Source of the DNA: Ochromonas danica
Taxonomy: Eukaryota; Sar; Chrysophyceae; Chromulinales; Chromulinaceae
Assembly (NCBI GenBank): GCA_015146655.1
Contig: VKHL01000055.1
Location: 1-64,000 of the forward strand
Direction: 5' to 3'
Length of the DNA: 64,000 bases
Positions 1-64,000 of this stretch are shown piece by piece (positions within the stretch are counted from its first letter, which is position 1; each line of letters begins with the position of its first letter). The notes under the pieces were generated by a model that ran no database searches, was not told the DNA's origin, and was given only the letters and a program-made list of their open reading frames with translations. The translations under genes and the position numbers were made by a program.

Positions 1-1
1 A

Positions 2-113
2 TGTTGAGAAGCTTGGGTCATAGACTACGTTAGGTCTAGCCCATCAGGTGAGTCTCAAAGCACAGACTTGTCATTATTCTTATTGACGCTGATAAACAAT
101 TAAATAGTGACAT
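2..113 (+). repeat. Left copy of a 112-bp inverted repeat
   Basis: This segment reappears as its reverse complement at 40734-40851. The only difference seen by eye is a 6-base insertion (TCTATG) in the right copy. The match starts at base 2, so the window, or the contig it came from, begins almost exactly at the repeat edge. The two copies face each other as the ends of a transposable element would, but two independent insertions of a short dispersed repeat would look the same. Confidence 0.85.
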
Positions 114-962
114 ACATTGAGCCAGAGCCACACGATAAGTGCGCAGGCTTTACTCTAGCTATCTAAGTCTAGCTATCTGGGAATTATGTAATAGCATAAT
201 ACTCAATAAAGTAAGTTATAAAAAGTAAGGAAAGGATATCGAACTTCATTAACTGCTGATGGTGGACAATCGTTTCCGTCACTGCCAGTGCTAGCTAGGC
301 AAAGACCAGTACGGGGCCGTGGTGGGTTTACTGAACATCGCCTAGTGCAGAATTCATACCGTAGAATAAGATTTAAAAAAATTTGGACACAGAATTCTTT
401 TGATTTGGTGATATTTAAAATTGCACAAAAATGAATTAAGTGCTTGGCTGTATGAAGCTTATTAGGGACCAAATGATCAAAGCTTTATAGACGAGGCGGG
501 TATCGCTGGTTCGAAACGGATGGATTCTTTTGAAGGTCGAGTTTAAAAAGCATTTCTCGATATATGATTTCATTTGCTTTTGACAGTTCATTTTTGGACA
601 CACACACTGATATCCCACTGATATAAGTGAGACATCCTCGCCATTGAGACATCCGCCTTGTCTCGCTCAGCCTTTTGTCTTTCTGATTCAATTTGGATTC
701 TACGCTTAATGACTAATTCTCTCGTTTGATAAAGATAGGACCCTAGATCTTCCATCCACATTTCCAGATACTATGACAAGCTCTCACAAACAAAACACCA
801 AAACAACGCGTTGTTTTCCATCTTTTTCGGATTTTGCATTTTCGGAGGTGGACACGAAAACAGTGGGGCATACGAAATGGCTTGGGGAAATATAATTCCA
901 GTCTCTGGGGCAGGCTGAAGCGCGAAGAAGACAAGGTCTTCTGTCTTGCTTAATTAAACCAG
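114..962. other. Intergenic, no gene recognised
   Basis: Only short open frames without recognisable motifs or signal peptides are present. It is presumably the upstream region of the kinase-like gene that starts at 963. No tRNA or repeat array was seen. Confidence 0.5.
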
Positions 963-3420
963 ATGGCGGAAGAAAAAATAGAGGAAGAGAAACTGACGGG
1001 GATTAAACCAGTCATCTTAGTTCCACGAGAAACAAATGATCCCCTTGTGAGAGAGTTGGTTCTTACAGACGGCAATAAAGTGATAAGAGGCGATTTTGGT
1101 ACGGAAATATTGTTCGACGATGTGGTTATCACCATTAAGAGATTATCTCCCTTTTTCTCTCGAAATTATGAACACAACGACTGTATTCTCACTAACGACT
1201 ATGAAGCACCCTTGATTCTGGGAGAAGAAGAAGAGCGTGATTGCTGGAGTTCGACTTTCTTTATTCGTGTGCAGAAACTGAACGCACCCGTTAAACGTTG
1301 CGGTCCCAGCACTGTTGCCAAATTTCTGGAAGACGATTCTACAATAGAAATGATTCTTAAAAATAAAGATGGCACATTCCTTTTTCGCAAGGTCAAAGTA
1401 AGAGTACAAATCAGACTTAAAGAAAACTCAACACCCAAGGAGATTGAATCCGTTCAATATGATTTTGATAATGATACCAGGGCATCTGGGCTCAAAGTTA
1501 AATATAAGGAAGACCCTTCAAAAGATTGCTCGTATGATATCACCTGTTACCAAAACCATATCAGTGGTCGTTTGCTGTTAGGTCGTGCCAAAACCATGAA
1601 GAAGGCTAACAATCAAAAGGCTGACAATCAAAAGACTAACGATCAAAAGGCTACCAAACAAAAGGAAGTCTATAGTGGATTTCTGGAGAATGGCGAAATA
1701 AAAGAGAAAGTTGCTCTGAAGATTCTGAATTGCAGACTAAAAGACGATTGGCAAGGTGCAGTACAAGGCATTACTTTAGATGGCCTGGTTATTGATGATG
1801 TAGGAGATATCATAGTGCATGAGATTGCGATTATGCAAAAGATTGCTGAGTCTCTACTTCCTAATGGGGAACATCCTCACCTAGCCTTGGGGAAGGGTAT
1901 CTACACCACTGTCTGAGTCAAAGAAATTTAAATCCTCTGGTTCTGAACAAAAGCTGAAGATGATTCGCTTTATTACGAAAGACATCGCCATGGGATTACA
2001 CCAGTTGCATGAACTGGGATATGCCCACCTGGATCTCACTCTTGAGAATATTGTGGTGACTGCTGACTATCGCTGCATGCTGATTGACTTTGGTCAGGCT
2101 AGGAAGATAAATGCAAATATGAAGGTGAATTTGACAGAACTGGAATGCAAAAAACAGTACTATAATCCCTTTCACCTCAGATGTTTCGGCGGCATCGAAA
2201 AAGATGTCATCCTGTCTGGAGAGATGTTAAAAATGATCGATATGTGGAATTTGGGCATTATTGTAATGACAGCTCTATATGGAGCTCTATATGGGAAGGA
2301 TAAATTAGAAGTACCCAATTGGATGAAGGGGACGGCCCCTTTTGAGACACCTATCCTTCATGCTTCTTTAAATCAATGCGTAAGGAGAATATCGATATGG
2401 GTGGCCAATAGTAAGCGCATCTTACAACTAAAGTTGGAATCGGAACTTGCAAATTATGATGGTTTGCAGCTTGCGGTGGCTTTATTGAAGTGCGAGTGTG
2501 CAAAAAGTTCTGGTAAGCCCGAAGACTTGAAGGCGGCGGAGAGTTTATTAAAGCGGCAGCGTGCAACATTTTCCAATAAGTGTGTGAACTTGGAGATGGC
2601 GGAGACTTTAATAGAGCAGGTAAAACGCTCTGATACATCCGAAGACTTGGAGATGGTGGCATTTTGTTTGAAGCGTGCAAAACGTTCTGATAAGTACGTT
2701 GGCCTGAAATTTGCTTTGGCTTTGTTGGAGTCGCAGCGTGTAAATTGTTCTGATAAGCACAAGGACAGCTTGGAGGAGGCTGTGGCTTCATTGAAGTCGG
2801 AGCTTTCTCATAAATACGAGGACTTGGAGTTCGCAGTTTCTGATAAATACGAGGACTTGGAGTCGGCAGGCACTTACTTGAAGTCGGTACGTGAAAAACA
2901 TTCTCATAAGCACAAGGACTTGGAGTTGGCAGACACTTTCTTGAAGTGGGAGCGTGCAAAACGTTCTGAGGAGTGTGACCGCCTAGAGCTGGCGGAGACT
3001 TTATTGGAGTGGGAGTCTGCAGAACATTCTAGTAAGTACAAGGACAGCTTGGAGGTGGCGGTGGCTTTATTGGAGTCGGAGTGTGCAAAACGTTTTGGCA
3101 AATGTGAGGGCTTGGAGTTGGCGATGCAATTATTGTGCCACAATCTTTATTTCAGCATTCTTTCCGAAGAAAGCACCAAAGAAGACATAACGAAGAAGCT
3201 ATTGAAGTTATCGGAAGCTGTACAGAACCATCCTTGGTTGCGTAGCTTGAATGATGAAGAACGCCCAACTACTTTTGCACAATGGACTGCTGCTAGTAGT
3301 GATGAGAAGTCAACTGGGAAACGAAGCAGATCCACACAAGGCGTAACAAGTCGAGAGAGTGAAACTTCGACCAATGTGACCCAGCAAAATGAAAAAAAGC
3401 AGCAAAATGAACTGACCTAA
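963..3420 (+). CDS. Protein kinase-like protein with helical repeat tail, reading frame interrupted
   Basis: Two adjoining open frames, 963-1916 and 1960-3420, carry successive parts of a protein kinase. The first ends with an N-lobe: VALKIL supplies the ATP-binding Lys, and HEIAIMQKI looks like helix C. The second starts in the C-lobe, with the catalytic loop HLDLTLEN (Arg of HRD replaced by Leu), DFGQA as the metal-binding motif and DMWNLGIIVMTAL as subdomain IX. The frames differ by one base at about 1910-1960, and the roughly 30-residue hinge region is missing. No convincing intron restores a whole domain; the best candidate, 1911-1959, has a poor donor and still lacks the hinge. The C-terminal third is a tandem helical repeat. 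The Asp, Asn and DFG residues are present, so the protein was once a plausible active kinase. It is either a decayed gene or a divergent one with an assembly error. Substrate unknown. Confidence 0.6.
2461..3150 (+). repeat. Tandem coding repeat of about 21 residues, roughly 11 units
   Basis: The kinase-like protein's tail consists of degenerate units of about 18-22 residues. The approximate consensus is LElAetLLesecAKrSdKyeD, and the unit starts recur as LQLAVALL, LKAAESLL, LEMAETLI, LELADTFL, LELAETLL and LEVAVALL. Three heptads per unit suggests a rod of alpha helices or coiled coil. One unit, LEFAVSDKYED, is shortened. The units diverge at DNA level, so the array is not a recent microsatellite expansion. 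Confidence 0.8.
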
Positions 3421-3916
3421 TTTTATCCCTCAAGTCTAATGTCTATTTTACAAACTTCTAATATATGTACTATACTATACTATTTATGTGTGAACTACTA
3501 CTTCCTTTCTCTACTTCTCTTGGTTTAGCTTATTAACATACGGTGCTATTGTATTTTATGCCTTCTGATTACTGCTATTATTCATCCTGTCTATTGATTT
3601 AATCAATTAATCAAACCAAACAGTTTTTTTTATCCAAATAGACTGGTCTTGTTATAGCCTGGGGCTATATAGCTAGTTTTACGGCTCTAAGAATAGACAC
3701 ATCCCTGTCTTAGAAGAAGTTAATGACATCACTAACTAGGTTACATCAATTCAGATTCCTCATTTTGGTTTTCATTGCATGATTTGACAACAGATTCGCA
3801 TTTTCGTGTTTGCGTGTTTTCGTGTTTTCGCGTTCATGAAGACTGGGTGGGAAGGAGATGATGATTTTCCACTCAAAGAGAAGAAGAATAGAACGAATTG
3901 ATTTTGACTAATAAGA
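3421..3916. other. Intergenic, no gene recognised
   Basis: AT-rich spacer between the kinase-like gene and the prenyltransferase gene. A short stretch at about 3795-3835 repeats the phrase CGTGTTTTCG/CGTGTTTGCG several times. Nothing else recognisable. Confidence 0.5.
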
Positions 3917-5159
3917 ATGAAGTTTCTAAGAGAAAAGCATATCTCTTATATTCGTAAAGTATCATCTGATACAGAATCATTTGAATTCCTTGTCTCACAA
4001 CATCTTCGTATGAGTGGTGTCTATTGGGGATTAACTGCTTTATCTCTCTTAGGAGTGAATTTGAAAGAAGAAAGCAATGCTCAAGAGATTCTACAATGGG
4101 TTATGACTTGTTATGATCCAGAGACAGGAGGGTAAGCTATCTTCTCTTCTATCGTATCTTTTCACAATCTAACACTGAATTCCTTTATGTGTGGGTGTGA
4201 ACTAAATCCCTTATGCTGCCTGTCTGATCACTGACAATGACAATGACAATGACTATGACCATATACCTCATGCTGGGATATATAGCTTTGGTGGGAATGT
4301 TCATCATGATGCTCATCTCCTTTATACGTTAAGTGCTGTTCAGATCTTAGCCCTCTATGATGAAATGGATCGTTTAGATCGTGAAAAGATACAATCCTTT
4401 GTTCATTCTCTTCAACAACCTGATGGTTCTTTTGTTGGTGATCGTTGGGGAGAAGTTGATACACGATTTTCTTATTGTGCATTGAATCTTCTTTCTCTGT
4501 TAGGATGTCTTCATAATGGCCCTGAGAACTGTCCTATTGATCTTCCTAAGGCAATCGCTTTCATTCAACAATGTCAGAATTTTGATGGTGGTTATGGTGC
4601 TGTTCCAGGAGGTGAGAGTCATGCTGGTCAGATATTTTGTTGTATTGGTGCATTGTCCATAGCAGAGGCATTGGATAGTGTGCCTGTGGATCTTCTTGCT
4701 TGGTGGCTTGCAGAGAGACAATGTGATAGTGGAGGATTAAATGGAAGACCTGAGAAACAAGCTGATGTATGCTATAGTTGGTGGATATTGAGTTCATTGT
4801 CTATTTTAGGTCGAACATCTTTCATTGATCGTGAGAAGTTATGTGATTTCATTCTGGCATGTCAAGAAGGAGAAGGAGGAGGTATTGCTGATCGTCCTAG
4901 CGATCTATCAGATATCTTTCATACTTTCTTTGGTATCTGTGGCTTACTACTAAGTGAGTATTTCTCCAGTATTCTTATCAAACGAATTGAGAATAAACAG
5001 AAGACTGATGGAGAGAATACTACTGATGATGATTTGGAAACTATTGAAGAGGTAGAGAACTTGCAAAGTGTTTTGAAGCAAATCGACCCCACTTATGCTC
5101 TTCCTCGCGAGGTAGTGAAGCGACTGGGTTTAAGGGCTCAAGTTTTACCCGCTGTGTAA
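3917..5159 (+). CDS. Rab geranylgeranyltransferase beta subunit
   Basis: Catalytic beta subunit of type II geranylgeranyltransferase, which transfers geranylgeranyl groups to C-terminal cysteines of Rab GTPases. Two exons, 3917-4131 and 4286-5159, are joined across a 154-nt intron (GTAAGC...TATAG). Splicing restores [20 protein letters not shown], matching the conserved prenyltransferase repeat. The spliced protein is 362 residues, close to the family's usual length of about 330. The expected repeats follow: [40 protein letters not shown] and [20 protein letters not shown]. The zinc ligands Asp and Cys of QADVCYSWW and His of DIFHTFFG are all present. The intron contains a short (ACAATG)n run near 4232. 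The gene is convergent with the ZIP-like gene. The partner alpha subunit is not in the window. Confidence 0.93.
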
Positions 5160-5431
5160 CATGTACACATGGCATGGCATGGTGATGAACAAGCAATAGT
5201 GTTGTCATAGTGTAAAAGAGTGTGCCTTCACACTGTCTGTGATTATGACTTGATCAAATTATAACTGTTTAAAGTCTTAGTCTAATTAGATCGTGTCATC
5301 ATGAACTCATTAGGAAATAGAAGTGAATGGAAAATACTCAGCAGCAGAGCTTGAAATAGAATACTATCTCACAAACAATTGAGCGCAAAGGAGGAAAATT
5401 GGGGAAGCAAAGAAGAAGATGTCGCGGTCAG

Positions 5432-6559
5432 TTAGAAGTAGTTCTGGCTCAAAGACATGATGAAATACCCAAACACAAAGCTCATCGCTCGTAGATGAAC
5501 TGGATTGGATAAAACTCCTTTGACAACTTCCAGATATCCTGGGCGTTCTCCAAGATGACGCAATGGAAGCCAAGCATTCTTTCCTTCATCTTCAGTAGAG
5601 GAAGACAATCCACAGGCAGGGATCATGTACAGTACAGCACCTGCAGTGTAAGCCCCGGCCACAATGGGATACACAGTCGCACCATAAGCAACTAATTGGT
5701 CAGCAGAAAACTTCAGCCAATCAATCAACAAATTGCCTCCAACTAATAATCCAAATGGTAAAGCAAGAATAATGAGCACCAAGAGGCGAAGGAAGTCACC
5801 AGATTGGTGAATGTTATTCTCCATCAAAGATCCACACACTAAGCAGACAAGAATACACTGTACAAAGACTCTTCCATAGGCAGAGAGGTTTTGATGATAG
5901 GTACTACCAAGTAATAACCCAGTAGCACCTTCACCTAGGATAGTCATGGATAGCAAGGTACTGGTCCAAAGGAAAGACACAGGAGATGATGTTGTTGTTG
6001 GCACAACAGAAGGAGAAATGGACGGTCCACTTCTTAGACTTCCACTTTCAAATCTGTGTTCATCTTCACGAATATCATCATCATCATCGTCGTCATCGAA
6101 TTCCGAGGAAGCAGAAGGTAACATGCCCAATTCTATGCCTAACTCTTCCTCCTCATCTGCATCATCCATATGATCATCCGAGACAGAGAGAGGTGAGTAT
6201 TGATAACCATTCGAAGATAAGGCCATATGACAAGCAGCAAGAATGACAAAGGACAAGGAGAACAAGGTCAGTGTGTATTGTGGACTACTTTCAGTGGTCA
6301 TTGTTAAAGCATCAAACAATCCACAAAACAATCCTTTGGATAACAAAACACCTCCACAAAAGCAACAAAAATAAGAATAGAAAGTCTCAGATCGTTCATG
6401 AATTAACTTTCCAGTCAAACTAGCTAAGAGTTCGAGGCCAAGGAGAAGAACAGCAATACTGATACGAAAGATGAGGGCATCATTGGCATCAACTTTCTCT
6501 CCTACTTCAGGAGTGTAAAAGGGCATATTCCATGGAATGTTAATATAGCTGACTTTCAT
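5432..6559 (-). CDS. Divergent ZIP-like multi-pass membrane protein (putative metal transporter)
   Basis: A 375-residue protein with about eight hydrophobic segments. A long acidic, Ser-rich cytosolic-type loop with eight consecutive Asp lies between segments three and four, at about residues 130-190. The helix after the loop reads LSMTILGEGATGLLLG, resembling the metal-site helix of ZIP transporters (usual form HS..EG...G) but without the His. An early helix contains GGVLLSKGLFCGL. The length and loop position match ZIP proteins, but the weak His complement makes transport of zinc or iron an inference. The gene is divergent from the DEAD-box gene with about 350 bp between the starts, so they may share a promoter region. 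It has no introns. Confidence 0.6.
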   Translation of the reverse strand: MKVSYINIPWNMPFYTPEVGEKVDANDALIFRISIAVLLLGLELLASLTGKLIHERSETFYSYFCCFCGGVLLSKGLFCGLFDALTMTTESSPQYTLTLFSLSFVILAACHMALSSNGYQYSPLSVSDDHMDDADEEEELGIELGMLPSASSEFDDDDDDDDIREDEHRFESGSLRSGPSISPSVVPTTTSSPVSFLWTSTLLSMTILGEGATGLLLGSTYHQNLSAYGRVFVQCILVCLVCGSLMENNIHQSGDFLRLLVLIILALPFGLLVGGNLLIDWLKFSADQLVAYGATVYPIVAGAYTAGAVLYMIPACGLSSSTEDEGKNAWLPLRHLGERPGYLEVVKGVLSNPVHLRAMSFVFGYFIMSLSQNYF

Positions 6560-6834
6560 GATAATAATAGTAGTGATTAGTCAGTGAGAGGAGGAGTGAG
6601 TTTAGTGGCCACCTAGTGTGATACGATGTGATTGGGAATGTGATGGATCTTGTTGTTGCCTTTGTTGTCAGGATGTGTACCAGAGAAGTCTGGAGGTTTG
6701 GGAGTCTGGAGGTTTGGAAGTCTGGTCTAGAGATCTGGTCTGGAAGTCTGGAGGTCTGAATGTTGACAAGCCTAGCCAATCAATCAATCATCAATCAAGT
6801 CCTGCTGGAGTAGGTCTAGTCATATACTGTACAC

Positions 6835-6907
6835 AGAAGAAGAAGAAGAAGAAGAAGAAGAAGAAGAAGAAGAAGAAGAAGAAGAAGAAGAAGAAGAAGA
6901 AGAAGAG
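6835..6907 (+). repeat. (GAA)n polypurine microsatellite upstream of the helicase start
   Basis: About 24 consecutive AGA/GAA triplets end five bases before the ATG at 6912. They are open in the helicase frame as poly-Lys, which artificially extends that frame upstream to 6618. As transcript this is most likely 5' UTR. Long GAA tracts can form triplex DNA and are length-unstable. Confidence 0.95.
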
Positions 6908-6911
6908 AAAT

Positions 6912-9143
6912 ATGGGGAAGAAATATAAGAGACCTATCAAACGTAAAGCTAATGATAGTAGTGATGAAGAAGAAGACAAGTCATCCTCCAAGCATGGTCC
7001 TAATAAACGATCTAAATCAGATCATCATCATCGCAGTAATAGTGGCCAATTCACCACCACCACCACCTCCTCCTCCTCCACCATCATCCACCTGCCCAAA
7101 CCAGATTGGACAAAGTTAAAGCCATTCCAAAAGTCACTTTGGAGTGGTCCATTAGGAGAAGAAGAGCCTTCTGAAGCGTTAAAACTTCTTCGCAAGGAGG
7201 TGGGGGTAGTAGTGAAGGGCAATCTAGCTGCCTGCCCACCACCCATTCGCTCTGTGGAAGATCCTCTGCTACCCTCCTTATTCAAGCAGTACTTCCAAGC
7301 TAACCATCTAGATAAGCCTACACCCATCCAATTACAAGGATGGCCAGCAGTGTTGGCAGGTAGTAATGTGTTGGGGATTGCCCCCACAGGCTCAGGCAAG
7401 ACACTTGCCTATGCCTTACCATTAGCACAATTAGCTCTTGCACAACAGCCGACAGCTACCACTAGTACTACGACTAGTACTGCTTCTGCTTCAAAAACAA
7501 GTCGTTTAAAGCCAAGTGGGTTAGTGTTACTACCAACACGTGAGTTAGTGTTACAAGTACAGACAGTGTTCAAGTCAATCCATCGTATAGTTCCTTCTCT
7601 CTATAGTGGAGTGCTCTATGGTGGACAGAACAAGTCAGATCAATTAGAAAAGATCTTCTCATCTCCTATGAGAGGTGTTCATATTCTTATTTGTACCCCA
7701 GGAAGGTTATTAGATGTCTTACAAAGTGAAGAGGAAGAAGGAGGAGGTAGTGCCTTGTTACAAGAAGTAGGTGCAGTGGTAGTAGACGAAGCAGATCGTA
7801 TGCTTGCTTTAGGCTTCCGTGAGCAACTAGACAGTGTCTTCTCTATCATTAGACCTGATCGTTTAGTGGTGCTATTCACTGCGACATTTCCAGGTAGACT
7901 GCAAGAAGCGAGTGAGAGTTGGTCTCCCCGTGCGACTGTCTTGCGCTGCGGTGCTGTGCAGGTGAGTGAGTGTTAGACTACCTGTGTGATGAGGTAGTAG
8001 TAGTAATGAGTGAGTGTTAATGGTGTACTGTTGTAGGTTGCTGATGGAATAGCAGCACACTTGGCTAACAAGATTGCTGCTACCACTAAAGCCACTACCG
8101 CAGAGGTAGAGGAGGGAGGAGGAGGAGTAGACCAACAAGCCGCAACAAGTGCTACCTCTCTTCTTCCGAGTACTACTACTGCTACCCCTGCTGGTACTAG
8201 TGCTAGACCAGAGGGAGACAGTGAAGATTCCTCTCACCAGGCTGCTTTGCCTACCGCTTTGACATCCATCACTGTTAGCTCACGTATTCGTCAACGAATT
8301 CATATCTGTGCAGCACATAAACGACCTCGTCTTCTCTTACATTACTTGGAGACCATACAAGATCGTGATGTAGCAGAAAAGAAACGTCAACGAAGTGGTG
8401 TCATCATCTTTTGCAACACCATTAAGACTGTGAAGTATGTCGGTCAGCTGTTAGCTAAGCATGGTGAAGCTGCTGCTAGTCCTGCTGCTGCTAGCAAACA
8501 TCATGGCGGGGGGAGGAAGAAAGGTGATTTCGGTAGAAGCAGTGGCTATAAGTATACCCTTCTTCATGGACAACTACCACAACAACGTCGTGAAGAGCAG
8601 CTCAATGACTTCAAGTCGGTAAGATATGTACCTCCTCCTCCTCCTCCTCCTGCTGCTCCTCCTCCTTATGACTGTTATTGTCTATAGGGTAAGACGAACA
8701 TCTTAGTGGCGACTGATGTAGCAGCACGTGGTTTGCATATCAAGCGGATCAACTTTGTGGTTAACTATGACTTCCCATCTTCCTTGGAGCAATACTGTCA
8801 TCGTATTGGTAGAACAGGTAGAGGGGCAGCGGCGGTGGTGGAGGAGGAGGAGGAGGAGGGGGGAGAGACTGCTATAGGAGAAGCATACAGTCTCTTCACT
8901 AGAAACTTTGCCCCCATGGCAAAGGAGTTGATGAACTTACTGATTCACTGTAAGCAAGATGTAGAGAAGAATCTCATAGCTCTGGTAGAACAAGTTGAGA
9001 GAGAGAAGAATGGAGGTGGTGGAGGAGGAGGAGGTGGTGGAGGAGGAGGAGGAGGTGATGGAGAAGAAGAAGAAGAGAATGGAGACGATGGTGGTGAGGG
9101 TGAAGAAGAAGAAGAAGAAGAAGAGAGTGAGTCTAATGAATAA
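6912..9143 (+). CDS. DEAD-box ATP-dependent RNA helicase
   Basis: Three exons, 6912-7961, 8037-8618 and 8688-9143, are separated by phase-0 introns of 75 and 69 nt (GTGAGT..GTAG and GTAAGA..ATAG). The spliced protein is 695 residues. Motifs appear in order: Q motif [10 protein letters not shown] near residue 136, Walker A APTGSGKT near 157, [19 protein letters not shown] in VVDEADRM near 290, TAT (usual SAT) near 322, [21 protein letters not shown] and HRIGRTGR near 581. The basic, Ser-rich N-terminus ([12 protein letters not shown]) looks nuclear. The C-terminus is a poly-Gly then poly-Glu tail. The start at 6912 is preferred because everything upstream is a GAA microsatellite. The role is RNA remodelling, probably ribosome biogenesis or splicing, but the subfamily is unresolved. 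A long low-complexity insert (about 365-420) follows the first domain. Confidence 0.93.
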
Positions 9144-9223
9144 TAGATGGTAAAGTAAGTATTCATTGAACACAACGGGATTTGTAAACATTACAGTGTA
9201 GTCCACTTCTTTAACATTCCACG

Positions 9224-9297
9224 CAATTCCACTTAATTCCATGGAATAAATGTAGTCTGGCATGGGACGGCAATTCCACTTCATTCCATGGAATAAA
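9224..9297. repeat. Two direct copies of a motif with palindromic core ATTCCATGGAAT
   Basis: The phrase CAATTCCACTTMATTCCATGGAATAAA occurs at about 9224-9250 and 9271-9297, in the spacer between the helicase and the ChaC/RCC1 gene. The 12-base core at 9236-9247 and 9283-9294 is a perfect palindrome. The same core also occurs near 6530 and 47173. Confidence 0.7.
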
Positions 9298-9505
9298 GCC
9301 AGTCCAGATTTCCAGAAGTTCAGAAAGCTAGTGGAATTTGCATGGATTGTCATTTTCCATGAACAAGAAGAAGAAGTTCTTGTGTGTGGAGCTTTGGATG
9401 ATTCTCACTCTGACCACACTGACTACCCACATTCACTCCTTCTTACCTTTACGATCATTTCGAAGAACTCCTTATTACTACTCTCTTCGTCATCATCTTG
9501 CTATT

Positions 9506-11623
9506 ATGCTCTCTGTTGATTCCATTACTACTCATCATGATCATCATGGTCATCATCATTCACCAACAAGTCCTGATTGGGATGCTACCCTTGGAGTATG
9601 GGTAGGAGAGAAAGCACCTTCACTCCTCCGTTTAGAAGATATTCCTGATCCTCTCTATATCTTTGGATATGGATCATTAATATGGAAGCCTGGAGAGTTG
9701 ATGGAAGATCTTCCTTCTTATCATTGTTATGCATTAGGATATCAACGACTCTTTGCACAACGAAGTTGTGATCATCGTGGGACAGTCTCTTTCCCTGGTG
9801 TTACTTTAAACCTTGTAGAAGATCGTCTATTAATTGAAAAAGGCTATAAATCTGAAGGATCTTCTTCTTCTTCATCATCTTCAGTTTCTTTTTCATGTTC
9901 TACTTCTTCTACTTCAACATCATCATCTTCTTCTACTACTACAACAAGTAATGAAAGCCGCTGTGAAGGAGTTGTCTGGTATATTCCACGTCATCGTGCT
10001 GAAGCTGTAATAGCTGATCTTGACTATCGAGAACGAGGTGGATATCATCGTCATTTCCTACCTGTCTATCTGAAAGAAGACACATCTTCTCATTCTGCTG
10101 GGAGTATTGTCTCTGCATTAGTCTATATTGGTCTACCGACTAACCCTAACTTCTACCTCCCTGCTAATCCTTTCAACCTCTACAGAAGAAGTATCGTAGC
10201 TGATCTGATCGCTACGGCTAAGGGAAGGTCAGGCCCTAATACTGAATATCTCTTTCGTCTCGTACACTACCTAGAAGAGTGTGGTGTAGTTGATGAGTAT
10301 TTGGAGAGTCTCGCCTTGGCAGTGCGTCTACGGATTGGACCATGGCATAGTCGTCTTCATCCTCCGCCTCGTATCTTGGAAGCAAGTGATAGAGATGATA
10401 GTTCTGTCAAGGTCAAGGCAAAGCTGTGGGGATGGGGAAATAATGAACATGGTCAGTTGGAGGCATTATCAGAGCATCATCCTATTGTCTCCTATGCATC
10501 CCCGATTACCAACCTAGCCGCTGCTTGGCCACGCCATGAACTCCATGTCGCCGTGGCAGGAGGAGGAAGTAGTGGCTGGCTTTCAGGAGATAGATTATTT
10601 CTACAAGGACATATTGTACGTCATTTATTAGAGAAGGGTGACTTAGATCCTCTTGTTGCTGAGGATGGAGAAGAACCTGGCAATGCAGCAGGTATCATAG
10701 TACTGGAAGGAGTGCGAGGCGCAGCACTTGGCTATGACCATTCCTTACTGCTGCTTCACAATGGAGCTGTGATCGATCTAAATCACGCTAATCCTCAAGA
10801 AGGTGCTCCTAAGATAGTGCAAGGCTTTCAGTTGCAGGCAATCGAAGGTCGAAAGAGACACTTTGGGTTCATACTATCAGAGACGACAAGTGGGGATGAC
10901 GTGCAAGCATCCGATACTGTGGTGAAGCTTGCAGTTGGACCTCGCCATTGTGTGGTGGTAACCACTCAAGGAAATGCTTTGTTTTGGGGAGAAGATCGCT
11001 ATCTTCCTCCAACATCTGCTTGGCGTCCCTCGACGGAAGGCAGTAAAGTGGTGGAGGTTGGCTGTGGAGCCCAGCACACTGTGTTGATCGACGACCATGG
11101 GGTGGTCTATAGTGCTGGCAGCAATCTCCGAGGGCAACTGGGAAGACCTACCGAAGATCGAATAGATCGAGATTTCCAACCCGTTGCTCTGCCCAGTGAG
11201 GTGCGCTTTCTGCGAGTGACCTGCGGTTGGTCACATTGTGTTGCTCGAGGGGTAAAAAGCAACGGTGACCTAGTCTTCTATGCCTGGGGTCGTCGAGACA
11301 TGGGGCAATATCCTCTCCATGACAAGGAGGAAGTCAATCTAGACGATTGGAAGCCTCGTATTCTTCCCTCTTTACCCTCGGGCAAACAAGTCGTCGAAGT
11401 TTGGTGTGGGTCAGAGTTCACCGTCACAGTAGATGAAGAGGGCAATCTCTGGGGTTGTGGATGGAATGAACATGATAATATCACTCCTCGTAAGGATAGT
11501 GGTGATACAGTTGTCTCACAATGGACGGTTATTCGAGATGGTGACAAAGAGCAGCTTCGCTTACAACATGTGTGGGAAGGTGCTTTAGCCTGTGGTGGTG
11601 GCCATGTGCTTTGTATTGCTTGA
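9506..11623 (+). CDS. ChaC-type gamma-glutamylcyclotransferase fused to RCC1-like repeats
   Basis: A single-exon protein of 705 residues from the ATG at 9506; an in-frame ATG at 9338 would add 56 low-complexity residues and is less likely. Residues about 50-280 form a ChaC domain: FGYGSLIWKPGE is the substrate loop, LDYRERGGY carries the catalytic Glu, and NPNFYLPAN and SGPNTEYLF are conserved. A Ser/Thr-rich insert (about 120-150) interrupts it. ChaC enzymes degrade glutathione to 5-oxoproline and Cys-Gly. Residues about 305-705 contain RCC1-type blades: LWGWGNNEHGQLE, VEVGCGAQHTVLIDDHG, YSAGSNLRGQLG, VTCGWSHCVARG, YAWGRRDMGQYP and VWCGSEFTVTVDEEG. RCC1-like propellers often act as GTPase exchange factors or ubiquitin-ligase adaptors, but which applies here is unknown. 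Fragments of this gene's 3' end recur at 15560, 29086 and 34545. Confidence 0.88.
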   Translation: MLSVDSITTHHDHHGHHHSPTSPDWDATLGVWVGEKAPSLLRLEDIPDPLYIFGYGSLIWKPGELMEDLPSYHCYALGYQRLFAQRSCDHRGTVSFPGVTLNLVEDRLLIEKGYKSEGSSSSSSSSVSFSCSTSSTSTSSSSSTTTTSNESRCEGVVWYIPRHRAEAVIADLDYRERGGYHRHFLPVYLKEDTSSHSAGSIVSALVYIGLPTNPNFYLPANPFNLYRRSIVADLIATAKGRSGPNTEYLFRLVHYLEECGVVDEYLESLALAVRLRIGPWHSRLHPPPRILEASDRDDSSVKVKAKLWGWGNNEHGQLEALSEHHPIVSYASPITNLAAAWPRHELHVAVAGGGSSGWLSGDRLFLQGHIVRHLLEKGDLDPLVAEDGEEPGNAAGIIVLEGVRGAALGYDHSLLLLHNGAVIDLNHANPQEGAPKIVQGFQLQAIEGRKRHFGFILSETTSGDDVQASDTVVKLAVGPRHCVVVTTQGNALFWGEDRYLPPTSAWRPSTEGSKVVEVGCGAQHTVLIDDHGVVYSAGSNLRGQLGRPTEDRIDRDFQPVALPSEVRFLRVTCGWSHCVARGVKSNGDLVFYAWGRRDMGQYPLHDKEEVNLDDWKPRILPSLPSGKQVVEVWCGSEFTVTVDEEGNLWGCGWNEHDNITPRKDSGDTVVSQWTVIRDGDKEQLRLQHVWEGALACGGGHVLCIA

Positions 11624-11821
11624 TTGATTGATGACCTCAACAAATGCAATTACTAGTCAGATGTTTAGTTGATAATTGTTTGTTGAAAGACAAAAATGTA
11701 AGCTATGCTGGAGAGGGTTTTGAATAGGTTTTGTGAAGTTAATACTTACTGTTAATCATGATTTATTCTGCAGGGCACGAGTGAGGTGACTGCAAATATT
11801 ACCCCATGCTAAGTCCTGTTT

Positions 11822-11930
11822 GTTTTGGGCCATGGAAATGCAAAATATCCTCCAATAGGATTTCCAATTGAAAGCAGTTCGAGGAAGTTCAGCCATGTTA
11901 AGCTTGTGTTTGCCAGGTCAAATTTGTTGA
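11822..11930 (-). pseudogene. Short relic of GT8-like glycosyltransferase
   Basis: About 100 bases around 11829-11920 match the antisense of the GT8-like genes downstream: GCCATGGAAATGCAAAATA, then CAATAGGATTTCCAATTGAA and AAGTTCAGCCATGTTAAGCT. In those genes this encodes the region of FNWKPYWGNS and AILHFHGMKP. Neither side continues into a GT8 gene, so only this scrap remains. Confidence 0.75.
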
Positions 11931-12322
11931 GTCGTAGCTTTACATTGTACTTGATTATCAACTTTACAATTGCGGGAAATATTACTTTACTGGATTTTCT
12001 TTTCTTTCTCATTTCATTTGATGACATTTGTGATTATTTGACTATCCATTGTAATTCATGTAATTCTGCTTGAAAATTAACAAAATCTGGAAATCCACCG
12101 CAGCAGAATTCCGGAATTCCGCTCCAAAACAGTAATTTTCATCCAATCCCTATTCACAAGGAGAAGGAGAAATGTTTCTTAAATTTGTTGCGACCAATCA
12201 GACTTTCTCTCTCCAATTATTCGAAATCAATAATAAAGAGTATATTGATCAATAGGATTAGAATCGGTGAAAATCGATCAAGTGATAATGATAGTAAGTA
12301 AGATCTTCTGATAGAAATATGG
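11931..12322. other. Intergenic, no gene recognised
   Basis: AT-rich spacer. A near-palindrome GAATTCCGGAATTC lies near 12109. Nothing else recognised. Confidence 0.4.
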
Positions 12323-13300
12323 ATGGAAATGGCGACAATTTTTTTGATGCTTTCTATTTTGTTTTTGGAGTGTTTTGGAGTGTGTGTGTGTGATGTTGGG
12401 ATGAGAAATGATGATGGAGAGGAAGCACTTCATGGGGTTTGGCGTAAGATAGGACTGGAAGGCAGTAGAACGCTTCGCAGATACTTCACAGAGAAAGCTA
12501 CTGCACCTTACTTCCACAAGTTATTGAAGGATGTATTCCAAACGCCTGAAGAAGTAAAAGAGAAAGAGAAAGAGGCGGAAACGAGGAAGTCTCAGGACAA
12601 AGTTTGTATTGTTATGCATATTCATGGCACGCAAGTGGGCAAGTGGACAAAGGACTGTCATCCAGTGCCAAGCAATTTGAAGATTTCTCGAGCAAAGCAA
12701 AGGGAATGGCTGTGAGTGAAAGTAGCAACAGCACGGAGAGCTACAATAATGAATATCGCTTCTTCAATGTAGAGGAGACGATTCGTTCTCCCTCTCTTGG
12801 TTCAGTATAATCACTATAACGCTCTGTCTGGTGATGAGGACAGCCAGAAGGGTAATATGCATTTCCATCGCAATGTCAAAGGGAAGTCCTCCATCTACTC
12901 CAACATCAATCGCATTCGAGTGATCACTTATCACGATGAGTTGAAAACCTATCACGCGAAGGAATATGCTGGCTTTCATCAGCATCTCTACCATTTGACG
13001 GACAGAGCGATTTCTCAATGTTCTCCTGACAGCGACTGGCTACTGGTGACAAATGGCGATAACACTTACCATCGAGACTTCCTGAACCATCTGGATCGCT
13101 CCTATGATCTCATTGCCTATGACTTCTATTCACGTTGGTTCTTGCATTTGAAGAAACCTCTTCCTCCTTATGATCGGCTCACTTCCTGGATTAAAATGGA
13201 TCTTTCCGTCCAACAACGCCATTCCAGTTTGCCTTCTTATCATCCCTTCCCGCCTCTTCACACAGGACAGACACTTCCCTTCCCAGACACAAGGAAGTGA
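12323..13300 (+). pseudogene. Secreted glycosyltransferase-like gene spread over three frames
   Basis: The first segment (12323 on) starts with a signal-peptide-like stretch, MEMATIFLMLSILFLECFGV, followed by a charged region and KVCIVMHIHG, like the first strand of a GT-A fold. The middle part continues in another frame (ESSNSTESYNNEYRFFNVEE) and the last in a third from about 12797: MHFHRNVKGKSSIYSNINRI, then DSDWLLVTNGDNTYHRDFLN and YDLIAYDFYSRW. NGDNTY followed by a hydrophobic strand resembles a nucleotide-sugar-binding DxD region. Frame changes fall near 12640 and 12795. No convincing GT..AG introns were found, so it is probably a decayed or misassembled gene. Part of its 3' end recurs inverted at about 58817-58860. 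The family could not be named. Confidence 0.5.
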
Positions 13301-13309
13301 CGAATGCCT

Positions 13310-13654
13310 TGGTTAAGTTCGACTAAGATCACTGTGTGTGGTAACCTAACATGTCATACCGCAGGAATACCGAATAACTTCCTGCTGCAGCAGAACTTAT
13401 CCCACCCAAATAAATAAGATAACACCAAACCATTAATATCTGAAGATTACAAATTAAATAGCAAGCCGCAAGCCTACAAACATCGCAGTTGCAAACTAAC
13501 TAACGGTCAATTTGAGTACGAGATAATCAATCCATCTCTTACATTCAGGTTATAATTATAATTAAAATGATTATGAGGAAATTCGTGAATAGAAGTCACA
13601 CTCTCCTGGGGGCATCACCCGCCATGTAATGACAGAGAATCATAAATATTAGAC
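13310..13654. repeat. Shared 3' flank of the GT8 units (copy 1)
   Basis: The block beginning GGTAACCTAACATGTCATAC, with CCTGCTGCAGCAGAACTTAT and ending near TTACATTCAGGTTATAATTA, recurs at 16385-16700 and 19150-19530. It is the downstream flank of each GT8-like gene, so the duplicated unit is larger than the coding region. It holds no coding sequence of its own. Confidence 0.85.
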
Positions 13655-14707
13655 CTAGATCTTATTATCCATGAACCGAAACATAATGTTTTTCTTCTTC
13701 TTCTTCTTCCTCCTCTTGGCTTCACTCACTGATTTTTGAGCGACATCCAATGTGACCATGTGATGATATATTCTCAATGCACTTGCATATGAGAGTGACA
13801 TATCATCCGGAGAAACATGGTACAGGTTAGTAATATGCCTGCAGATGTCCACGTATATTGGAGTCCCCACACATTTTGCAACACTTGGACTTTCGCAGCC
13901 TTTACTGCCCATCTTAGAAAAGCATTCAGCAGAACGCCCAGGCTTCATGCCATGGAAATGCAAAATAGCAGTGCTGTTGGAGTTCCCCCAATAGGGTTTC
14001 CAATTGAAAGCAGCTGGAAGAAGTTCAGCCACATGAAGCTCGTCTTTGAAATAAGAAATTATATATCCCTGGTCATATGCATCGAATTTAAAGTTAGCAT
14101 TCTTCCCATGCTCAATGAAACCTGTGCGGTGCTCATTCATGGCAGATATGTTTATATAAAGTACACCAGAATTAGCTATTTCATCTTTTGTCATCTCTCC
14201 TCCTAATGAGATCACTTTGGGCTTTGGTAAATCATTAATATTGAAGGAAGGGTAGAATAGGACGTCACAATCTGTGTAAAGAATATAGTCGAAGTTGATT
14301 GTGGACCTTAGAGAAGGAGGAAGTGTCTTAGCCAACTCGGGTACAATAGAAGGAATATCCAAACGAAGGAAAGCGGGATGATTGAGAATTGGGAACATGC
14401 TGATGACCACTGGATCCACAAATGTCAAGTTACGGTGGAGAATGAGGATCTTGTCAGATTCGGCCAGTTTGGTCAGCCAATTGGGAAGAGGGACATTTTC
14501 ATGGCTTCCACCCAACATAAGAACAGGGAAGAGCTGATCGGAATGCAGTAGCAGCGCAGAATTAAGTGCAGCTTTGACGAAAGAGAGGTATGAAGAAGCA
14601 TGGTCGTTAATCTGTGTGGCCATAAACCACAGAGTCTTCTTTCCAGCACACTCTGCCACAAGAACAAGAATCAACAACAACACAAAGAGCAAAGTCAGCC
14701 CCCTCAT
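13655..14707 (-). CDS. Secreted GT8-like glycosyltransferase, copy A
   Basis: A 350-residue protein from the ATG at 14707. The N-terminal signal peptide MRGLTLLFVLLLILVLVAEC lacks a basic stem, so it may be cleaved rather than act as a Golgi anchor. Features of a GT8 (glycogenin/galactinol synthase-like) fold are KKTLWFMATQ as the first strand, LDIPSIVPELAKTL, the metal-binding DxD in YTDCDVLFYPSF (near residue 150), IANSGVLYIN, YDQGYIISYF and the C-terminal AILHFHGMKP, whose His is usually a second metal ligand. The likely role is transfer of a sugar from a nucleotide donor to a glycan or glycoprotein in the secretory pathway; donor and acceptor are unknown. A Lys-rich C-terminus ends the protein. 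It is the first of three intact paralogs. Confidence 0.82.
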   Translation of the reverse strand: MRGLTLLFVLLLILVLVAECAGKKTLWFMATQINDHASSYLSFVKAALNSALLLHSDQLFPVLMLGGSHENVPLPNWLTKLAESDKILILHRNLTFVDPVVISMFPILNHPAFLRLDIPSIVPELAKTLPPSLRSTINFDYILYTDCDVLFYPSFNINDLPKPKVISLGGEMTKDEIANSGVLYINISAMNEHRTGFIEHGKNANFKFDAYDQGYIISYFKDELHVAELLPAAFNWKPYWGNSNSTAILHFHGMKPGRSAECFSKMGSKGCESPSVAKCVGTPIYVDICRHITNLYHVSPDDMSLSYASALRIYHHMVTLDVAQKSVSEAKRRKKKKKKNIMFRFMDNKI

Positions 14708-14838
14708 CAACTACCGGTCAAATCTATTTCGAGCTCTTGCTGTGGTTATACTCCATGTTAGGCCAGGCCGAGGGGGTTTGTGTATGACGTCAACTGTCGG
14801 ATGTCGGTCGTTGTGCGTGGTGGAGCAGCCGGGGAAGT

Positions 14839-14856
14839 GGTTAACTTAACAAGGAA
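14839..14856. promoter_or_regulatory. Recurrent TTAACTTAACAAGG motif between GT8 and PRXL2 (unit 1)
   Basis: GGTTAACTTAACAAGGAAAG lies between the divergent GT8 copy A and a PRXL2 fragment. The same motif occurs in equivalent positions at 17859, 21887 and 33683. Near-matches occur at 20626, 30947, 39429 (reverse), 40941 and 41699. Conservation while the surrounding sequence drifts suggests a bidirectional promoter element; this is inference. Confidence 0.45.
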
Positions 14857-14929
14857 AGGCTGTGTTTTGCCATGGAAAAAACCGAAAAAGACGAAGTATT
14901 GGACTATATACTGTATCACTTCTACATGC

Positions 14930-15120
14930 TGTGCTGCTTTAATCTCTTCACGTAGTATTCCACAGTCATTATTTCGAAGATTATTATGGCCTCCTTTTGC
15001 CTAATCTTGCCAGCCATAGTGCGGAGGCATTAAACACCATCGAACTCTACTCAGCGATAACTCACTCCAGATCGTGCCCCATTCAGGCAGGCAGGCAGTC
15101 TATGGGCTGAGCGACCTGCA
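14930..15120 (+). pseudogene. PRXL2-like N-terminal fragment (unit 1)
   Basis: This matches the 5' part of the peroxiredoxin-like 2 copies, with CTTCACGTAGTATTCCACAG upstream and sequence corresponding to ALSTIELKSVTAGQL, then CCCCATTCAGGCAGGCAG. The fragment stops before the CxxC active-site region and passes into the roughly 400-bp shuffled unit. It is broken at both ends. Confidence 0.65.
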
Positions 15121-15535
15121 AGAAACAAGAAAGCTGATCACGATCAGCAAGAAACTCCAACACGACGAATCAGGACATCTACCATATCCAACAAAGTGTG
15201 TTTCTTCGGCTATGGTCTTTGATTTGGTTTATCGGATAGCCGCGAGTTCTTCTGCTCATGCTTTCAATCGACCCTTCAATTGGCATCCAATTGGTTTTCT
15301 TGAATAGCGAATTGCTCAATCTAACTATAATGACTTACATATCTGATATCAGTGTGCTATACGCATTCTTCCTAATCCTCCACACTCTCCAAAGGAACAT
15401 TCATTGCTGTCAACCTCTTCTAACTACAAGCTACGCCTTAAGTGATCCAAGTCTGCAAATTGGCACAGACAACTATCATCATATCAATGGTTTAATGTAT
15501 CCAATGAAATAAGTTATCAAATGCTTCTCTTCAAG
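15110..15535 (-). repeat. Shuffled ~400-bp unit, copy 1 (inverted)
   Basis: This stretch is the reverse complement of 28665-29085 and partly of 34225-34540. Landmarks are CAAGAAACTCCAACACGACG, ACATATCTGATATCAGTG and TAAGTTATCAAATGCTTCTC. No open frame is conserved between the copies and no function was recognised. Confidence 0.8.
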
Positions 15536-15559
15536 TGCCGGACTTTACAATACAAAACC

Positions 15560-15770
15560 CTGTATGCCTGGGGTAATATCCTCTACTTGAAAAGGAGGAA
15601 GTCAGTCTGGGCAATGGACGGTTATTCAAGATGGTGACAAAGAGCAGCTTCGCTTACAACATGTGTGGGAAGGTGCTTTACCATGTGCTTTGTATTGCTT
15701 GATTGAGGCGCCTCAATAAATACAATCACAGTCATATGTTAGTTGATAATTGCTTGCTAGTATGTTGAGT
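15560..15770 (+). pseudogene. Fragment of the ChaC/RCC1 gene 3' end
   Basis: Pieces match 11280-11340 (TATGCCTGGGG... GGAGGAAGTCA) and 11515-11680 (ATGGACGGTTATTC through the stop and 3' flank), with the intervening part missing. It is a non-functional scrap of the gene's last exon and 3' flank. Confidence 0.8.
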
Positions 15771-16390
15771 TAACGATCCCTTTTGGGATTGGGCTTTGGG
15801 CTTTGAGTGAGTGGCAAGAAAGATGACTTGGGGTATGAAGAAGACGATATCCCTTCTCTCGTTCAGCTAGCTATCACCCCTCTTTTTTCTCCTGCCATGT
15901 CCTTACAGCGATGGTGAGGATTATTCGGCTATTTCTTTTTAAAAAGAAGATCAAAACCATCGTCTTCTGCTGGGTGCTAAATCATGCCCTAATGATGACA
16001 GAATCCAAGCCGACTTCTTGAATAATGCTGTTCGTCAGACGGGTCCTTCTGGTGGTGTTGATCTTCTCAATATGGACGAAAACGGAATTATTCGGCAAGC
16101 CCAAGCCTTCTCCTGCAGAGGCAGGCAGCCAGATTAGAGGAGAGACTGCATGCTTTGGCCAATACGAATTGTTTGAAAATCGTGGGCGTTTGCTTGATCA
16201 GATGAAGTCCATTATCCAGTGGACTTGTTGGAATACGTGCTCACGATGTTGGAGAATGGTGGGGATGTTTGCGCACAGCATGTAAAGTATGCAAATGACA
16301 GGCTCTTCTGAAAGATATCGCACAACTCAATGATGCGTTCCTCAAGTCTACAGAGAATGACCCTGCTGCCCTAGTAGCTCTGTGTTTGGT
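15771..16390 (+). other. Unidentified broken coding fragments
   Basis: Short stretches look coding. One is DFLNNAVRQTGPSGGVDLLN near 16005-16070. Another is LLEYVLTMLENGGDVCAQHV near 16215-16285, followed after a gap by LLKDIAQLNDAFLKSTENDP. The latter recurs more completely at 18288-18534. The parent gene was not identified. Confidence 0.45.
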
Positions 16391-16705
16391 AACCTAACAT
16401 GTCATACAGCAGGAATACCGAATAACTTCCTGCTGCAGCAGAACTTATCCCACCCAAATAAATAAAATAACACCAAACCATTAATATCTGAAGATTACAA
16501 ATTAAATAGCAAGCATACAAACATCGCAGTTGCAAACTAACTAACGGTCAATTTGAGTACGAGATAATCAATCCTTCTCTTACATTCAGGTTATAATTAT
16601 AATAATTTAAATGGAGAAAATTTGTGAATAGAAGTCAAACACTCCCGGGACATCTCTCGCCATGCAATGACATTATTATGACCATGAATCATACATTATT
16701 TGACC
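16385..16705. repeat. Shared 3' flank of the GT8 units (copy 2)
   Basis: Same block as at 13310-13654, starting TTTGGTAACCTAACATGTCA. The preceding sequence differs between copies, placing one duplication breakpoint near 16384. Confidence 0.85.
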
Positions 16706-17767
16706 TTATCCACGAACCGAATCATGATATTCTTTCGTGCTCTTCTTCCTCTTCTTCTTCCTCTTGGCTTCACTCGCAGATTTTTGAGCGACATCCAACG
16801 TGACCATGTGACGATATATTTTCAATGCACTTGCATATGAGAGTGACATATCATCCGGAGAAACATGGTATAGGTTAGTAATATACCTGCAGATGTCCAC
16901 GTATATTAGAGTCCGCACACATTTTGCAACAATTGGACTTTCACAACCTTTACTGTCCATGTTAGAAAAGCATTCAGCAGAACGCCTTGGCTTCATGCCA
17001 TGGAAATGCAAAATAGCAGTTTTGTTGGAATTCCCCCAATAGGGTTTCCAATTGAAAGCAGCTGGAAGAAGTTCAGCCACATGAAGCTCGTCTTTGAAAT
17101 AAGAAAGCAAATATCCCTGGTCATATACATCGAATTTAAAGTTAGCATTCTTCCCATGCTCGATGAAACCAGCCATATGCTTCCTCATGGCCTTTATGTT
17201 CATGTAAAGTACACCAGAATTAGCGATTTCATCTTTCTTCATCTCCCCTCCCAATGAGATCACTTTGGGCTTTGGTAAATCATTCAAGTTGAAGGAAGGG
17301 TAGAATAGGACGTCACAATCTGTATAAAGAGCATAGTCGAAGTCGATCGTGGAACTCAGAGAAGGAGGAAGTGTTTTAGCCAACTCGGGTACAATAGAAG
17401 GAATATCCAAACGAAGGTAAGCGGGATGATTGAGAATGGGATACTTGTTGATGACCTCTCGATCCACAAATGTCAAGTTACGGTGGAGAATGTGAATCGT
17501 GCCAGATTCGGCCAGTTTGGTCAGCCAATCAGGTAGAGGCACTGCCTTCCTGCCTTGACGATGCCTTCCTCCCAACATAAGAACAGGATAGAGCTGATCG
17601 GAATGCCGCAGTAGTGCAGAATTAAGCGCAGCTTTGACGAAAGCAAGGTATGAAGCAGCATGCTCATTAAACTGAGTGGCCATAAACCACAGAGTCTTCT
17701 TTCCAGCGCACTCTGCCACAAGAACAAGAATCAACAACAACACAAAGAGCAAAGTCAACCCCCTCAT
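16706..17767 (-). CDS. Secreted GT8-like glycosyltransferase, copy B
   Basis: A 353-residue paralog of copy A with the same signal peptide, the DxD motif YTDCDVLFYPSF, DQGYLLSYF and AILHFHGMKP. It differs from copy A by a short insertion after LMLGG (RHRQGRKAVPLPDW) and a different C-terminus (KRKKKRKKSTKEYHDSVRG). All expected catalytic residues are present and the frame is open throughout, so it is probably functional. It reads away from a PRXL2 pseudogene at 17950. Confidence 0.82.
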   Translation of the reverse strand: MRGLTLLFVLLLILVLVAECAGKKTLWFMATQFNEHAASYLAFVKAALNSALLRHSDQLYPVLMLGGRHRQGRKAVPLPDWLTKLAESGTIHILHRNLTFVDREVINKYPILNHPAYLRLDIPSIVPELAKTLPPSLSSTIDFDYALYTDCDVLFYPSFNLNDLPKPKVISLGGEMKKDEIANSGVLYMNIKAMRKHMAGFIEHGKNANFKFDVYDQGYLLSYFKDELHVAELLPAAFNWKPYWGNSNKTAILHFHGMKPRRSAECFSNMDSKGCESPIVAKCVRTLIYVDICRYITNLYHVSPDDMSLSYASALKIYRHMVTLDVAQKSASEAKRKKKRKKSTKEYHDSVRG

Positions 17768-17858
17768 CAACTGCCGGTCAAATCAATGCAATCAACTTCG
17801 AGCTCTTGCTGTGGTTTTCATTTTGCGGTGCGTGGCGGGGTTTGGCTTGTGGGTAAAT

Positions 17859-17876
17859 GATTAACTTAACAAGTAA
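17859..17876. promoter_or_regulatory. TTAACTTAACAAG motif (unit 2)
   Basis: GATTAACTTAACAAGTAAAG lies between divergent GT8 copy B and the PRXL2 chimera, in the same relative position as in units 1 and 3. Confidence 0.45.
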
Positions 17877-17944
17877 AGGTTTTTCGCTTGTCTTGCGCCT
17901 AAAGAGCATTTTTCATCTTTGCCTGTTATCGAAGACTACTACTT

Positions 17945-18322
17945 GAAGCTCTTCACGAAGTATTCCACAGTCTTTATTTTGAAGACTATTATGGCCTCCT
18001 TTTCCTAATCTTGCCAGCAACGGTGTGGAAGCTGGCATTGAGCACCATTGAACTCAAATCAGTGACAGCAGGACAACTCACTCCAGATCGTGCCCCCATT
18101 CAGGCAGGCAGTCTATGGGCTGAGCGACCTGCTCTTGTCTATGTTGTTCGTAGGCCAGGTTGTGTGCTCTGTCGTGAAGATGCCCAAGAATTAACATCTC
18201 GCATCAAAGCAGGGCAGTATGACAATGACATCAATGTGGTGGGGGTGATCCAGGAAGTACTAGCTCCAATTAAAGGAGCTGAAACAGATGGAATGGTGGG
18301 GATGTTTGCGCACATCACGTGA
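17945..18322 (+). pseudogene. PRXL2-like N-terminal half joined to a foreign fragment (unit 2)
   Basis: The open frame encodes ALSTIELKSVTAGQLTPDRA, then ERPALVYVVRRPGCVLCRED with the CxxC redox motif, AQELTSRIKAGQYDND and APIKGAETDG. It matches the N-terminal half of peroxiredoxin-like 2 (thioredoxin-fold antioxidant) proteins. At about 18288 it runs into the fragment MVGMFAHIT and stops, so the C-terminal half is lost. The best-preserved PRXL2 N-terminus in the window, but truncated. Confidence 0.7.
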
Positions 18323-18534
18323 AGTATGCAAATGACGGCAGCCAGGCATTGAAGGCTCAAATTGAAGAAGGAATGGGCCGTCAGGAAGCACTTTTGAAAG
18401 ATATCGCACAACTCAATGATGCGTTCCTCAAGTCTACAGAGAATGACCCTGCTGCCCTAACAAAGTCATCCAAAGCCTGGTGCAATCTGCTGAGCTCTAT
18501 TTTGGACTTCATTCGCACATTTCCTCTGGACTGA
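18288..18534 (+). pseudogene. Unidentified gene fragment (GGDVCAHHVKYAND...)
   Basis: An open frame reading HVKYANDGSQALKAQIEEGM, then ALLKDIAQLNDAFLKSTEND and SKAWCNLLSSILDFIRTFP. A shorter copy is at 16245-16380. The composition is helical and cytosolic. The parent family was not recognised and both ends are abrupt. Confidence 0.4.
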
Positions 18535-19532
18535 CATTTTACTCCAACTTACGGGTGAGTATATATCCTGTTGCTATTCTTTTCCTTTAAGCAAAGCTGA
18601 CTACTCTTTAGCACAATTGCGATGACATGGCTTATACCCAGCAGTGACCAAAAGCAAGCTTATGCTCAGATATGCCTCAGCTTCGTAGTCTTCTCGAGAG
18701 CTTTCGATTCCCTGATTATTTCCATAGAGGAGGTCTTAAGTACTCGGGAGAGTACAGACTGCAGTTTCTCAAGCAAGTGTATGCTATTCCAAGTCGCAAA
18801 GATGTAAATTTAGTTTGTTGCTATAATCCTCTGAAATGTTAACGTTACCACAAACGACTGCAACATTTCCAACTACTTTGAATTGCTTCCTCCGCATCTT
18901 GAAGAGTGAACAGCACAAGGACCCCACGGACATGTTCGTCGTGTTCCTGGATTAAGTGCATAAAAGAGTATACTACTACTTCTACTTAATGTTGTGGTTT
19001 TTATTATTACACAGCACTCCTGATGCAGCATGTAGGCCTAACAAATTAATTACTGTTTTCTTGTCCAGTTTCATCAAAGGTTTCTTGTCAGCCAAGTGCT
19101 TCTCAGACACAAGGTAGTGATGAATGTCTTGATTAAGTTCGAGTAAGCTCACTGTGTGGTAACCTAACATGTCATACCGCAGGAATACCGAATAACTTCC
19201 TGCTGTAGCAGAACTTATCCCACCAAAATAAATAAAATAACACCAAACCATTAATATCTGAAGATTACAAATTAAATAGCAAGCATACAAACATCGCAGT
19301 TGCAAACTAACTAACAGCCAATTTGAGTACGAGATAATCAATTATTACATCTCTTACATTCAAGTTATATTAAAATTAAAAGCTTGTGGAGAAAATCAAA
19401 AGGCCTACTGATCTAACAAATGGAGGAAGGTTTGATCTTAAACCAAACAACTGACAAAATGCTTAATATGCATGCTCTCATCATCGGAACTACTGCTGCC
19501 AAGTAATGCCCACGAATCATAAATATCTGACC
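18535..19532. other. Intergenic; last ~400 bases are the GT8 3' flank (copy 3)
   Basis: Nothing coding was recognised from 18535 to about 19105. From about 19108 (CAGACACAAGGTAGTGATGA) the sequence matches the end of the 12323 gene and the shared GT8 3' flank (13280-13560), continuing to about 19370. Confidence 0.6.
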
Positions 19533-20540
19533 TTATCTATGAGCCGAAACATTATGTCCACTCACTGATTTTAGAGCGACATCCAATGTGACCATGTGAC
19601 GATATATTCTCAATGCACTTGCATATGAGAGTGACATATCATCCGGAGAAACATGGTACAGGTTAGTAATATGCCTGCAGATGTCCACGTATATTGGAGT
19701 CCCCACACATTTTGCAACAATTGGACTTTCACAACCACTACTGTCCATGTTAGAAAAGCATTCAGCAGAACGCCTAGGCTTCATGCCATGGAAATGCAAA
19801 ATAGCAGTTTTGTTGGAATTCCCCCAATAGGGCTTCCAATTGAAAGCAGCTGGAAGAAGTTCAGCCACGTGAAGCTTGTCGTGGAAATAAGAAAGCAAAT
19901 ATCCCTGGTCAAATACAGGGAATGAAAAGTTAGCATTCTTCCCATGCTCAATGAAACCAGCCATATGCTTCCTCATGCCCTTTATATTCATGTAAAGCAC
20001 ACCAGAATTAGCGATTTCATCTTTCTTCATCTCTCCTCCTAATGAAATCACTTTGGGCTTTGGTAAATCATTAATGTTGAAGGAAGGGTAGAATAGGACG
20101 TCACAATCTGTGTAAAGAATATAGTCGAAGTCTATATTGGACTTCAGAGAAGGAGGAAGTGTTTTAGCCAACTCGGGTACTATAGTAGGAATATCCAAAC
20201 GAAGGTAAGCGGGATGATTGAGAATGGGATACTTGTTGATGACCTCTCGATTCACAAAAGTCAAGTTACGATGGAGAATGTGAATCGTGCCAGATTCGGC
20301 CAGTTTGGTCAGCCAATCAGGTAGAGGCACATTTTGATGATGGCTACCACCCAACATAAGAACAGGGAAGAGCTGATCGGAATGCAGCAGCAGCGCAGAG
20401 TTAAGTGCAGCTTTGACGAAAGCGAGGTATGAAGCAGCATGCTCATTAAACTGAGTGGCCATAAACCACAGAGTCTTCTTTCCAACACACTCTGTCACAA
20501 GAACAAGAATCAACAACACAAAGAGCAAAGTCAGCTTCAT
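19533..20540 (-). CDS. Secreted GT8-like glycosyltransferase, copy C
   Basis: A 335-residue paralog with a slightly shorter signal peptide (MKLTLLFVLLILVLVTEC). The catalytic features are conserved: YTDCDVLFYPSF, IANSGVLYMN, FDQGYLLSYF and AILHFHGMKP. The C-terminus ends soon after MVTLDVALKSV, lacking the Lys-rich tail of copies A and B. The open frame with mostly conservative differences suggests selection for function. Its upstream region is separated from the PRXL2 remnant by a transposon. Confidence 0.82.
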   Translation of the reverse strand: MKLTLLFVLLILVLVTECVGKKTLWFMATQFNEHAASYLAFVKAALNSALLLHSDQLFPVLMLGGSHHQNVPLPDWLTKLAESGTIHILHRNLTFVNREVINKYPILNHPAYLRLDIPTIVPELAKTLPPSLKSNIDFDYILYTDCDVLFYPSFNINDLPKPKVISLGGEMKKDEIANSGVLYMNIKGMRKHMAGFIEHGKNANFSFPVFDQGYLLSYFHDKLHVAELLPAAFNWKPYWGNSNKTAILHFHGMKPRRSAECFSNMDSSGCESPIVAKCVGTPIYVDICRHITNLYHVSPDDMSLSYASALRIYRHMVTLDVALKSVSGHNVSAHR

Positions 20541-20689
20541 CTTCTGTCAATGCCGAGCTGTGGTTGCGTGCTCGGAGTGCGGGCGGGATGCAGAGCAGGA
20601 AGCAAGCAGAAGGTTGCAGAGAAGACTAACTTAACGCAACCCGGTTCAGGGCTCCATGCACAGGCTTATCGCCCCGGACACGTTTGTAC

Positions 20690-21880
20690 TCTCTTAAAAA
20701 ACAGTTGTTGGACCGAAAAAACGCGAAAATGAGTCATGTTTGAACTTCCATTGCTTCACAACCAAATTCGAATCAAGGCTGAGATAGTGATTTCCAAATG
20801 CTTAGGATTCCTCTTTGCTTTGCCATCCCTTCGCAGTTTATCGTTTTCTTGAATTGAGCAAGATATTGGGGTCTTAGGCACGCTGTGAACCGTTTAGTGA
20901 TTCGTAACCAGAGTGACTCGTCGTATCGGAGCTGGAACCCTTGATATTTGTCAAAATTATGTTAGAAATCGCCTAACAAGTCTTTGGGGCGAAGAACAGC
21001 CCCAGTCCATCCTTGAGGATATGATTTTTCTGGTTTTCTATGGAGATTTGTACCATCTCTTTTTCGACACCATTCTCGAGGAAGCTAACTCTGCCTACCA
21101 CGTTGGCCGTCACCCTCTTGAGAATAACTTTCACAACATTCGAAAACGACCGGTAGAGTGGGTTGATACGGTTATTCAGACAGGAACGGTCGCTGATTGG
21201 CAAAGGATGTCAAAAGAGGCCAATCGATTGCGAACGCCAACTTCTGAGTGGACTCAACAGACTTTCGCCTCATTGGCGAACAGTCTACCCCTATGAGTGT
21301 GGTTTCAAGTCAAACTCTCCAGCGCAGCGCTACTAAATCATGATGGATGGCAGGGGCAGGGTCCACAGGGTTTGGGGTGGTATTTCACGAAAGGCCTACG
21401 ATGGCGACTTCCTGAAGCTCTATAAGGAAGAGCTCAACAGGGGCTTCAATGTAGGTAGCGTTATGGTGGACAAACACTTCCCGTGGAGGCGAGAGGGCCT
21501 CCAGAACTTGAAGTTCTATGTGTACTGTGTCGTTCTCCCAAACCGCAAGCGCAAGAGGATCCCGAATGAACCTGAAGAAAACGAGGTCGCCAAACTATCC
21601 AAGGAGCAAGCCGCTTTCAATGCACAGCACCAGGGGGCAAGAGCAATGGTGGAAAGGCCATTTAGACCCATGCGAACCCTTTTCCAGTCCTTGGCTTCCC
21701 CTTGGGCTAAGAGCTGGCTACAGCAAGATTAATTGGTGAAAGTTGCTTGTACTGATGTGAATCTTAATTTTAAATAATATGGCAACATTGCAGGACTTAA
21801 CTCTCTTTTGTTAAAAAGTTATTAGCGAATAAAGCCAGATTCACTTTGGGTCCAAACACTGTTTTTTTCACTCTCTGTGG
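20690..21880 (+). mobile_element. Harbinger-like DNA transposon with imperfect terminal inverted repeats
   Basis: A transposase-like gene lies between imperfect inverted ends. The left end reads TCTCTTAAAAAACAGTTGTTGGACC inward (about 20690-20714) and the right end, reversed, reads GAGAGTGAAAAAAACAGTGTTTGGACC (about 21849-21876). It sits exactly between GT8 copy C and the PRXL2 remnant, which are directly adjacent in the other units, so insertion after duplication is the simplest reading. A target-site duplication could not be fixed by eye. Confidence 0.6.
20913..21732 (+). pseudogene. Harbinger/DDE_4-like transposase, interrupted
   Basis: The first frame (about 20913-21296) encodes an N-terminal part containing NRLTSLWGEEQPQSILEDMI. 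The second (21340-21732) holds the catalytic region: first Asp in MMDGRGRVHRVWGGISRKAY, second in VGSVMVDKHFPW, and Glu in GARAMVERPFRPMRTLF, preceded by LSKEQAAFNAQHQ. This D-D-E spacing and the FN..H..AR..VER pattern are typical of Harbinger/IS5-like transposases. A stop and a frame change separate the halves near 21297-21340, so it is likely inactive unless an intron is present. At about 270 residues it is shorter than most family members. Confidence 0.6.
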
Positions 21881-21886
21881 GCGAAT

Positions 21887-21904
21887 GGTTAACTTAACAA
21901 GGAA
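21887..21904. promoter_or_regulatory. TTAACTTAACAAGG motif (unit 3)
   Basis: GGTTAACTTAACAAGGAAAT directly follows the right transposon end and precedes the PRXL2 remnant, keeping the position it has in units 1 and 2. Confidence 0.45.
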
Positions 21905-21989
21905 ATGCTATTTGGCTTGGAAAGAGACAAGAGCAGGAAAAGAAAAAGAAGAACAAGAAGATGAGAAGCATCAGCTGGTCACTCTTTTC

Positions 21990-22562
21990 TTATTCTACAT
22001 ACTCTGCTCCTTGAATCTCTTCGCGAAGTATTCCACAGCCATTATTTTGAAGACTTCTATGGTCTCCTTTAGTTCTTCTGTTCCTGAGGACAATGGTGTG
22101 AAAGCATTGAGCTCTGGCCAGTGACAGCAGAAAAAATCACTCCAGATTGTGCCCTCATTCACACAAGCAATTTATGTTGTTCGTAGACCAGGTTGTGTGC
22201 TCTGTCGTGAAGATGCCCAAGAATTAACATCTCGCATCAAAGCAGGGCAGTATGACAATGACATCAATGTGGTGGGGGTGATCAAGGAAGTAGCTCCAAT
22301 TAAAGGAGCTGAAACAGATGAAAAGCTTGGTGTAGGAGAATTCCAAAGCAAGTATTTCCAAGGCTTCCCACTCTTCCTTGACCAGGAGAAGAAGTTTTAT
22401 TCCTTTCTGGGCGATAAGAGCTTGTTGAGTCAACCTTGGAGGTCTTGGAATCCTTTTACCCTCTATTCTGACTTCCAATCCATGAATAATCGATTGAAAA
22501 GCAAAGGAGTGGAAGGAAATTTGAGAGGAGAAGGACTCTGCTCGATTAGTTGTTCGAGCTGA
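21990..22562 (+). pseudogene. PRXL2-like (FAM213-type) gene, truncated at both ends (unit 3)
   Basis: The longest PRXL2 segment in the window: IYVVRRPGCVLCREDAQELT with the CxxC motif, then VVGVIKEVAPIKGAETDEKL, FPLFLDQEKKFYSFLGDKSL and NRLKSKGVEGNLRGEGL. This is the order seen in peroxiredoxin-like 2A proteins, thioredoxin-fold reductases. The N-terminal region has a deletion and a stop near 22110-22150. The C-terminus diverges after GEGL, where the copy at 28335 continues with LKGGL. A protein from about 22149 would lack the first strand. Probably a pseudogene. Confidence 0.7.
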
Positions 22563-23069
22563 TATTTGCGCTGTTATTTGACTCGTTATCTCCATGTGAA
22601 AGGTCAGCCACTCTCCATTGATTGGTTGGAATAAAATGGAAAGTTATACTTGACAATTCTCCCAATGAATCCAATTGGAAGTTCTGTGGTAATGTAGGTT
22701 TTAGTACTGAGATTATATGCTGTCGTCCATGTTAATGTCTTGGGTTATGATGATGATTGTGTTTGCTTGAGATATGTCTATCCAAGATTCTTTGATCACA
22801 CTAGTTCTTTATTATGTCGTCGCCTGCGTGCGTATGCTGGAATCTATGTAACGTATGATGTAGTGGTCACTGTTGCTTTGAGAGTGGTTGTGGATGATTT
22901 TCAATTAATTACATATTATCAATAGTAAGAACACAGCTTTCCATTCTCTAAGATAAAACAAGAAATGCACAAAAAACACTATAGCTCATGCACATTACAA
23001 ACGGCAACTACGATCAGGACACACTATGCCACAATCACACTATGCCACCTTGAATACCCAACAAGCTAC
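22563..23069. other. Intergenic, no gene recognised
   Basis: AT-rich spacer with short open frames only. A small direct repeat CACACTATGCCAC occurs twice near 23020-23045. Nothing else seen. Confidence 0.5.
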
Positions 23070-24242
23070 TCACCACATACTGCCGTCCGATACCAACAAA
23101 TCCTTGCCTCGCTGGAGCATCTCCTGCAACGACAAAAGAGAAAGATGATAGACACTCGGCCATTCTCGACGATTGTAGTCAAACAAGACTGCATGTCTGG
23201 CTAATGCATCGCGCATCGCTGCTAACTTTTTCCAATCTCGAGAAAGATCGTAAACTGTCTGCACAATGCGATCTATCTCACGAGGAAAGTTTATTTCGTC
23301 TTTATAGAAGATCAAAGAGAAGGAAGACCAGTTGATCCATTCATAAAAGGGAAGCTGAGCAGGATACGTGACGAAGATCACGGGAATGCAGCCTCGTAAA
23401 ATGACTTTATAAAGTCTCGCAGTGGAGGAAGTGTCACCAGGCAAGACAAAGCAAAACTGAGCGCTTCCCAACGCATCATTAAACTCCGTCGTACTCATGC
23501 TGTTGGAAATGAGAGATCTTTCTAAGTTCATCGACTGCAAATGAGAATACAGATGAGTGTGATACAGGCGATAACTATCTCCCAGGCCAGCAGGCGATTC
23601 CCTCAGGGCAGCCAACAGGACAAACTGCCGTTTCTCACTCGCGGAACTTGCCAGTCCGATGTCCGACTTGTTGATAGCATGAGGAATGAAGACATCTCGA
23701 CCATTCGGTGTGAGCATTTCATCGGATCGAAAGTGATGAATATCTTGAGCATATAGCAAGGAGTCCTTCTGATGCAAGGACATGGTCTCCAAGGGAGAGG
23801 GGTCCACGCAAAATGTCTTGTCCATAGTGAAATAGGTCATGCGGGTGAGGGGATGATTCCAAACAAGGTCGCCAATGAATGCATCCACCTTCTCCCACGC
23901 AGAGGTGGAGAGAGGATCGTGAGCGCCAAATAGAGGGAGGTAGAAAAGATCCACTTCCACTTCCCGCTGATCATCAGAAGAGAGACTCTCAACTCGATGA
24001 GAGTAGTGGTAGCACAAGAAGCAATAGAACAGAAGGTCTTGTCCATGAGGCGAGAGGGTGGTGGGATCGTTACAGTCAAGGGAGGAGGGCAGCTGTGTCT
24101 TGGGGGAGGGCAAGATGAAGACAGAAGGCAAGACCAAAGAACCACCATCCACCCTCCACACTTTCGAATCCGTAGATTCATGAGAATAAACAGGTATGAA
24201 GGTCGAGAAAATAAAGAAGAGAAATGTGATAAAGCAATTCAT
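23070..24242 (-). CDS. Exostosin-like glycosyltransferase (GT47)
   Basis: A 390-residue protein from the ATG at 24242, chosen because it starts a clear signal peptide or anchor (MNCFITFLFFIFSTFIPVYS); the frame stays open 45 codons upstream without supporting features. Exostosin-family landmarks are EVEVDLFYLPLFG, DVFIPHAINK, KRQFVLLAALRESPAG, FCFVLPGDTSSTARLYKVIL, RGCIPVIFVTYPAQLPFYEW and INWSSFSLIFYKDE. These form the C-terminal GT-B nucleotide-sugar site. Members elongate heparan-sulfate chains in animals and xyloglucan, xylan or pectin side chains in plants and algae. Here the acceptor is unknown. It is divergently placed to the GT92-like gene at 24534, and a decayed paralog lies at 44985-45590. 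Confidence 0.85.
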   Translation of the reverse strand: MNCFITFLFFIFSTFIPVYSHESTDSKVWRVDGGSLVLPSVFILPSPKTQLPSSLDCNDPTTLSPHGQDLLFYCFLCYHYSHRVESLSSDDQREVEVDLFYLPLFGAHDPLSTSAWEKVDAFIGDLVWNHPLTRMTYFTMDKTFCVDPSPLETMSLHQKDSLLYAQDIHHFRSDEMLTPNGRDVFIPHAINKSDIGLASSASEKRQFVLLAALRESPAGLGDSYRLYHTHLYSHLQSMNLERSLISNSMSTTEFNDALGSAQFCFVLPGDTSSTARLYKVILRGCIPVIFVTYPAQLPFYEWINWSSFSLIFYKDEINFPREIDRIVQTVYDLSRDWKKLAAMRDALARHAVLFDYNRREWPSVYHLSLLSLQEMLQRGKDLLVSDGSMW

Positions 24243-24533
24243 GTTTGGTGAAATAAAAATGCGATGCCAACAATCGCGCATCACAACAAAAAAGACCGAA
24301 GACCGACCTCCGGAATTTACTAACAAAACTGGTCTCCTGTGGAAACCTCCGAAATGTCTGCACCACTGTGTGGTCACACCTGCTGCTGGACCGCTTCACT
24401 TCTTTGAGTTGAAAGGTGTGCTGGCTGACTGCAAGATTCTGACTTCAAACCACCACCACAGAGACGCTCCGGGCATCAGCGCGGCAGCATCACGGCCGAC
24501 TGCTTTTTACCATCAAGACTCGAAGAAGTATTG

Positions 24534-25622
24534 ATGATGCGGATTTCCCCATTTTGTGTGATCATCTGGATCGCTGGATTAATTTCGGTAAATGTTGCCA
24601 AAGCAACAACAAAAACAACCTTCGAAAATGAGATTTGCATCATGACCAAAGTAAAATCACTTGCAGAAACTAACAGTTGTCAATTTATTGAATGGATAGA
24701 GTATCATTTCCTTTTGGGCGTGAATAAAATATTTGTGAATGATGATTGTTCAGAGGAACCATTGTTCAAGCAGATTTTACATTATTATTCTGTTTTGGGT
24801 CAAGTTGTGATTGCTTCCGAACAATCGAACTGCACTAACCACATACCGGATGAAGGAGGACTGATGAAAAGAACGTTTCAGAATTATGGCCACAGATGTG
24901 AGTGGATGGCAGTTATTGACATGGACGAGTATATCACTTTTGTTAATGAAAACGTCGAAGTCACTTTCAGTGAGCGATTGAAACAAGCAAACACTTCAAT
25001 CATCCGCATGCCATGGTTCGTTATGGGTTCTGAAGGCCATGAAAAGCGGCCAAAAGGCGTTACAATAGAATCGTTCATACACGGAGCCATGGATCAGCAT
25101 CATCATTGCAAAACAATTGCAAGGTCAGAAGAGGTTGACGAGTGGCCATTTCAGCATGTTCCTCGAGTGAAGAGGCCACATGAAATGATGCTGGGTATGA
25201 ACATGACAAGAAAAGAATACTTTCATAGCCCTCGATTGCACAAAGATGAAGTGACAGTGGGGAAAGACACAGCCAATGGCAATGCTATCATCGTGCCGAG
25301 AAGTGACATTTACTTGAAGCACTTCATTTTTCTGTCTTGGGAACAGTACAAACAACAACGCGGTGCATACAAAAAGATAGCTTCGGGAGTTAGTAATCTT
25401 GTTTGGGGTGTGAATCCAAGAGAGAAATGGCTCATTGGAAATCAAACATACTTCACCAACACCCTGTCAGGTGGTTTCACAAACTTCATGGCGAACAAGT
25501 TAAAATTGCGGCTTCACGAACGTCATTTACCTGCTACAGTTGGTTCAATTGGGAAAGAAAGTGGTGAAGTTCAACAATCGAAATCAAGTGTGTTTGATGT
25601 TTGTGCGAAGTATTGGTGGTGA
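24534..25622 (+). CDS. Secreted GT92/GT2-like glycosyltransferase, copy 1
   Basis: A 362-residue protein beginning MMRISPFCVIIWIAGLISVN, a signal peptide. The GT-A fold of family GT92 (DUF23-like) is visible: EICIMTKVKSLAETNSCQFI, EWIEYHFLLGVNKIFVNDDC, CEWMAVIDMDEYI with the metal-binding DMDE (about residue 125), MPWFVMGSEGHEKRP and, later, DIYLKHFIFLSWEQY, which supplies a conserved His. Animal GT92 enzymes add galactose to core fucose; the donor here is unknown. It differs from copy 2 by about a dozen residues, mostly in the last third, and both are open. It reads divergently from the exostosin gene. Confidence 0.84.
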   Translation: MMRISPFCVIIWIAGLISVNVAKATTKTTFENEICIMTKVKSLAETNSCQFIEWIEYHFLLGVNKIFVNDDCSEEPLFKQILHYYSVLGQVVIASEQSNCTNHIPDEGGLMKRTFQNYGHRCEWMAVIDMDEYITFVNENVEVTFSERLKQANTSIIRMPWFVMGSEGHEKRPKGVTIESFIHGAMDQHHHCKTIARSEEVDEWPFQHVPRVKRPHEMMLGMNMTRKEYFHSPRLHKDEVTVGKDTANGNAIIVPRSDIYLKHFIFLSWEQYKQQRGAYKKIASGVSNLVWGVNPREKWLIGNQTYFTNTLSGGFTNFMANKLKLRLHERHLPATVGSIGKESGEVQQSKSSVFDVCAKYWW

Positions 25623-25639
25623 TGATTTTGTAGCTGAAT

Positions 25640-25785
25640 TGTACTCTATTGTGCTGAGCGTTTGTGTACTTTCAATCACAATCCCCAGTGGAGTCACAGT
25701 AAGTCTGTTCTGGGTCGATGGAAAGTGCTTGGTATCGACTGGCGGCGATACTGTCGTGGTTGTCTGGAGATTCCCCTCCGCTTAA
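25640..25785 (+). pseudogene. C-terminal WD40 fragment downstream of GT92 copy 1
   Basis: The frame ending at 25785 reads VTVSLFWVDGKCLVSTGGDT, then VVVVWRFPSA and stop. This is the last blade of a WD40 propeller; GG(A)D..V.VWRF is typical of EML/HELP-type WD proteins. It overlaps the 3' flank of the GT92-like gene and has no upstream WD repeats, so it is a leftover from a fusion of unrelated sequences. The same fragment is at 32235-32380. Confidence 0.55.
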
Positions 25786-26742
25786 TTTTGCTAGACCTAC
25801 TGTACAATGGGATGTTATCCTATCTCATATTAACAATAAGCTTCTAATGCAGATATTATCGCAAGCTATACCTCTCGTTCGCCATGAACAACTCAGACTG
25901 TAAAGTAAACGCGAAGAGTTGGGACTATGAAACTTTTAAATAACTGCCTGCTACACTAGGACCTTAAGCCCATCCAAGCATACAATGAGTGAAGGTGCAT
26001 CTTAATACACTGATGAGAATAACTCTATCTGGATATTCTCATCTACGGCTACGAAGCAAGAATCTGCATAGGGAAAGCATAACAAAATGTGTTTATTATG
26101 CTGGTATGGGAGTGTTTAGTGTTTCTATCAGCGGATGTGAATAACCTTATGCAAAGAAATGATAACGACTTGTACTGTGCTGAGCGCTTCTGTAGTTTCA
26201 ATTGCAATTCTCTTCATTAATTAACACCTACATTATCGCATTCTTGACACTCCTCTTCTCATTTTGAGTTAGCACTACTAACCGCAATATTAATAAATGA
26301 TATTTGTTACCTGTCTTCATCATTGATGACTGCCTTTATTACATTCATCACGCCCAGTGTCATTAAAGATTTAATCATTAATGATTTCGTCTTTCGATAT
26401 CATTAAGTCTCCCATAGTTATCCTATCCCAAATTAACAATAATCTTCTAATGCAATACTATCGCAAGCTACATGCCCTCGTTTGCCATGAGCAACTTAGA
26501 CTGTAAAGCAAACGCGAAGAGTTGGGACTATGAAACTTTAAATAACTGCCTGCTACACTAGGACCTTAAGCCCATCCAAGCATACAATGAGTGAGGGTAC
26601 ATCTTAATACACTGATGAGAATAACTCTATCTGGATATTCTCATCTACGGCTACGAAGCAAGAATCTGCATAGGGAAAGCATAACAAAATGTGTTTATTA
26701 GGATGACAGAGGAGTGATCGCTTTGCCTCCAATTCAGACGTC
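25786..26742. other. Shared 3' flank with internal duplication
   Basis: Non-coding stretch. The block AAACGCGAAGAGTTGGGACT ... AAAATGTGTTTATTA occurs twice (about 25905-26097 and 26507-26699). Between them is a segment equal to 48222-48600, starting TGCTGGTATGGGAGTGTTTA. Confidence 0.75.
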
Positions 26743-27645
26743 TTAAGGTGCTTCCATTGTAAATTGAGACCTCTGGGCATACAGGTCGGGATGTTCCAGA
26801 CTCAATGACTTATGAGTTGTCAAGGCTCTTTGCGCATCCGCTTCCTCATCTTCCTGGGAGCGACTAAGAGGGAAGATCAAGTCAGTGAGGAAGAGAGCTA
26901 AGAAGATGGCGATTAAGCCCACAGCCCAAGTGGCCAAGACGGCGGCAGTGTGATGACGAATGGGACCTTCGTGACCATAGGTCAGACCATTCATTCCTTC
27001 ATCATTCACATAGCGATAGCTAATCAAGGCAGTGAACAAGAATGCAATCGATCCACCAATGCCATGCACGGTCACAACACTGTAAGGTTGATCATTTAAA
27101 CCATCCTTGATCAAGAGATTGGCAATGATACGAGTCGCAATGACTGTAATGACAGAGATGATCATAGCACCACCAACTGTAACGAGGCCACTAGAAGGAG
27201 TGGTAGAGACCAAACCCAACAAGATGGCATTGATCAAGGTTATATTGGAGAAAGGAATATCAAACACAAAGTCAATGAGGTAGTTCAATGCGATAGAAAT
27301 CATCACACCAGCAATAGTGTTTACCACAGCCTGAGAAGCTGAGACTGACGCAGCATGAGCCTTACCAACATTGATACCAAACCATAGAAACCACATGGCT
27401 AAGACAGAAAAGAGAGCTACTTCAGGGTTACGAGGAGTAGCAGGTGTAGTGGCTTTAGGTGCTTGCTTGAAATCCAAGAAGAGATACATAGCAAGGACTG
27501 TAATTCCAGCCATCATAAGATCAGCAATACTACCTGCAACGTCTTCAATAACGTTTGTCTTATAGAATTCTCTTAAATTCCAAACTATATGAGCGATGGG
27601 TGTCCAGATGGTTAAATGATTTGGAAAGCCCAGAATCTGATCAGT
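26743..27645 (-). pseudogene. Ammonium transporter, truncated copy 1 with altered pore
   Basis: This is the C-terminal 60% of the AMT/Mep/Rh transporter found whole at 48844-50379. Relative to that gene, about 180 bases are missing internally (LTIWTPIAHIVWN is joined to QILGFPN), and the N-terminal half is gone beyond about 27645. The pore segment EDFAGGIVVHMMAG reads EDVAGSIADLMMAG here, so the first twin-His is lost. The second, TVHGIGG, and all later helices are conserved. It cannot form a complete transporter. Confidence 0.85.
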
Positions 27646-27664
27646 AGATATCACCATGAGCATT

Positions 27665-28104
27665 GGTTTCTTCTACTACTATTGCTTATCCTTCAACTAC
27701 TAGCGGAGATTGGTACTCATAAGTCATTCATCAAGCTGCCCACTGGCAAGTTCCTTGTCATTAACACTGTCGACATTACCCCCGCGGCGAAATCTGCAAT
27801 TGACAGCTTGACCAACAATGGCCAATTGATTGAAGCAGTACTTGCAACTCATCCTTTCCATACCATCTACTTCCCTTCATTCCATCGTCTCTATCCCAAT
27901 ACACGGTATTATGGATGTCCACGTCATTTAAAGAAGGTTTCCATTCCTTGGACAGGCAGTCTTGTTGATCCTGCCATCTTGTCCTCCTGGGAAGATCAAG
28001 GTGTCTTCTTACGTGTTCCTGATGGGACTGATATTCTAACTCCAGCAGAAGATAATCATTTAAGCTGCGTCTTTGTCTTCCTACCACTACCATTGAGTCA
28101 ATAG
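27665..28104 (+). pseudogene. DUF4336-like fragment
   Basis: A nearly identical copy of the first half of the gene at 47421: IGTHKSFIKLPTGKFLVINT, VLATHPFHTIYFPSFHRLYP and GVFLRVPDGTDILTPAEDNH, ending at SCVFVF, where unrelated sequence begins. The original N-terminal exon sequence is partly missing near 27690. It abuts the truncated transporter, giving the reverse gene order of the intact locus. Confidence 0.85.
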
Positions 28105-28334
28105 TTGCATGAGAAGATTCTACAGCTTTTGAGTTGCTCTCCTTTCCTCCTATCTTGTGCTACTCTCCTTGCCAATCAATCTCGGATCATTTACTCATTT
28201 TTTTCTTTCGATTGTCCGAATCATTATCTGTCATCAGTAAATTTCTTAAGATGAAAAGTGACATGTTGATGCGATGTGTGATAACTGATCAACGCGAGTC
28301 ATCGCGAATTCACACATCATTCGCAAAACTCGTA

Positions 28335-28660
28335 TTAAGCGAGTTGAAACCTTCCCTCTTCACTGAGCAGACTTCAATTCTGGGATTGTTCATGGGAGGT
28401 CTCGGAATCCTTTTTACTTGGAATAATCCAGACTTCCAATCCATGAATAATCGATTGAAAAGCAAAGGAGTGGAAGGCAATTTGAGAGGAGAAGGACTGT
28501 TGAAAGGAGGACTTTAGGTGATTAACCCCACTGAGGGATGAAGTGGTCTATCGTCATGAAGAGATTACAGGGTTCTGTGTGCCTTATGATGAAGTAATTG
28601 CCGTCTTGGATAAAGTCAGACCTAGTGTGAGGCCGCCACTTGAAGAGAAGCATTTGATAA
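28335..28660 (+). pseudogene. PRXL2-like C-terminal fragment
   Basis: It contains TSILGLFMGGLGILFTWNNP, then DFQSMNNRLKSKGVEGNLRG and GEGLLKGGL. After a stop, further sequence encodes VINPTEG and, in another frame, VVYRHEEITGFCVPYDEVIA. This is the C-terminal part missing from the copy at 21990. The N-terminal CxxC region is absent. Confidence 0.7.
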
Positions 28661-28664
28661 CTTA

Positions 28665-29085
28665 TTTCCTTGGACACCTTAGATTATTGATAAGACCATA
28701 GTTGTCGGCGCTAATTTGCAGACGTGGATCACTTGAGGCGTAGTTTGACAACTACAGTAGTAAGAAGAGATTAACAGTAAGGAATGCTCCTTTGGAGAGT
28801 GTGGAGGATTAGGAGTGTGGAGTATTGGATATCTGATATGTAAGTCATTATAGTTAGATTGGGCAATTCGCTGTTCGATTGAACACATGAACAGAAGAAC
28901 TGATTTACACATGGGAATACTCCACTTCGTGTGAGGAAGTTCTCTGTTTTGGCCTCGATTAACCCAATCAAAGACCTTGCCGAAGAGACACACTTTGTTG
29001 GATATGGTAGATATCCCGATTCGTCGCGTTGGAGTTTCTTGCTGATCGTGATCATCTTTCTTGTTCTTGATTGTAACTTCTTGCT
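28665..29085 (+). repeat. Shuffled ~400-bp unit, copy 2
   Basis: Reverse complement of 15110-15535 and similar to 34225-34540. Here it lies between a PRXL2 fragment and an RCC1 fragment, the same order as at 33840-34700. Confidence 0.8.
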
Positions 29086-29395
29086 TGCGGTTGGTCACAT
29101 TGTGTTGCTCGAGGGGTAAAGAGCAACGGTGACCTAGTCTTCTATGCCTGGGGTCGTCGAGACATGGGGCAATATCCTCTCCATGACAAGGAGGAAGTCA
29201 ATCTAGACGATTGGAAGCCTCGCATTCTTCCTTCTTTACCCTCGGGCAAACAAGTCGTCGAAGTTTCGTGTGGATCAGAGTTCACCGTCACAGTAGATGA
29301 AGAGGGTAATCTCTGGGGTTGTAGATGGAATGAACATGATAATATCACTCCTCGTAAGGATAGTGGTGATACATTTGTCTCACAATTACAGTGAA
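29086..29395 (+). pseudogene. Fragment of the ChaC/RCC1 gene, last blades
   Basis: About 300 bases nearly identical to 11220-11520, with GGTTGGTCACATTGTGTTGC, YAWGRRDMGQYPLHDKEEVN and VVEVSCGSEFTVTVDEEGN. It ends at TTTGTCTCACAAT, before the natural stop. No ChaC part is present. Confidence 0.9.
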
Positions 29396-30239
29396 TTACA
29401 GTGATACAGTAAAAGCACGGTGAGCGCCTCTGCCATCATGTTTTCTCTTTCGTTTCCTGATTATCGATACAACTTCCGATCATTTTCTCTTTTTCTCATC
29501 ATTTATACAACTTCTACCATGAAGTGTAGTCAGGAACTTATTTTTAAAGCCATTAGTGATTATTATTCCTCTTTCGTGTAATCTATCGATGATATTGCAA
29601 CTCAATGGAAAGTTCCAACTACTATTTCAAAAGGGTAAACTCTTCCAGCAGCATTCGTCAATGACAACTTTCATCATGTCAATGAAGAAGGCATCGATCT
29701 GAGCAAACAGGCCGATGTTTGTCTGTATCTACAATTTCAAGAGTTCTTCACGGCCATAATGTTAAAAGAACCATTATCGAACTTCGCGCGATGGAACAGA
29801 ATGAGAGATCTTTCGGTGTCATATAGCGCAGTTCTTGGCTGCTCAATTAGTCTTCCTTGATAAAGGATATTATTAACTGTTTCTTCTTCTTAGTACAATG
29901 TAGTACTCAATCATCGCTATCATCGCTATTGAACTTTCTCTTCCTGTTGCTTTTCCCTTTGTTAGAAAGAGCAAGCTGAACCTGTCTTATTCCATTTCTT
30001 CTTTTTTTAGTTATTCAATTTGCTTGTCGAAATGCTGTAATTTCTAATGCTTTAAGTTCTTTCTTGTTCTTCAAAAGATAGACTGACTGAAGTCACTGAT
30101 CGACTAGATGAGGAGAGAGGCTTTTGATCAGTAGAAGAGTGGAATGGTTTGGAACGATGGTTGCGTTTTGCATTTCCATCGGTGGTTGCCATTCTATTCA
30201 TATCATATCATCATATATTAGTGAATAGCTTTGAACTTC
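29396..30239. other. Intergenic with a weak coding relic
   Basis: Around 29645-29830 a frame reads AFVNDNFHHVNEEGIDLSKQ, then VCLYLQFQEFFTAIMLKEP. This may be the end of an unidentified gene. No start, motif or neighbouring exon supports it. The rest is AT-rich and without recognised features. Confidence 0.35.
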
Positions 30240-30749
30240 TTACAAAGCATATCTGAAAGTTTCAGGGGATGAGCATTTGACCAAGAAACATGGAAATAGT
30301 CTCAGCAGCAGGCGGTGCCCTCTTTCAAACTTTGATGAGAAATGCTCCCTCGCTTCTTCCATTGCCCAATGCAAGAACCGTCCATAAGCAAGTTCGTTTT
30401 GCACTGTTTCATAAAATGGCCATAATTCTGACATTGATTGCCATGACTCGATGCATGATTGGTAACTAATAGGACCTTCCGTTGATCCTTCTAGCGAGGA
30501 AATGGTAGTGCCACCATGCCTCTCTCCCACAAAGATCTTTCCATCAAATAGGCGTTCGAACAGACTCAGGATGGTGGCTGGCGACAACTTGAACACAATG
30601 CCAGTATGGTGCACCCCTGTAGGAGCCATTCCACAAGCTTTCCTGCTCGGGTGAACAATCCACCGCGGCTCTGCAATGAAGGCCTCTCCTTTCAATGTCT
30701 TGGGCTCCTTAGTTTGCAAGAATTTAAGCTCCTGGGATTGCACGGACAA
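30240..30749 (-). CDS. Unidentified conserved protein fragment (PRWIVHPSRKACGMAPTG family), copy 1
   Basis: About 165 codons with no ATG at a convincing position; the frame opens with TTG near 30749, so this is probably a partial gene or an exon. It contains EPRWIVHPSRKACGMAPTGV, then IVFKLSPATILSLFERLFD and ESWQSMSELWPFYETVQNEL, ending HWAMEEAREHFSSKFERG. A second, more decayed copy lies at 35615-36170. Both lie just upstream of, and divergent from, a secreted glycosyltransferase gene. The family was not recognised; a glycan-related role would be guilt by association only. Confidence 0.45.
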   Translation of the reverse strand: MSVQSQELKFLQTKEPKTLKGEAFIAEPRWIVHPSRKACGMAPTGVHHTGIVFKLSPATILSLFERLFDGKIFVGERHGGTTISSLEGSTEGPISYQSCIESWQSMSELWPFYETVQNELAYGRFLHWAMEEAREHFSSKFERGHRLLLRLFPCFLVKCSSPETFRYAL

Positions 30750-31128
30750 GTGAAGACATTAATGGAAAAGACTGCTTTTCAATCGCCATGGCCAGTCTTA
30801 CCTTTCCGTCCTGTGCTCATCAAATGTAATCAAATCCATTTCATTCCGAAGATTTGACAGTAGTACCGGTGGCTATCTTCGAGATTGTTTGATTTGGAAC
30901 AAGTCCGGTGGTGGCATGAATTCGATGTCTCCTTTGGCATTTCGTGTTAACTTAACAGTACGGAGTGAGTGCTGACGCACGCCCGTGCTTGTCTGTGGTT
31001 CCGGGAAGAGGAGGTGGATTCCACTCCAGCAGCACCACAGCGGAGTGGGAGAACTGAGAGAAAGGAGCAGCAGAGAGACCCACTATTCAACTATTTACCA
31101 TTCATCATCAAGTCTCGAAGAAGTATTG

Positions 31129-32217
31129 ATGATGCGGATTTCTCCATTTTGTGTGATCATCTGGATCGCTGGATTAATTTCGGTAAATGCTGCCAAAGCA
31201 ACAACAAAAACAACCTTCGAAAATGAGATTTGCATCATGACCAAAGTAAAATCACTTGCAGAAACTAACAGTTGTCAATTTATTGAATGGATAGAGTATC
31301 ATTTCCTTTTGGGCGTGAATAAAATATTTGTGAATGATGATTGTTCAGAGGAACCATTGTTCAAGCAGATTTTACATTATTATTCTGTTTTGGGTCAAGT
31401 TGTGATTGCTTCCGAACAATCGAACTGCACTAACCACATACCGGATGAAGGAGGACTGATGAAAAGAACGTTTCAGAATTATGGCCACAGATGTGAGTGG
31501 ATGGCAGTTATTGACATGGACGAGTATATCACTTTTGTTAATGAAAACGTCGAAGTCACTTTCAGTGAGCGATTGAAACAAGCAAACACTTCAATCATCC
31601 GCATGCCATGGTTCGTTATGGGTTCTGAAGGCCATGAAAAGCGGCCAAAAGGCGTTACAATAGAATCGTTCATACACGGAGCCATGGATCAGCATCATCA
31701 TTGCAAAACAATTGCAAGGTCAGAAGAGGTTGACGAGTGGCCATTTCAGCATGTTCCTCGAGTGAAGAGGCCACATGAAATGATGCTGGGTATGAACATG
31801 ACAAGAAAAGAATACTTTCATAGCCCTCGATTGCACAAAGATGAAGTGACAGTGGGGAAAGACACAGCCAATGGCAATGCTATCACCGTGCCGAGAAGTG
31901 ACATTTACTTGAAACACTTCATTTTTCTGTCTTGGGAACAGTACATACAACAGCGCGGTGCATACAAAAAGATAGCTTCGGGTGCCAGTAATCATGTCTG
32001 GGGGGTGAATCCAAGAGAGAAATGGCTCATTGGAAATCAAACACACTTAACCAAGACTCTGTCAGGTGGTTTCACAAACTTCATGGCGAACAAGTTAAAA
32101 TTGCGGCTTCACGAACGTCATTTACCTGCTACAGTTGGTTCAATTGGGAAAGAAAGTGGTGAAGTTCAACAATCGAAATCAAGTGTGTTTGATGTTTGTG
32201 CGAAGTATTGGTGGTGA
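31129..32217 (+). CDS. Secreted GT92/GT2-like glycosyltransferase, copy 2
   Basis: Same length (362 residues) and start (MMRISPFCVIIWIAGLISVN) as copy 1, with the same DMDEY metal site and FVMGSEGHEKRP stretch. Differences cluster in the C-terminal third, for example KIASGASNHVWG for KIASGVSNLVWG and NQTHLTKTLSGG for NQTYFTNTLSGG. That part is identical to the fragment at 38420-38870, suggesting gene conversion among copies. The frame stays open upstream to 30985, but the signal peptide supports the start at 31129. Confidence 0.84.
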   Translation: MMRISPFCVIIWIAGLISVNAAKATTKTTFENEICIMTKVKSLAETNSCQFIEWIEYHFLLGVNKIFVNDDCSEEPLFKQILHYYSVLGQVVIASEQSNCTNHIPDEGGLMKRTFQNYGHRCEWMAVIDMDEYITFVNENVEVTFSERLKQANTSIIRMPWFVMGSEGHEKRPKGVTIESFIHGAMDQHHHCKTIARSEEVDEWPFQHVPRVKRPHEMMLGMNMTRKEYFHSPRLHKDEVTVGKDTANGNAITVPRSDIYLKHFIFLSWEQYIQQRGAYKKIASGASNHVWGVNPREKWLIGNQTHLTKTLSGGFTNFMANKLKLRLHERHLPATVGSIGKESGEVQQSKSSVFDVCAKYWW

Positions 32218-32234
32218 TGATTTTGTAGCTGAAT

Positions 32235-32380
32235 TGTACTCTATTGTGCTGAGCGTTTGTGTACTTTCAATCACAATCCCCAGTGGAGTCACAGTAAGTC
32301 TGTTCTGGGTCGATGGAAAGTGCTTGGTATCGACTGGCGGCGATACTGTCGTGGTTGTCTGGAGATTCCCCTCCGCTTAA
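32235..32380 (+). pseudogene. C-terminal WD40 fragment downstream of GT92 copy 2
   Basis: A second copy of the fragment at 25640-25785 ending VSTGGDTVVVVWRFPSA, carried along in the segmental duplication. Confidence 0.55.
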
Positions 32381-32735
32381 TTTTGCTAGACCTACTGTAC
32401 AATGGGATGTTATCCTATCTCATATTAACAATAAGCTTCTAATGCAGATATTATCGCAAGCTATACCTCTCGTTCGCCATGAACAACTCAGACTGTAAAG
32501 TAAACGCGAAGAGTTGGGACTATGAAACTTTTAAATAACTGCCTGCTACACTAGGACCTTAAGCCCATCCAAGCATACAATGAGTGAAGGTGCATCTTAA
32601 TACACTGATGAGAATAACTCTATCTGGATATTCTCATCTACGGCTACGAAGCAAGAATCTGCATAGGGAAAGCATAACAAAATGTGTTTATTAGGATGAC
32701 AGAGGAGTGATCGCTTTGCCTCCAATTCAGACGTC

Positions 32736-33445
32736 TTAAGGTGCTTCCATTGTAAATTGAGACCTCTGGGCATACAGGTCGGGATGTTCCAGACTCAATG
32801 ACTTATGAGTTGTCAAGGCTCTTTGCGCATCCGCTTCCTCATCTTCCTGGGAGCGACTAAGAGGGAAGATCAAGTCAGTGAGGAAGAGAGCTAAGAAGAT
32901 GGCGATTAAGCCCACAGCCCAAGTGGCCAAGACGGCGGCAGTGTGATGACGAATGGGACCTTCGTGACCATAGGTCAGACCATTCATTCCTTCATCATTC
33001 ACATAGCGATAGCTAATCAAGGCAGTGAACAAGAATGCAATCGATCCACCAATGCCATGCACGGTCACAACACTGTAAGGTTGATCATTTAAACCATCCT
33101 TGATCAAGAGATTGGCAATGATACGAGTCGCAATGACTGTAATGACAGAGATGATCATAGCACCACCAACTGTAACGAGGCCACTAGAAGGAGTGGTAGA
33201 GACCAAACCCAACAAGATGGCATTGATCAAGGTTATATTGGAGAAAGGAATATCAAACACAAAGTCAATGAGGTAGTTCAATGCGATAGAAATCATCACA
33301 CCAGCAATAGTGTTTACCACAGCCTGAGAAGCTGAGACTGACGCAGCATGAGCCTTACCAACATTGATACCAAACCATAGAAACCACATGGCTAAGACAG
33401 AAAAGAGAGCTACTTCAGGGTTACGAGGAGTAGCAGGTGTTGGCT
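32736..33445 (-). pseudogene. Ammonium transporter, truncated copy 2
   Basis: Only the C-terminal part of the AMT gene remains, from TPATPRNPEVALFSVLAMWF to the stop. The sequence breaks at about 33442, removing the first half of the pore, including the first twin-His. The retained part, including TVHGIGGSIAFLF, matches the full-length gene at protein level. Confidence 0.88.
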
Positions 33446-33682
33446 TTAGGTGCTTTGCTCACGATGAAAAGTGGAAAAGCAATAAAATGGGTTCCGAGCA
33501 CAGGTAATATTAAAACAACAACATCACTTTCAATTGATTATATGGAATCAGTGACATCAGTCACAATATCTGCAATACCGGTAGCAACATGATTAGGGCT
33601 AGTCATGACAAAAGAGACGCGGTAAAGTTTTTAATGAAATAGCAGAAGAATATCCCGATATTGAATCAAATCATTAAGCAAT

Positions 33683-33700
33683 GATTAACTTAACAAGGAA
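33683..33700. promoter_or_regulatory. TTAACTTAACAAGG motif (unit 4)
   Basis: GATTAACTTAACAAGGAAAA lies about 150 bases upstream of a PRXL2 5' fragment. No GT8 gene is present on its other side, where the truncated transporter copy lies instead. Confidence 0.4.
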
Positions 33701-33839
33701 AACACTGTTCTTGGCGTTTTTTCGAAAAACCACCTGTTAACTAAACTCAGCAACCCATCCATCCATGAAGAGAAAAACAAAAGCAGAAGAGGAAGAAGGA
33801 GAAGCATAAAAAGAAGAAGATGCATCAGCAGGTCACTCT

Positions 33840-34220
33840 TTTCTTATGCTCTACATGCTCTACTACTTGAAGCTCTTCACGAAGTATTCCACAGCCATTA
33901 TCTCGAACACTACTGGTGTGGCCTCCTTTAGTTCCTCTTCTGTTCCTAACATTGCTGGCAATGGTGTGGAAGCTTTGAGCACCATTGAACTCAAGTCAGT
34001 GACAAAATCAGAATTCAACAGATCGTTCCCCCATTCAGGCAGGCAGTCTATGGGCTGAGCGACCTGCTCTTGTCTATGTTGTTCGTAGGCCAGGTTGTGT
34101 GCTCTGCAATCTCGCATCAAAGCAGGGCAGTATTACAATGACATCAATGTGATGGGAGTGATCAAGGAAGTAGCTCCAATTAAAGGAGCTGAAACAGATG
34201 AAAAGCTTGGTGTAGGAGAT
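33840..34220 (+). pseudogene. PRXL2-like N-terminal fragment (unit 4)
   Basis: It shows LKLFTKYSTAIIS with NGVEALSTIELKSVT, then ALVYVVRRPGCVLC in another frame, followed by a deleted and frameshifted region and finally sequence matching APIKGAETDEKLGVG. It ends abruptly at the roughly 400-bp shuffled unit. Non-functional. Confidence 0.68.
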
Positions 34221-34224
34221 TGAC

Positions 34225-34540
34225 AGTAATGAAGGTTCCTTTGGAGAGTGTGGAGGATTAGGAAGGAATGTGTGTAACATGCTGATATCAGATATGTAAG
34301 TGATTATAGTTAGATTGAGCAATTCGGTAATCGAGTAAAACAATTGGATGCCAATTGTGGGGTCGATTGAAAGCATGAGCAGAAGAACTGATTTCCACAT
34401 CGGAATACTTCGCTTTGTGTGAGAAGGTTCTCTGCGTTGGCCTGGTGACTATCCGATTAACCCCATCAAAGACCTCGAGTCAAGTTTCTTGCTGATCGTG
34501 ATCAGCTTTCTTGTTCTTGGTTATAACTTCTTGTTTGCTG
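34225..34540 (+). repeat. Shuffled ~400-bp unit, copy 3
   Basis: Similar to 28665-29085 with small deletions. Landmarks are CTTTGGAGAGTGTGGAGGAT, GATATCAGATATGTAAGT and CTTGCTGATCGTGATCAGCT. Confidence 0.78.
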
Positions 34541-34544
34541 TTGG

Positions 34545-34700
34545 TGACATTGTGTTGCTCGAGGGGTAAAAAGCAATGGTGACCTAGTCTTCTATGCCTG
34601 GGGTCGTCGAGACATGGGGCAATATCCTCTCCATGACAAGGAGGAAGTCAATCTAGACGATTTGAGGCCTCGCATTCTTCCTTCTTTACCCTCGGGTTAA
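34545..34700 (+). pseudogene. Short RCC1 fragment of the ChaC/RCC1 gene
   Basis: This matches 11236-11385 (GTGTTGCTCGAGGGGTAAAA through TTTACCCTCGGG), then breaks. It is the third displaced copy of this segment in the window. Confidence 0.88.
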
Positions 34701-34842
34701 GCAAATGATTGTTCAGAGGACCCTCCTGCTTCAGAGACGGACAATGCTTGATTAACTCACCCAGCTGCTCATAAGATATGATGCGATCATACAGGTCATT
34801 GTAGTCATGACAAAATAGCATCAGTGTACTGAATGCTGATGA

Positions 34843-34906
34843 AGACTAAAGTAAAATCACTTGCAGAACCTACCAGTTGTGAATTCATTGAATGGATAGA
34901 GTTTCA
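34843..34906 (+). pseudogene. GT92-like N-terminal scrap
   Basis: About 60 bases correspond to TKVKSLAETNSCQFIEWIE of the GT92-like genes, here reading TKVKSLAEPTSCEFIEWIE. Both sides are unrelated. Confidence 0.8.
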
Positions 34907-35614
34907 ACGCCAAGTTTCATGCCAACATCACGAATGAAGTTGCCCCATCACACTATCAATAATCAATTGCTGAGCTTTCGGTGGATAGGAACAAGAAAAT
35001 TGGGATGAAAGGAGACAGCTTTTGAAAAAGAAGAGGATTTATGGAGGATGGACCTTTTGCCATCACAAGACGATATCTCCACGCAGTTGAGGCGAAGAAG
35101 TTCGATCAAACTTAAAATGAGGTCGAAAGAGACATCAGTTTTAGGTTCTTGGTAGTAAATTGCACAGTATTTTCTTCAAAAGAAATTATTTACATTAGAT
35201 ACTCGTACCACAAAAGGCTCTTCAGGCGATTTTATAATTTTAAGTTACAGGTCCTCCAAATGCTGAGCCTTTTCTTATACAGCATCAGATAAGTGAATCA
35301 AATAGTCACTGGAAGAGCCTCGTTCGAAAGCAGGCGAGTTTATGGCACGAACAGTTCATAGCCCTCATCCAACGGGCGACAATATCGTGGACTGGTCCTT
35401 CCTGACCCGTCTCGACATTGGCTTCAGACAATAAGAAGTCAAGTATATTCGCTTAATCATACTCAATCATAGCAGCACGTTGGTAGAACCTATATCTCAC
35501 TCTATAAGGCTCTGTGAGGACAATTTGATATTACCGGACTCCCCACTATAAAGTGAGAGCTTTGCATCTTCAACAATATATTAGTGAATAGATTTAATCA
35601 GGCTTTGAAATCTC
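34907..35614. other. Intergenic, no gene recognised
   Basis: No coherent reading frame, repeat or motif was identified. Confidence 0.4.
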
Positions 35615-36170
35615 TTACAAAGAATATCTGAAAATTTCAAGTTGATGAGCATTTGACCAAGAAATATGGAAATATCTCAGCAGCGGGCGGTGCCCTCTTT
35701 CAAACTTCGATGAGAAATGCTCCCTCGCTTCTTCCATTGCCCAATGTAAGAGCCGTCCATAAGCTACTTCGTTTTGCACTGTTTCATAAAATGGCCATAG
35801 TTCTGGCATTGATTGCCATGACTCGATGCATGAGAGGTAGCTAATAGGACACTCCGTTGATCCTTCTGGCGAGGGAATGGAAGTGTCACCACATCTCTCT
35901 CCCACCCTCCAACAAAGATCTTAAGATCGTTATATCAAAAAGCCTTTCGAACAGACTCAGGATGGTGGCTGGTGACAATTTGAACACAATGCCAGTATAG
36001 TGCACCCCTGTCAGAGCCATTTCACAAGCTTTCCTCCTCGGGTGAACAATCCACCGCAGCTCTGCAATGAAGGCCTCTCCTTTCGATGGCTGGGCTACTT
36101 AGTTTACCAGAATTCCTGCTGCTGGGAGTGCATGGACCAGCGGAGACTTTAATTTTCAATCGCCATGGCC
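35615..36170 (-). pseudogene. Decayed copy 2 of the PRWIVHPSRKACGMAPTG family
   Basis: Homologous to 30240-30749. It keeps ESWQSMPELWPFYETVQNEV and HWAMEEAREHFSSKFERG in one frame (35615-35905), but the upstream half is split among frames with small insertions near 35915 and 36090. It lies upstream of, and divergent from, the O-fucosyltransferase-like gene. The duplication therefore included a region 5' of a glycosyltransferase gene in both cases. Confidence 0.6.
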
Positions 36171-36506
36171 AGTCTTATCTTTCCGCCCTGTGCTCCTCAG
36201 ACGCTTCTAATCTAGCCAAATCCATTTCAATTCGAAGATTTGACAATAGCACTAGCTATCTTCGATTTGGGACAAGTGGCATGAATTGGAATTGGACCAC
36301 ACGGAAAACGATTTGTTAAACGCGTTTTATTCCTTCGAAAATCCTGAAATACGAAAGGCAGGCACATTTGTTGGAGGCGGGATTGCCACGCACACACAGC
36401 AGGACCCTCACTCACTTCGAGGATGGGGCCCACCACATCACAGGATAAAAGAAATAAACTGCTGAGTAAATTAGCCGAAAGGGCAAACAAAACTAGAACT
36501 TTAACT

Positions 36507-37731
36507 ATGATGCAGAAAACTTCAACACCAAGGATATGTTTGCTTCTGATTATTTTTGTTGTTTTAAATAGTTGCAAAGCTTCGGAGGAAAAAATGCAAC
36601 GAAACTCACAGAATGCCACTCATCAAGCAAGCAACCACATCAAGTATTTTGCTCCTAATCGGACTCCGTATTTTGTACCTGGACTTTACTCAGGCTTTAC
36701 AAATCAGCGAAACTCATTCTATGGCTCTGCGATTTTGTCAATGCTGAAAAACTGGACTTTGGTGTTGCCTCATTGGGTATTTGAATATAACAATGCCGAA
36801 GGAGCACAAACTCGACCGTTCAATTATTTTTACCATATTAACACAACAAAGCTGTCAAATACACCCGAGCTTATCAATTTCAGATATGCTCACCATATTC
36901 CTGACAGCCATCTCCCATCGTGTTTGCGTCAACTGCAATGCAAATTCGCCACCTGCACTAATCCAACAATTGAAGTCATTGACAAATGGATGCATAAAAA
37001 CGAGATCGCTTGTGTTAATGCGGATACATCATATTACAAGACCCTTCAGACAGTTGCTCAATTTTACGGGAAGTCGGAGGACGTGCCTTCGCTGCCCATC
37101 ATGCACCTCTTTCGGTCGATTCTGGTGCCCAGTCAGCTCTACCAAGGCATCAGCGAGGTGATTCTGGGCAGATTGTACGACAAGTACCACACCAGAGTGT
37201 TTGTGAGTGTGCACGCGAGGATCGAGGCAGACTTCGTGCATGCCTGCAGTGTGTGGTGAGTGGGAACGTGTTCAACAACAACTTCAACTCAACTTTTTAT
37301 TCGACTTCCACAGGCCCAAGAAGAGCTGGGAGCCTGCTGACCAAAAGACGAACAAGCCAAGACTTCGTGAGTGCATGGTGACGGATGAGGGCATCCTGCG
37401 CGCTCTGGTGGACGAACGAGTCCCCTTGCAGACCGTACTCCTCATCATGAACGGACACGACTCGGACTTCGCCTTCCCCGCCTTGTCCGCGCTGTGCAAG
37501 GCCTACCAGTGCGTAAGAAAAGAGATGCTGTGGTCGCTGAGTGGCGAGGCGCCTGTCGAGCTGGTACGTACCCCGACCTCCGTGGCGATGATCGACGCAT
37601 TGCTGGCCAGTCATGCGATTCACTTCTTTGGCAACATGTATAGTACAATGTCACTAGATATATACTACAGCAGAGTGGCGGAGGGAAAGAAGGCGAGTAT
37701 GTATAATTATATTAATAATACAACAGTGTGA
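36507..37731 (+). CDS. Secreted O-fucosyltransferase-like protein
   Basis: Two exons, 36507-37255 and 37314-37731, flank a 58-nt intron (GTGAGT..CCACAG); splicing joins VHACSVW to PKKSWEPADQ in frame and gives about 388 residues. The start is the Met preceding a signal peptide, MMQKTSTPRICLLLIIFVVL. Motifs of the GDP-fucose O-fucosyltransferase superfamily are GLYSGFTNQRNSF near the N-terminus (G-x-NNQR donor loop), FVSVHARIEADF (the conserved H-x-R peptide, R being the proposed catalytic Arg) and AIHFFGNMYSTMSLDI (FxGN.YST). The role is probably fucose transfer to a secreted glycan or protein; the acceptor is unknown. Exon 2 is noticeably more GC-rich than exon 1, which may reflect different origins or a compositional boundary. 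Confidence 0.8.
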
Positions 37732-37869
37732 CATGAAGGTGTATGGTAAACCGTCCAATGAAACCTCGGCTGTAATAATAAGTTCAGAGCAAAAGGACAC
37801 ATAAATTAGACTGGTCGATGCAAAGCATTCTTCCTGCGCAAAGCATTCCTCCTAACGTTATACAGTTCG

Positions 37870-38410
37870 CTCTTCTGTGGTTAAAATCATCAAGAAAGGA
37901 ACCAATATGCTGCCAGGGGTCCAAGATAAACGACAGTGTGAGAGAGAGGAGAACGATAGAGGAATTTGTTGTACCACGATCGGTGTGTTTTCTTCTTCAG
38001 GCACAACTAATGAGCAACAAGAATGAATGGCTTCGAAGCAGGTTTTTCGTCATTTTATATCTTTTCCCGTAACAGAGTGGCCCAAAGAAACTTTCAGGAT
38101 CTTCACTTTCATTCCAATGGGTAGCGATAAGACCTCTACGGGCATCGAAGATCATAACCAATCGAATACAATAAACCTTTGTTGTCAGTTCTGGTTTATC
38201 TGCTTCAGAAAATCCTCTCTGTTATCTCAGCTTCAGATTGATTGCCAGTAATATTTCCCCAAAAGTTGCCTCCATTGGATACATGAAGCTGTAAAAAACT
38301 CTTTCCTTCATCGTATCAATAGCAATCTTGATTTCTTCGATTTGATGATGGTACAAAGAGGGGACGTATCGTCGATGACCCCTTCTGAGGCGGTCCATTG
38401 TTGACCATGG
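37870..38410. repeat. Dispersed repeat, copy 1 (mate at 58870-59260)
   Basis: Blocks such as GATAAACGACAGTG, GAGAGGAGAACGATAGAGGAAT and CAACAAGAATGAATGGCTTC match 58885-59030. ATCGTCGATGACCCCTTCTG matches 59205-59225. The copies have diverged by indels. The antisense strand near 59200-59540 looks weakly coding, so both may be remains of one gene. Confidence 0.72.
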
Positions 38411-38419
38411 CAAGAGACA

Positions 38420-38870
38420 GAGACCGCATGAAATGATGCCGGGTATGAACATGACAAGAAAAGAATACTTTCATAGCCCTCAATTGCACAAAGATGAAGT
38501 GACAGTGGGGAAAGACACAGCCAATGGCAATGCTATCACCGTGCCGAGAAGTGACATTTACTTGAAACACTTCATTTTTCTGTCTTGGGAACAGTACATA
38601 CAACAGCGCGGTGCATACAAAAAGATAGCTTCGGGTGCCAGTAATCATGTCTGGGGGGTGAATCCAAGAGAGAAATGGCTCATTGGAAATCAAACACACT
38701 TAACCAAGACTCTGTCAGGTGGTTTCACAAACTTCATGGCGAACAAGTTAAAATTGCGGCTTCACGAACGTCATTTACCTGCTACAGTTGGTTCAATTGG
38801 GAAAGAAAGTGGTGAAGTTCAACAATCGAAATCAAGTGTGTTTGATGTTTGTGCGAAGTATTGGTGGTGA
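38420..38870 (+). pseudogene. GT92-like C-terminal fragment (copy 3)
   Basis: This encodes the last 145 residues of the GT92-like proteins from HEMMPGMNMTRKEYFHSPQL to DVCAKYWW, identical to copy 2 in the variable stretches. The DMDE catalytic half is missing. The 3' flank differs from copies 1 and 2 but matches 46890-47140. Confidence 0.88.
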
Positions 38871-39465
38871 TTTTGTAGCTGAAAAACGTCCGAATTGTAG
38901 TCAAACTGTATTGATGTTGATGATTAGTTATTATTCATATTGAATGGTGCTCAGTGCCAACTATTATTATAGTGCATTGCAATCTAATGTGCTAAATACA
39001 CATTACAGTAGCATTAATGATATGAACATTACAGTAGCATTACAACTATTGACTGCAAAGACACGCATATACTAACCTTTCAATCCATCAACCTGGCACG
39101 GTAGTCTTTCGACAGACCAAATGCCTCCGCATGGCTGAGGAGAAAGCCATCTGTCTATAGACACTTCACCGTCGTCTCAAGTGCCAAGATATTCTATTTC
39201 TCTTCACTCTTTTCCTTCGGACATTAAGTGCCAAGAAAAGCTCTATTTTTGCAAAAGTCGACTTAAATTAAGAAATTGGGTGGGGTTTTTTTACCCTTTG
39301 GTTTTTTGTTTGTCCAAGTTTCTGCATGAGGCGTGCAGAGCAGAGCGTGGCGTACAAGTACCACAGATCAGAGATGCTCTCAACTCCACTATGCGTGTTG
39401 GGAATAACCCCATTAAGTTAATCCCAGTTTAAGTTAACAAGAGTAAAGCCTGCACATGGCTGTTA
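38871..39465. other. Intergenic; first 240 bases duplicated at 46890-47140
   Basis: From 38866 the flank TTTTGTAGCTGAAAAACGTC through CAATCCATCAACC is shared with 46900-47135. Beyond 39110 nothing is recognised, apart from TTAAGTTAAC (39429), the reverse of the GT8/PRXL2 motif. Confidence 0.65.
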
Positions 39466-40719
39466 GAGTGTATGCGAAAATGCGAAAACGGGAAAAACTC
39501 CAGAAATTTCGTTTTAAACGCATTTTCGTTTCAGTGCTATGCGAAACCACAGTTCAACTTTGGAAAAAAGCCAACTTTTTCGTTTCAATTCCCAAGTATC
39601 AAAACAAAATGGATAATGCTTAAGAATTAGTATTTTCTTCATTGTAAGTAATCTTATTCTTCTATTTTATCATAGATCAAAGAAAGAAGACGAAAAAGAG
39701 CCTTCTACGCCTCAAAATGGTAGCTCAAGCTCTCCAGGCTTTGGGACCTTAATGTTGTTGGAGGTCGCCACCACAGCTCTCATTAAATTGCAGGAATTCA
39801 TCAACAAAAACAATAAGAAGAAGAAGAGCGGAAGAAGAGTGGCCTCGTAGTGGACTCGACAGGGGAATTGATTGATGAAGATGGCGACTACGATTTATGA
39901 TAATAACTGCAGGTTATCAGTCAGCAAGTAAAGAAAATGATCATAAATATGGTCTATAAACCTAGAAGGCTCTTCTCTGCTGGGTGTGATCTCTACCGAA
40001 TAAAGTAGCAATATCATTGTGGTCGGCTCCACTAACGAGCTCGTAGAGTCCACGGAGTAGTACTACCTACTCACCAACCATGGTAGATGCATTGCTCAGT
40101 ACTACTCTTTTAGGGATCTGCAACGCTTTCAGTAGTCTGGGAAGGTCTTGCTAGCGAGTCTCGAAGAAATTCCAGTAATCCCAACCGTCAAAAGAATCAA
40201 TGGTCCTTCAATGGTCGAGCGCATGATGAATATGCACATCTGCATGCGTCAAAGTCCCTATCATTAGTTCATAGAGGCCAACGGAGTACAATCTGCAAGC
40301 TTCGCTCTGCAAGGAGTCCACTTTTCCTGAGGTTGTGCAGGCTGCCAGCAAGTCGAGGTGCTTTTGATGCATTTGGCCTTATTTTTTTTCATTTCTGTCA
40401 ATGCCATAGGCCTTCTTTTCATAGAAAGTCTACGTGCTGGCTTTCTTAGGACTAATTTCATACAATATAGAAAGATATGAAGGATTTTCGTTTCAAACCA
40501 CTTTTCCCGTTTGAAACGAAAAAACATTTCCCGTTTCGTGAAACACCAAACCCAGTGACCTCCAAAAATCCAGACACGCCAGATATGCGAACACCAACCG
40601 AAAACCAACGGTTTTTTACATTCTTTTTCAGAGTTTTCAAAGAGCAATTTCTTTGTTTTCCTGCGTTCTCATACAAAAAGACCAAACGCCAAACGAAAAA
40701 CCGTGTTTCGCATACACTC
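39466..40719. mobile_element. Non-autonomous DNA element with 14-bp terminal inverted repeats and TA flanks
   Basis: The left end GAGTGTATGCGAAA (39466) and the reverse-complemented right end GAGTGTATGCGAAA (to 40719) match perfectly. Each is flanked by TA (39464-39465 and 40720-40721), the target duplicated by Tc1/mariner-type transposons. Inside, related pieces such as TCGTTTCAGTGCTATGCGAAAC and TTCCCGTTTGAAACGAAAA recur as subterminal motifs. No transposase frame was recognised, so the 1254-bp element would depend on an enzyme encoded elsewhere. Confidence 0.65.
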
Positions 40720-40733
40720 TATTATGTCCAACC

Positions 40734-40851
40734 ATGTCACTATTTAATTGTTTATCAGCGTCAATAAGAATAATGACAAGTCTGTGCTTTGAGACTCACC
40801 TGATGGGCTAGTCTATGACCTAACGTAGTCTATGACCCAAGCTTCTCAACA
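40734..40851 (-). repeat. Right copy of the 112-bp inverted repeat
   Basis: Reverse complement of 2-113 with TCTATG inserted after GATGGGCTAG. It lies 12 bases beyond the TA-flanked element. Confidence 0.85.
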
Positions 40852-43049
40852 ATACGAACTAGAACTGCCACGCCTGCTTTCAGGGTCTGATACTTAGTCT
40901 GGTCTTGAAATTTTGATAATTACATTGAACTTTGTAGACGTTAACTTAATAGATCAAGTATCGGTATCGAATCGGCCTTTTCGTCTCGAGTCTCGATCGA
41001 CCCCAAGAACCCGACCGATACCTAAGGTCTCCGCACCACCGCGGTGGAACAATCATTTTGAGTGGCGAATCACTCAAACGGCGGTGCAGCTTTATAGTTC
41101 CCTTTTCAATATCAGAGCTTCTCATTGCAACCATAGCTTCTTGAATTCATGGTCCAACTTTGCTCAGACCGCTTTTTCAATTAGTGCATTGTAGCTTGAG
41201 AAATGACATGCCAAAAATGAGCCCCACTCACCTTTTGGTGCAGCTTCCTCCAGACTCATCTATTACAAATTTAATCTTAATGCTTTAAATGAATCTCTGA
41301 GATACTCCAAAACTTTCCTCAGACCGCTTTTTAGTTTTAGTTCCTCTATCTAAACTTATTAGTGGTTGAAGTCAAGATCTTGCTTGACTTCAACCACTAA
41401 TAAATTTAGAAGATAGCAGATAGATTTCATTATTATAGTTAAATTATGTATTTACAAGCTATAATGTACAATAAATTGTGAACAGAATATGTACATTATC
41501 ATGTACAAGCATGATTTAGCATATGACGGGCACATGACGAGAAGGATCGACGGAAAACCTAGCTGTCACCAAGACTGCAACAGCCTCCACGAAAACACCT
41601 TTAGAAGAAAGCAGTAACATCGCTCAAGAGGTTGCTGACGTCTTAGATCAGATACCGATCAGAAAGAAGCGCAGATACTGCCATGGCTACATGCATGATT
41701 AACTTAATAGTAGCTTTCATGGTTCAACGAAGTACTTCTTCTCCCCGCAACAAAAGTGAGTGAAATGGCTTTAGGAACGCTGTGGGCACCTGGAACATGT
41801 TGCTTTCCCTGTCAGTGTCTAGTGAAAGTGAGGAAAGAGACCTGTCACAAGTTTCATGAAAGGAGGACCTACCTGTGTCCACAACGACCCAAGCAATGCT
41901 TAAACATTCATAGATTGTTATTAGTGCAGTGAAAGTCCTTCGAGACTCGAACTTCACCTTCAATGATTGAGAGCAGTGATAATGGAAGCACCGGCCTGAA
42001 GAAAGCCCACAAGTTGAGGTCCATGTACTCATCGTCAACAGCTCCGCTCGATTCCCCAGATTTCCGATAAGAAAACAAAAGAGATGGAAGCTTCTGATGG
42101 AGCAAACGGTGGCACTGAGAAAACTTATGGTCCTCCAAATCCAGATTCAAATTCTGCGTATCCGATTGCCTTTCGCAGCCGGCATTGCAAAAATCTCATC
42201 CCCTCCGTGGTAGTATGATGCATAAGAGAGTTATTTATAAGAAGGAGGCTCAAAAGTGGCTGGAGATACCTCTATGTAGCAACAGAGGGCGAAGAAAGTA
42301 ACAAGTCTTTGAGGTTGTTGGTCGTTATAATTAATACCCAGATGCCTATTTTCCCCCTCCAGAATCACAAATGCGCACACATTAACTTCACATACTGGGT
42401 TAAGTTCACAACCACGCAGGCACGACAGTGCTGCGTCCCCACTGCAGCAGTCGGGGTAGGGTGGTTCAGCAGCTGAAACACAAGACTTGAAAACTACGAC
42501 TTGAAAACCATCCTAATGCCTTCAAAAAGTCTGTCCTATACCATGTCCTGGAATTACTGATTGTAGCGACGGGGAAAACGAACAATTCAGTGTGTTTTAG
42601 AAGAGGAAGACAGAGGATTCCCTATATGGAGAGTAATTTTTTATTGTTACTTTGTCCTTTTATTGTTCTCTTGGTGCGAAAACCTTGCCTATCTACAAAG
42701 GAAAACGCTTGGTTTGCTTAAAACATCTTTCTTTTTCTCAAAGATGATTCTTTCTGTTCTTCTTTGGCTTTTCATTGACGAATGTAACTATAATCATTTT
42801 AGTCATTTTCATAATTATTTAAGTAATTGACTAAATATAGGAATGGGAGGAACTCAAGGGGGCGGGGCTGTCGAAAACCAGAAAAGCCCCAAAAAGCTTG
42901 GGAGACAAACTCCGAAAACCGAAACCGAAAATGCGCCACCACCTCACCTCGTGAATCCAGCAGCCCACCTCCACCCGCTTCGCCGTGTTGAACTCCACGG
43001 CTCTCCATCCAACTTCTCCAAACCGCCTGGTCAGAAACAACACCCCCAA
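40852..43049. other. Long intergenic region, possible decayed exons
   Basis: No complete gene was identified. On the minus strand near 41905-42150 a frame reads LNLDLEDHKFSQCHRLLHQK, then MDLNLWAFFRPVLPLSLLSI. This might be an old exon but matches nothing I recognise. A long hairpin sits at 41349-41410, and TTAACTTAAT at 40941 and 41699 resembles the GT8/PRXL2 motif. Confidence 0.4.
41349..41410. repeat. Near-perfect hairpin, 28-bp stem and 6-nt loop
   Basis: The left arm TCTAAACTTATTAGTGGTTG...GTCAAG (41349-41376) pairs with 41383-41410 at 27 of 28 positions. The loop is ATCTTG. It could be a MITE remnant, a small-RNA precursor or a bidirectional terminator-like structure; no gene directly abuts it. 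Confidence 0.9.
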
Positions 43050-44135
43050 ATGACCTACTCAATCCTTTGTGCTCTCTTCTTTTTTGCTCATGTCTTTCGT
43101 GTTGTTCCTTCGCCTGTGGACAAGCCCAAAGTCGCAGTCTGTATCTGCGGTCAGCTGGGGCGGCTCATCCTCGACTCCCCATTTAAAAACCTCTTTCAGC
43201 CAAATCCATTCGTCAACTTCACTCTATTCTACCATTTACAACGGAGTTATATTCACAACACAGGCTGTCATATGACACCATCGCCCTATGCCAACTACGG
43301 CAAGAAAGCCCTCCGCCGGGAACTGGAAGAAGTTTTCTTGCCAGCCTCCCCACATGTCTCAATCGGCAACATCTCATTCAATAATCATCACAGCTATGAA
43401 GAATGGAAATCGTTCATGAACATGAGCAATCTCAACGCGATCTATCAGAAACATTTGCAGCCCTTCCAGCACCTGATCTTGGAGATGTACAAGCATCAGG
43501 TGGACTGCGCAAACGACATTATTTCCCACGAACACTCTTCCTCCTCTCGCTTTGACTTTGTCATACTCATGCGAGAAGATTTATATTTTTTCTTCCCTAT
43601 GCATCTGCAAACTGTGCTGTTGAGAATGAAGGCGACCTCAAGAAAAGAGAAAGATTTCCCCTTTCAACAGGCCAGTCAGATTTATTCCTCCGAGTTATTT
43701 CGTAAAATCCTTGGAGACCAGTCTCTTATGGCAGCTTCGAACACGTTCCCACCAAACTCTCCTGGTCGTTGCCATATGATGTCCAAGAATTGCTTGAAAT
43801 GGGGTGGTATCAACATTCGCTTTGAATTATTTTCTCGTGTTGTGGGTATTTCTTTGCTACACACTCGACTATCGTTCTACAAATTCTTGGAAGAAACGAA
43901 AAATCCGATTCTCAATCCAGAGTACTTCGATATTGGACATGCGCAAGTAATGAAATGGTCCTCTTGTGAGGCAAATGTACACGAGATTCCATTAGCCGCG
44001 ACCAGATTCCAGAAAGGAAGGTATTGCTTTGCCCCCCACGAATTGTGGGCAGAGAACGAGGAGATTTGCTATCCAGCCAGCAATCAGTCTTTTGTAAATA
44101 GCAACTTGTGTCATTGTGATTCGCGTAGGACCTGA
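43050..44135 (+). CDS. Secreted glycosyltransferase-like protein of unassigned family
   Basis: A 361-residue protein if started at the Met before the signal peptide, MTYSILCALFFFAHVFRVVP; the frame is open upstream to 42843, but that part is low-complexity and Pro-rich. The mature protein starts KPKVAVCICGQLGRLILDSP, a typical first beta strand and loop of nucleotide-sugar-binding folds. FDFVILMREDLYFFFPMHLQ follows, where RED occupies the place of a DxD-like acidic motif. Several Cys in the C-terminal third (CHMMSKNCLKWGG, CEANVHEIP, YCFAPHELW, ICYPASNQS, CHCDS) suggest disulfides of a lumenal domain. I recognise the general pattern of secretory GT-like proteins but no named family. It has no introns. 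Confidence 0.65.
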   Translation: MTYSILCALFFFAHVFRVVPSPVDKPKVAVCICGQLGRLILDSPFKNLFQPNPFVNFTLFYHLQRSYIHNTGCHMTPSPYANYGKKALRRELEEVFLPASPHVSIGNISFNNHHSYEEWKSFMNMSNLNAIYQKHLQPFQHLILEMYKHQVDCANDIISHEHSSSSRFDFVILMREDLYFFFPMHLQTVLLRMKATSRKEKDFPFQQASQIYSSELFRKILGDQSLMAASNTFPPNSPGRCHMMSKNCLKWGGINIRFELFSRVVGISLLHTRLSFYKFLEETKNPILNPEYFDIGHAQVMKWSSCEANVHEIPLAATRFQKGRYCFAPHELWAENEEICYPASNQSFVNSNLCHCDSRRT

Positions 44136-44394
44136 GAAAACTTGTTGGAGGTTTCGTTATTTCAGGTAGTTTAGTATAGTGTGCACTACTCGTTCTCGCA
44201 CCATCACCTACGGTATCTCTGTATCTCCTTACGTTTTCTGCATATCTAAATTAATTGAGGCTCACTGAAGCAGAGCAGATCCTTTGGATCGACATTGACT
44301 TCAACACAATTAGTTTAGATAACATGGAAGAACCAAGAGGAGAAAGAGAACTGCCACTGTACATACATGAACACACATATACTACTACTAGTAT

Positions 44395-44416
44395 GTATAT
44401 ATATATATATATATAT
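44395..44416. repeat. (TA)n microsatellite
   Basis: About eleven TA dinucleotides followed by CACA-rich sequence. Length-variable tract in the spacer after the 43050 gene. Confidence 0.95.
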
Positions 44417-44747
44417 ACGCACACATACATAAACACACAAACATACACACAGAAAGGCACAACGTTACATGATGTCGAATAACCGCTACACAACTTAACT
44501 TACAAAGATGAGAAAATTGAATGTGAGCATTTGATGATAATGAGTGATCCTGCTACTGCGCTTGGTTTTATCCAGCTCAGGTCCATTGAATAGCCCCAAA
44601 GAGCGCCAATCAAAGAATAGATTTCAACAGTGACAATGCTAACTAGCGAATCATTTTGGCATTTTTTTTGGAAACCATTCGTCCCTTTGAGCGTGTTGGC
44701 TTCAGGTTTATACTGCTATAATCTCGAAGACTACACTTGATGCACTA

Positions 44748-44965
44748 GAATTAACATCTCGCATCAAAGCAGGGCAGTATGACAATAATGGGGGTGATCA
44801 AAGAAGAAGTAGCTCCAATTAAAGGAGCTGAAACAGATGAAAAGCTTGGTGTAGGAGAATTCCAAAGCAAGTATTTCCAAGGCTTCCCACTCTTCCTTGA
44901 CCAGGAGAAGAAGTTTTATTCCTTTCTGAGCGATAAGAGCTTGTTGAGTCAAACTTGTGATATCC
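44748..44965 (+). pseudogene. PRXL2-like internal fragment
   Basis: It matches ELTSRIKAGQYDN, then, after a small deletion, PIKGAETDEKLGVGEFQSKY and FPLFLDQEKKFYSFLSDKSL. There is no CxxC or C-terminal part. It runs directly into the exostosin relic. Confidence 0.75.
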
Positions 44966-44984
44966 ACGGATCCTCTGTGATTGC

Positions 44985-45590
44985 TCGAAATGAGAGCTCT
45001 TTCTGAGTTCATCGACTACCAATGAGAATACAGATGAGTACGATAGAAGCGATAACGATCTCGAAGATCAGGTGATTTCCTCAGGGCAGCAAACAGGGCA
45101 AACTGCCGTTTCTCGCTGGTGAGGAGGAGAGCGAGTTAATAGACGAAGTGTCTGAAGAAATCGAGGAAGAGTTGGAAGAGAGAGGAGAAGAAGGTGTAGA
45201 AGGATTTCATCGGATCGAAAGTGATGAACGTCTTGAGCATAGGCCTATTCACAATACAATCACAGCAAGAGAAAAGAGATTAGCGCTACCCCGTCACCAC
45301 CCCATCACACTCGTTGTTTCCATGATGATGATGACTGACTAACTGACTCTCCTTGAGATGATGAAAAGAGACACTCTCTTGAATATAACATTCAAAGCTC
45401 ACCTTTTGTCCATGAGGCGTGTGGATGACGGGCTCATTACAGTCAAGGGAGGAGGGCAAGATGAAGACAAAAGGCAAGACCAAAGAACTATCCACGCTCC
45501 ACACTTTCGAATCCGTAGAGTCATGAGAATAAAAAGGAAAGTAGGTTGAGAAAATATACATGAGAAATGTGATAAAGTAATTCATGTTTG
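44985..45590 (-). pseudogene. Decayed exostosin-like (GT47) copy
   Basis: The minus strand keeps the signal-peptide region NMNYFITFLMYIFSTYFPFY, then SHDSTDSKVWSVD and LVLPFVFILPSSLDCNEP, clearly related to the gene at 23070-24242. Further along, pieces match 23503-23760. Large internal parts are missing, including the FVLPGDTSS donor site, and frames are broken. Confidence 0.85.
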
Positions 45591-46139
45591 GTGAATTAGA
45601 AATGCACGTGACACATGGAAGATCGGTCAAACTTTCCCCTTCAGGAAGTGGTGAAGGTAACTTGGGCCTTTTTTCATGGGGTCGAGAGCAATTAGAATTT
45701 CTTGAACATTCTTGTAGGTCACGATCTTGCCATATCAAATGATCATAGTAACTACTCTTGCAAAGCAATCTATTGATGCGAATTTCTTCTCGACGCAAAA
45801 GTGAATCAAATCGCTATTTTGAGCAAAACCCGGAGGTCGGACATGAACACAACTTTTTGAAACAATCAATCATTATCATCTGAGATGAGTCATTTCAAAA
45901 GATTTCTTAATCATAGTATGTATTTACTTCGCACTATCATACCTGATTAGAATGAAAAGTTTCTATTCGATAGATCTGAAGAAAGATCATATTCTATTAC
46001 AGTTTTGTTCATTTTTGGAATATGATCAAATATATACACTGTTATAGTCTTGATCAATGATGAATAAATATCTCTTATCAAGGTAATATGTCTTTATTTG
46101 GTTAATAAAGATTAACCAAATAACCTTAGCGGATCAAGA
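45591..46139. other. Intergenic, no gene recognised
   Basis: AT-rich. An inverted pair TTATTTGGTTAATAAAG / ATTAACCAAATAA near 46092-46122 forms a short hairpin. No coding features. Confidence 0.45.
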
Positions 46140-46835
46140 GCTGATGTGAGTGTTTCTAATGCTAAAGGCAGAGCATTTTCTCTATGTGGCTGGTGAATTG
46201 CAAGGTATTGTATTGGATGGATGTGTGTTTTAGAAGATCTTGTGGGAGGAGGATTGGACATCATGGAATCCTACTGTCCTCCTCTTCGATCTATTGAGAT
46301 AGATACAAGAACAACATCTGACCTCTCTGAGGAAGAGCAACTGAAGAGCAACCTCTCAGTCTTATTGAGTCATTGTCATAATCTACAAAGAGTAACAGTT
46401 CGTATCTTTTCATAGCAGATTTTGAAATACCATGCATTCAAGTACCATGCCGGCGATGATCTCAAAGAGCACCGTTCTTCATTCCAGGCCTGTATAGCAT
46501 TGATAGATCGAAAGATTATCTCTTACACCCAATCCGAGAGTGCCAAAGACAATCCCGAATGATTCGGCAATTTGTGAAGGCAGTTTGGCAATCAATTCAA
46601 CAACTCTCCCTCTTTCTGCTCAGATATTTGTATCATTTTTGAGGAATCAATAATCGACTGATCCTCATTTATTTCAATAACTGCCTCTGCTATAGCATGA
46701 GAGTGATTCAGTGTTCGCAATGCTTCTTCCAATTGTCGAAAGTTGACTAGTCTGGGCAATAGTATATAGTATAGGAAGAGGCAATGATAAGTTGTTTTTC
46801 TTCGAGCCTTTTCATGGTAAAGGTGCGTTTGATGT
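46140..46835. pseudogene. Possible leucine-rich or F-box-like gene remains
   Basis: On the plus strand, MCVLEDLVGGGLDIMESYCP, then PLRSIEIDTRTTSD and LSVLLSHCHNLQRVTVRIFS (46221-46415) resemble leucine-rich repeat lines of F-box-type proteins. On the minus strand near 46610-46770, LVNFRQLEEALRTLNHSHAI and AVIEINEDQSIIDSSKMIQI look coding. The two strands disagree, so this is either two fragments or a chance impression. Confidence 0.3.
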
Positions 46836-46837
46836 TA

Positions 46838-47140
46838 ATGTATGAAAGTGGTAAAGTTCAACAATCGAAATCAAGTGCGCTTGATGTTTGTGCGAAATAT
46901 TGGTGGTGATTTTGTAGCTGAGAAACATCCGAATTGTAGTCAAACTGTATTGATGTTGATGGACAGTTTTATTCATATTGAACACAGTGCCAACTATTAT
47001 TATTGCAATCTAATATGGCACACAAACAGTCCAAAATGGCATGTGCGCTAAATATAAGCATTACAGTAGCATTTCAACTATTGACAGCAAACACAAATTA
47101 AAACGCATATACTAACCTTTCAATCCATCAACCTTTCAAT
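46838..47140 (+). pseudogene. GT92-like extreme C-terminus plus 3' flank
   Basis: GAAAGTGGTAAAGTTCAACA to GCGAAATATTGGTGGTGA encodes the last 20 or so residues of the GT92-like proteins. The following flank matches 38871-39110 with indels. It is the fifth GT92-related piece in the window. Confidence 0.82.
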
Positions 47141-47420
47141 GAGCTCAATGATGAACTGAACCGAAAAAGTTATTTTCAATTCCATGGAATGTCTGGCAGT
47201 CCCGCTGGTTGGAATGGGTGGAATCACTCCTTTGTGGGTGATGGAAGTGAAGATGGTCAACAACAACAAAGACGACCACGAGAGAATAGAAGAAGCGCTA
47301 CCTCTTTCCTACACTCCTGTCATTCCCTACTTTCACTCCTCTAGTAGTTGATCATATCTAACTCTTCTTCTTTACCCTATTACAATAAAATCGATTGATA
47401 CCCACTGCACACGACTTGAT

Positions 47421-48206
47421 ATGGCTTCTTCAACTACTATTGCTTCTCCTTTAATTTCTGTGGGAACTAACTTTTGGAACTTAAGAGGATCTTTCCTCTT
47501 ATTTAATTTAGTGGAGATTGGTACTCATATGTCATTCATCAAGCTGCCCACTGGCAAGTTCCTTGTCATTAACACTGTCGACATTACCCCCGCGGCGAAA
47601 TCTGCAATTGACAGCTTGACCAACAATGGCCAATTGATTGAAGCAGTACTTGCAACTCATCCTTTCCATACCATCTACTTCCCTTCATTCCATCGTCTCT
47701 ATCCCAATACACGGTATTATGGATGTCCACGTCATTTAAAGAAGGTTTCCATTCCTTGGACAGGCAGTCTTGTTGATCCTGCCATCTTGTCCTCCTGGGA
47801 AGATCAAGGTGTCTTCTTACGTGTTCCTGATGGGACTGATATTCTAACTCCAGCAGAAGATAATCATTTAAGTTGTGTCTTCGTCTTCCATCGTGAAAGT
47901 CGTACCATCCATATTGATGACACTATCATGTATTTTGAACATTCCAGTTGTTTCCTTCGTTGCTTAGGAGCTCATGCAGGTGACATGGACTTCTGGGCTG
48001 GAGGATTGAAGAAAGGGCTCAAGAATACTAAAGAAGCACCCCTTGAGTTCAAGAACTTTATTCAATCCGTGATTAATGATTGGGATTTCGACAATGTTTG
48101 TACTGCTCATGTGGGGAATATGGTGGGAGGAGCCAAAGCACTGATGCAGCGTACTTTAGAGAAGGCAACCCCTGCCTTGGAGAAGATTGCACGTTCTCGT
48201 TCATAA
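47421..48206 (+). CDS. DUF4336 protein, metallo-beta-lactamase-fold-like
   Basis: A 261-residue single-exon protein. DUF4336 proteins resemble the metallo-beta-lactamase fold but lack the complete metal motif. Here the region that would hold HxHxDH reads VLATHPFHTIYFPSFHRLYP. Other conserved stretches are FIKLPTGKFLVINTVDITPA, YYGCPRHLKKVSIPWTGSL, CVFVFHRESRTIHIDDTIMY and NDWDFDNVCTAHVGNMVGG. There is no signal peptide; it is probably cytosolic. The biochemical role is unknown. It converges on the ammonium transporter gene. The first half is duplicated at 27665. Confidence 0.85.
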   Translation: MASSTTIASPLISVGTNFWNLRGSFLLFNLVEIGTHMSFIKLPTGKFLVINTVDITPAAKSAIDSLTNNGQLIEAVLATHPFHTIYFPSFHRLYPNTRYYGCPRHLKKVSIPWTGSLVDPAILSSWEDQGVFLRVPDGTDILTPAEDNHLSCVFVFHRESRTIHIDDTIMYFEHSSCFLRCLGAHAGDMDFWAGGLKKGLKNTKEAPLEFKNFIQSVINDWDFDNVCTAHVGNMVGGAKALMQRTLEKATPALEKIARSRS

Positions 48207-48843
48207 TCGTAATTCGTTAATATGCTGGTATGGGAGTGTTTAGTGTTTCTATCAGCGGATGTGAATAACCTTATGCAAAGAAATGATAACGACTTGTACT
48301 GTGCTGAGCGCTTCTGTAGTTTCAATTGCAATTCTCTTCATTAATTAACACCTACATTATCGCATTCTTGACACTAGCACTACTAACCGCAATATTAATA
48401 AATGATATTTGTTACCTGTCTTCATCATTGATGACTGCCTTTATTACATTCATCACGCCCAGTGTCATTAAAGATTTAATCATTAATGATTTCGTCTTTC
48501 GATATCATTAAGTCTCCCATAGTTATCCTATCCCAAATTATCAATAATCTTCTAATGCAATACTATCGCAAGCTACATGCCCTCGTTTGCCATGAGCAAC
48601 TTAGACTGTAAAGCAAATGTGAAGTGTTGGGACTATGAAACTTTAAATAATTACCTGCTACACTAGGACACCCCACCCAAGCATACAATGAGTGAAGGTG
48701 CATCTTAATACACTGATGAGAATAACTCTATCTGGATATTCTCATCTACGACTACGAAGCAAGAATCTGCATAGGGAAAGCATAACAAAATGTGTTTATT
48801 AGGATGACAGAGGAGTGATCGCTTTGCCTCCAATTCAGACGTC
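48207..48843. other. 3' spacer between convergent DUF4336 and transporter genes
   Basis: Non-coding. 48222-48620 matches the insertion at 26096-26504, and 48640-48838 matches the shared 3' flank of the transporter copies. Confidence 0.75.
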
Positions 48844-50379
48844 TTAAGGTGCTTCCATTGTAAATTGAGACCTCTGGGCATACAGGTCGGGATGTTCCAG
48901 ACTCAATGACTTATGAGTTGTCAAGGCTCTTTGCGCATCCGCTTCCTCATCTTCCTGGGAGCGACTAAGAGGGAAGATCAAGTCAGTGAGGAAGAGAGCT
49001 AAGAAGATGGCGATTAAGCCCACAGCCCAAGTGGCCAAGACGGCGGCAGTGTGATGACGAATGGGACCTTCGTGACCATAGGTCAGACCATTCATTCCTT
49101 CATCATTCACATAGCGATAGCTAATCAAGGCAGTGAACAAGAATGCAATCGATCCACCAATGCCATGCACGGTCACAACACTGTAAGGTTGATCATTTAA
49201 ACCATCCTTGATCAAGAGATTGGCAATGATACGAGTCGCAATGACTGTAATGACAGAGATGATCATAGCACCACCAACTGTAACGAGGCCACTAGAAGGA
49301 GTGGTAGAGACCAAACCCAACAAGATGGCATTGATCAAGGTTATATTGGAGAAAGGAATATCAAACACAAAGTCAATGAGGTAGTTCAATGCGATAGAAA
49401 TCATCACACCAGCAATAGTGTTTACCACAGCCTGAGAAGCTGAGACTGACGCAGCATGAGCCTTACCAACATTGATACCAAACCATAGAAACCACATGGC
49501 TAAGACAGAAAAGAGAGCTACTTCAGGGTTACGAGGAGTAGCAGGTGTAGTGGCTTTAGGTGCTTGCTTGAAATCCAAGAAGAGATTCATAGCAAGGACT
49601 GTAATTCCAGCCATCATATGAACAACAATACCACCCGCGAAGTCTTCAATATCATTTGTCTTATAGAATCCTCTTAAATTCCAAACAATATGAGCGATGG
49701 GTGTCCAGATGGTTAAATGCCAAACAAAGATAAAGGCTAAGAAACCAGTCAAATTCACACGATCAATCACAGCGGATGCAATAATAGCAGGACAAAGTAA
49801 AGCAAAGCTTAATTCAAAGACAGCGAAGATATTCATTGGAATGGTCTCAACTAGAACTGGAAGATTACCAGCATGTGCAAACATATAGAATTGCTTTGGA
49901 AAGCCCATAATCTGATCACCATTAGCATCAATACCCCAGACAAGAGACAGGGAGAAGATAATCCAAAGGAAGGTGATCATGGAAGAAGTAATGATGACAG
50001 TATGCAAGAGAGTGTTGGTAGCGCGGCCATAGACATTCGCATAGAAATAGGCAAGGACAGGACCCGCGGAGATACCTAGAATAGTGGCTACAATCATCCA
50101 AGCGGTATCACCAGGAATAATGGTGGAAGTCGATGGTGCATCAGGTCGTTGCGAGTCTTGATGACTGGGCAGTTCCAACGGTAACGAAGCAGTCAACGAA
50201 CTTAAGGCCACCATGACAGCAAAGACAGCGAGCAGCAAAGTCTTTTGAAGAACGGTGGTTTTATAGGATTTGTTGGAAGGTGGTGCAGGAGCAGGGGCTG
50301 GGGCGGGAGCGGGGGCAGGTGCTGCAACTTCCTCTTCTTGGCCAGGAGTTGGCGTATAATTAATATTATTCTCACTCAT
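48844..50379 (-). CDS. Ammonium transporter (AMT/Mep/Rh family)
   Basis: A 511-residue protein with about eleven membrane helices; the Met at 50379 (MSENNINY) is chosen because the frame upstream opens with TTG. The N-terminus carries an unusual Ala-Pro repeat (residues about 20-34) before helix 1. Signature regions are IPGDTAWMIVATILGISAGP, IEDFAGGIVVHMMAGITVLA with the conserved Asp and first pore His (about 254), and VVTVHGIGGSIAFLF with the second pore His (about 405). It should conduct ammonium across the plasma membrane for nitrogen uptake. It ends in a cytosolic tail with DLIFPLSRSQEDEEADAQ. It is the only complete copy of three. No introns. Confidence 0.92.
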   Translation of the reverse strand: MSENNINYTPTPGQEEEVAAPAPAPAPAPAPAPPSNKSYKTTVLQKTLLLAVFAVMVALSSLTASLPLELPSHQDSQRPDAPSTSTIIPGDTAWMIVATILGISAGPVLAYFYANVYGRATNTLLHTVIITSSMITFLWIIFSLSLVWGIDANGDQIMGFPKQFYMFAHAGNLPVLVETIPMNIFAVFELSFALLCPAIIASAVIDRVNLTGFLAFIFVWHLTIWTPIAHIVWNLRGFYKTNDIEDFAGGIVVHMMAGITVLAMNLFLDFKQAPKATTPATPRNPEVALFSVLAMWFLWFGINVGKAHAASVSASQAVVNTIAGVMISIALNYLIDFVFDIPFSNITLINAILLGLVSTTPSSGLVTVGGAMIISVITVIATRIIANLLIKDGLNDQPYSVVTVHGIGGSIAFLFTALISYRYVNDEGMNGLTYGHEGPIRHHTAAVLATWAVGLIAIFLALFLTDLIFPLSRSQEDEEADAQRALTTHKSLSLEHPDLYAQRSQFTMEAP

Positions 50380-51071
50380 GGTCTTCTTCTTTATTAGACT
50401 GTTTGAATTCAATAGTGTAAAAGTCGTCAGGTAGTGAGTCAGTCAAGTCTATGAAGGCAGGAATGTAGTCTTGCCAATATTGCTGTTGTTGTTGTTGTTT
50501 CGTTTCGTGGTGTCGCCGGTCGGATCAACCGCCTTCCTCATGTGTGTGTGTGTCCGTTCAAAAACGTGCAAACGAAATTTCGAAAAACGAAAACGTCCCA
50601 ATAACGCTCGTTCGATTTTTCATGCTAACGTAATGCTTGGTAACTTGAGACTGGATCCCAAGTCACTGAATATGGTCAGTTTTTTAAAGGGTTGTAACCT
50701 ATCAATGAGGGATCAATTAGTGAACCCAAAATTCTAAGTTATCGCAAACGGTCACGTTTGGGAGGTCAAAATCCCAAGTTTCCGCGGCAAAAGTTACAAA
50801 GCATTACGTTAGTATTTCAGCAAGTCATCATGATTACTTTCGACCTTAATGTTACACCCAACCAAGAGAAGCTAAGGTAAGCTCTTATCCAAAATCAATA
50901 ACTACAGTAGTTACTGTAACTAGTATACTTCCATCGAAAGATTTATTCAGTCAATAGTACAAGAGGACAGTGTAAAAGAAGGAGTGAAGAAAAAACAAGG
51001 CAACGAGGTACTGACCAGCCTTCAACATAACCATACTTAAGATCTTTTCAAACAAGTAAATTTACGGATTC
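50380..51071. other. Upstream region of the ammonium transporter, no gene recognised
   Basis: It contains a GTT-rich run (50484-50502) and a GT-rich run near 50541. The phrase GGTCACGTTTGGGAGGTC near 50750 is unexplained. A promoter for the transporter is expected here but no defined box was identified. Confidence 0.45.
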
Positions 51072-51757
51072 TTATAACTGTGTTTTATAGTGCTGGCTCA
51101 ACTCATCATCACTGCCAATGAGTTGACGGACGATGTCTTCTGAAGCAACTCCATTGTGCTGAGGAAGATCGAGAACTTGGTGGATAGCATCAGATACATT
51201 GGCTAAGTCATCATCATTTACTTTCGCTGCTGCATAAAGCAAGTCAGCTTCACGCTTGATGGAGACGATGACTTGAAGCAAGTCGGAAGGAGAGAAAGGT
51301 CTCCTTAGAATGGTCGAGGCATAGCGTTGACAAGATTCCTCCGTCAGAGCTTTGTCTTCAACCTCAGCACGATTCTGATGACTGGTGCTATCACTGCGGC
51401 CCACTTCTTCGTCAGTTCCAGCGATGAGAACAATGGGCGTAGTGCTGCTGAGGACCTTGACTATCTCCAAGGCATTGTGCTGATGAAGTTCATAGTTCGC
51501 AATTATCATGTCAAAATGAGTGTTCTCCATAAAGTCCAAGGCCACGAAGACATTTGGCACGACTGTGAAGAAACAGACGAAATCCAAGGAAGCAGTTAAC
51601 GCTTCTAACCCGCGAGCACTTATACGGCCATCCACACTTTGCTGGATATCTACAGCATGCGAGCAGAGGTGGTTGTCAACACCTGAACAACAAGATGAGA
51701 TATCAGTCTCTCACATAAGATCTTGAAAGATGACCTTCGTGACGATGTTTTAGGCAT
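51072..51757 (-). CDS. Response-regulator receiver-like protein lacking the phospho-acceptor Asp
   Basis: Proposed exons are 51757-51715 and 51682-51072, separated by a 32-nt intron (GTGAGA..TTCAG); splicing produces SFKILCVDNHLCSHAVDIQQ, closely resembling the first strand and acidic loop of receiver domains (usual ILIVDDN). Without it the frame stops. The receiver continues with ARGLEALTASLDF, ALDFMENTHFDMIIANYELH and TPIVLIAGTDE, then ILRRPFSPSDLLQVIVSI. The phospho-acceptor position reads ANYE, with Asn instead of Asp, and the conserved Lys is Arg, so it should not be phosphorylated. Total about 217 residues. It may be a pseudo-receiver or a fragment of a hybrid histidine kinase tail. Confidence 0.6.
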
Positions 51758-52536
51758 AACGCTATCCAGCTCAGATGATTAAGGAAAAAGTTATGATGCT
51801 TCAACTACAAGCATCAAGAACCAGAAAATCTTCCAAAGAAAGAGGTGAGTGGAATGGAATACTGTCCCCGCTTCTCTGACGTCATCCTCAACCTTCGACC
51901 AGCTCACCACTCACCACCGTTCGTATGCATGCGTGGTATCAAAACCGTGTCTAGATGGCCTTCCAAAGTTGACTTTTGAGAAAGGCGATTTTGTGGAGAA
52001 CTCAATGGCCACCACAACAATAAATCTATTCCATGGTATTCTTAACCATTGCTCTATTCTTGTTAGATCCAAACGATGGTATTGAGACTAAGAAGGAGAT
52101 TGGCTGAGACACTGGTCTTGTCGGTGGTGATGGATGAGAGAGACTGTAGGATCATCTTTTCCAAGGCTGTGCTCTTCACTGCGTTCCTGTCATCACTCAT
52201 CTTCAGTTGATCACCAACTGCAGATGTGTTCTAACACGAACTCAGTGAAGAATACAGCCTTGACAACTTTGATCTCTCGCTGTGATTGAGCAAGCTAGAC
52301 TATCGCTGTGATGTTGTTGATGCCAACTACTGTACTGTAGGTCCTAATTAGTGGCAGTCACTCACTTCCTTCATCATGCATGGTCCAATAACGTCGTGGA
52401 GTGACTGTATCCAACCGCCATGAGTACTACAGGTAGTCTACTTATAACATTGGTACAAGCAAACCCTCTTACACACATTGAAATTAGTTCACAACAAGAC
52501 ACACAACAACTGACCAAGACAAAAGGGGATGTCACG
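51758..52536. other. Intergenic, no gene recognised
   Basis: Short frames only. Distal exons of the receiver-like gene could lie here but cannot be supported. Confidence 0.4.
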
Positions 52537-53985
52537 TCATTTCCTGCCCTGAGATTGTCTGAGGAAGAGTTGACGGTATATGCCATCCTCCTTAGCCATG
52601 AGCTCTTCGTGGGGTCCTACCTCCTTGATCTCTCCCTGGTCGATGACGACAATACGATCGGCATTGACAATGGTGCTCAAGCGATGCGCCACGATGATAA
52701 CGGTGGGACGCGTCTGGATTAGACCACATGGGGGAGAGCTGTTCTCTTGTCGCTGTGTAAGCTCATCGATGGACTGTTGGATGAGGCTCTCAGACTGTGC
52801 ATCCAAAGCACTTGTAGCTTCGTCGAGAAGGAGAATCTTAGGTCGCTTGAGCATCGCCCGTGCCAGAGCAATACGTTGCTTCTGTCCGCCAGAGATCATG
52901 TAACCTGACCCCATCGTACTCACCGTGGTCTGATATCCATCGGAGAAGTCTGTTATAAAAGAGTGTGCATGAGCAAACTTGGCAACTTCAATCAGATCAG
53001 CTGAAACACCATCGCTGGATTGTTGCTTCGCATCTTCGACATCATGTTCCTGCTCTTGCTCTTGTGGTATTGGTTTATGGTATTGGTTCTTGTGGGTCAT
53101 CCAATTCCAACAAGAGGTAGTGGACTGTCGCTGTTGCTGACGAGCCTGGAGCCAGGCTGCAGAGGAAGGAAGCAAAGCAGAGAAGTTCTTCTCATAGCGG
53201 CCATAGTTCAGATTGTCTTCCACGGTGCCAGAGAAGAGAACTGGTTCTTGACCAACATAACCGATCTGAGAACGTAGATAGCGGACATTGAGGTTTTTAA
53301 TGTCCCAATCGTCGATGACAATGCTTCCTTCATCAGGGTCATAGAAGCGCAGTAGCAGATTGATGATAGTGCTCTTGCCTGATCCTGATGGCCCAACAAA
53401 GGCTATGACTTCTCCTGGAGCGATGGTGAGATTATAACCTTTGCAGACAGGGATATCTGGACGAGAGGGATAGTGGAAGGAGAGATTGCGAAGTTCGATC
53501 TTGCCTTGCAATTCTTGGAGTTGGTTTGGTTCAATAGCACTCACATCACAAGCACTTGGTTCTTGTTTGTCACGCAAAAGAACCAATCCCTTTTGAGAGG
53601 ACAAGCCGTCAATAGTGGAACTATTCGCAGAATCGATGGCTTCAAAGACACGTTTGGCTGACTCAACGCCCTTCACCTGGTCTCCCATATCACTCAATGC
53701 TTGACCAAGACCTGAGGCACCGAGCATGAGGGTCATGAAAGCACCCATCATATCTTCAAAAGTGATGGAACCATCCTTAATGAAGCGTGATCCAGCCCAA
53801 AAGAGTAATGCATAAGTTAGAAAACGACTTGCATAGGATGCACCGAATCCTATTCCTGCGATAATACAGCGACCAATTCTCTTCTCCATGATCCGTTCAG
53901 TCAATTGGGCATAATGAGTTGCTACTTTACGCTGCATAGAAAATGCAGTCACAGTGCGCATGTTGACGAAGGCGACACAACTCAT
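52537..53985 (-). pseudogene. ABC transporter (ABCB type), 5'-truncated
   Basis: 482 residues covering the last membrane helices and one nucleotide-binding domain. ATP-binding landmarks are complete: Walker A FVGPSGSGKSTI (about 198-207), Q-loop GYVGQEP (247), signature ISGGQKQRIALARAM (364), Walker B ILLLDEATSALD (386) and the H-loop His in IIVAHRLSTI (434). A Gln-rich insert of about 60 residues follows NYGRYEKNF. The open frame begins at MSCVAFVNMRTVTAFSMQ, a coupling-helix region, so at least half of the transmembrane domain is missing. The upstream DNA switches abruptly at about 53986 to a GT8 pseudogene on the other strand. It is thus a broken half-transporter, unless distant exons exist. 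Confidence 0.8.
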
Positions 53986-53987
53986 GT

Positions 53988-54910
53988 TGAAAAACTCTGT
54001 GGTTTATGGCCACACAGACTAACCATGCTTCATATCTTTCTTTCGGCAAAGCTGCGCTAAACACAGTGTTGCTACGGCATTCTGAGCAGCTCTTCCCTGT
54101 CCTTATGTGGGTGGAAGACATCAAAATGCGACTCTACCCGATTAGCTGACCAAAACGGTCGAATCTGACAAGATCCTCATTCTCCATCGTAACTTAACAT
54201 TTGTGAATCGAGAGGTCATTCAGAAGTATCCCATTCTTAATCATCCTGCTTTCCTTTGTTTGGATATTCCTACAATAATGCCCGAGTTGGCTAAAGCACT
54301 TCCTCGCTCTCTGAGGTCCACGATCAACTTCGACTATGCCGTTTACACAGATTGCGACGTCTTATTCTACCCCTCCTTCAACTTGAATGAGTTACCAAAG
54401 CCCAAAGTGCTCTCATTAAGGGGCGAGATGATAAAAGAGGAAATTGCTAATTCTAGTGTTCTTTACATGAGCATGTTCTTATCAGCCATGAATGGGCATC
54501 GTGCTTGTTTCATTGAGCAAGGGAAGAAAGCTAACTTCACATTCGGTGCATTTGACCAGGGATATATAATTACTTATTTCAGGCACAAACTTCACGTGGC
54601 AGAACTTCTTCCCGCAACTTTTAATTGGAAGCCCTATTGGGGGAATTGGATCCCAACAAAACTGCTATTTTGCATTTCCATGGGGGTTCTGCTAATTGCT
54701 TTTCTAATTGCTTTCTGCCATGGACAGCAATGGTTGTGATAGTCCAATTGTGTCAAAATGTGTAGGAACGCGTATATACGTGGACGTATGCAAATATATC
54801 ACGAACCTGTACCATGTTTCTCCGGACAATATGTGCAAGTGCATTGAGATTATTTCATCACATGGTTTCGTTGGATGTCACTCAAAAGCAGCAAATGGAA
54901 AAGCTTGATG
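53988..54910 (+). pseudogene. GT8-like glycosyltransferase, broken fourth copy
   Basis: It begins with sequence for KTLWFMATQ immediately at the ABC junction, then continues through several frames: NREVIQKYPILNHPAFLCLD, YTDCDVLFYPSFNLNELPKP, FDQGYIITYF and FNWKPYWGN. After a frame change come CDSPIVSKCVGTRIYVDVCK and ITNLYHVSPDN. The signal peptide is missing. Divergence from the intact copies is greater than theirs from each other, so it is an older copy or has decayed freely. Confidence 0.85.
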
Positions 54911-55444
54911 CTTCAGTTCAAAGAAGGTGAGGTAGTTATGGATCGTGGTTGATGCAGTGTGGCAGCTTTTGCGACGAATGCTTCATCTATGCTTCAACAA
55001 ATGCTTCCGCTTGTTAGCATTTATGCATTGTGATAATAGTCGCATGTGATATTCATACAATGTTACTCGACACATAGACCAATAGTTCGAATTTGTTGTA
55101 GTGTTGGTTGTTAATCAACCATGTTTTAGAATGGCGCAATACGGGTCTTATGGCATATGTTTGGTTTTGTTGGAATGTGCCTTTTATACTATGGCGAGGA
55201 AGTTGATTGTTCAGATTTTCTCCGTGGTCATGAATTAATAGCAGATCCTGTTACTGTAATTATAGCCTAACTACATTATTGCAATTGAAGTACTGTTTTC
55301 TCACAAAGAGTATGGGAAGAGAGAAATAGTTGCTTTGGTTGGACCTAAACAACAGAGTATTCTTGATGGAACTCCAGCAAGGTTCAACGATCTAATGAGT
55401 AGTGACGATCTAGTTGCTGACAGTTCCAGAGTCCTCCGTATGAG
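54911..55444. other. Intergenic, no gene recognised
   Basis: AT-rich spacer between the GT8 pseudogene and the first long-inverted-repeat element. No features. Confidence 0.45.
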
Positions 55445-57259
55445 CCCAAAAGGTCGCGAGTTTCTCAAAAGGTCGCGAGTTTCTGCGCGGGGAGCCTCCA
55501 CTGAAACGGACGTTTTGAGTGTGAATTTCGCATAAAAGAAGGCCTTGATTCTCATGAACCATCGCCAAATATCACAATTACTAGTCATTTTTACCGTGAA
55601 GGTGCATGCAATCTATCGATTCGTGGACTCAGATTAGCTGAGTCCACGAATCGATGGATTGCATGAACCTTCCACCAGTATCGCACATGGTTCAGATCAT
55701 TGTCACATGGATGAAGGCAAAGAAAGGTAAGAACGCGTAGATATTATAAAGATATAATGACAAATAACATGTATCCTGGCTAATATGTGACTTGATGTGT
55801 GACAGATATCCTTCGCAGCTTTGATTGCTGCTGCCTCCTCGTCGCGCTCGCTCTTCGTCATCGATTGCTTGCGACGCATCTCTTCTTCTTTTTCAGCCAA
55901 TTTCTTTGCTTCTTTGGCTTTATGTTTTCCAACTTGCTGGAGAACGGCTCTGGCTCTTTGCTTCTCCACCTGGACATTCAGATGGGCTTCTCCACATTCA
56001 CTTTGCTTCTCCACTCATATGACATGGTGGCCACATATGACAAAGCCTTCTTGAGCGATCTTATCTGATGTAACCGCCTTGTTACAGAGAACTCGACAAA
56101 GGCGAATGATTCCTTCGCGCAAGAGAACTTTGTGTCCAGAAACATTTGTATCGTCCTGAAAACGGTTGCGTAGATCTTGGATATGAGCGTCAAGGGCATC
56201 ACTCAATGTGCGATTGGCCACAATTGCTTGTTGATTCAAATCCTTTTTAAAGCTAACATCAAATTGTTGATGTTGACTTGTCTTAGATGGTTCGCCTTTC
56301 ATATAGTCCACTCCAACATCAGAAAATTCTTGCAAACAACATTCAACTTCAAAATTCAAGGCTTGTTGGTGAAGAAGAATGATGGCTTCTTCATCACTAT
56401 GGGAAAATGTTCTCAGCTCATTGCTCTACAAATTACACGACGAATCAGAATTAAGTTTAAAGCATACAACTCTTTCAAATGAACATAATAACATAATATA
56501 ATAAGGATAGGGATAATAACATTCAAGAAGAAATGTTCCCACATCGCAGCGTTTCCAGATCGATCTTTTGCTGCTTAACGCCAACCATATAGCGTATCTG
56601 TCACTGCGCTAAGCTTCATGCCTTCGGCCCTTGATCCATAGAACTCGTTCTCAGGAGTCAACAGCGATGATCAACAACAACAGCCCTGAGTGGAGAAGCA
56701 AAGTGAATGTGGAGAAGCCCATCTGAATGTCCAGGTGGAGAAGCAAAGAGCCAGAGCCGTTCTCCAGCAAGTTGGAAAACATAAAGCCAAAGAAGCAAAG
56801 AAATTGGCTGAAAAAGAAGAAGAGATGCGTCGCAAGCAATCGATGACGAAGAGCGAGCGCGACGAGGAGGCAGCAGCAATCAAAGCTGCGAAGGATATCT
56901 GTCACACATCAAGTCACATATTAGCCAGGATACATGTTATTTGTCATTATATCTTTATAATATCTACGCGTTCTTACCTTTCTTTGCCTTCATCCATGTG
57001 ACAATGATCTGAACCATGTGCGATACTGGTGGAAGGTTCATGCAATCCATCGATTCGTGGACTCAGCTAATCTGAGTCCACGAATCGATAGATTGCATGC
57101 ACCTTCACGGTAAAAATGACTAGTAATTGTGATATTTGGCGATGGTTCATGAGAATCAAGGCCTTCTTTTATGCGAAATTCACACTCAAAACGTCCGTTT
57201 CAGTGGAGGCTCCCCGCGCAGAAACTCGCGACCTTTTGAGAAACTCGCGACCTTTTGGG
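55445..57259. mobile_element. Long-terminal-inverted-repeat (foldback-type) element A
   Basis: 1815 bp. The arms 55445-56018 and 56687-57259 (about 570 bp) are near-perfect inverted copies around a unique core of about 670 bp. Ends read CCCAAAAGGTCGCGAGTTTC, followed by a second AAAAGGTCGCGAGTTTC. The arms encode a charged stretch EKQSECGEAHLNVQVEKQRA...KKLAEKEEEMRRKQS. The core encodes, on the minus strand, SKTSQHQQFDVSFKKDLNQQ and IRLCRVLCNKAVTSDKIAQE in frame with that stretch except for one TGA. No transposase was recognised, so it is likely mobilised in trans. Element B at 61373 is almost identical. Confidence 0.85.
55605..55665. repeat. Subterminal hairpin inside the left arm of element A
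   Basis: 28-base arms CATGCAATCTATCGATTCGT... and ...GATGGATTGCATG pair at 27 of 28 positions around a 5-base loop (ATTAG). The same hairpin occurs in the right arm (about 57038-57098) and in element B. In B's right arm the hairpin is shortened. Confidence 0.9.
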
Positions 57260-57450
57260 CTCACACAGGAGTTCCGAGTTCGAGTTGTTGTTTTTCAGAG
57301 CTGTTAGGTTACCACACATCATAACAATAACTAACACTCGCAACGTGAATGTGGAAGAGCAGCTCCAGCGAGCAAGCCATCCAACAACAACAGATCCAAC
57401 TGTCCTAACTGAGAGAAGACCTGTCATTTCAAAAGAGAAAAAAGGGCATC
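57260..57450. promoter_or_regulatory. Putative promoter/5' region of the methyltransferase-like gene
   Basis: About 190 bases between element A and the ATG at 57451. No definite boxes were recognised. The element end lies within this short upstream region and could influence expression. Confidence 0.3.
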
Positions 57451-58179
57451 ATGGTATTAATCCTTCTATTCTTCCTTCTACTTGCTGGATTCTGTTATGC
57501 TGATATAGTTGAAAAAGCACCAACTAATGGTGCGATGGTCTGTAAAAAGAGAATGAATGAATCCGAACTATCTGAAACTGAGAAAAATATCGGAAATATT
57601 AATTTAGCGATGTCTCCCAACGAGAAGGTTCTGCTCTATCGTCAGTTAAAGGAAGCTAAGCTTTATTTTGAGTTTGGATGTGGGGGATCGACTATTCTGG
57701 CTTGTGAGAGCTTTCCCAACTTACAAATTCGCTCCGTAGACTCCAGCTCTGAGTGGATCAATATGGTACAAAATAGTAGCTGTATTTCGAAAGCTGTATC
57801 TGATAATAGAATCCATATGACATGGATTGATTTTGGAAAGCTTGAATTATGGGGCTATCCTGCCACGGAGGCGAAAAAACACAATTGGCCGCTTTACAGT
57901 GAAACTATAAAATCGGCAGGTGCAGACGCTGATTTTGTTCTCGTTGATGGACGATTCCGCATTTCCTGCTTTCTTAAAACACTATTATATAATTATAGCC
58001 CGTCGTTGAAAATTGGAATTCATGATTTTTTCCCACGAGCTGATGTTTATGGTTCTGTCCTTAAGTTTGCTGATCCATATGACTGCATTGATTCTTTCCT
58101 CATATTCAAACCAAAAGCTGATATCAACAAGGATGAATTGCTACAAGAGATTCAACTTCGTAGTCATGTTCAACATTAA
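57451..58179 (+). CDS. Secreted SAM-dependent methyltransferase-like protein
   Basis: 242 residues with a signal peptide, MVLILLFFLLLAGFCYA. A class I methyltransferase fold is indicated by AKLYFEFGCGGSTILAC (motif I, E-x-G-x-G-x-S, SAM binding), then IRSVDSSSEWINMVQ, where Asp would bind the ribose. DADFVLVDGRFRISCFL is motif IV with a D-G-R-F/Y-R pattern found in several sugar- and polysaccharide-associated methyltransferases. IGIHDFFPRADVYGSVL follows. A lumenal location suggests methylation of a glycan, but substrate assignment is inference. No introns. Confidence 0.75.
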   Translation: MVLILLFFLLLAGFCYADIVEKAPTNGAMVCKKRMNESELSETEKNIGNINLAMSPNEKVLLYRQLKEAKLYFEFGCGGSTILACESFPNLQIRSVDSSSEWINMVQNSSCISKAVSDNRIHMTWIDFGKLELWGYPATEAKKHNWPLYSETIKSAGADADFVLVDGRFRISCFLKTLLYNYSPSLKIGIHDFFPRADVYGSVLKFADPYDCIDSFLIFKPKADINKDELLQEIQLRSHVQH

Positions 58180-59979
58180 GGTGTTGTAGTGTAGGGCTTT
58201 ACCACAATTATTCTAGCATAACCCTTTGGTATCGTCTTTTCCAGTTGGTTGAGTAATTTATTTCAACAGCAAGTGAGTTTTAGTTGGTTTTATTGAGGAG
58301 GATGGAAGATAGTAAAAGAACTTTAATCCGTATCAATCCCATCTCTATTGTAGATTAACCCTTGCATCTTCAATAATATGATGTAACATAACTAAGAACT
58401 GCGTCCAAATGATCTCATTCGCTCCATTTGTTTTAAACAAGCAATGAAAGAGATTTTCAAAATGGGGAGGAACTTGAAATTTACAAACACCAGACCACAA
58501 AGCTGGGGGGATATCTTGAGCGGCAGATATGCTGGAGAAAAGCAACTGCTGAAGGACCGAGACGGCCAGCGGTAAGGTGCAATGTTTACGCCAGAAGAAG
58601 GAAGTTGTTCCATTTGCAACAAGCCAACTTACACAGTACAGTAGCCAACACAAGGGAATTCTTGTTTATACGTTGAACACAGTACTGTCGAGGAGCGATA
58701 TCTTTAATATCGGTATGAACCCGTTCGGAACTTAAAACCATTACTTCCTCAGTGAACATTACAGAAAAAGGAAGGGGGAAGGGAGGAGGAGAGCTTCAAC
58801 CAAGAAACTCTTCATGCCTTGTGTCTGGGAAGGGAAGTGTCTGTCTTGTGTGAAGATTGTTTGACAGAAAGTTCAAAGCCACCAAGAAAGGAACGAATAT
58901 GGTGCCAGGGATCCTTGATAAACGACAGTGAGAAAGAGAGGAGAACGATAGAGGAATATGTGATTTCGTGATCGGTGCGTTTTCTTCTTTAGGCGTAACT
59001 AATGACCAACAAGAATGAATGGCTTCGTGGAGATTTTTGTCTTTTCCCGTAAGATGCTGGGTAGCGACCCGTAGAGGTCCGAGGGTGGCCCAAAGATGCT
59101 TTCGTGATCTTCACTTTCATTTCAATAGGTAGCTATAGGACCTCTATGGGTATCGAAGATCATAATCAATTGAATACCAAAAACCTTTGTCAGTTCTTCT
59201 AAGGTATCGTCGATGACCCCTTCTGAGGCGGTCCATCGTTGACCATGGCAGGATAACAGGGATTCATTTGACACATCTTCAGGATTTTCTTCACGGTCTC
59301 CATCAGGGTGATTTTCTTGGTCCTCCTGATAGTTTTCTTGATATTCTTCAGATTGATTAGCGGAGGGAGGGTAGGACGGATTTGGATAGTCTTCACTACC
59401 GTCCCCGCTCTCCTACTCCACATGATAGCGCTTCTTATGACCTTGATCATGACAAGAAATGACTTTTCCCACAAATTGATTGACCTTTGAAGATTCCCTA
59501 AGACTCTGCAACCGATTTGCAACTCCGACCTAGGAACCTTTCGTAGAACATTTCTTAATAAATACTGATCGTAATTGACAATAACAACAACTAAAATGTA
59601 ATTCGCAAGGATCTATTTACAATAAATATATATATATATGAGAAGATGCAAAAATGTTCACATGAATCGAACAAAAAGTTCGCGTAGAGTTCAAAGGTCC
59701 TTAGGTCATTATTTCTCCGTCTTTGCTGACCATACATTCTCTACTCTTAATTACAGTATTCCTAGTAGAAAGGAGTATGGCAAATAGACTATCTGATCCA
59801 CTATCTTCTTTTATCTTTTGCCTCACACAACTCGATTTTGGGACCTAATTGCCACCGTGGAATCTGTATGGAACACATATGGAATCCGGAATGCACGTTC
59901 AGGATTTATAATCATGTGATAGTATTAACTATTACATCTTCGTATGCGCTAAAAGACACAAAGATTATTCATTTTCTGA
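58180..59979. other. Intergenic with dispersed repeats and relics
   Basis: 58817-58860 is an inverted scrap of the 3' end of the 12323 gene (CTTGTGTCTGGGAAGGGAAG). 58870-59260 is the mate of the repeat at 37870-38410. On the minus strand near 59380-59540 a frame reads QFVGKVISCHDQGHKKRYHV, resembling the start of a Tudor-like domain. After a stop it continues with an acidic Ser/Glu-rich stretch; it is probably a relic. A (TA)n run lies near 59625. Confidence 0.55.
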
Positions 59980-61008
59980 TTAATACGTCGTAGAGTTGTG
60001 AAGAAGAAATTGTAGTAATGCGATGTTCAACTCTCGGTAGATCGAAAGATCTCGAAAATGATAGTGATCAAAGTAAGCTTCCTTTGTATTGACCAGATGT
60101 TCCGTTAAAGCAAAGGTATCAAAGAGTAGGAAACCTGATGAAGAAAGCTGGTTGCGAAATTCTTCGTCTTCATATTGTACTCCTCCATTTAGTTCTGTTG
60201 TTGTAGCTTTCCAAATGGCACATTTGGTTGCTTTACTCACGGCTGCCTGGAGACGAGGTAGATATGATGATTGACTAACTAGGTGGTGACTCCAGAACCC
60301 GTGGTTGAAGATCAGATAGTCAGGCTGGAAAGGTACAAGCTTATGAGTGATGAAGTCATGGGCATCAGCGTAGCTCTGATTTGCATCAGGGCTGAAGGAT
60401 AGAAGATTAGGTTGGCCCATACAGTTAGCAGAGAATTCTCTCAGCGTGGGGAAGTCTCTGCTCAACAGGATAGGGTTGGGAGGGAAAAAGCTATTCAATG
60501 TGATCGTCAGATTGAGTCCATAGTGATAGAAATAACGATTTTCACGACAAGAATGAAATACAACATCGTGTCGATAGGCATCTACTATTTCATGGCATCC
60601 CATACGCTTGTTCGTAGAGCGTAAAAATCCATCCCAGCTGCCAAATTCCTTCTCTCGAATCATGCTAGGCAGACCTGGATCTTCTAATCATTGTCCTGAT
60701 GAAAGAAACCAAGCCAATGATAAGTATTGATATCGTGTAAGAGAGTCACCGATGAAACTGACTCTCTTGTTACGAAGAAATCCTAACCACTTCAAATCTA
60801 TTCCATTTCTCAGAGGGTGATCTTTGAATGCAATAATGAAAGAATCTTGCAATGATCCACTTTGAAAGTGCCAAGGGTAATCTTGTATAATACCTTCAAC
60901 AGTTATCAACCAGGAAAAGTTGAGAAGAGATACTAGCAGAGTAACATAGAGAGAGCAAGTCATAAGTAACCACTGCCTCCCGCCACGGAATCCAACCTCC
61001 AATGTCAT
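59980..61008 (-). pseudogene. PC-esterase/TBL-like glycan acyltransferase with one in-frame TGA
   Basis: The frame from the ATG at 61008 starts with a signal anchor (WLLMTCSLYVTLLVSLLNFS), then RVSFIGDSLTRYQYLSLAWF, the GDS motif block of PC-esterase/TBL/Cas1-type acyltransferases. It meets a TGA after SSGQ at 60688. The same frame resumes without shift (LEDPGLPSMIREKEFGSWDG) and continues to YLIFNHGFWSHHLV and AYFDHYHFRDLS, whose D-x-x-H is the second half of the Ser-Asp-His triad. Without the stop it would be about 342 residues, near family length. Such enzymes O-acetylate wall or glycoprotein sugars. All other genes here use TGA as a stop, so recoding is unlikely; recent inactivation or a sequence error is favoured. 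Confidence 0.75.
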
Positions 61009-61372
61009 GGCAGGAAAAGAGTTTTCAAGGTGAGGTTTGAAGCGTTGGCTGCTGTCTTGCGGCCACCCCTCCTACGGCGCTGTCACTCCCTCCACCTTCT
61101 GTTGTGGTTGTTTTTGTTGTTTTGTCTGTTTGAGATTTCGGCCACGTCAGAGCTGCTGTGGAGGAAGGTCAGCCAAAATCGGCGGAATTCCACTTTGGGG
61201 TTTTCGTGTTTTCGAGCGTCATTGCAGAGAAAAAGAGTGCAAAGTCGGTCTCGCATTTCCCCTGACTTTTGGGAAATCGTGAATTGTCAGTTGTGAATCA
61301 AGAAGCACTACTTTTGAGAAACAAATTTGGGTATCCACGCCAAGCGGAAAGAGTCCAACAGCTGCGTGGAAA
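61009..61372. other. Spacer before element B
   Basis: Short frames only, some hydrophobic, without homologous neighbours. It is the upstream region of the PC-esterase-like gene on the minus strand. Confidence 0.4.
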
Positions 61373-63164
61373 CCCAAAAGGTCGCGAGTTTCTCAAAAGG
61401 TCGCGAGTTTCTGCGCGGGGAGCCTCCACTGAAACGGACGTTTTGAGTGTGAATTTCGCATAAAAGAAGGCCTTGATTCTCATGAACCATCGCCAAATAT
61501 CACAATTACTAGTCATTTTTACCGTGAAGGTGCATGCAATCTATCGATTCGTGGACTCAGATTAGCTGAGTCCACGAATCGATGGATTGCATGAACCTTC
61601 CACCAGTATCGCACATGGTTCAGATCATTGTCACATGGATGAAGGCAAAGAAAGGTAAGAACGCGTAGATATTATAAAGATATAATGACAAATAACATGT
61701 ATCCTGGCTAATATGTGACTTGATGTGTGACAGATATCCTTCGCAGCTTTGATTGCTGCTGCCTCCTCGTCGCGCTCGCTCTTCGTCATCGATTGCTTGC
61801 GACGCATCTCTTCTTCTTTTTCAGCCAATTTCTTTGCTTCTTTGGCTTTATGTTTTCCAACTTGCTGGAGAACGGCTCTGGCTCTTTGCTTCTCCACCTG
61901 GACATTCAGATGGGCTTCTCCACATTCACTTTGCTTCTCCACTCATATGACATGGTGGCCACATATGACAAAGCCTTCTTGAGCGATCTTATCTGATGTA
62001 ACCGCCTTGTTACAGAGAACTCGACAAAGGCGAATGATTCCTTCGCGCAAGAGAACTTTGTGTCCAGAAACATTTGTATCGTCCTGAAAACGGTTGCGTA
62101 GATCTTGGATATGAGCGTCAAGGGCATCACTCAATGTGCGATTGGCCACAATTGCTTGTTGATTCAAATCCTTTTTAAAGCTAACATCAAATTGTTGATG
62201 TTGACTTGTCTTAGATGGTTCGCCTTTCATATAGTCCACTCCAACATCAGAAAATTCTTGCAAACAACATTCAACTTCAAAATTCAAGGCTTGTTGGTGA
62301 AGAAGAATGATGGCTTCTTCATCACTATGGGAAAATGTTCTCAGCTCATTGCTCTACAAATTACACGACGAATCAGAATTAAGTTTAAAGCATACAACTC
62401 TTTCAAATGAACATAATAACATAATATAATAAGGATAGGGATAATAACATTCAAGAAGAAATGTTCCCACATCGCAGCGTTTCCAGATCGATCTTTTGCT
62501 GCTTAACGCCAACCATATAGCGTATCTGTCACTGCGCTAAGCTTCATGCCTTCGGCCCTTGATCCATAGAACTCGTTCTCAGGAGTCAACAGCGATGATC
62601 AACAACAACAGCCCTGAGTGGAGAAGCAAAGTGAATGTGGAGAAGCCCATCTGAATGTCCAGGTGGAGAAGCAAAGAGCCAGAGCCGTTCTCCAGCAAGT
62701 TGGAAAACATAAAGCCAAAGAAGCAAAGAAATTGGCTGAAAAAGAAGAAGAGATGCGTCGCAAGCAATCGATGACGAAGAGCGAGCGCGACGAGGAGGCA
62801 GCAGCAATCAAAGCTGCGAAGGATATCTGTCACACATCAAGTCACATATTAGCCAGGATACATGTTATTTGTCATTATATCTTTATAATATCTACGCGTT
62901 CTTACCTTTCTTTGCCTTCATCCATGTGACAATGATCTGAACCATGTGCGATACTGGTGGAAGGTTCATGCAATCCATCGATTCGTGGACTCAGCTAATC
63001 TGAGTCCACGAATCGATGAACCTTCACGGTAAAAATGACCAGTAATTGTGATATTTGGCGATGGTTCATGAGAATCAAGGCCTTCTTTGCTCAAAACGTC
63101 CCTTTCAGTGGAGACTCCCCGCGCAGAAACTCGCGACCTTTTGAGAAACTCGCGACCTTTTGGG
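61373..63164. mobile_element. Long-terminal-inverted-repeat (foldback-type) element B
   Basis: 1792 bp. The offset to element A stays constant at 5928 bases from the left end to about 63010, with no difference noticed by eye. The right arm lacks 9 and 14 bases relative to A, at the hairpin and at TTATGCGAAATTCACAC. Same ends, same core, same interrupted minus-strand frame. Flanking sequences differ from A, so these are two insertions rather than one duplicated segment. Such identity implies very recent movement or homogenisation. Confidence 0.87.
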
Positions 63165-63326
63165 TTTCTCGAACACTTGAACCGGGCCTTTAACTTGTCA
63201 CCCAACACACCAGCTTTTCAATGTTTCACGTTTCAATGACAAGTTAAAGGCATGGTTTTGCATCCTCTGGTTTGCTGGTGATGGTCACATGAATCAACTC
63301 GAGCTGTTGAGAGAAAGTCAAAAGAA
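63165..63326. other. Short upstream region of the terminal glycosyltransferase gene
   Basis: It contains an inverted pair: GGCCTTTAACTTGTCA (63185) and TGACAAGTTAAAGGCATGG (63237). These form a stem of about 14 bases with a loop of about 38 bases. No other signals recognised. Confidence 0.5.
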
Positions 63327-64000
63327 ATGACAGTTTACCTTCTTACTCTAGCCTTGTTCTTTTTCACTATCGCATCCTCTTTACCTTGCTGTTCTACTGA
63401 GAAGATCTATGACCAAGTATGCCAAAGGCTCATGCTTCCAAATAGCCGTCAGAAACACTTGAGTCGGACTCCCGATATTTTCAACGCCACCTTTTATGCA
63501 AGCAAATATTCGAGCAATACATCATCAGTGGAAAGCGATGCAGGTATATTGAAGGAACATTTCACTTCCATAGGAATGAAAAGAGGTTATTTACCACATG
63601 ATGGAAAGAAGATTGTTAAAATCGTGGTTAATACAAGAAATGAATGGCCTTTAATTCGAGACTGGGTGTTGTATCATGGTGAAATGATCGGATTTGAGCA
63701 TCTTTACATTGTCGACAATAGTGATGAGGAAGAGGTTATCAATTTCCTGCATAAAGTGGCAGACAAGTTTGGTGTCAATGTCTTCTTTACGAAGTCTTTT
63801 CTGACGAGTGTTTACGAAGATGTGCATTGTATCTTTCGTGCATTGAAAGGAAAAAGTGATCTACTAATGAAGGTTGACTCAGATGAATTCTTGGTAGTGC
63901 ACACCACACCGAACAATAAACTCTCCGAAAATCGCAACATGGGTATTTCTTTAGATGTTGCAAAATATTTGGAAACATTGACTTTTGATGGGTGTCATTA
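63327..64000 (+). CDS. Secreted GT2/GT92-like glycosyltransferase, 3' end beyond the window
   Basis: The frame from the ATG at 63327 is open to the last base (224 complete codons). It starts with the signal peptide MTVYLLTLALFFFTIASSLP. The GT-A fold is visible: KIVKIVVNTRNEWPLIRDWV, VLYHGEMIGFEHLYIVDNSD and LLMKVDSDEFLVV, the last carrying the metal-binding D-S-D-E of Glyco_tranf_2_4/GT92 enzymes. It is only distantly related to the GT92-like copies at 24534 and 31129. Element B ends about 160 bases upstream of its start. Confidence 0.78.
   Translation, partial: MTVYLLTLALFFFTIASSLPCCSTEKIYDQVCQRLMLPNSRQKHLSRTPDIFNATFYASKYSSNTSSVESDAGILKEHFTSIGMKRGYLPHDGKKIVKIVVNTRNEWPLIRDWVLYHGEMIGFEHLYIVDNSDEEEVINFLHKVADKFGVNVFFTKSFLTSVYEDVHCIFRALKGKSDLLMKVDSDEFLVVHTTPNNKLSENRNMGISLDVAKYLETLTFDGCH

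Follow-up and report, generated by a model that had tools for sequence, protein, structure and literature searches.

Foldback-type elements in Ochromonas danica as probable derivatives of a low-copy DNA transposon

Foldback (FB) elements and Mutator/foldback elements such as Tm1 consist of long inverted arms that can fold back on each other around a small or decayed core, and the classical FB and Mutator types make target duplications of ≈9 bp. Shorter duplications are found elsewhere, of 4 bp in the Sola superfamily and of TA in pogo and Tc1-mariner elements. The foldback-like Galileo element of Drosophila, a member of the P superfamily, is described as having arms that vary in length, with tandem arm repeats in some copies, and as having drawn internal sequence into its arms, including the final piece of the ORF (PMC4168063, PMC3573991). 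It is also reported to have a duplication of 7–8 bp with the consensus GTANTAC and chimeric copies without matching target duplications (PMC4168063, PMC3573991). Spy, of the PHIS superfamily, inserts in AAATTT without duplication (PMC4482050).

The window analyzed here, a stretch of 64,000 nucleotides from the chrysophyte Ochromonas danica, carries two elements of this general form, A and B, separated by 4.1 kb on a single contig (Table 1). We propose, at a probability of roughly 0.78, that both are non-autonomous elements of the foldback type, derived from a low-copy cut-and-paste DNA transposon with a DDE-type transposase gene. The basis for this reading is the anatomy of the elements, the further copies in the genome, a gene remnant, the identity of the arms within a copy set against a 6% divergence between A and a third complete copy, C11, and an AATT at C11 together with its paralogous site. 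The elements are of a known foldback kind with a Galileo-like architecture, and they differ from described systems in duplication length and in a transposase lineage that has no name when set against Pfam. Like Galileo, A, B, and C11 have long arms and repeats in the end regions, and A and B have a 3′ piece of the gene inside the arms. Unlike Galileo with its 7–8 bp (GTANTAC), the best-supported duplication here is 4 bp (AATT), and the repeats are units of 19 bp located at the extreme end. The long inverted arms and decayed core are shared with FB and Mutator/foldback elements as well, but A and B show no ≈9-bp duplication.

Table 1 Features of elements A and B, with positions in the window
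Feature	Position	Strand	Remarks
Element A with outer 9–10 bp terminal repeat	55436..57269	.	CCGTATGAG ... CTCACACAGG; end extended via 8-end comparison
Element A as first delimited	55445-57259		1815 positions
A left arm	55445..56017	+	573 bp
Two 19-bp-spaced end units, A left	55448..55483	+
75-nt hairpin, A left arm	55598..55672	+	DNA fold −38.2 kcal/mol, z −13.4
C-terminal coding piece of remnant gene, A left arm	55811..55960	-
A core	56018..56686	.	669 bp, = B core; 83% identical to C11:246085-246732 (reverse)
Transposase-like remnant in A	56018..56422	-	HSDEEAII...KGEPSKTSQHQQFD...; no Pfam match
Upstream coding piece, A remnant	56497..56658	-	weak match to C81 gene, one stop
A right arm	56687..57259	-	573 bp, = left arm exactly
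C-terminal coding piece of remnant gene, A right arm	56747..56893	+
75-nt hairpin, A right arm	57032..57106	-
Two 19-bp-spaced end units, A right	57221..57256	-
Element B with outer terminal bases	61365..63171	.	CGTGGAAA ... TTTCTCG
Element B as first delimited	61373-63164
B left arm	61373..61945	+	573 bp, = A arm exactly
Two 19-bp-spaced end units, B left	61376..61411	+
75-nt hairpin, B left arm	61526..61600	+
C-terminal coding piece, B left arm	61739..61888	-
B core	61946..62614	.	669 bp, = A core
Transposase-like remnant in B	61946..62350	-	same as A
B right arm	62615..63164	-	550 bp, altered in outer part
C-terminal coding piece, B right arm	62675..62821	+
Hairpin with 9-nt deletion, B right arm	62960..63025	-
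Two 19-bp-spaced end units, B right	63126..63161	-

The first-pass annotation had described two near-identical elements with arms of ≈570 bp, doubled end motifs, and a shared, unique core of ≈670 bp. Measurement gives arms of 573 bp in A and of 573 and 550 bp in B, and two 19-bp-spaced units are present at each of the four ends. The arms of A are mutually identical over 573/573 bases. Overall, A and B are 98% identical, and all of their differences (two deletions of 9 and 14 bp and five substitutions) fall in the outer right arm of B, corresponding to A positions 1644–1765 of 1815. The core of 669 bp is indeed the same in both, but it is not unique, as an 83%-identical version occurs in C11 and a partial one in the copy on contig C236.

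The genome-wide count that the annotation had proposed yielded, beyond A and B, a third complete copy of 2143 bp on contig C11 and at least four one-armed fragments; as counted in the 31.2-Mb assembly, copy and fragment numbers are lower bounds. Related copies lie on five contigs besides that of A and B. The arms of C11 are identical to one another over the first 376/376 bases and ≈6% different from those of A (94% identity between an A arm and a C11 arm). The flanks of A, B, and C11, compared over 1 kb each (836 bp on the right side of B), show no mutual match. The proposed assignment to a non-autonomous foldback or long-TIR family is supported by these three complete copies at unrelated sites, by the fragments, and by the arm identity within copies. 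None of the complete copies has an intact gene, the A/B core and C11 holding pieces with stops or frame breaks, and the search for an autonomous relative with the same ends found no such copy.

The end motif AAAAGGTCGCGAGTTTC, sought in the window with up to three mismatches, gives eight matches against 0.18 expected; 8/8 are exact and all lie at the ends of A and B. The number of end units ranges from zero to three among copies (two at each end of A and of B, three at each end of C11, one in C230, one in C122, and none in C236) and is equal at both ends in every complete copy. Comparison of eight ends reveals an outer motif with GT at −7/−6 in 7/8 and A at −2 in 8/8, which suggests that the true ends of A and B probably lie ≈9 bp outside the earlier coordinates (CCGTNGRAR-CCC).

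The core had been thought to lack any recognizable transposase. Antisense within it, however, lies a remnant that is probably, to judge from its sequence, a decayed piece of a transposase. C11 carries a version of it with 83% amino-acid identity, and a gene on contig C81 is a distant relative (29% identity, E 3e-7). The clean C81 letters are 29% identical to C11 (E 5e-5) and 30% to A/B (E 0.013), and two C81 pieces match C11 at 27% and 29% identity. A KG.PS.TS motif is conserved in A, C11, and C81. Aspartates of the remnant occur in HSD/HGD and in QPLD, with 37 residues between them in C11 (D-37-D), which may be read as a DDE signature. The C-terminal coding pieces are present in both arms of A and B and in one place in C11. 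Searches against Pfam returned no match above cut-off for any remnant piece or for the C81 relative, the few subthreshold matches being to unrelated families, and neither a P nor a THAP domain turned up in these sequences, in which the N-terminal part of the remnant is missing. A profile comparison of the remnant with one DDE_1 protein of the same genome (one of five DDE_1 places) fails, and structure prediction gives an uninformative model (pLDDT 46). We rejected an assignment to pogo or Tc1-mariner (DDE_1, DDE_3) because there is no profile match and the bases adjoining the element do not read TA at either end alike. The dN/dS of 0.74 for A against C11 over 127 codons indicates little constraint between them.

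At C11, AATT stands on both sides of the extended ends. The occupied site reads AGGTAATT-element-AATTGCAA. Farther upstream on that contig, a paralogue with 67% identity reads AGGTAATTGCAA, with a single AATT. Because of this difference, a 4-bp target duplication at C11 appears likely. Beyond AATTGCAA, the paralogue matches the right flank of C11 weakly (8/500 shuffles score equally well). A scan of the ends for short direct repeats returned AATT in C11 plus a longer chance repeat, CTCCA, so that short matches alone are little proof; the longest exact direct repeats around the ends are 6 (A), 4 (B), and 5 (C11) bases. At their new boundaries, A and B show no duplication, AGTT (A) and AACA (B) fitting only with 10 and 3–4 extra left bases, respectively. 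The suggested comparison with empty sites yielded this paralogue for C11; for A and B, it yielded left-flank paralogues only and no junction.

The lack of a clean direct duplication at A and B recalls Spy, and insertion into a palindrome without target duplication is a reading in its own right. Joined at the CCC/GGG boundary, the targets of A, B, and C11 would be TGAGCTCA, GAAATTTC, and GGAGCTCC, with AAATTT within the joined site of B; in 3/3 complete copies, the four bases beyond CCC at one end are the inverted copy of those at the other, whereas a palindrome of 8 bases begins at 251 of the 63992 positions in the window. These symmetric bases, however, belong to the longer motif shared among the ends and are for that reason better read as terminal repeat. 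The two AATTs at C11 against one in its paralogue also speak against a Spy-like insertion, as do the joined centers of A and C11, which would be GAGCTC. A further difference from Spy is that the remnant has no known transposase domain above the Pfam cut-off. Given the extended motif and the C11 site, we dropped this reading as quite unlikely.

The same lack of duplications would be expected if A and B were chimeric or rearranged, with recombination between arms having swapped their flanks so that matching duplications were lost. This would concern their history rather than their identity, and we consider it possible, at somewhat less than even odds. In its favor, two paralogues of a repeat in the left flank of A continue past the insertion point (C72 vs C49 score 117, 0/500 shuffles), the right flank of A does not represent this continuation (its scores are reached by 34 and 207 of 500 shuffles), and the A/B differences are confined to the outer right arm of B. 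Against it, the arms of A are mutually identical, and the downstream stretches of the paralogues match the window only in short pieces, with none beside B among the best 20 listed; an A–B inversion was rejected since the continuation was not found there. That a single recent insertion was duplicated locally to give A and B, or that the pair is an assembly artifact, might be suspected from their proximity and 98% identity. Their unrelated flanks, their differing outermost bases, the restriction of changes to the B right arm, and the related copies on five other contigs make this highly improbable, and the first-pass annotation's own concern, two copies alone within one larger duplication, is answered by the unrelated flanks of A, B, and C11. 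Its suggestion that the family is moving now fares less well, as gene conversion between neighbors would equally give the A/B likeness, and neither a clean duplication nor an intact gene accompanies it.

For derivation from a DDE transposon, we infer DDE chemistry, mobilization in trans, arm copying, and an ancestral full element. In this ancestor, a DDE-type transposase gene would have lain between terminal repeats with the ending CCGTNGRARCCCAAAAGGTCGCGAGTTTC, and insertion would probably have duplicated 4 bp of the target. The relics that remained in the core as the gene decayed could have moved only with transposase from elsewhere. Copying of one arm onto the other, by gene conversion or repair of a folded intermediate, would keep the long arms identical, would extend them inwards over the 3′ end of the gene, and would let the 19-bp end units grow or shrink at both ends together. 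Ochromonas danica may offer a compact case of arms being lengthened and exchanged as described for Galileo in flies. This fits the idea that recombination within non-autonomous elements gives rise to long foldback arms again and again.

A further proposal, which we regard as unlikely, is that these features define an undescribed transposase lineage (no Pfam match; in A, B, C11, and C81) with CCGT ends, varying but end-matched 19-bp units, a 75-nt arm hairpin whose orientation differs between copies, and preferred positions ≈100–225 bp upstream of genes. If true, the hairpin flip and matched ends would suggest that each move passes through a folded or hairpin DNA intermediate, with one arm templating the other.

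Some smaller points concern distribution. The idea that AATTCCGTNGRRR is a promoter motif or a repeat of the genome at large was rejected, as it occurs 25 times genome-wide (three of these at ends of elements) and the reversed control 20 times, and its counts in the window are at chance level. A silicon-transporter family matched in the genome above its cut-off, and one bacterial control matched below it, which would suggest a silicifying or related alga. No occurrence of a 17-mer of the end sequence was met in the literature searched, and viral contigs contained no relatives by end motif or by protein. Several copies lie a short distance upstream of genes and could influence promoters there.

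Comparison of arms, core and end units bears out the first-pass description of A and B as elements with inverted arms, a common core and doubled end motifs. The arms measure 573 bp in both halves of A and on the left of B, where the sequence is that of the A arms, and 550 bp on the right of B; the 669-bp cores are without difference. Two deletions and five substitutions separate the copies, all within positions 1644–1765 of the 1815 in A, corresponding to the outer right arm of B. The chance of all seven falling inside the outer 172 bp is ≈7e-8, a post hoc figure that assumes seven independent events spread evenly; with two substitutions positioned at the deletions or close by, the real number of events may be below seven.

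The assembly (31.2 Mb in 337 contigs, the window sitting on contig C55) was searched with four queries, namely A, the A core, the end motif and the C11 element, and copy counts are lower bounds. This search and count, proposed in the first-pass annotation, returned at least three complete copies (A, B and a third on contig C11, hereafter C11) and at least four one-armed fragments, on contigs C230, C236, C21 and C122. With up to two mismatches, the end motif has 20 matches genome-wide and its reversed control 5; 16 of the 20 are exact, every one in the listed copies, and the other four, each with two mismatches, lie elsewhere. The 19-bp-spaced end units number three at each end of C11 and two at every end of A and B; the single remaining end carries one in C230 and C122 and none in C236, and the C21 fragment has lost its end. 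Flanking sequences of the three complete copies gave no match to one another, the sole match in that comparison being an inverted repeat within the right flank of B itself. A and B are therefore not one duplicated block, and their reading as separate foldback/TIR-arm insertions stands.

At the CCC boundary first assigned to the ends, the four outer bases are mutually inverted at the two ends in all three complete copies, which was initially read as insertion without duplication. A longer motif common to the eight ends that keep CCC speaks against this: GT occupies −7/−6 at seven (the exception being B right) and A occupies −2 at all eight, so that the terminus, judged from sequence, is more likely CCGTNGRAR. 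AATT lies on both sides of C11 at this boundary and also adjoins the one end of C230. A paralogue of the C11 left flank on the same contig, 67% identical, reads AGGTAATTGCAA against AGGTAATT-element-AATTGCAA in C11; agreement further right is weak, with 8 of 500 shuffles as good. At the CCGTNGRAR boundaries of A and B no target duplication was found. AGTT is repeated at A with 10 extra left bases and AACA at B with 3–4, for which chance could suffice, and the same direct-repeat scan gives C11 a chance repeat longer than AATT.

The left flank of A belongs to a repeat whose continuation is absent from its right flank. Short stretches of the outer left flank match inside three minus-strand frames of similar length and ≈3-kb spacing, and a paralogue of this flank on contig C72 has short matches ≈300 bp below each of them. 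Parts of a stretch in the left flank of B match 8 other genome places at 73–94% identity, all ending short of the insertion point; it may be a further repeat scattered through the genome, or a conserved upstream region.

The statement that A and B lack any recognisable transposase requires revision, since decayed pieces of a protein gene lie in their cores and in C11, with a relative on contig C81; a transposase origin is probable, and the family probably once carried the enzyme. In C11 the pieces are broken by stops and frame breaks. A 143-residue C11 piece is 83% identical to the minus-strand translation of the A and B cores; its identity to the C81 gene is 29% (E 3e-7). With clean C81 letters, the identity of one C81 exon is 29% to C11 (E 5e-5) and 30% to A/B (E 0.013), and local alignment of two C81 pieces with C11 gives 27% and 29% identity. 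The link to the C81 gene thus appears weaker than it first did, and for this reason we place overall confidence in A and B as non-autonomous foldback-type derivatives of a cut-and-paste DNA transposon at about 0.78 instead of 0.80. KG.PS.TS is retained in C11, A and C81. Two C11 aspartates, in HGD and QPLD with 37 residues between them, resemble the last two catalytic positions of the DDE transposase signature. The Pfam search of the gene pieces gave no family above cut-off, and profile comparison with one DDE_1 gene of the same genome gave no match. A dN/dS of 0.74 between the A and C11 pieces (127 codons) suggests mostly decay. Three DDE_1 fragments on contigs C24, C121 and C2, near-equal in score and each with a single TGA, resemble copies from another transposon family.

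Each of the four A and B arms contains the C-terminal coding part, and C11 has it in a single place, immediately inward of the right arm; the A and B arms therefore grew inwards over the gene end. Arms are identical within A (573/573 bases) and over the first 376/376 bases within C11, and 94% identical between these copies; B is the exception, its outer right arm being altered. This within-copy identity, combined with the matching unit counts at the two ends of each complete copy, suggests that one arm is copied onto the other, which would keep the arms alike. In Galileo, a foldback-like Drosophila P-superfamily element, arms are reported to grow by tandem repeats and to recruit internal sequence, including the final ORF piece, a feature that A and B match closely. 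Unlike Galileo, however, the probable A/B/C11 transposase has no superfamily name, and target-duplication length differs. By analogy, A and B would work like Galileo but are not necessarily members of that family. One report describes chimeric Galileo copies that lack matching duplications (PMC3573991). The A/B end sequence had no match in the literature searched. The observation itself stands, now with an explanation that improves on the first one, but its kind is already known.

Both arms of A and the left arm of B contain a 75-nt hairpin, shortened in the right arm of B; in A left, DNA folding gives −38.2 kcal/mol versus a shuffle mean of −7.5. As read from the alignment, its orientation in C230 and C21 is opposite to that in A, C11 and C236, and C122 retains half. 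Ordinary recombination could also flip the hairpin, and we draw no mechanism from the flip alone.

An open-frame ATG (158 to 659 codons) lies 99–225 bp beyond one end at five of seven loci (A, B, C11, C122 and C236), the frame next to B leaving the window after 224 codons; none is near C230 or C21. Both sides were scanned for A, B and C11 and one side for the four fragments. As background, 11% of window positions outside long frames have the ATG of a frame of at least 150 codons within 230 bp on either side, a threshold set after the distances were seen. The genes downstream of A and B both appear to have hydrophobic, signal-peptide-like starts. The window holds three separate genes that match glycosyltransferase family 2/92.

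Features of the elements and their surroundings
Location	Strand	Feature
13655-14710	-	frame (open-frame listing)
16706-17770	-	frame (open-frame listing)
19533-20540	-	frame (open-frame listing)
23070-24377		GT47 exostosin-like gene
24531-25622		gene matching glycosyltransferase family 2/92
30985-32217		gene matching glycosyltransferase family 2/92
55445-57259		element A
57451-58179	+	gene 191 bp downstream of A
61181-61329		B left-flank stretch
61373-63164		element B
63180-63257		inverted repeat CCTTTAACTTGTCA ... TGACAAGTTAAAGG, between B and downstream gene
63327-64000	+	gene 162 bp downstream of B, matching glycosyltransferase family 2/92; above cut-off for family 2 only
C11:245635-247777		third complete copy
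C81:1-9000		distant relative of the remnant's gene, several open pieces, close to duplicated stretches of a second gene
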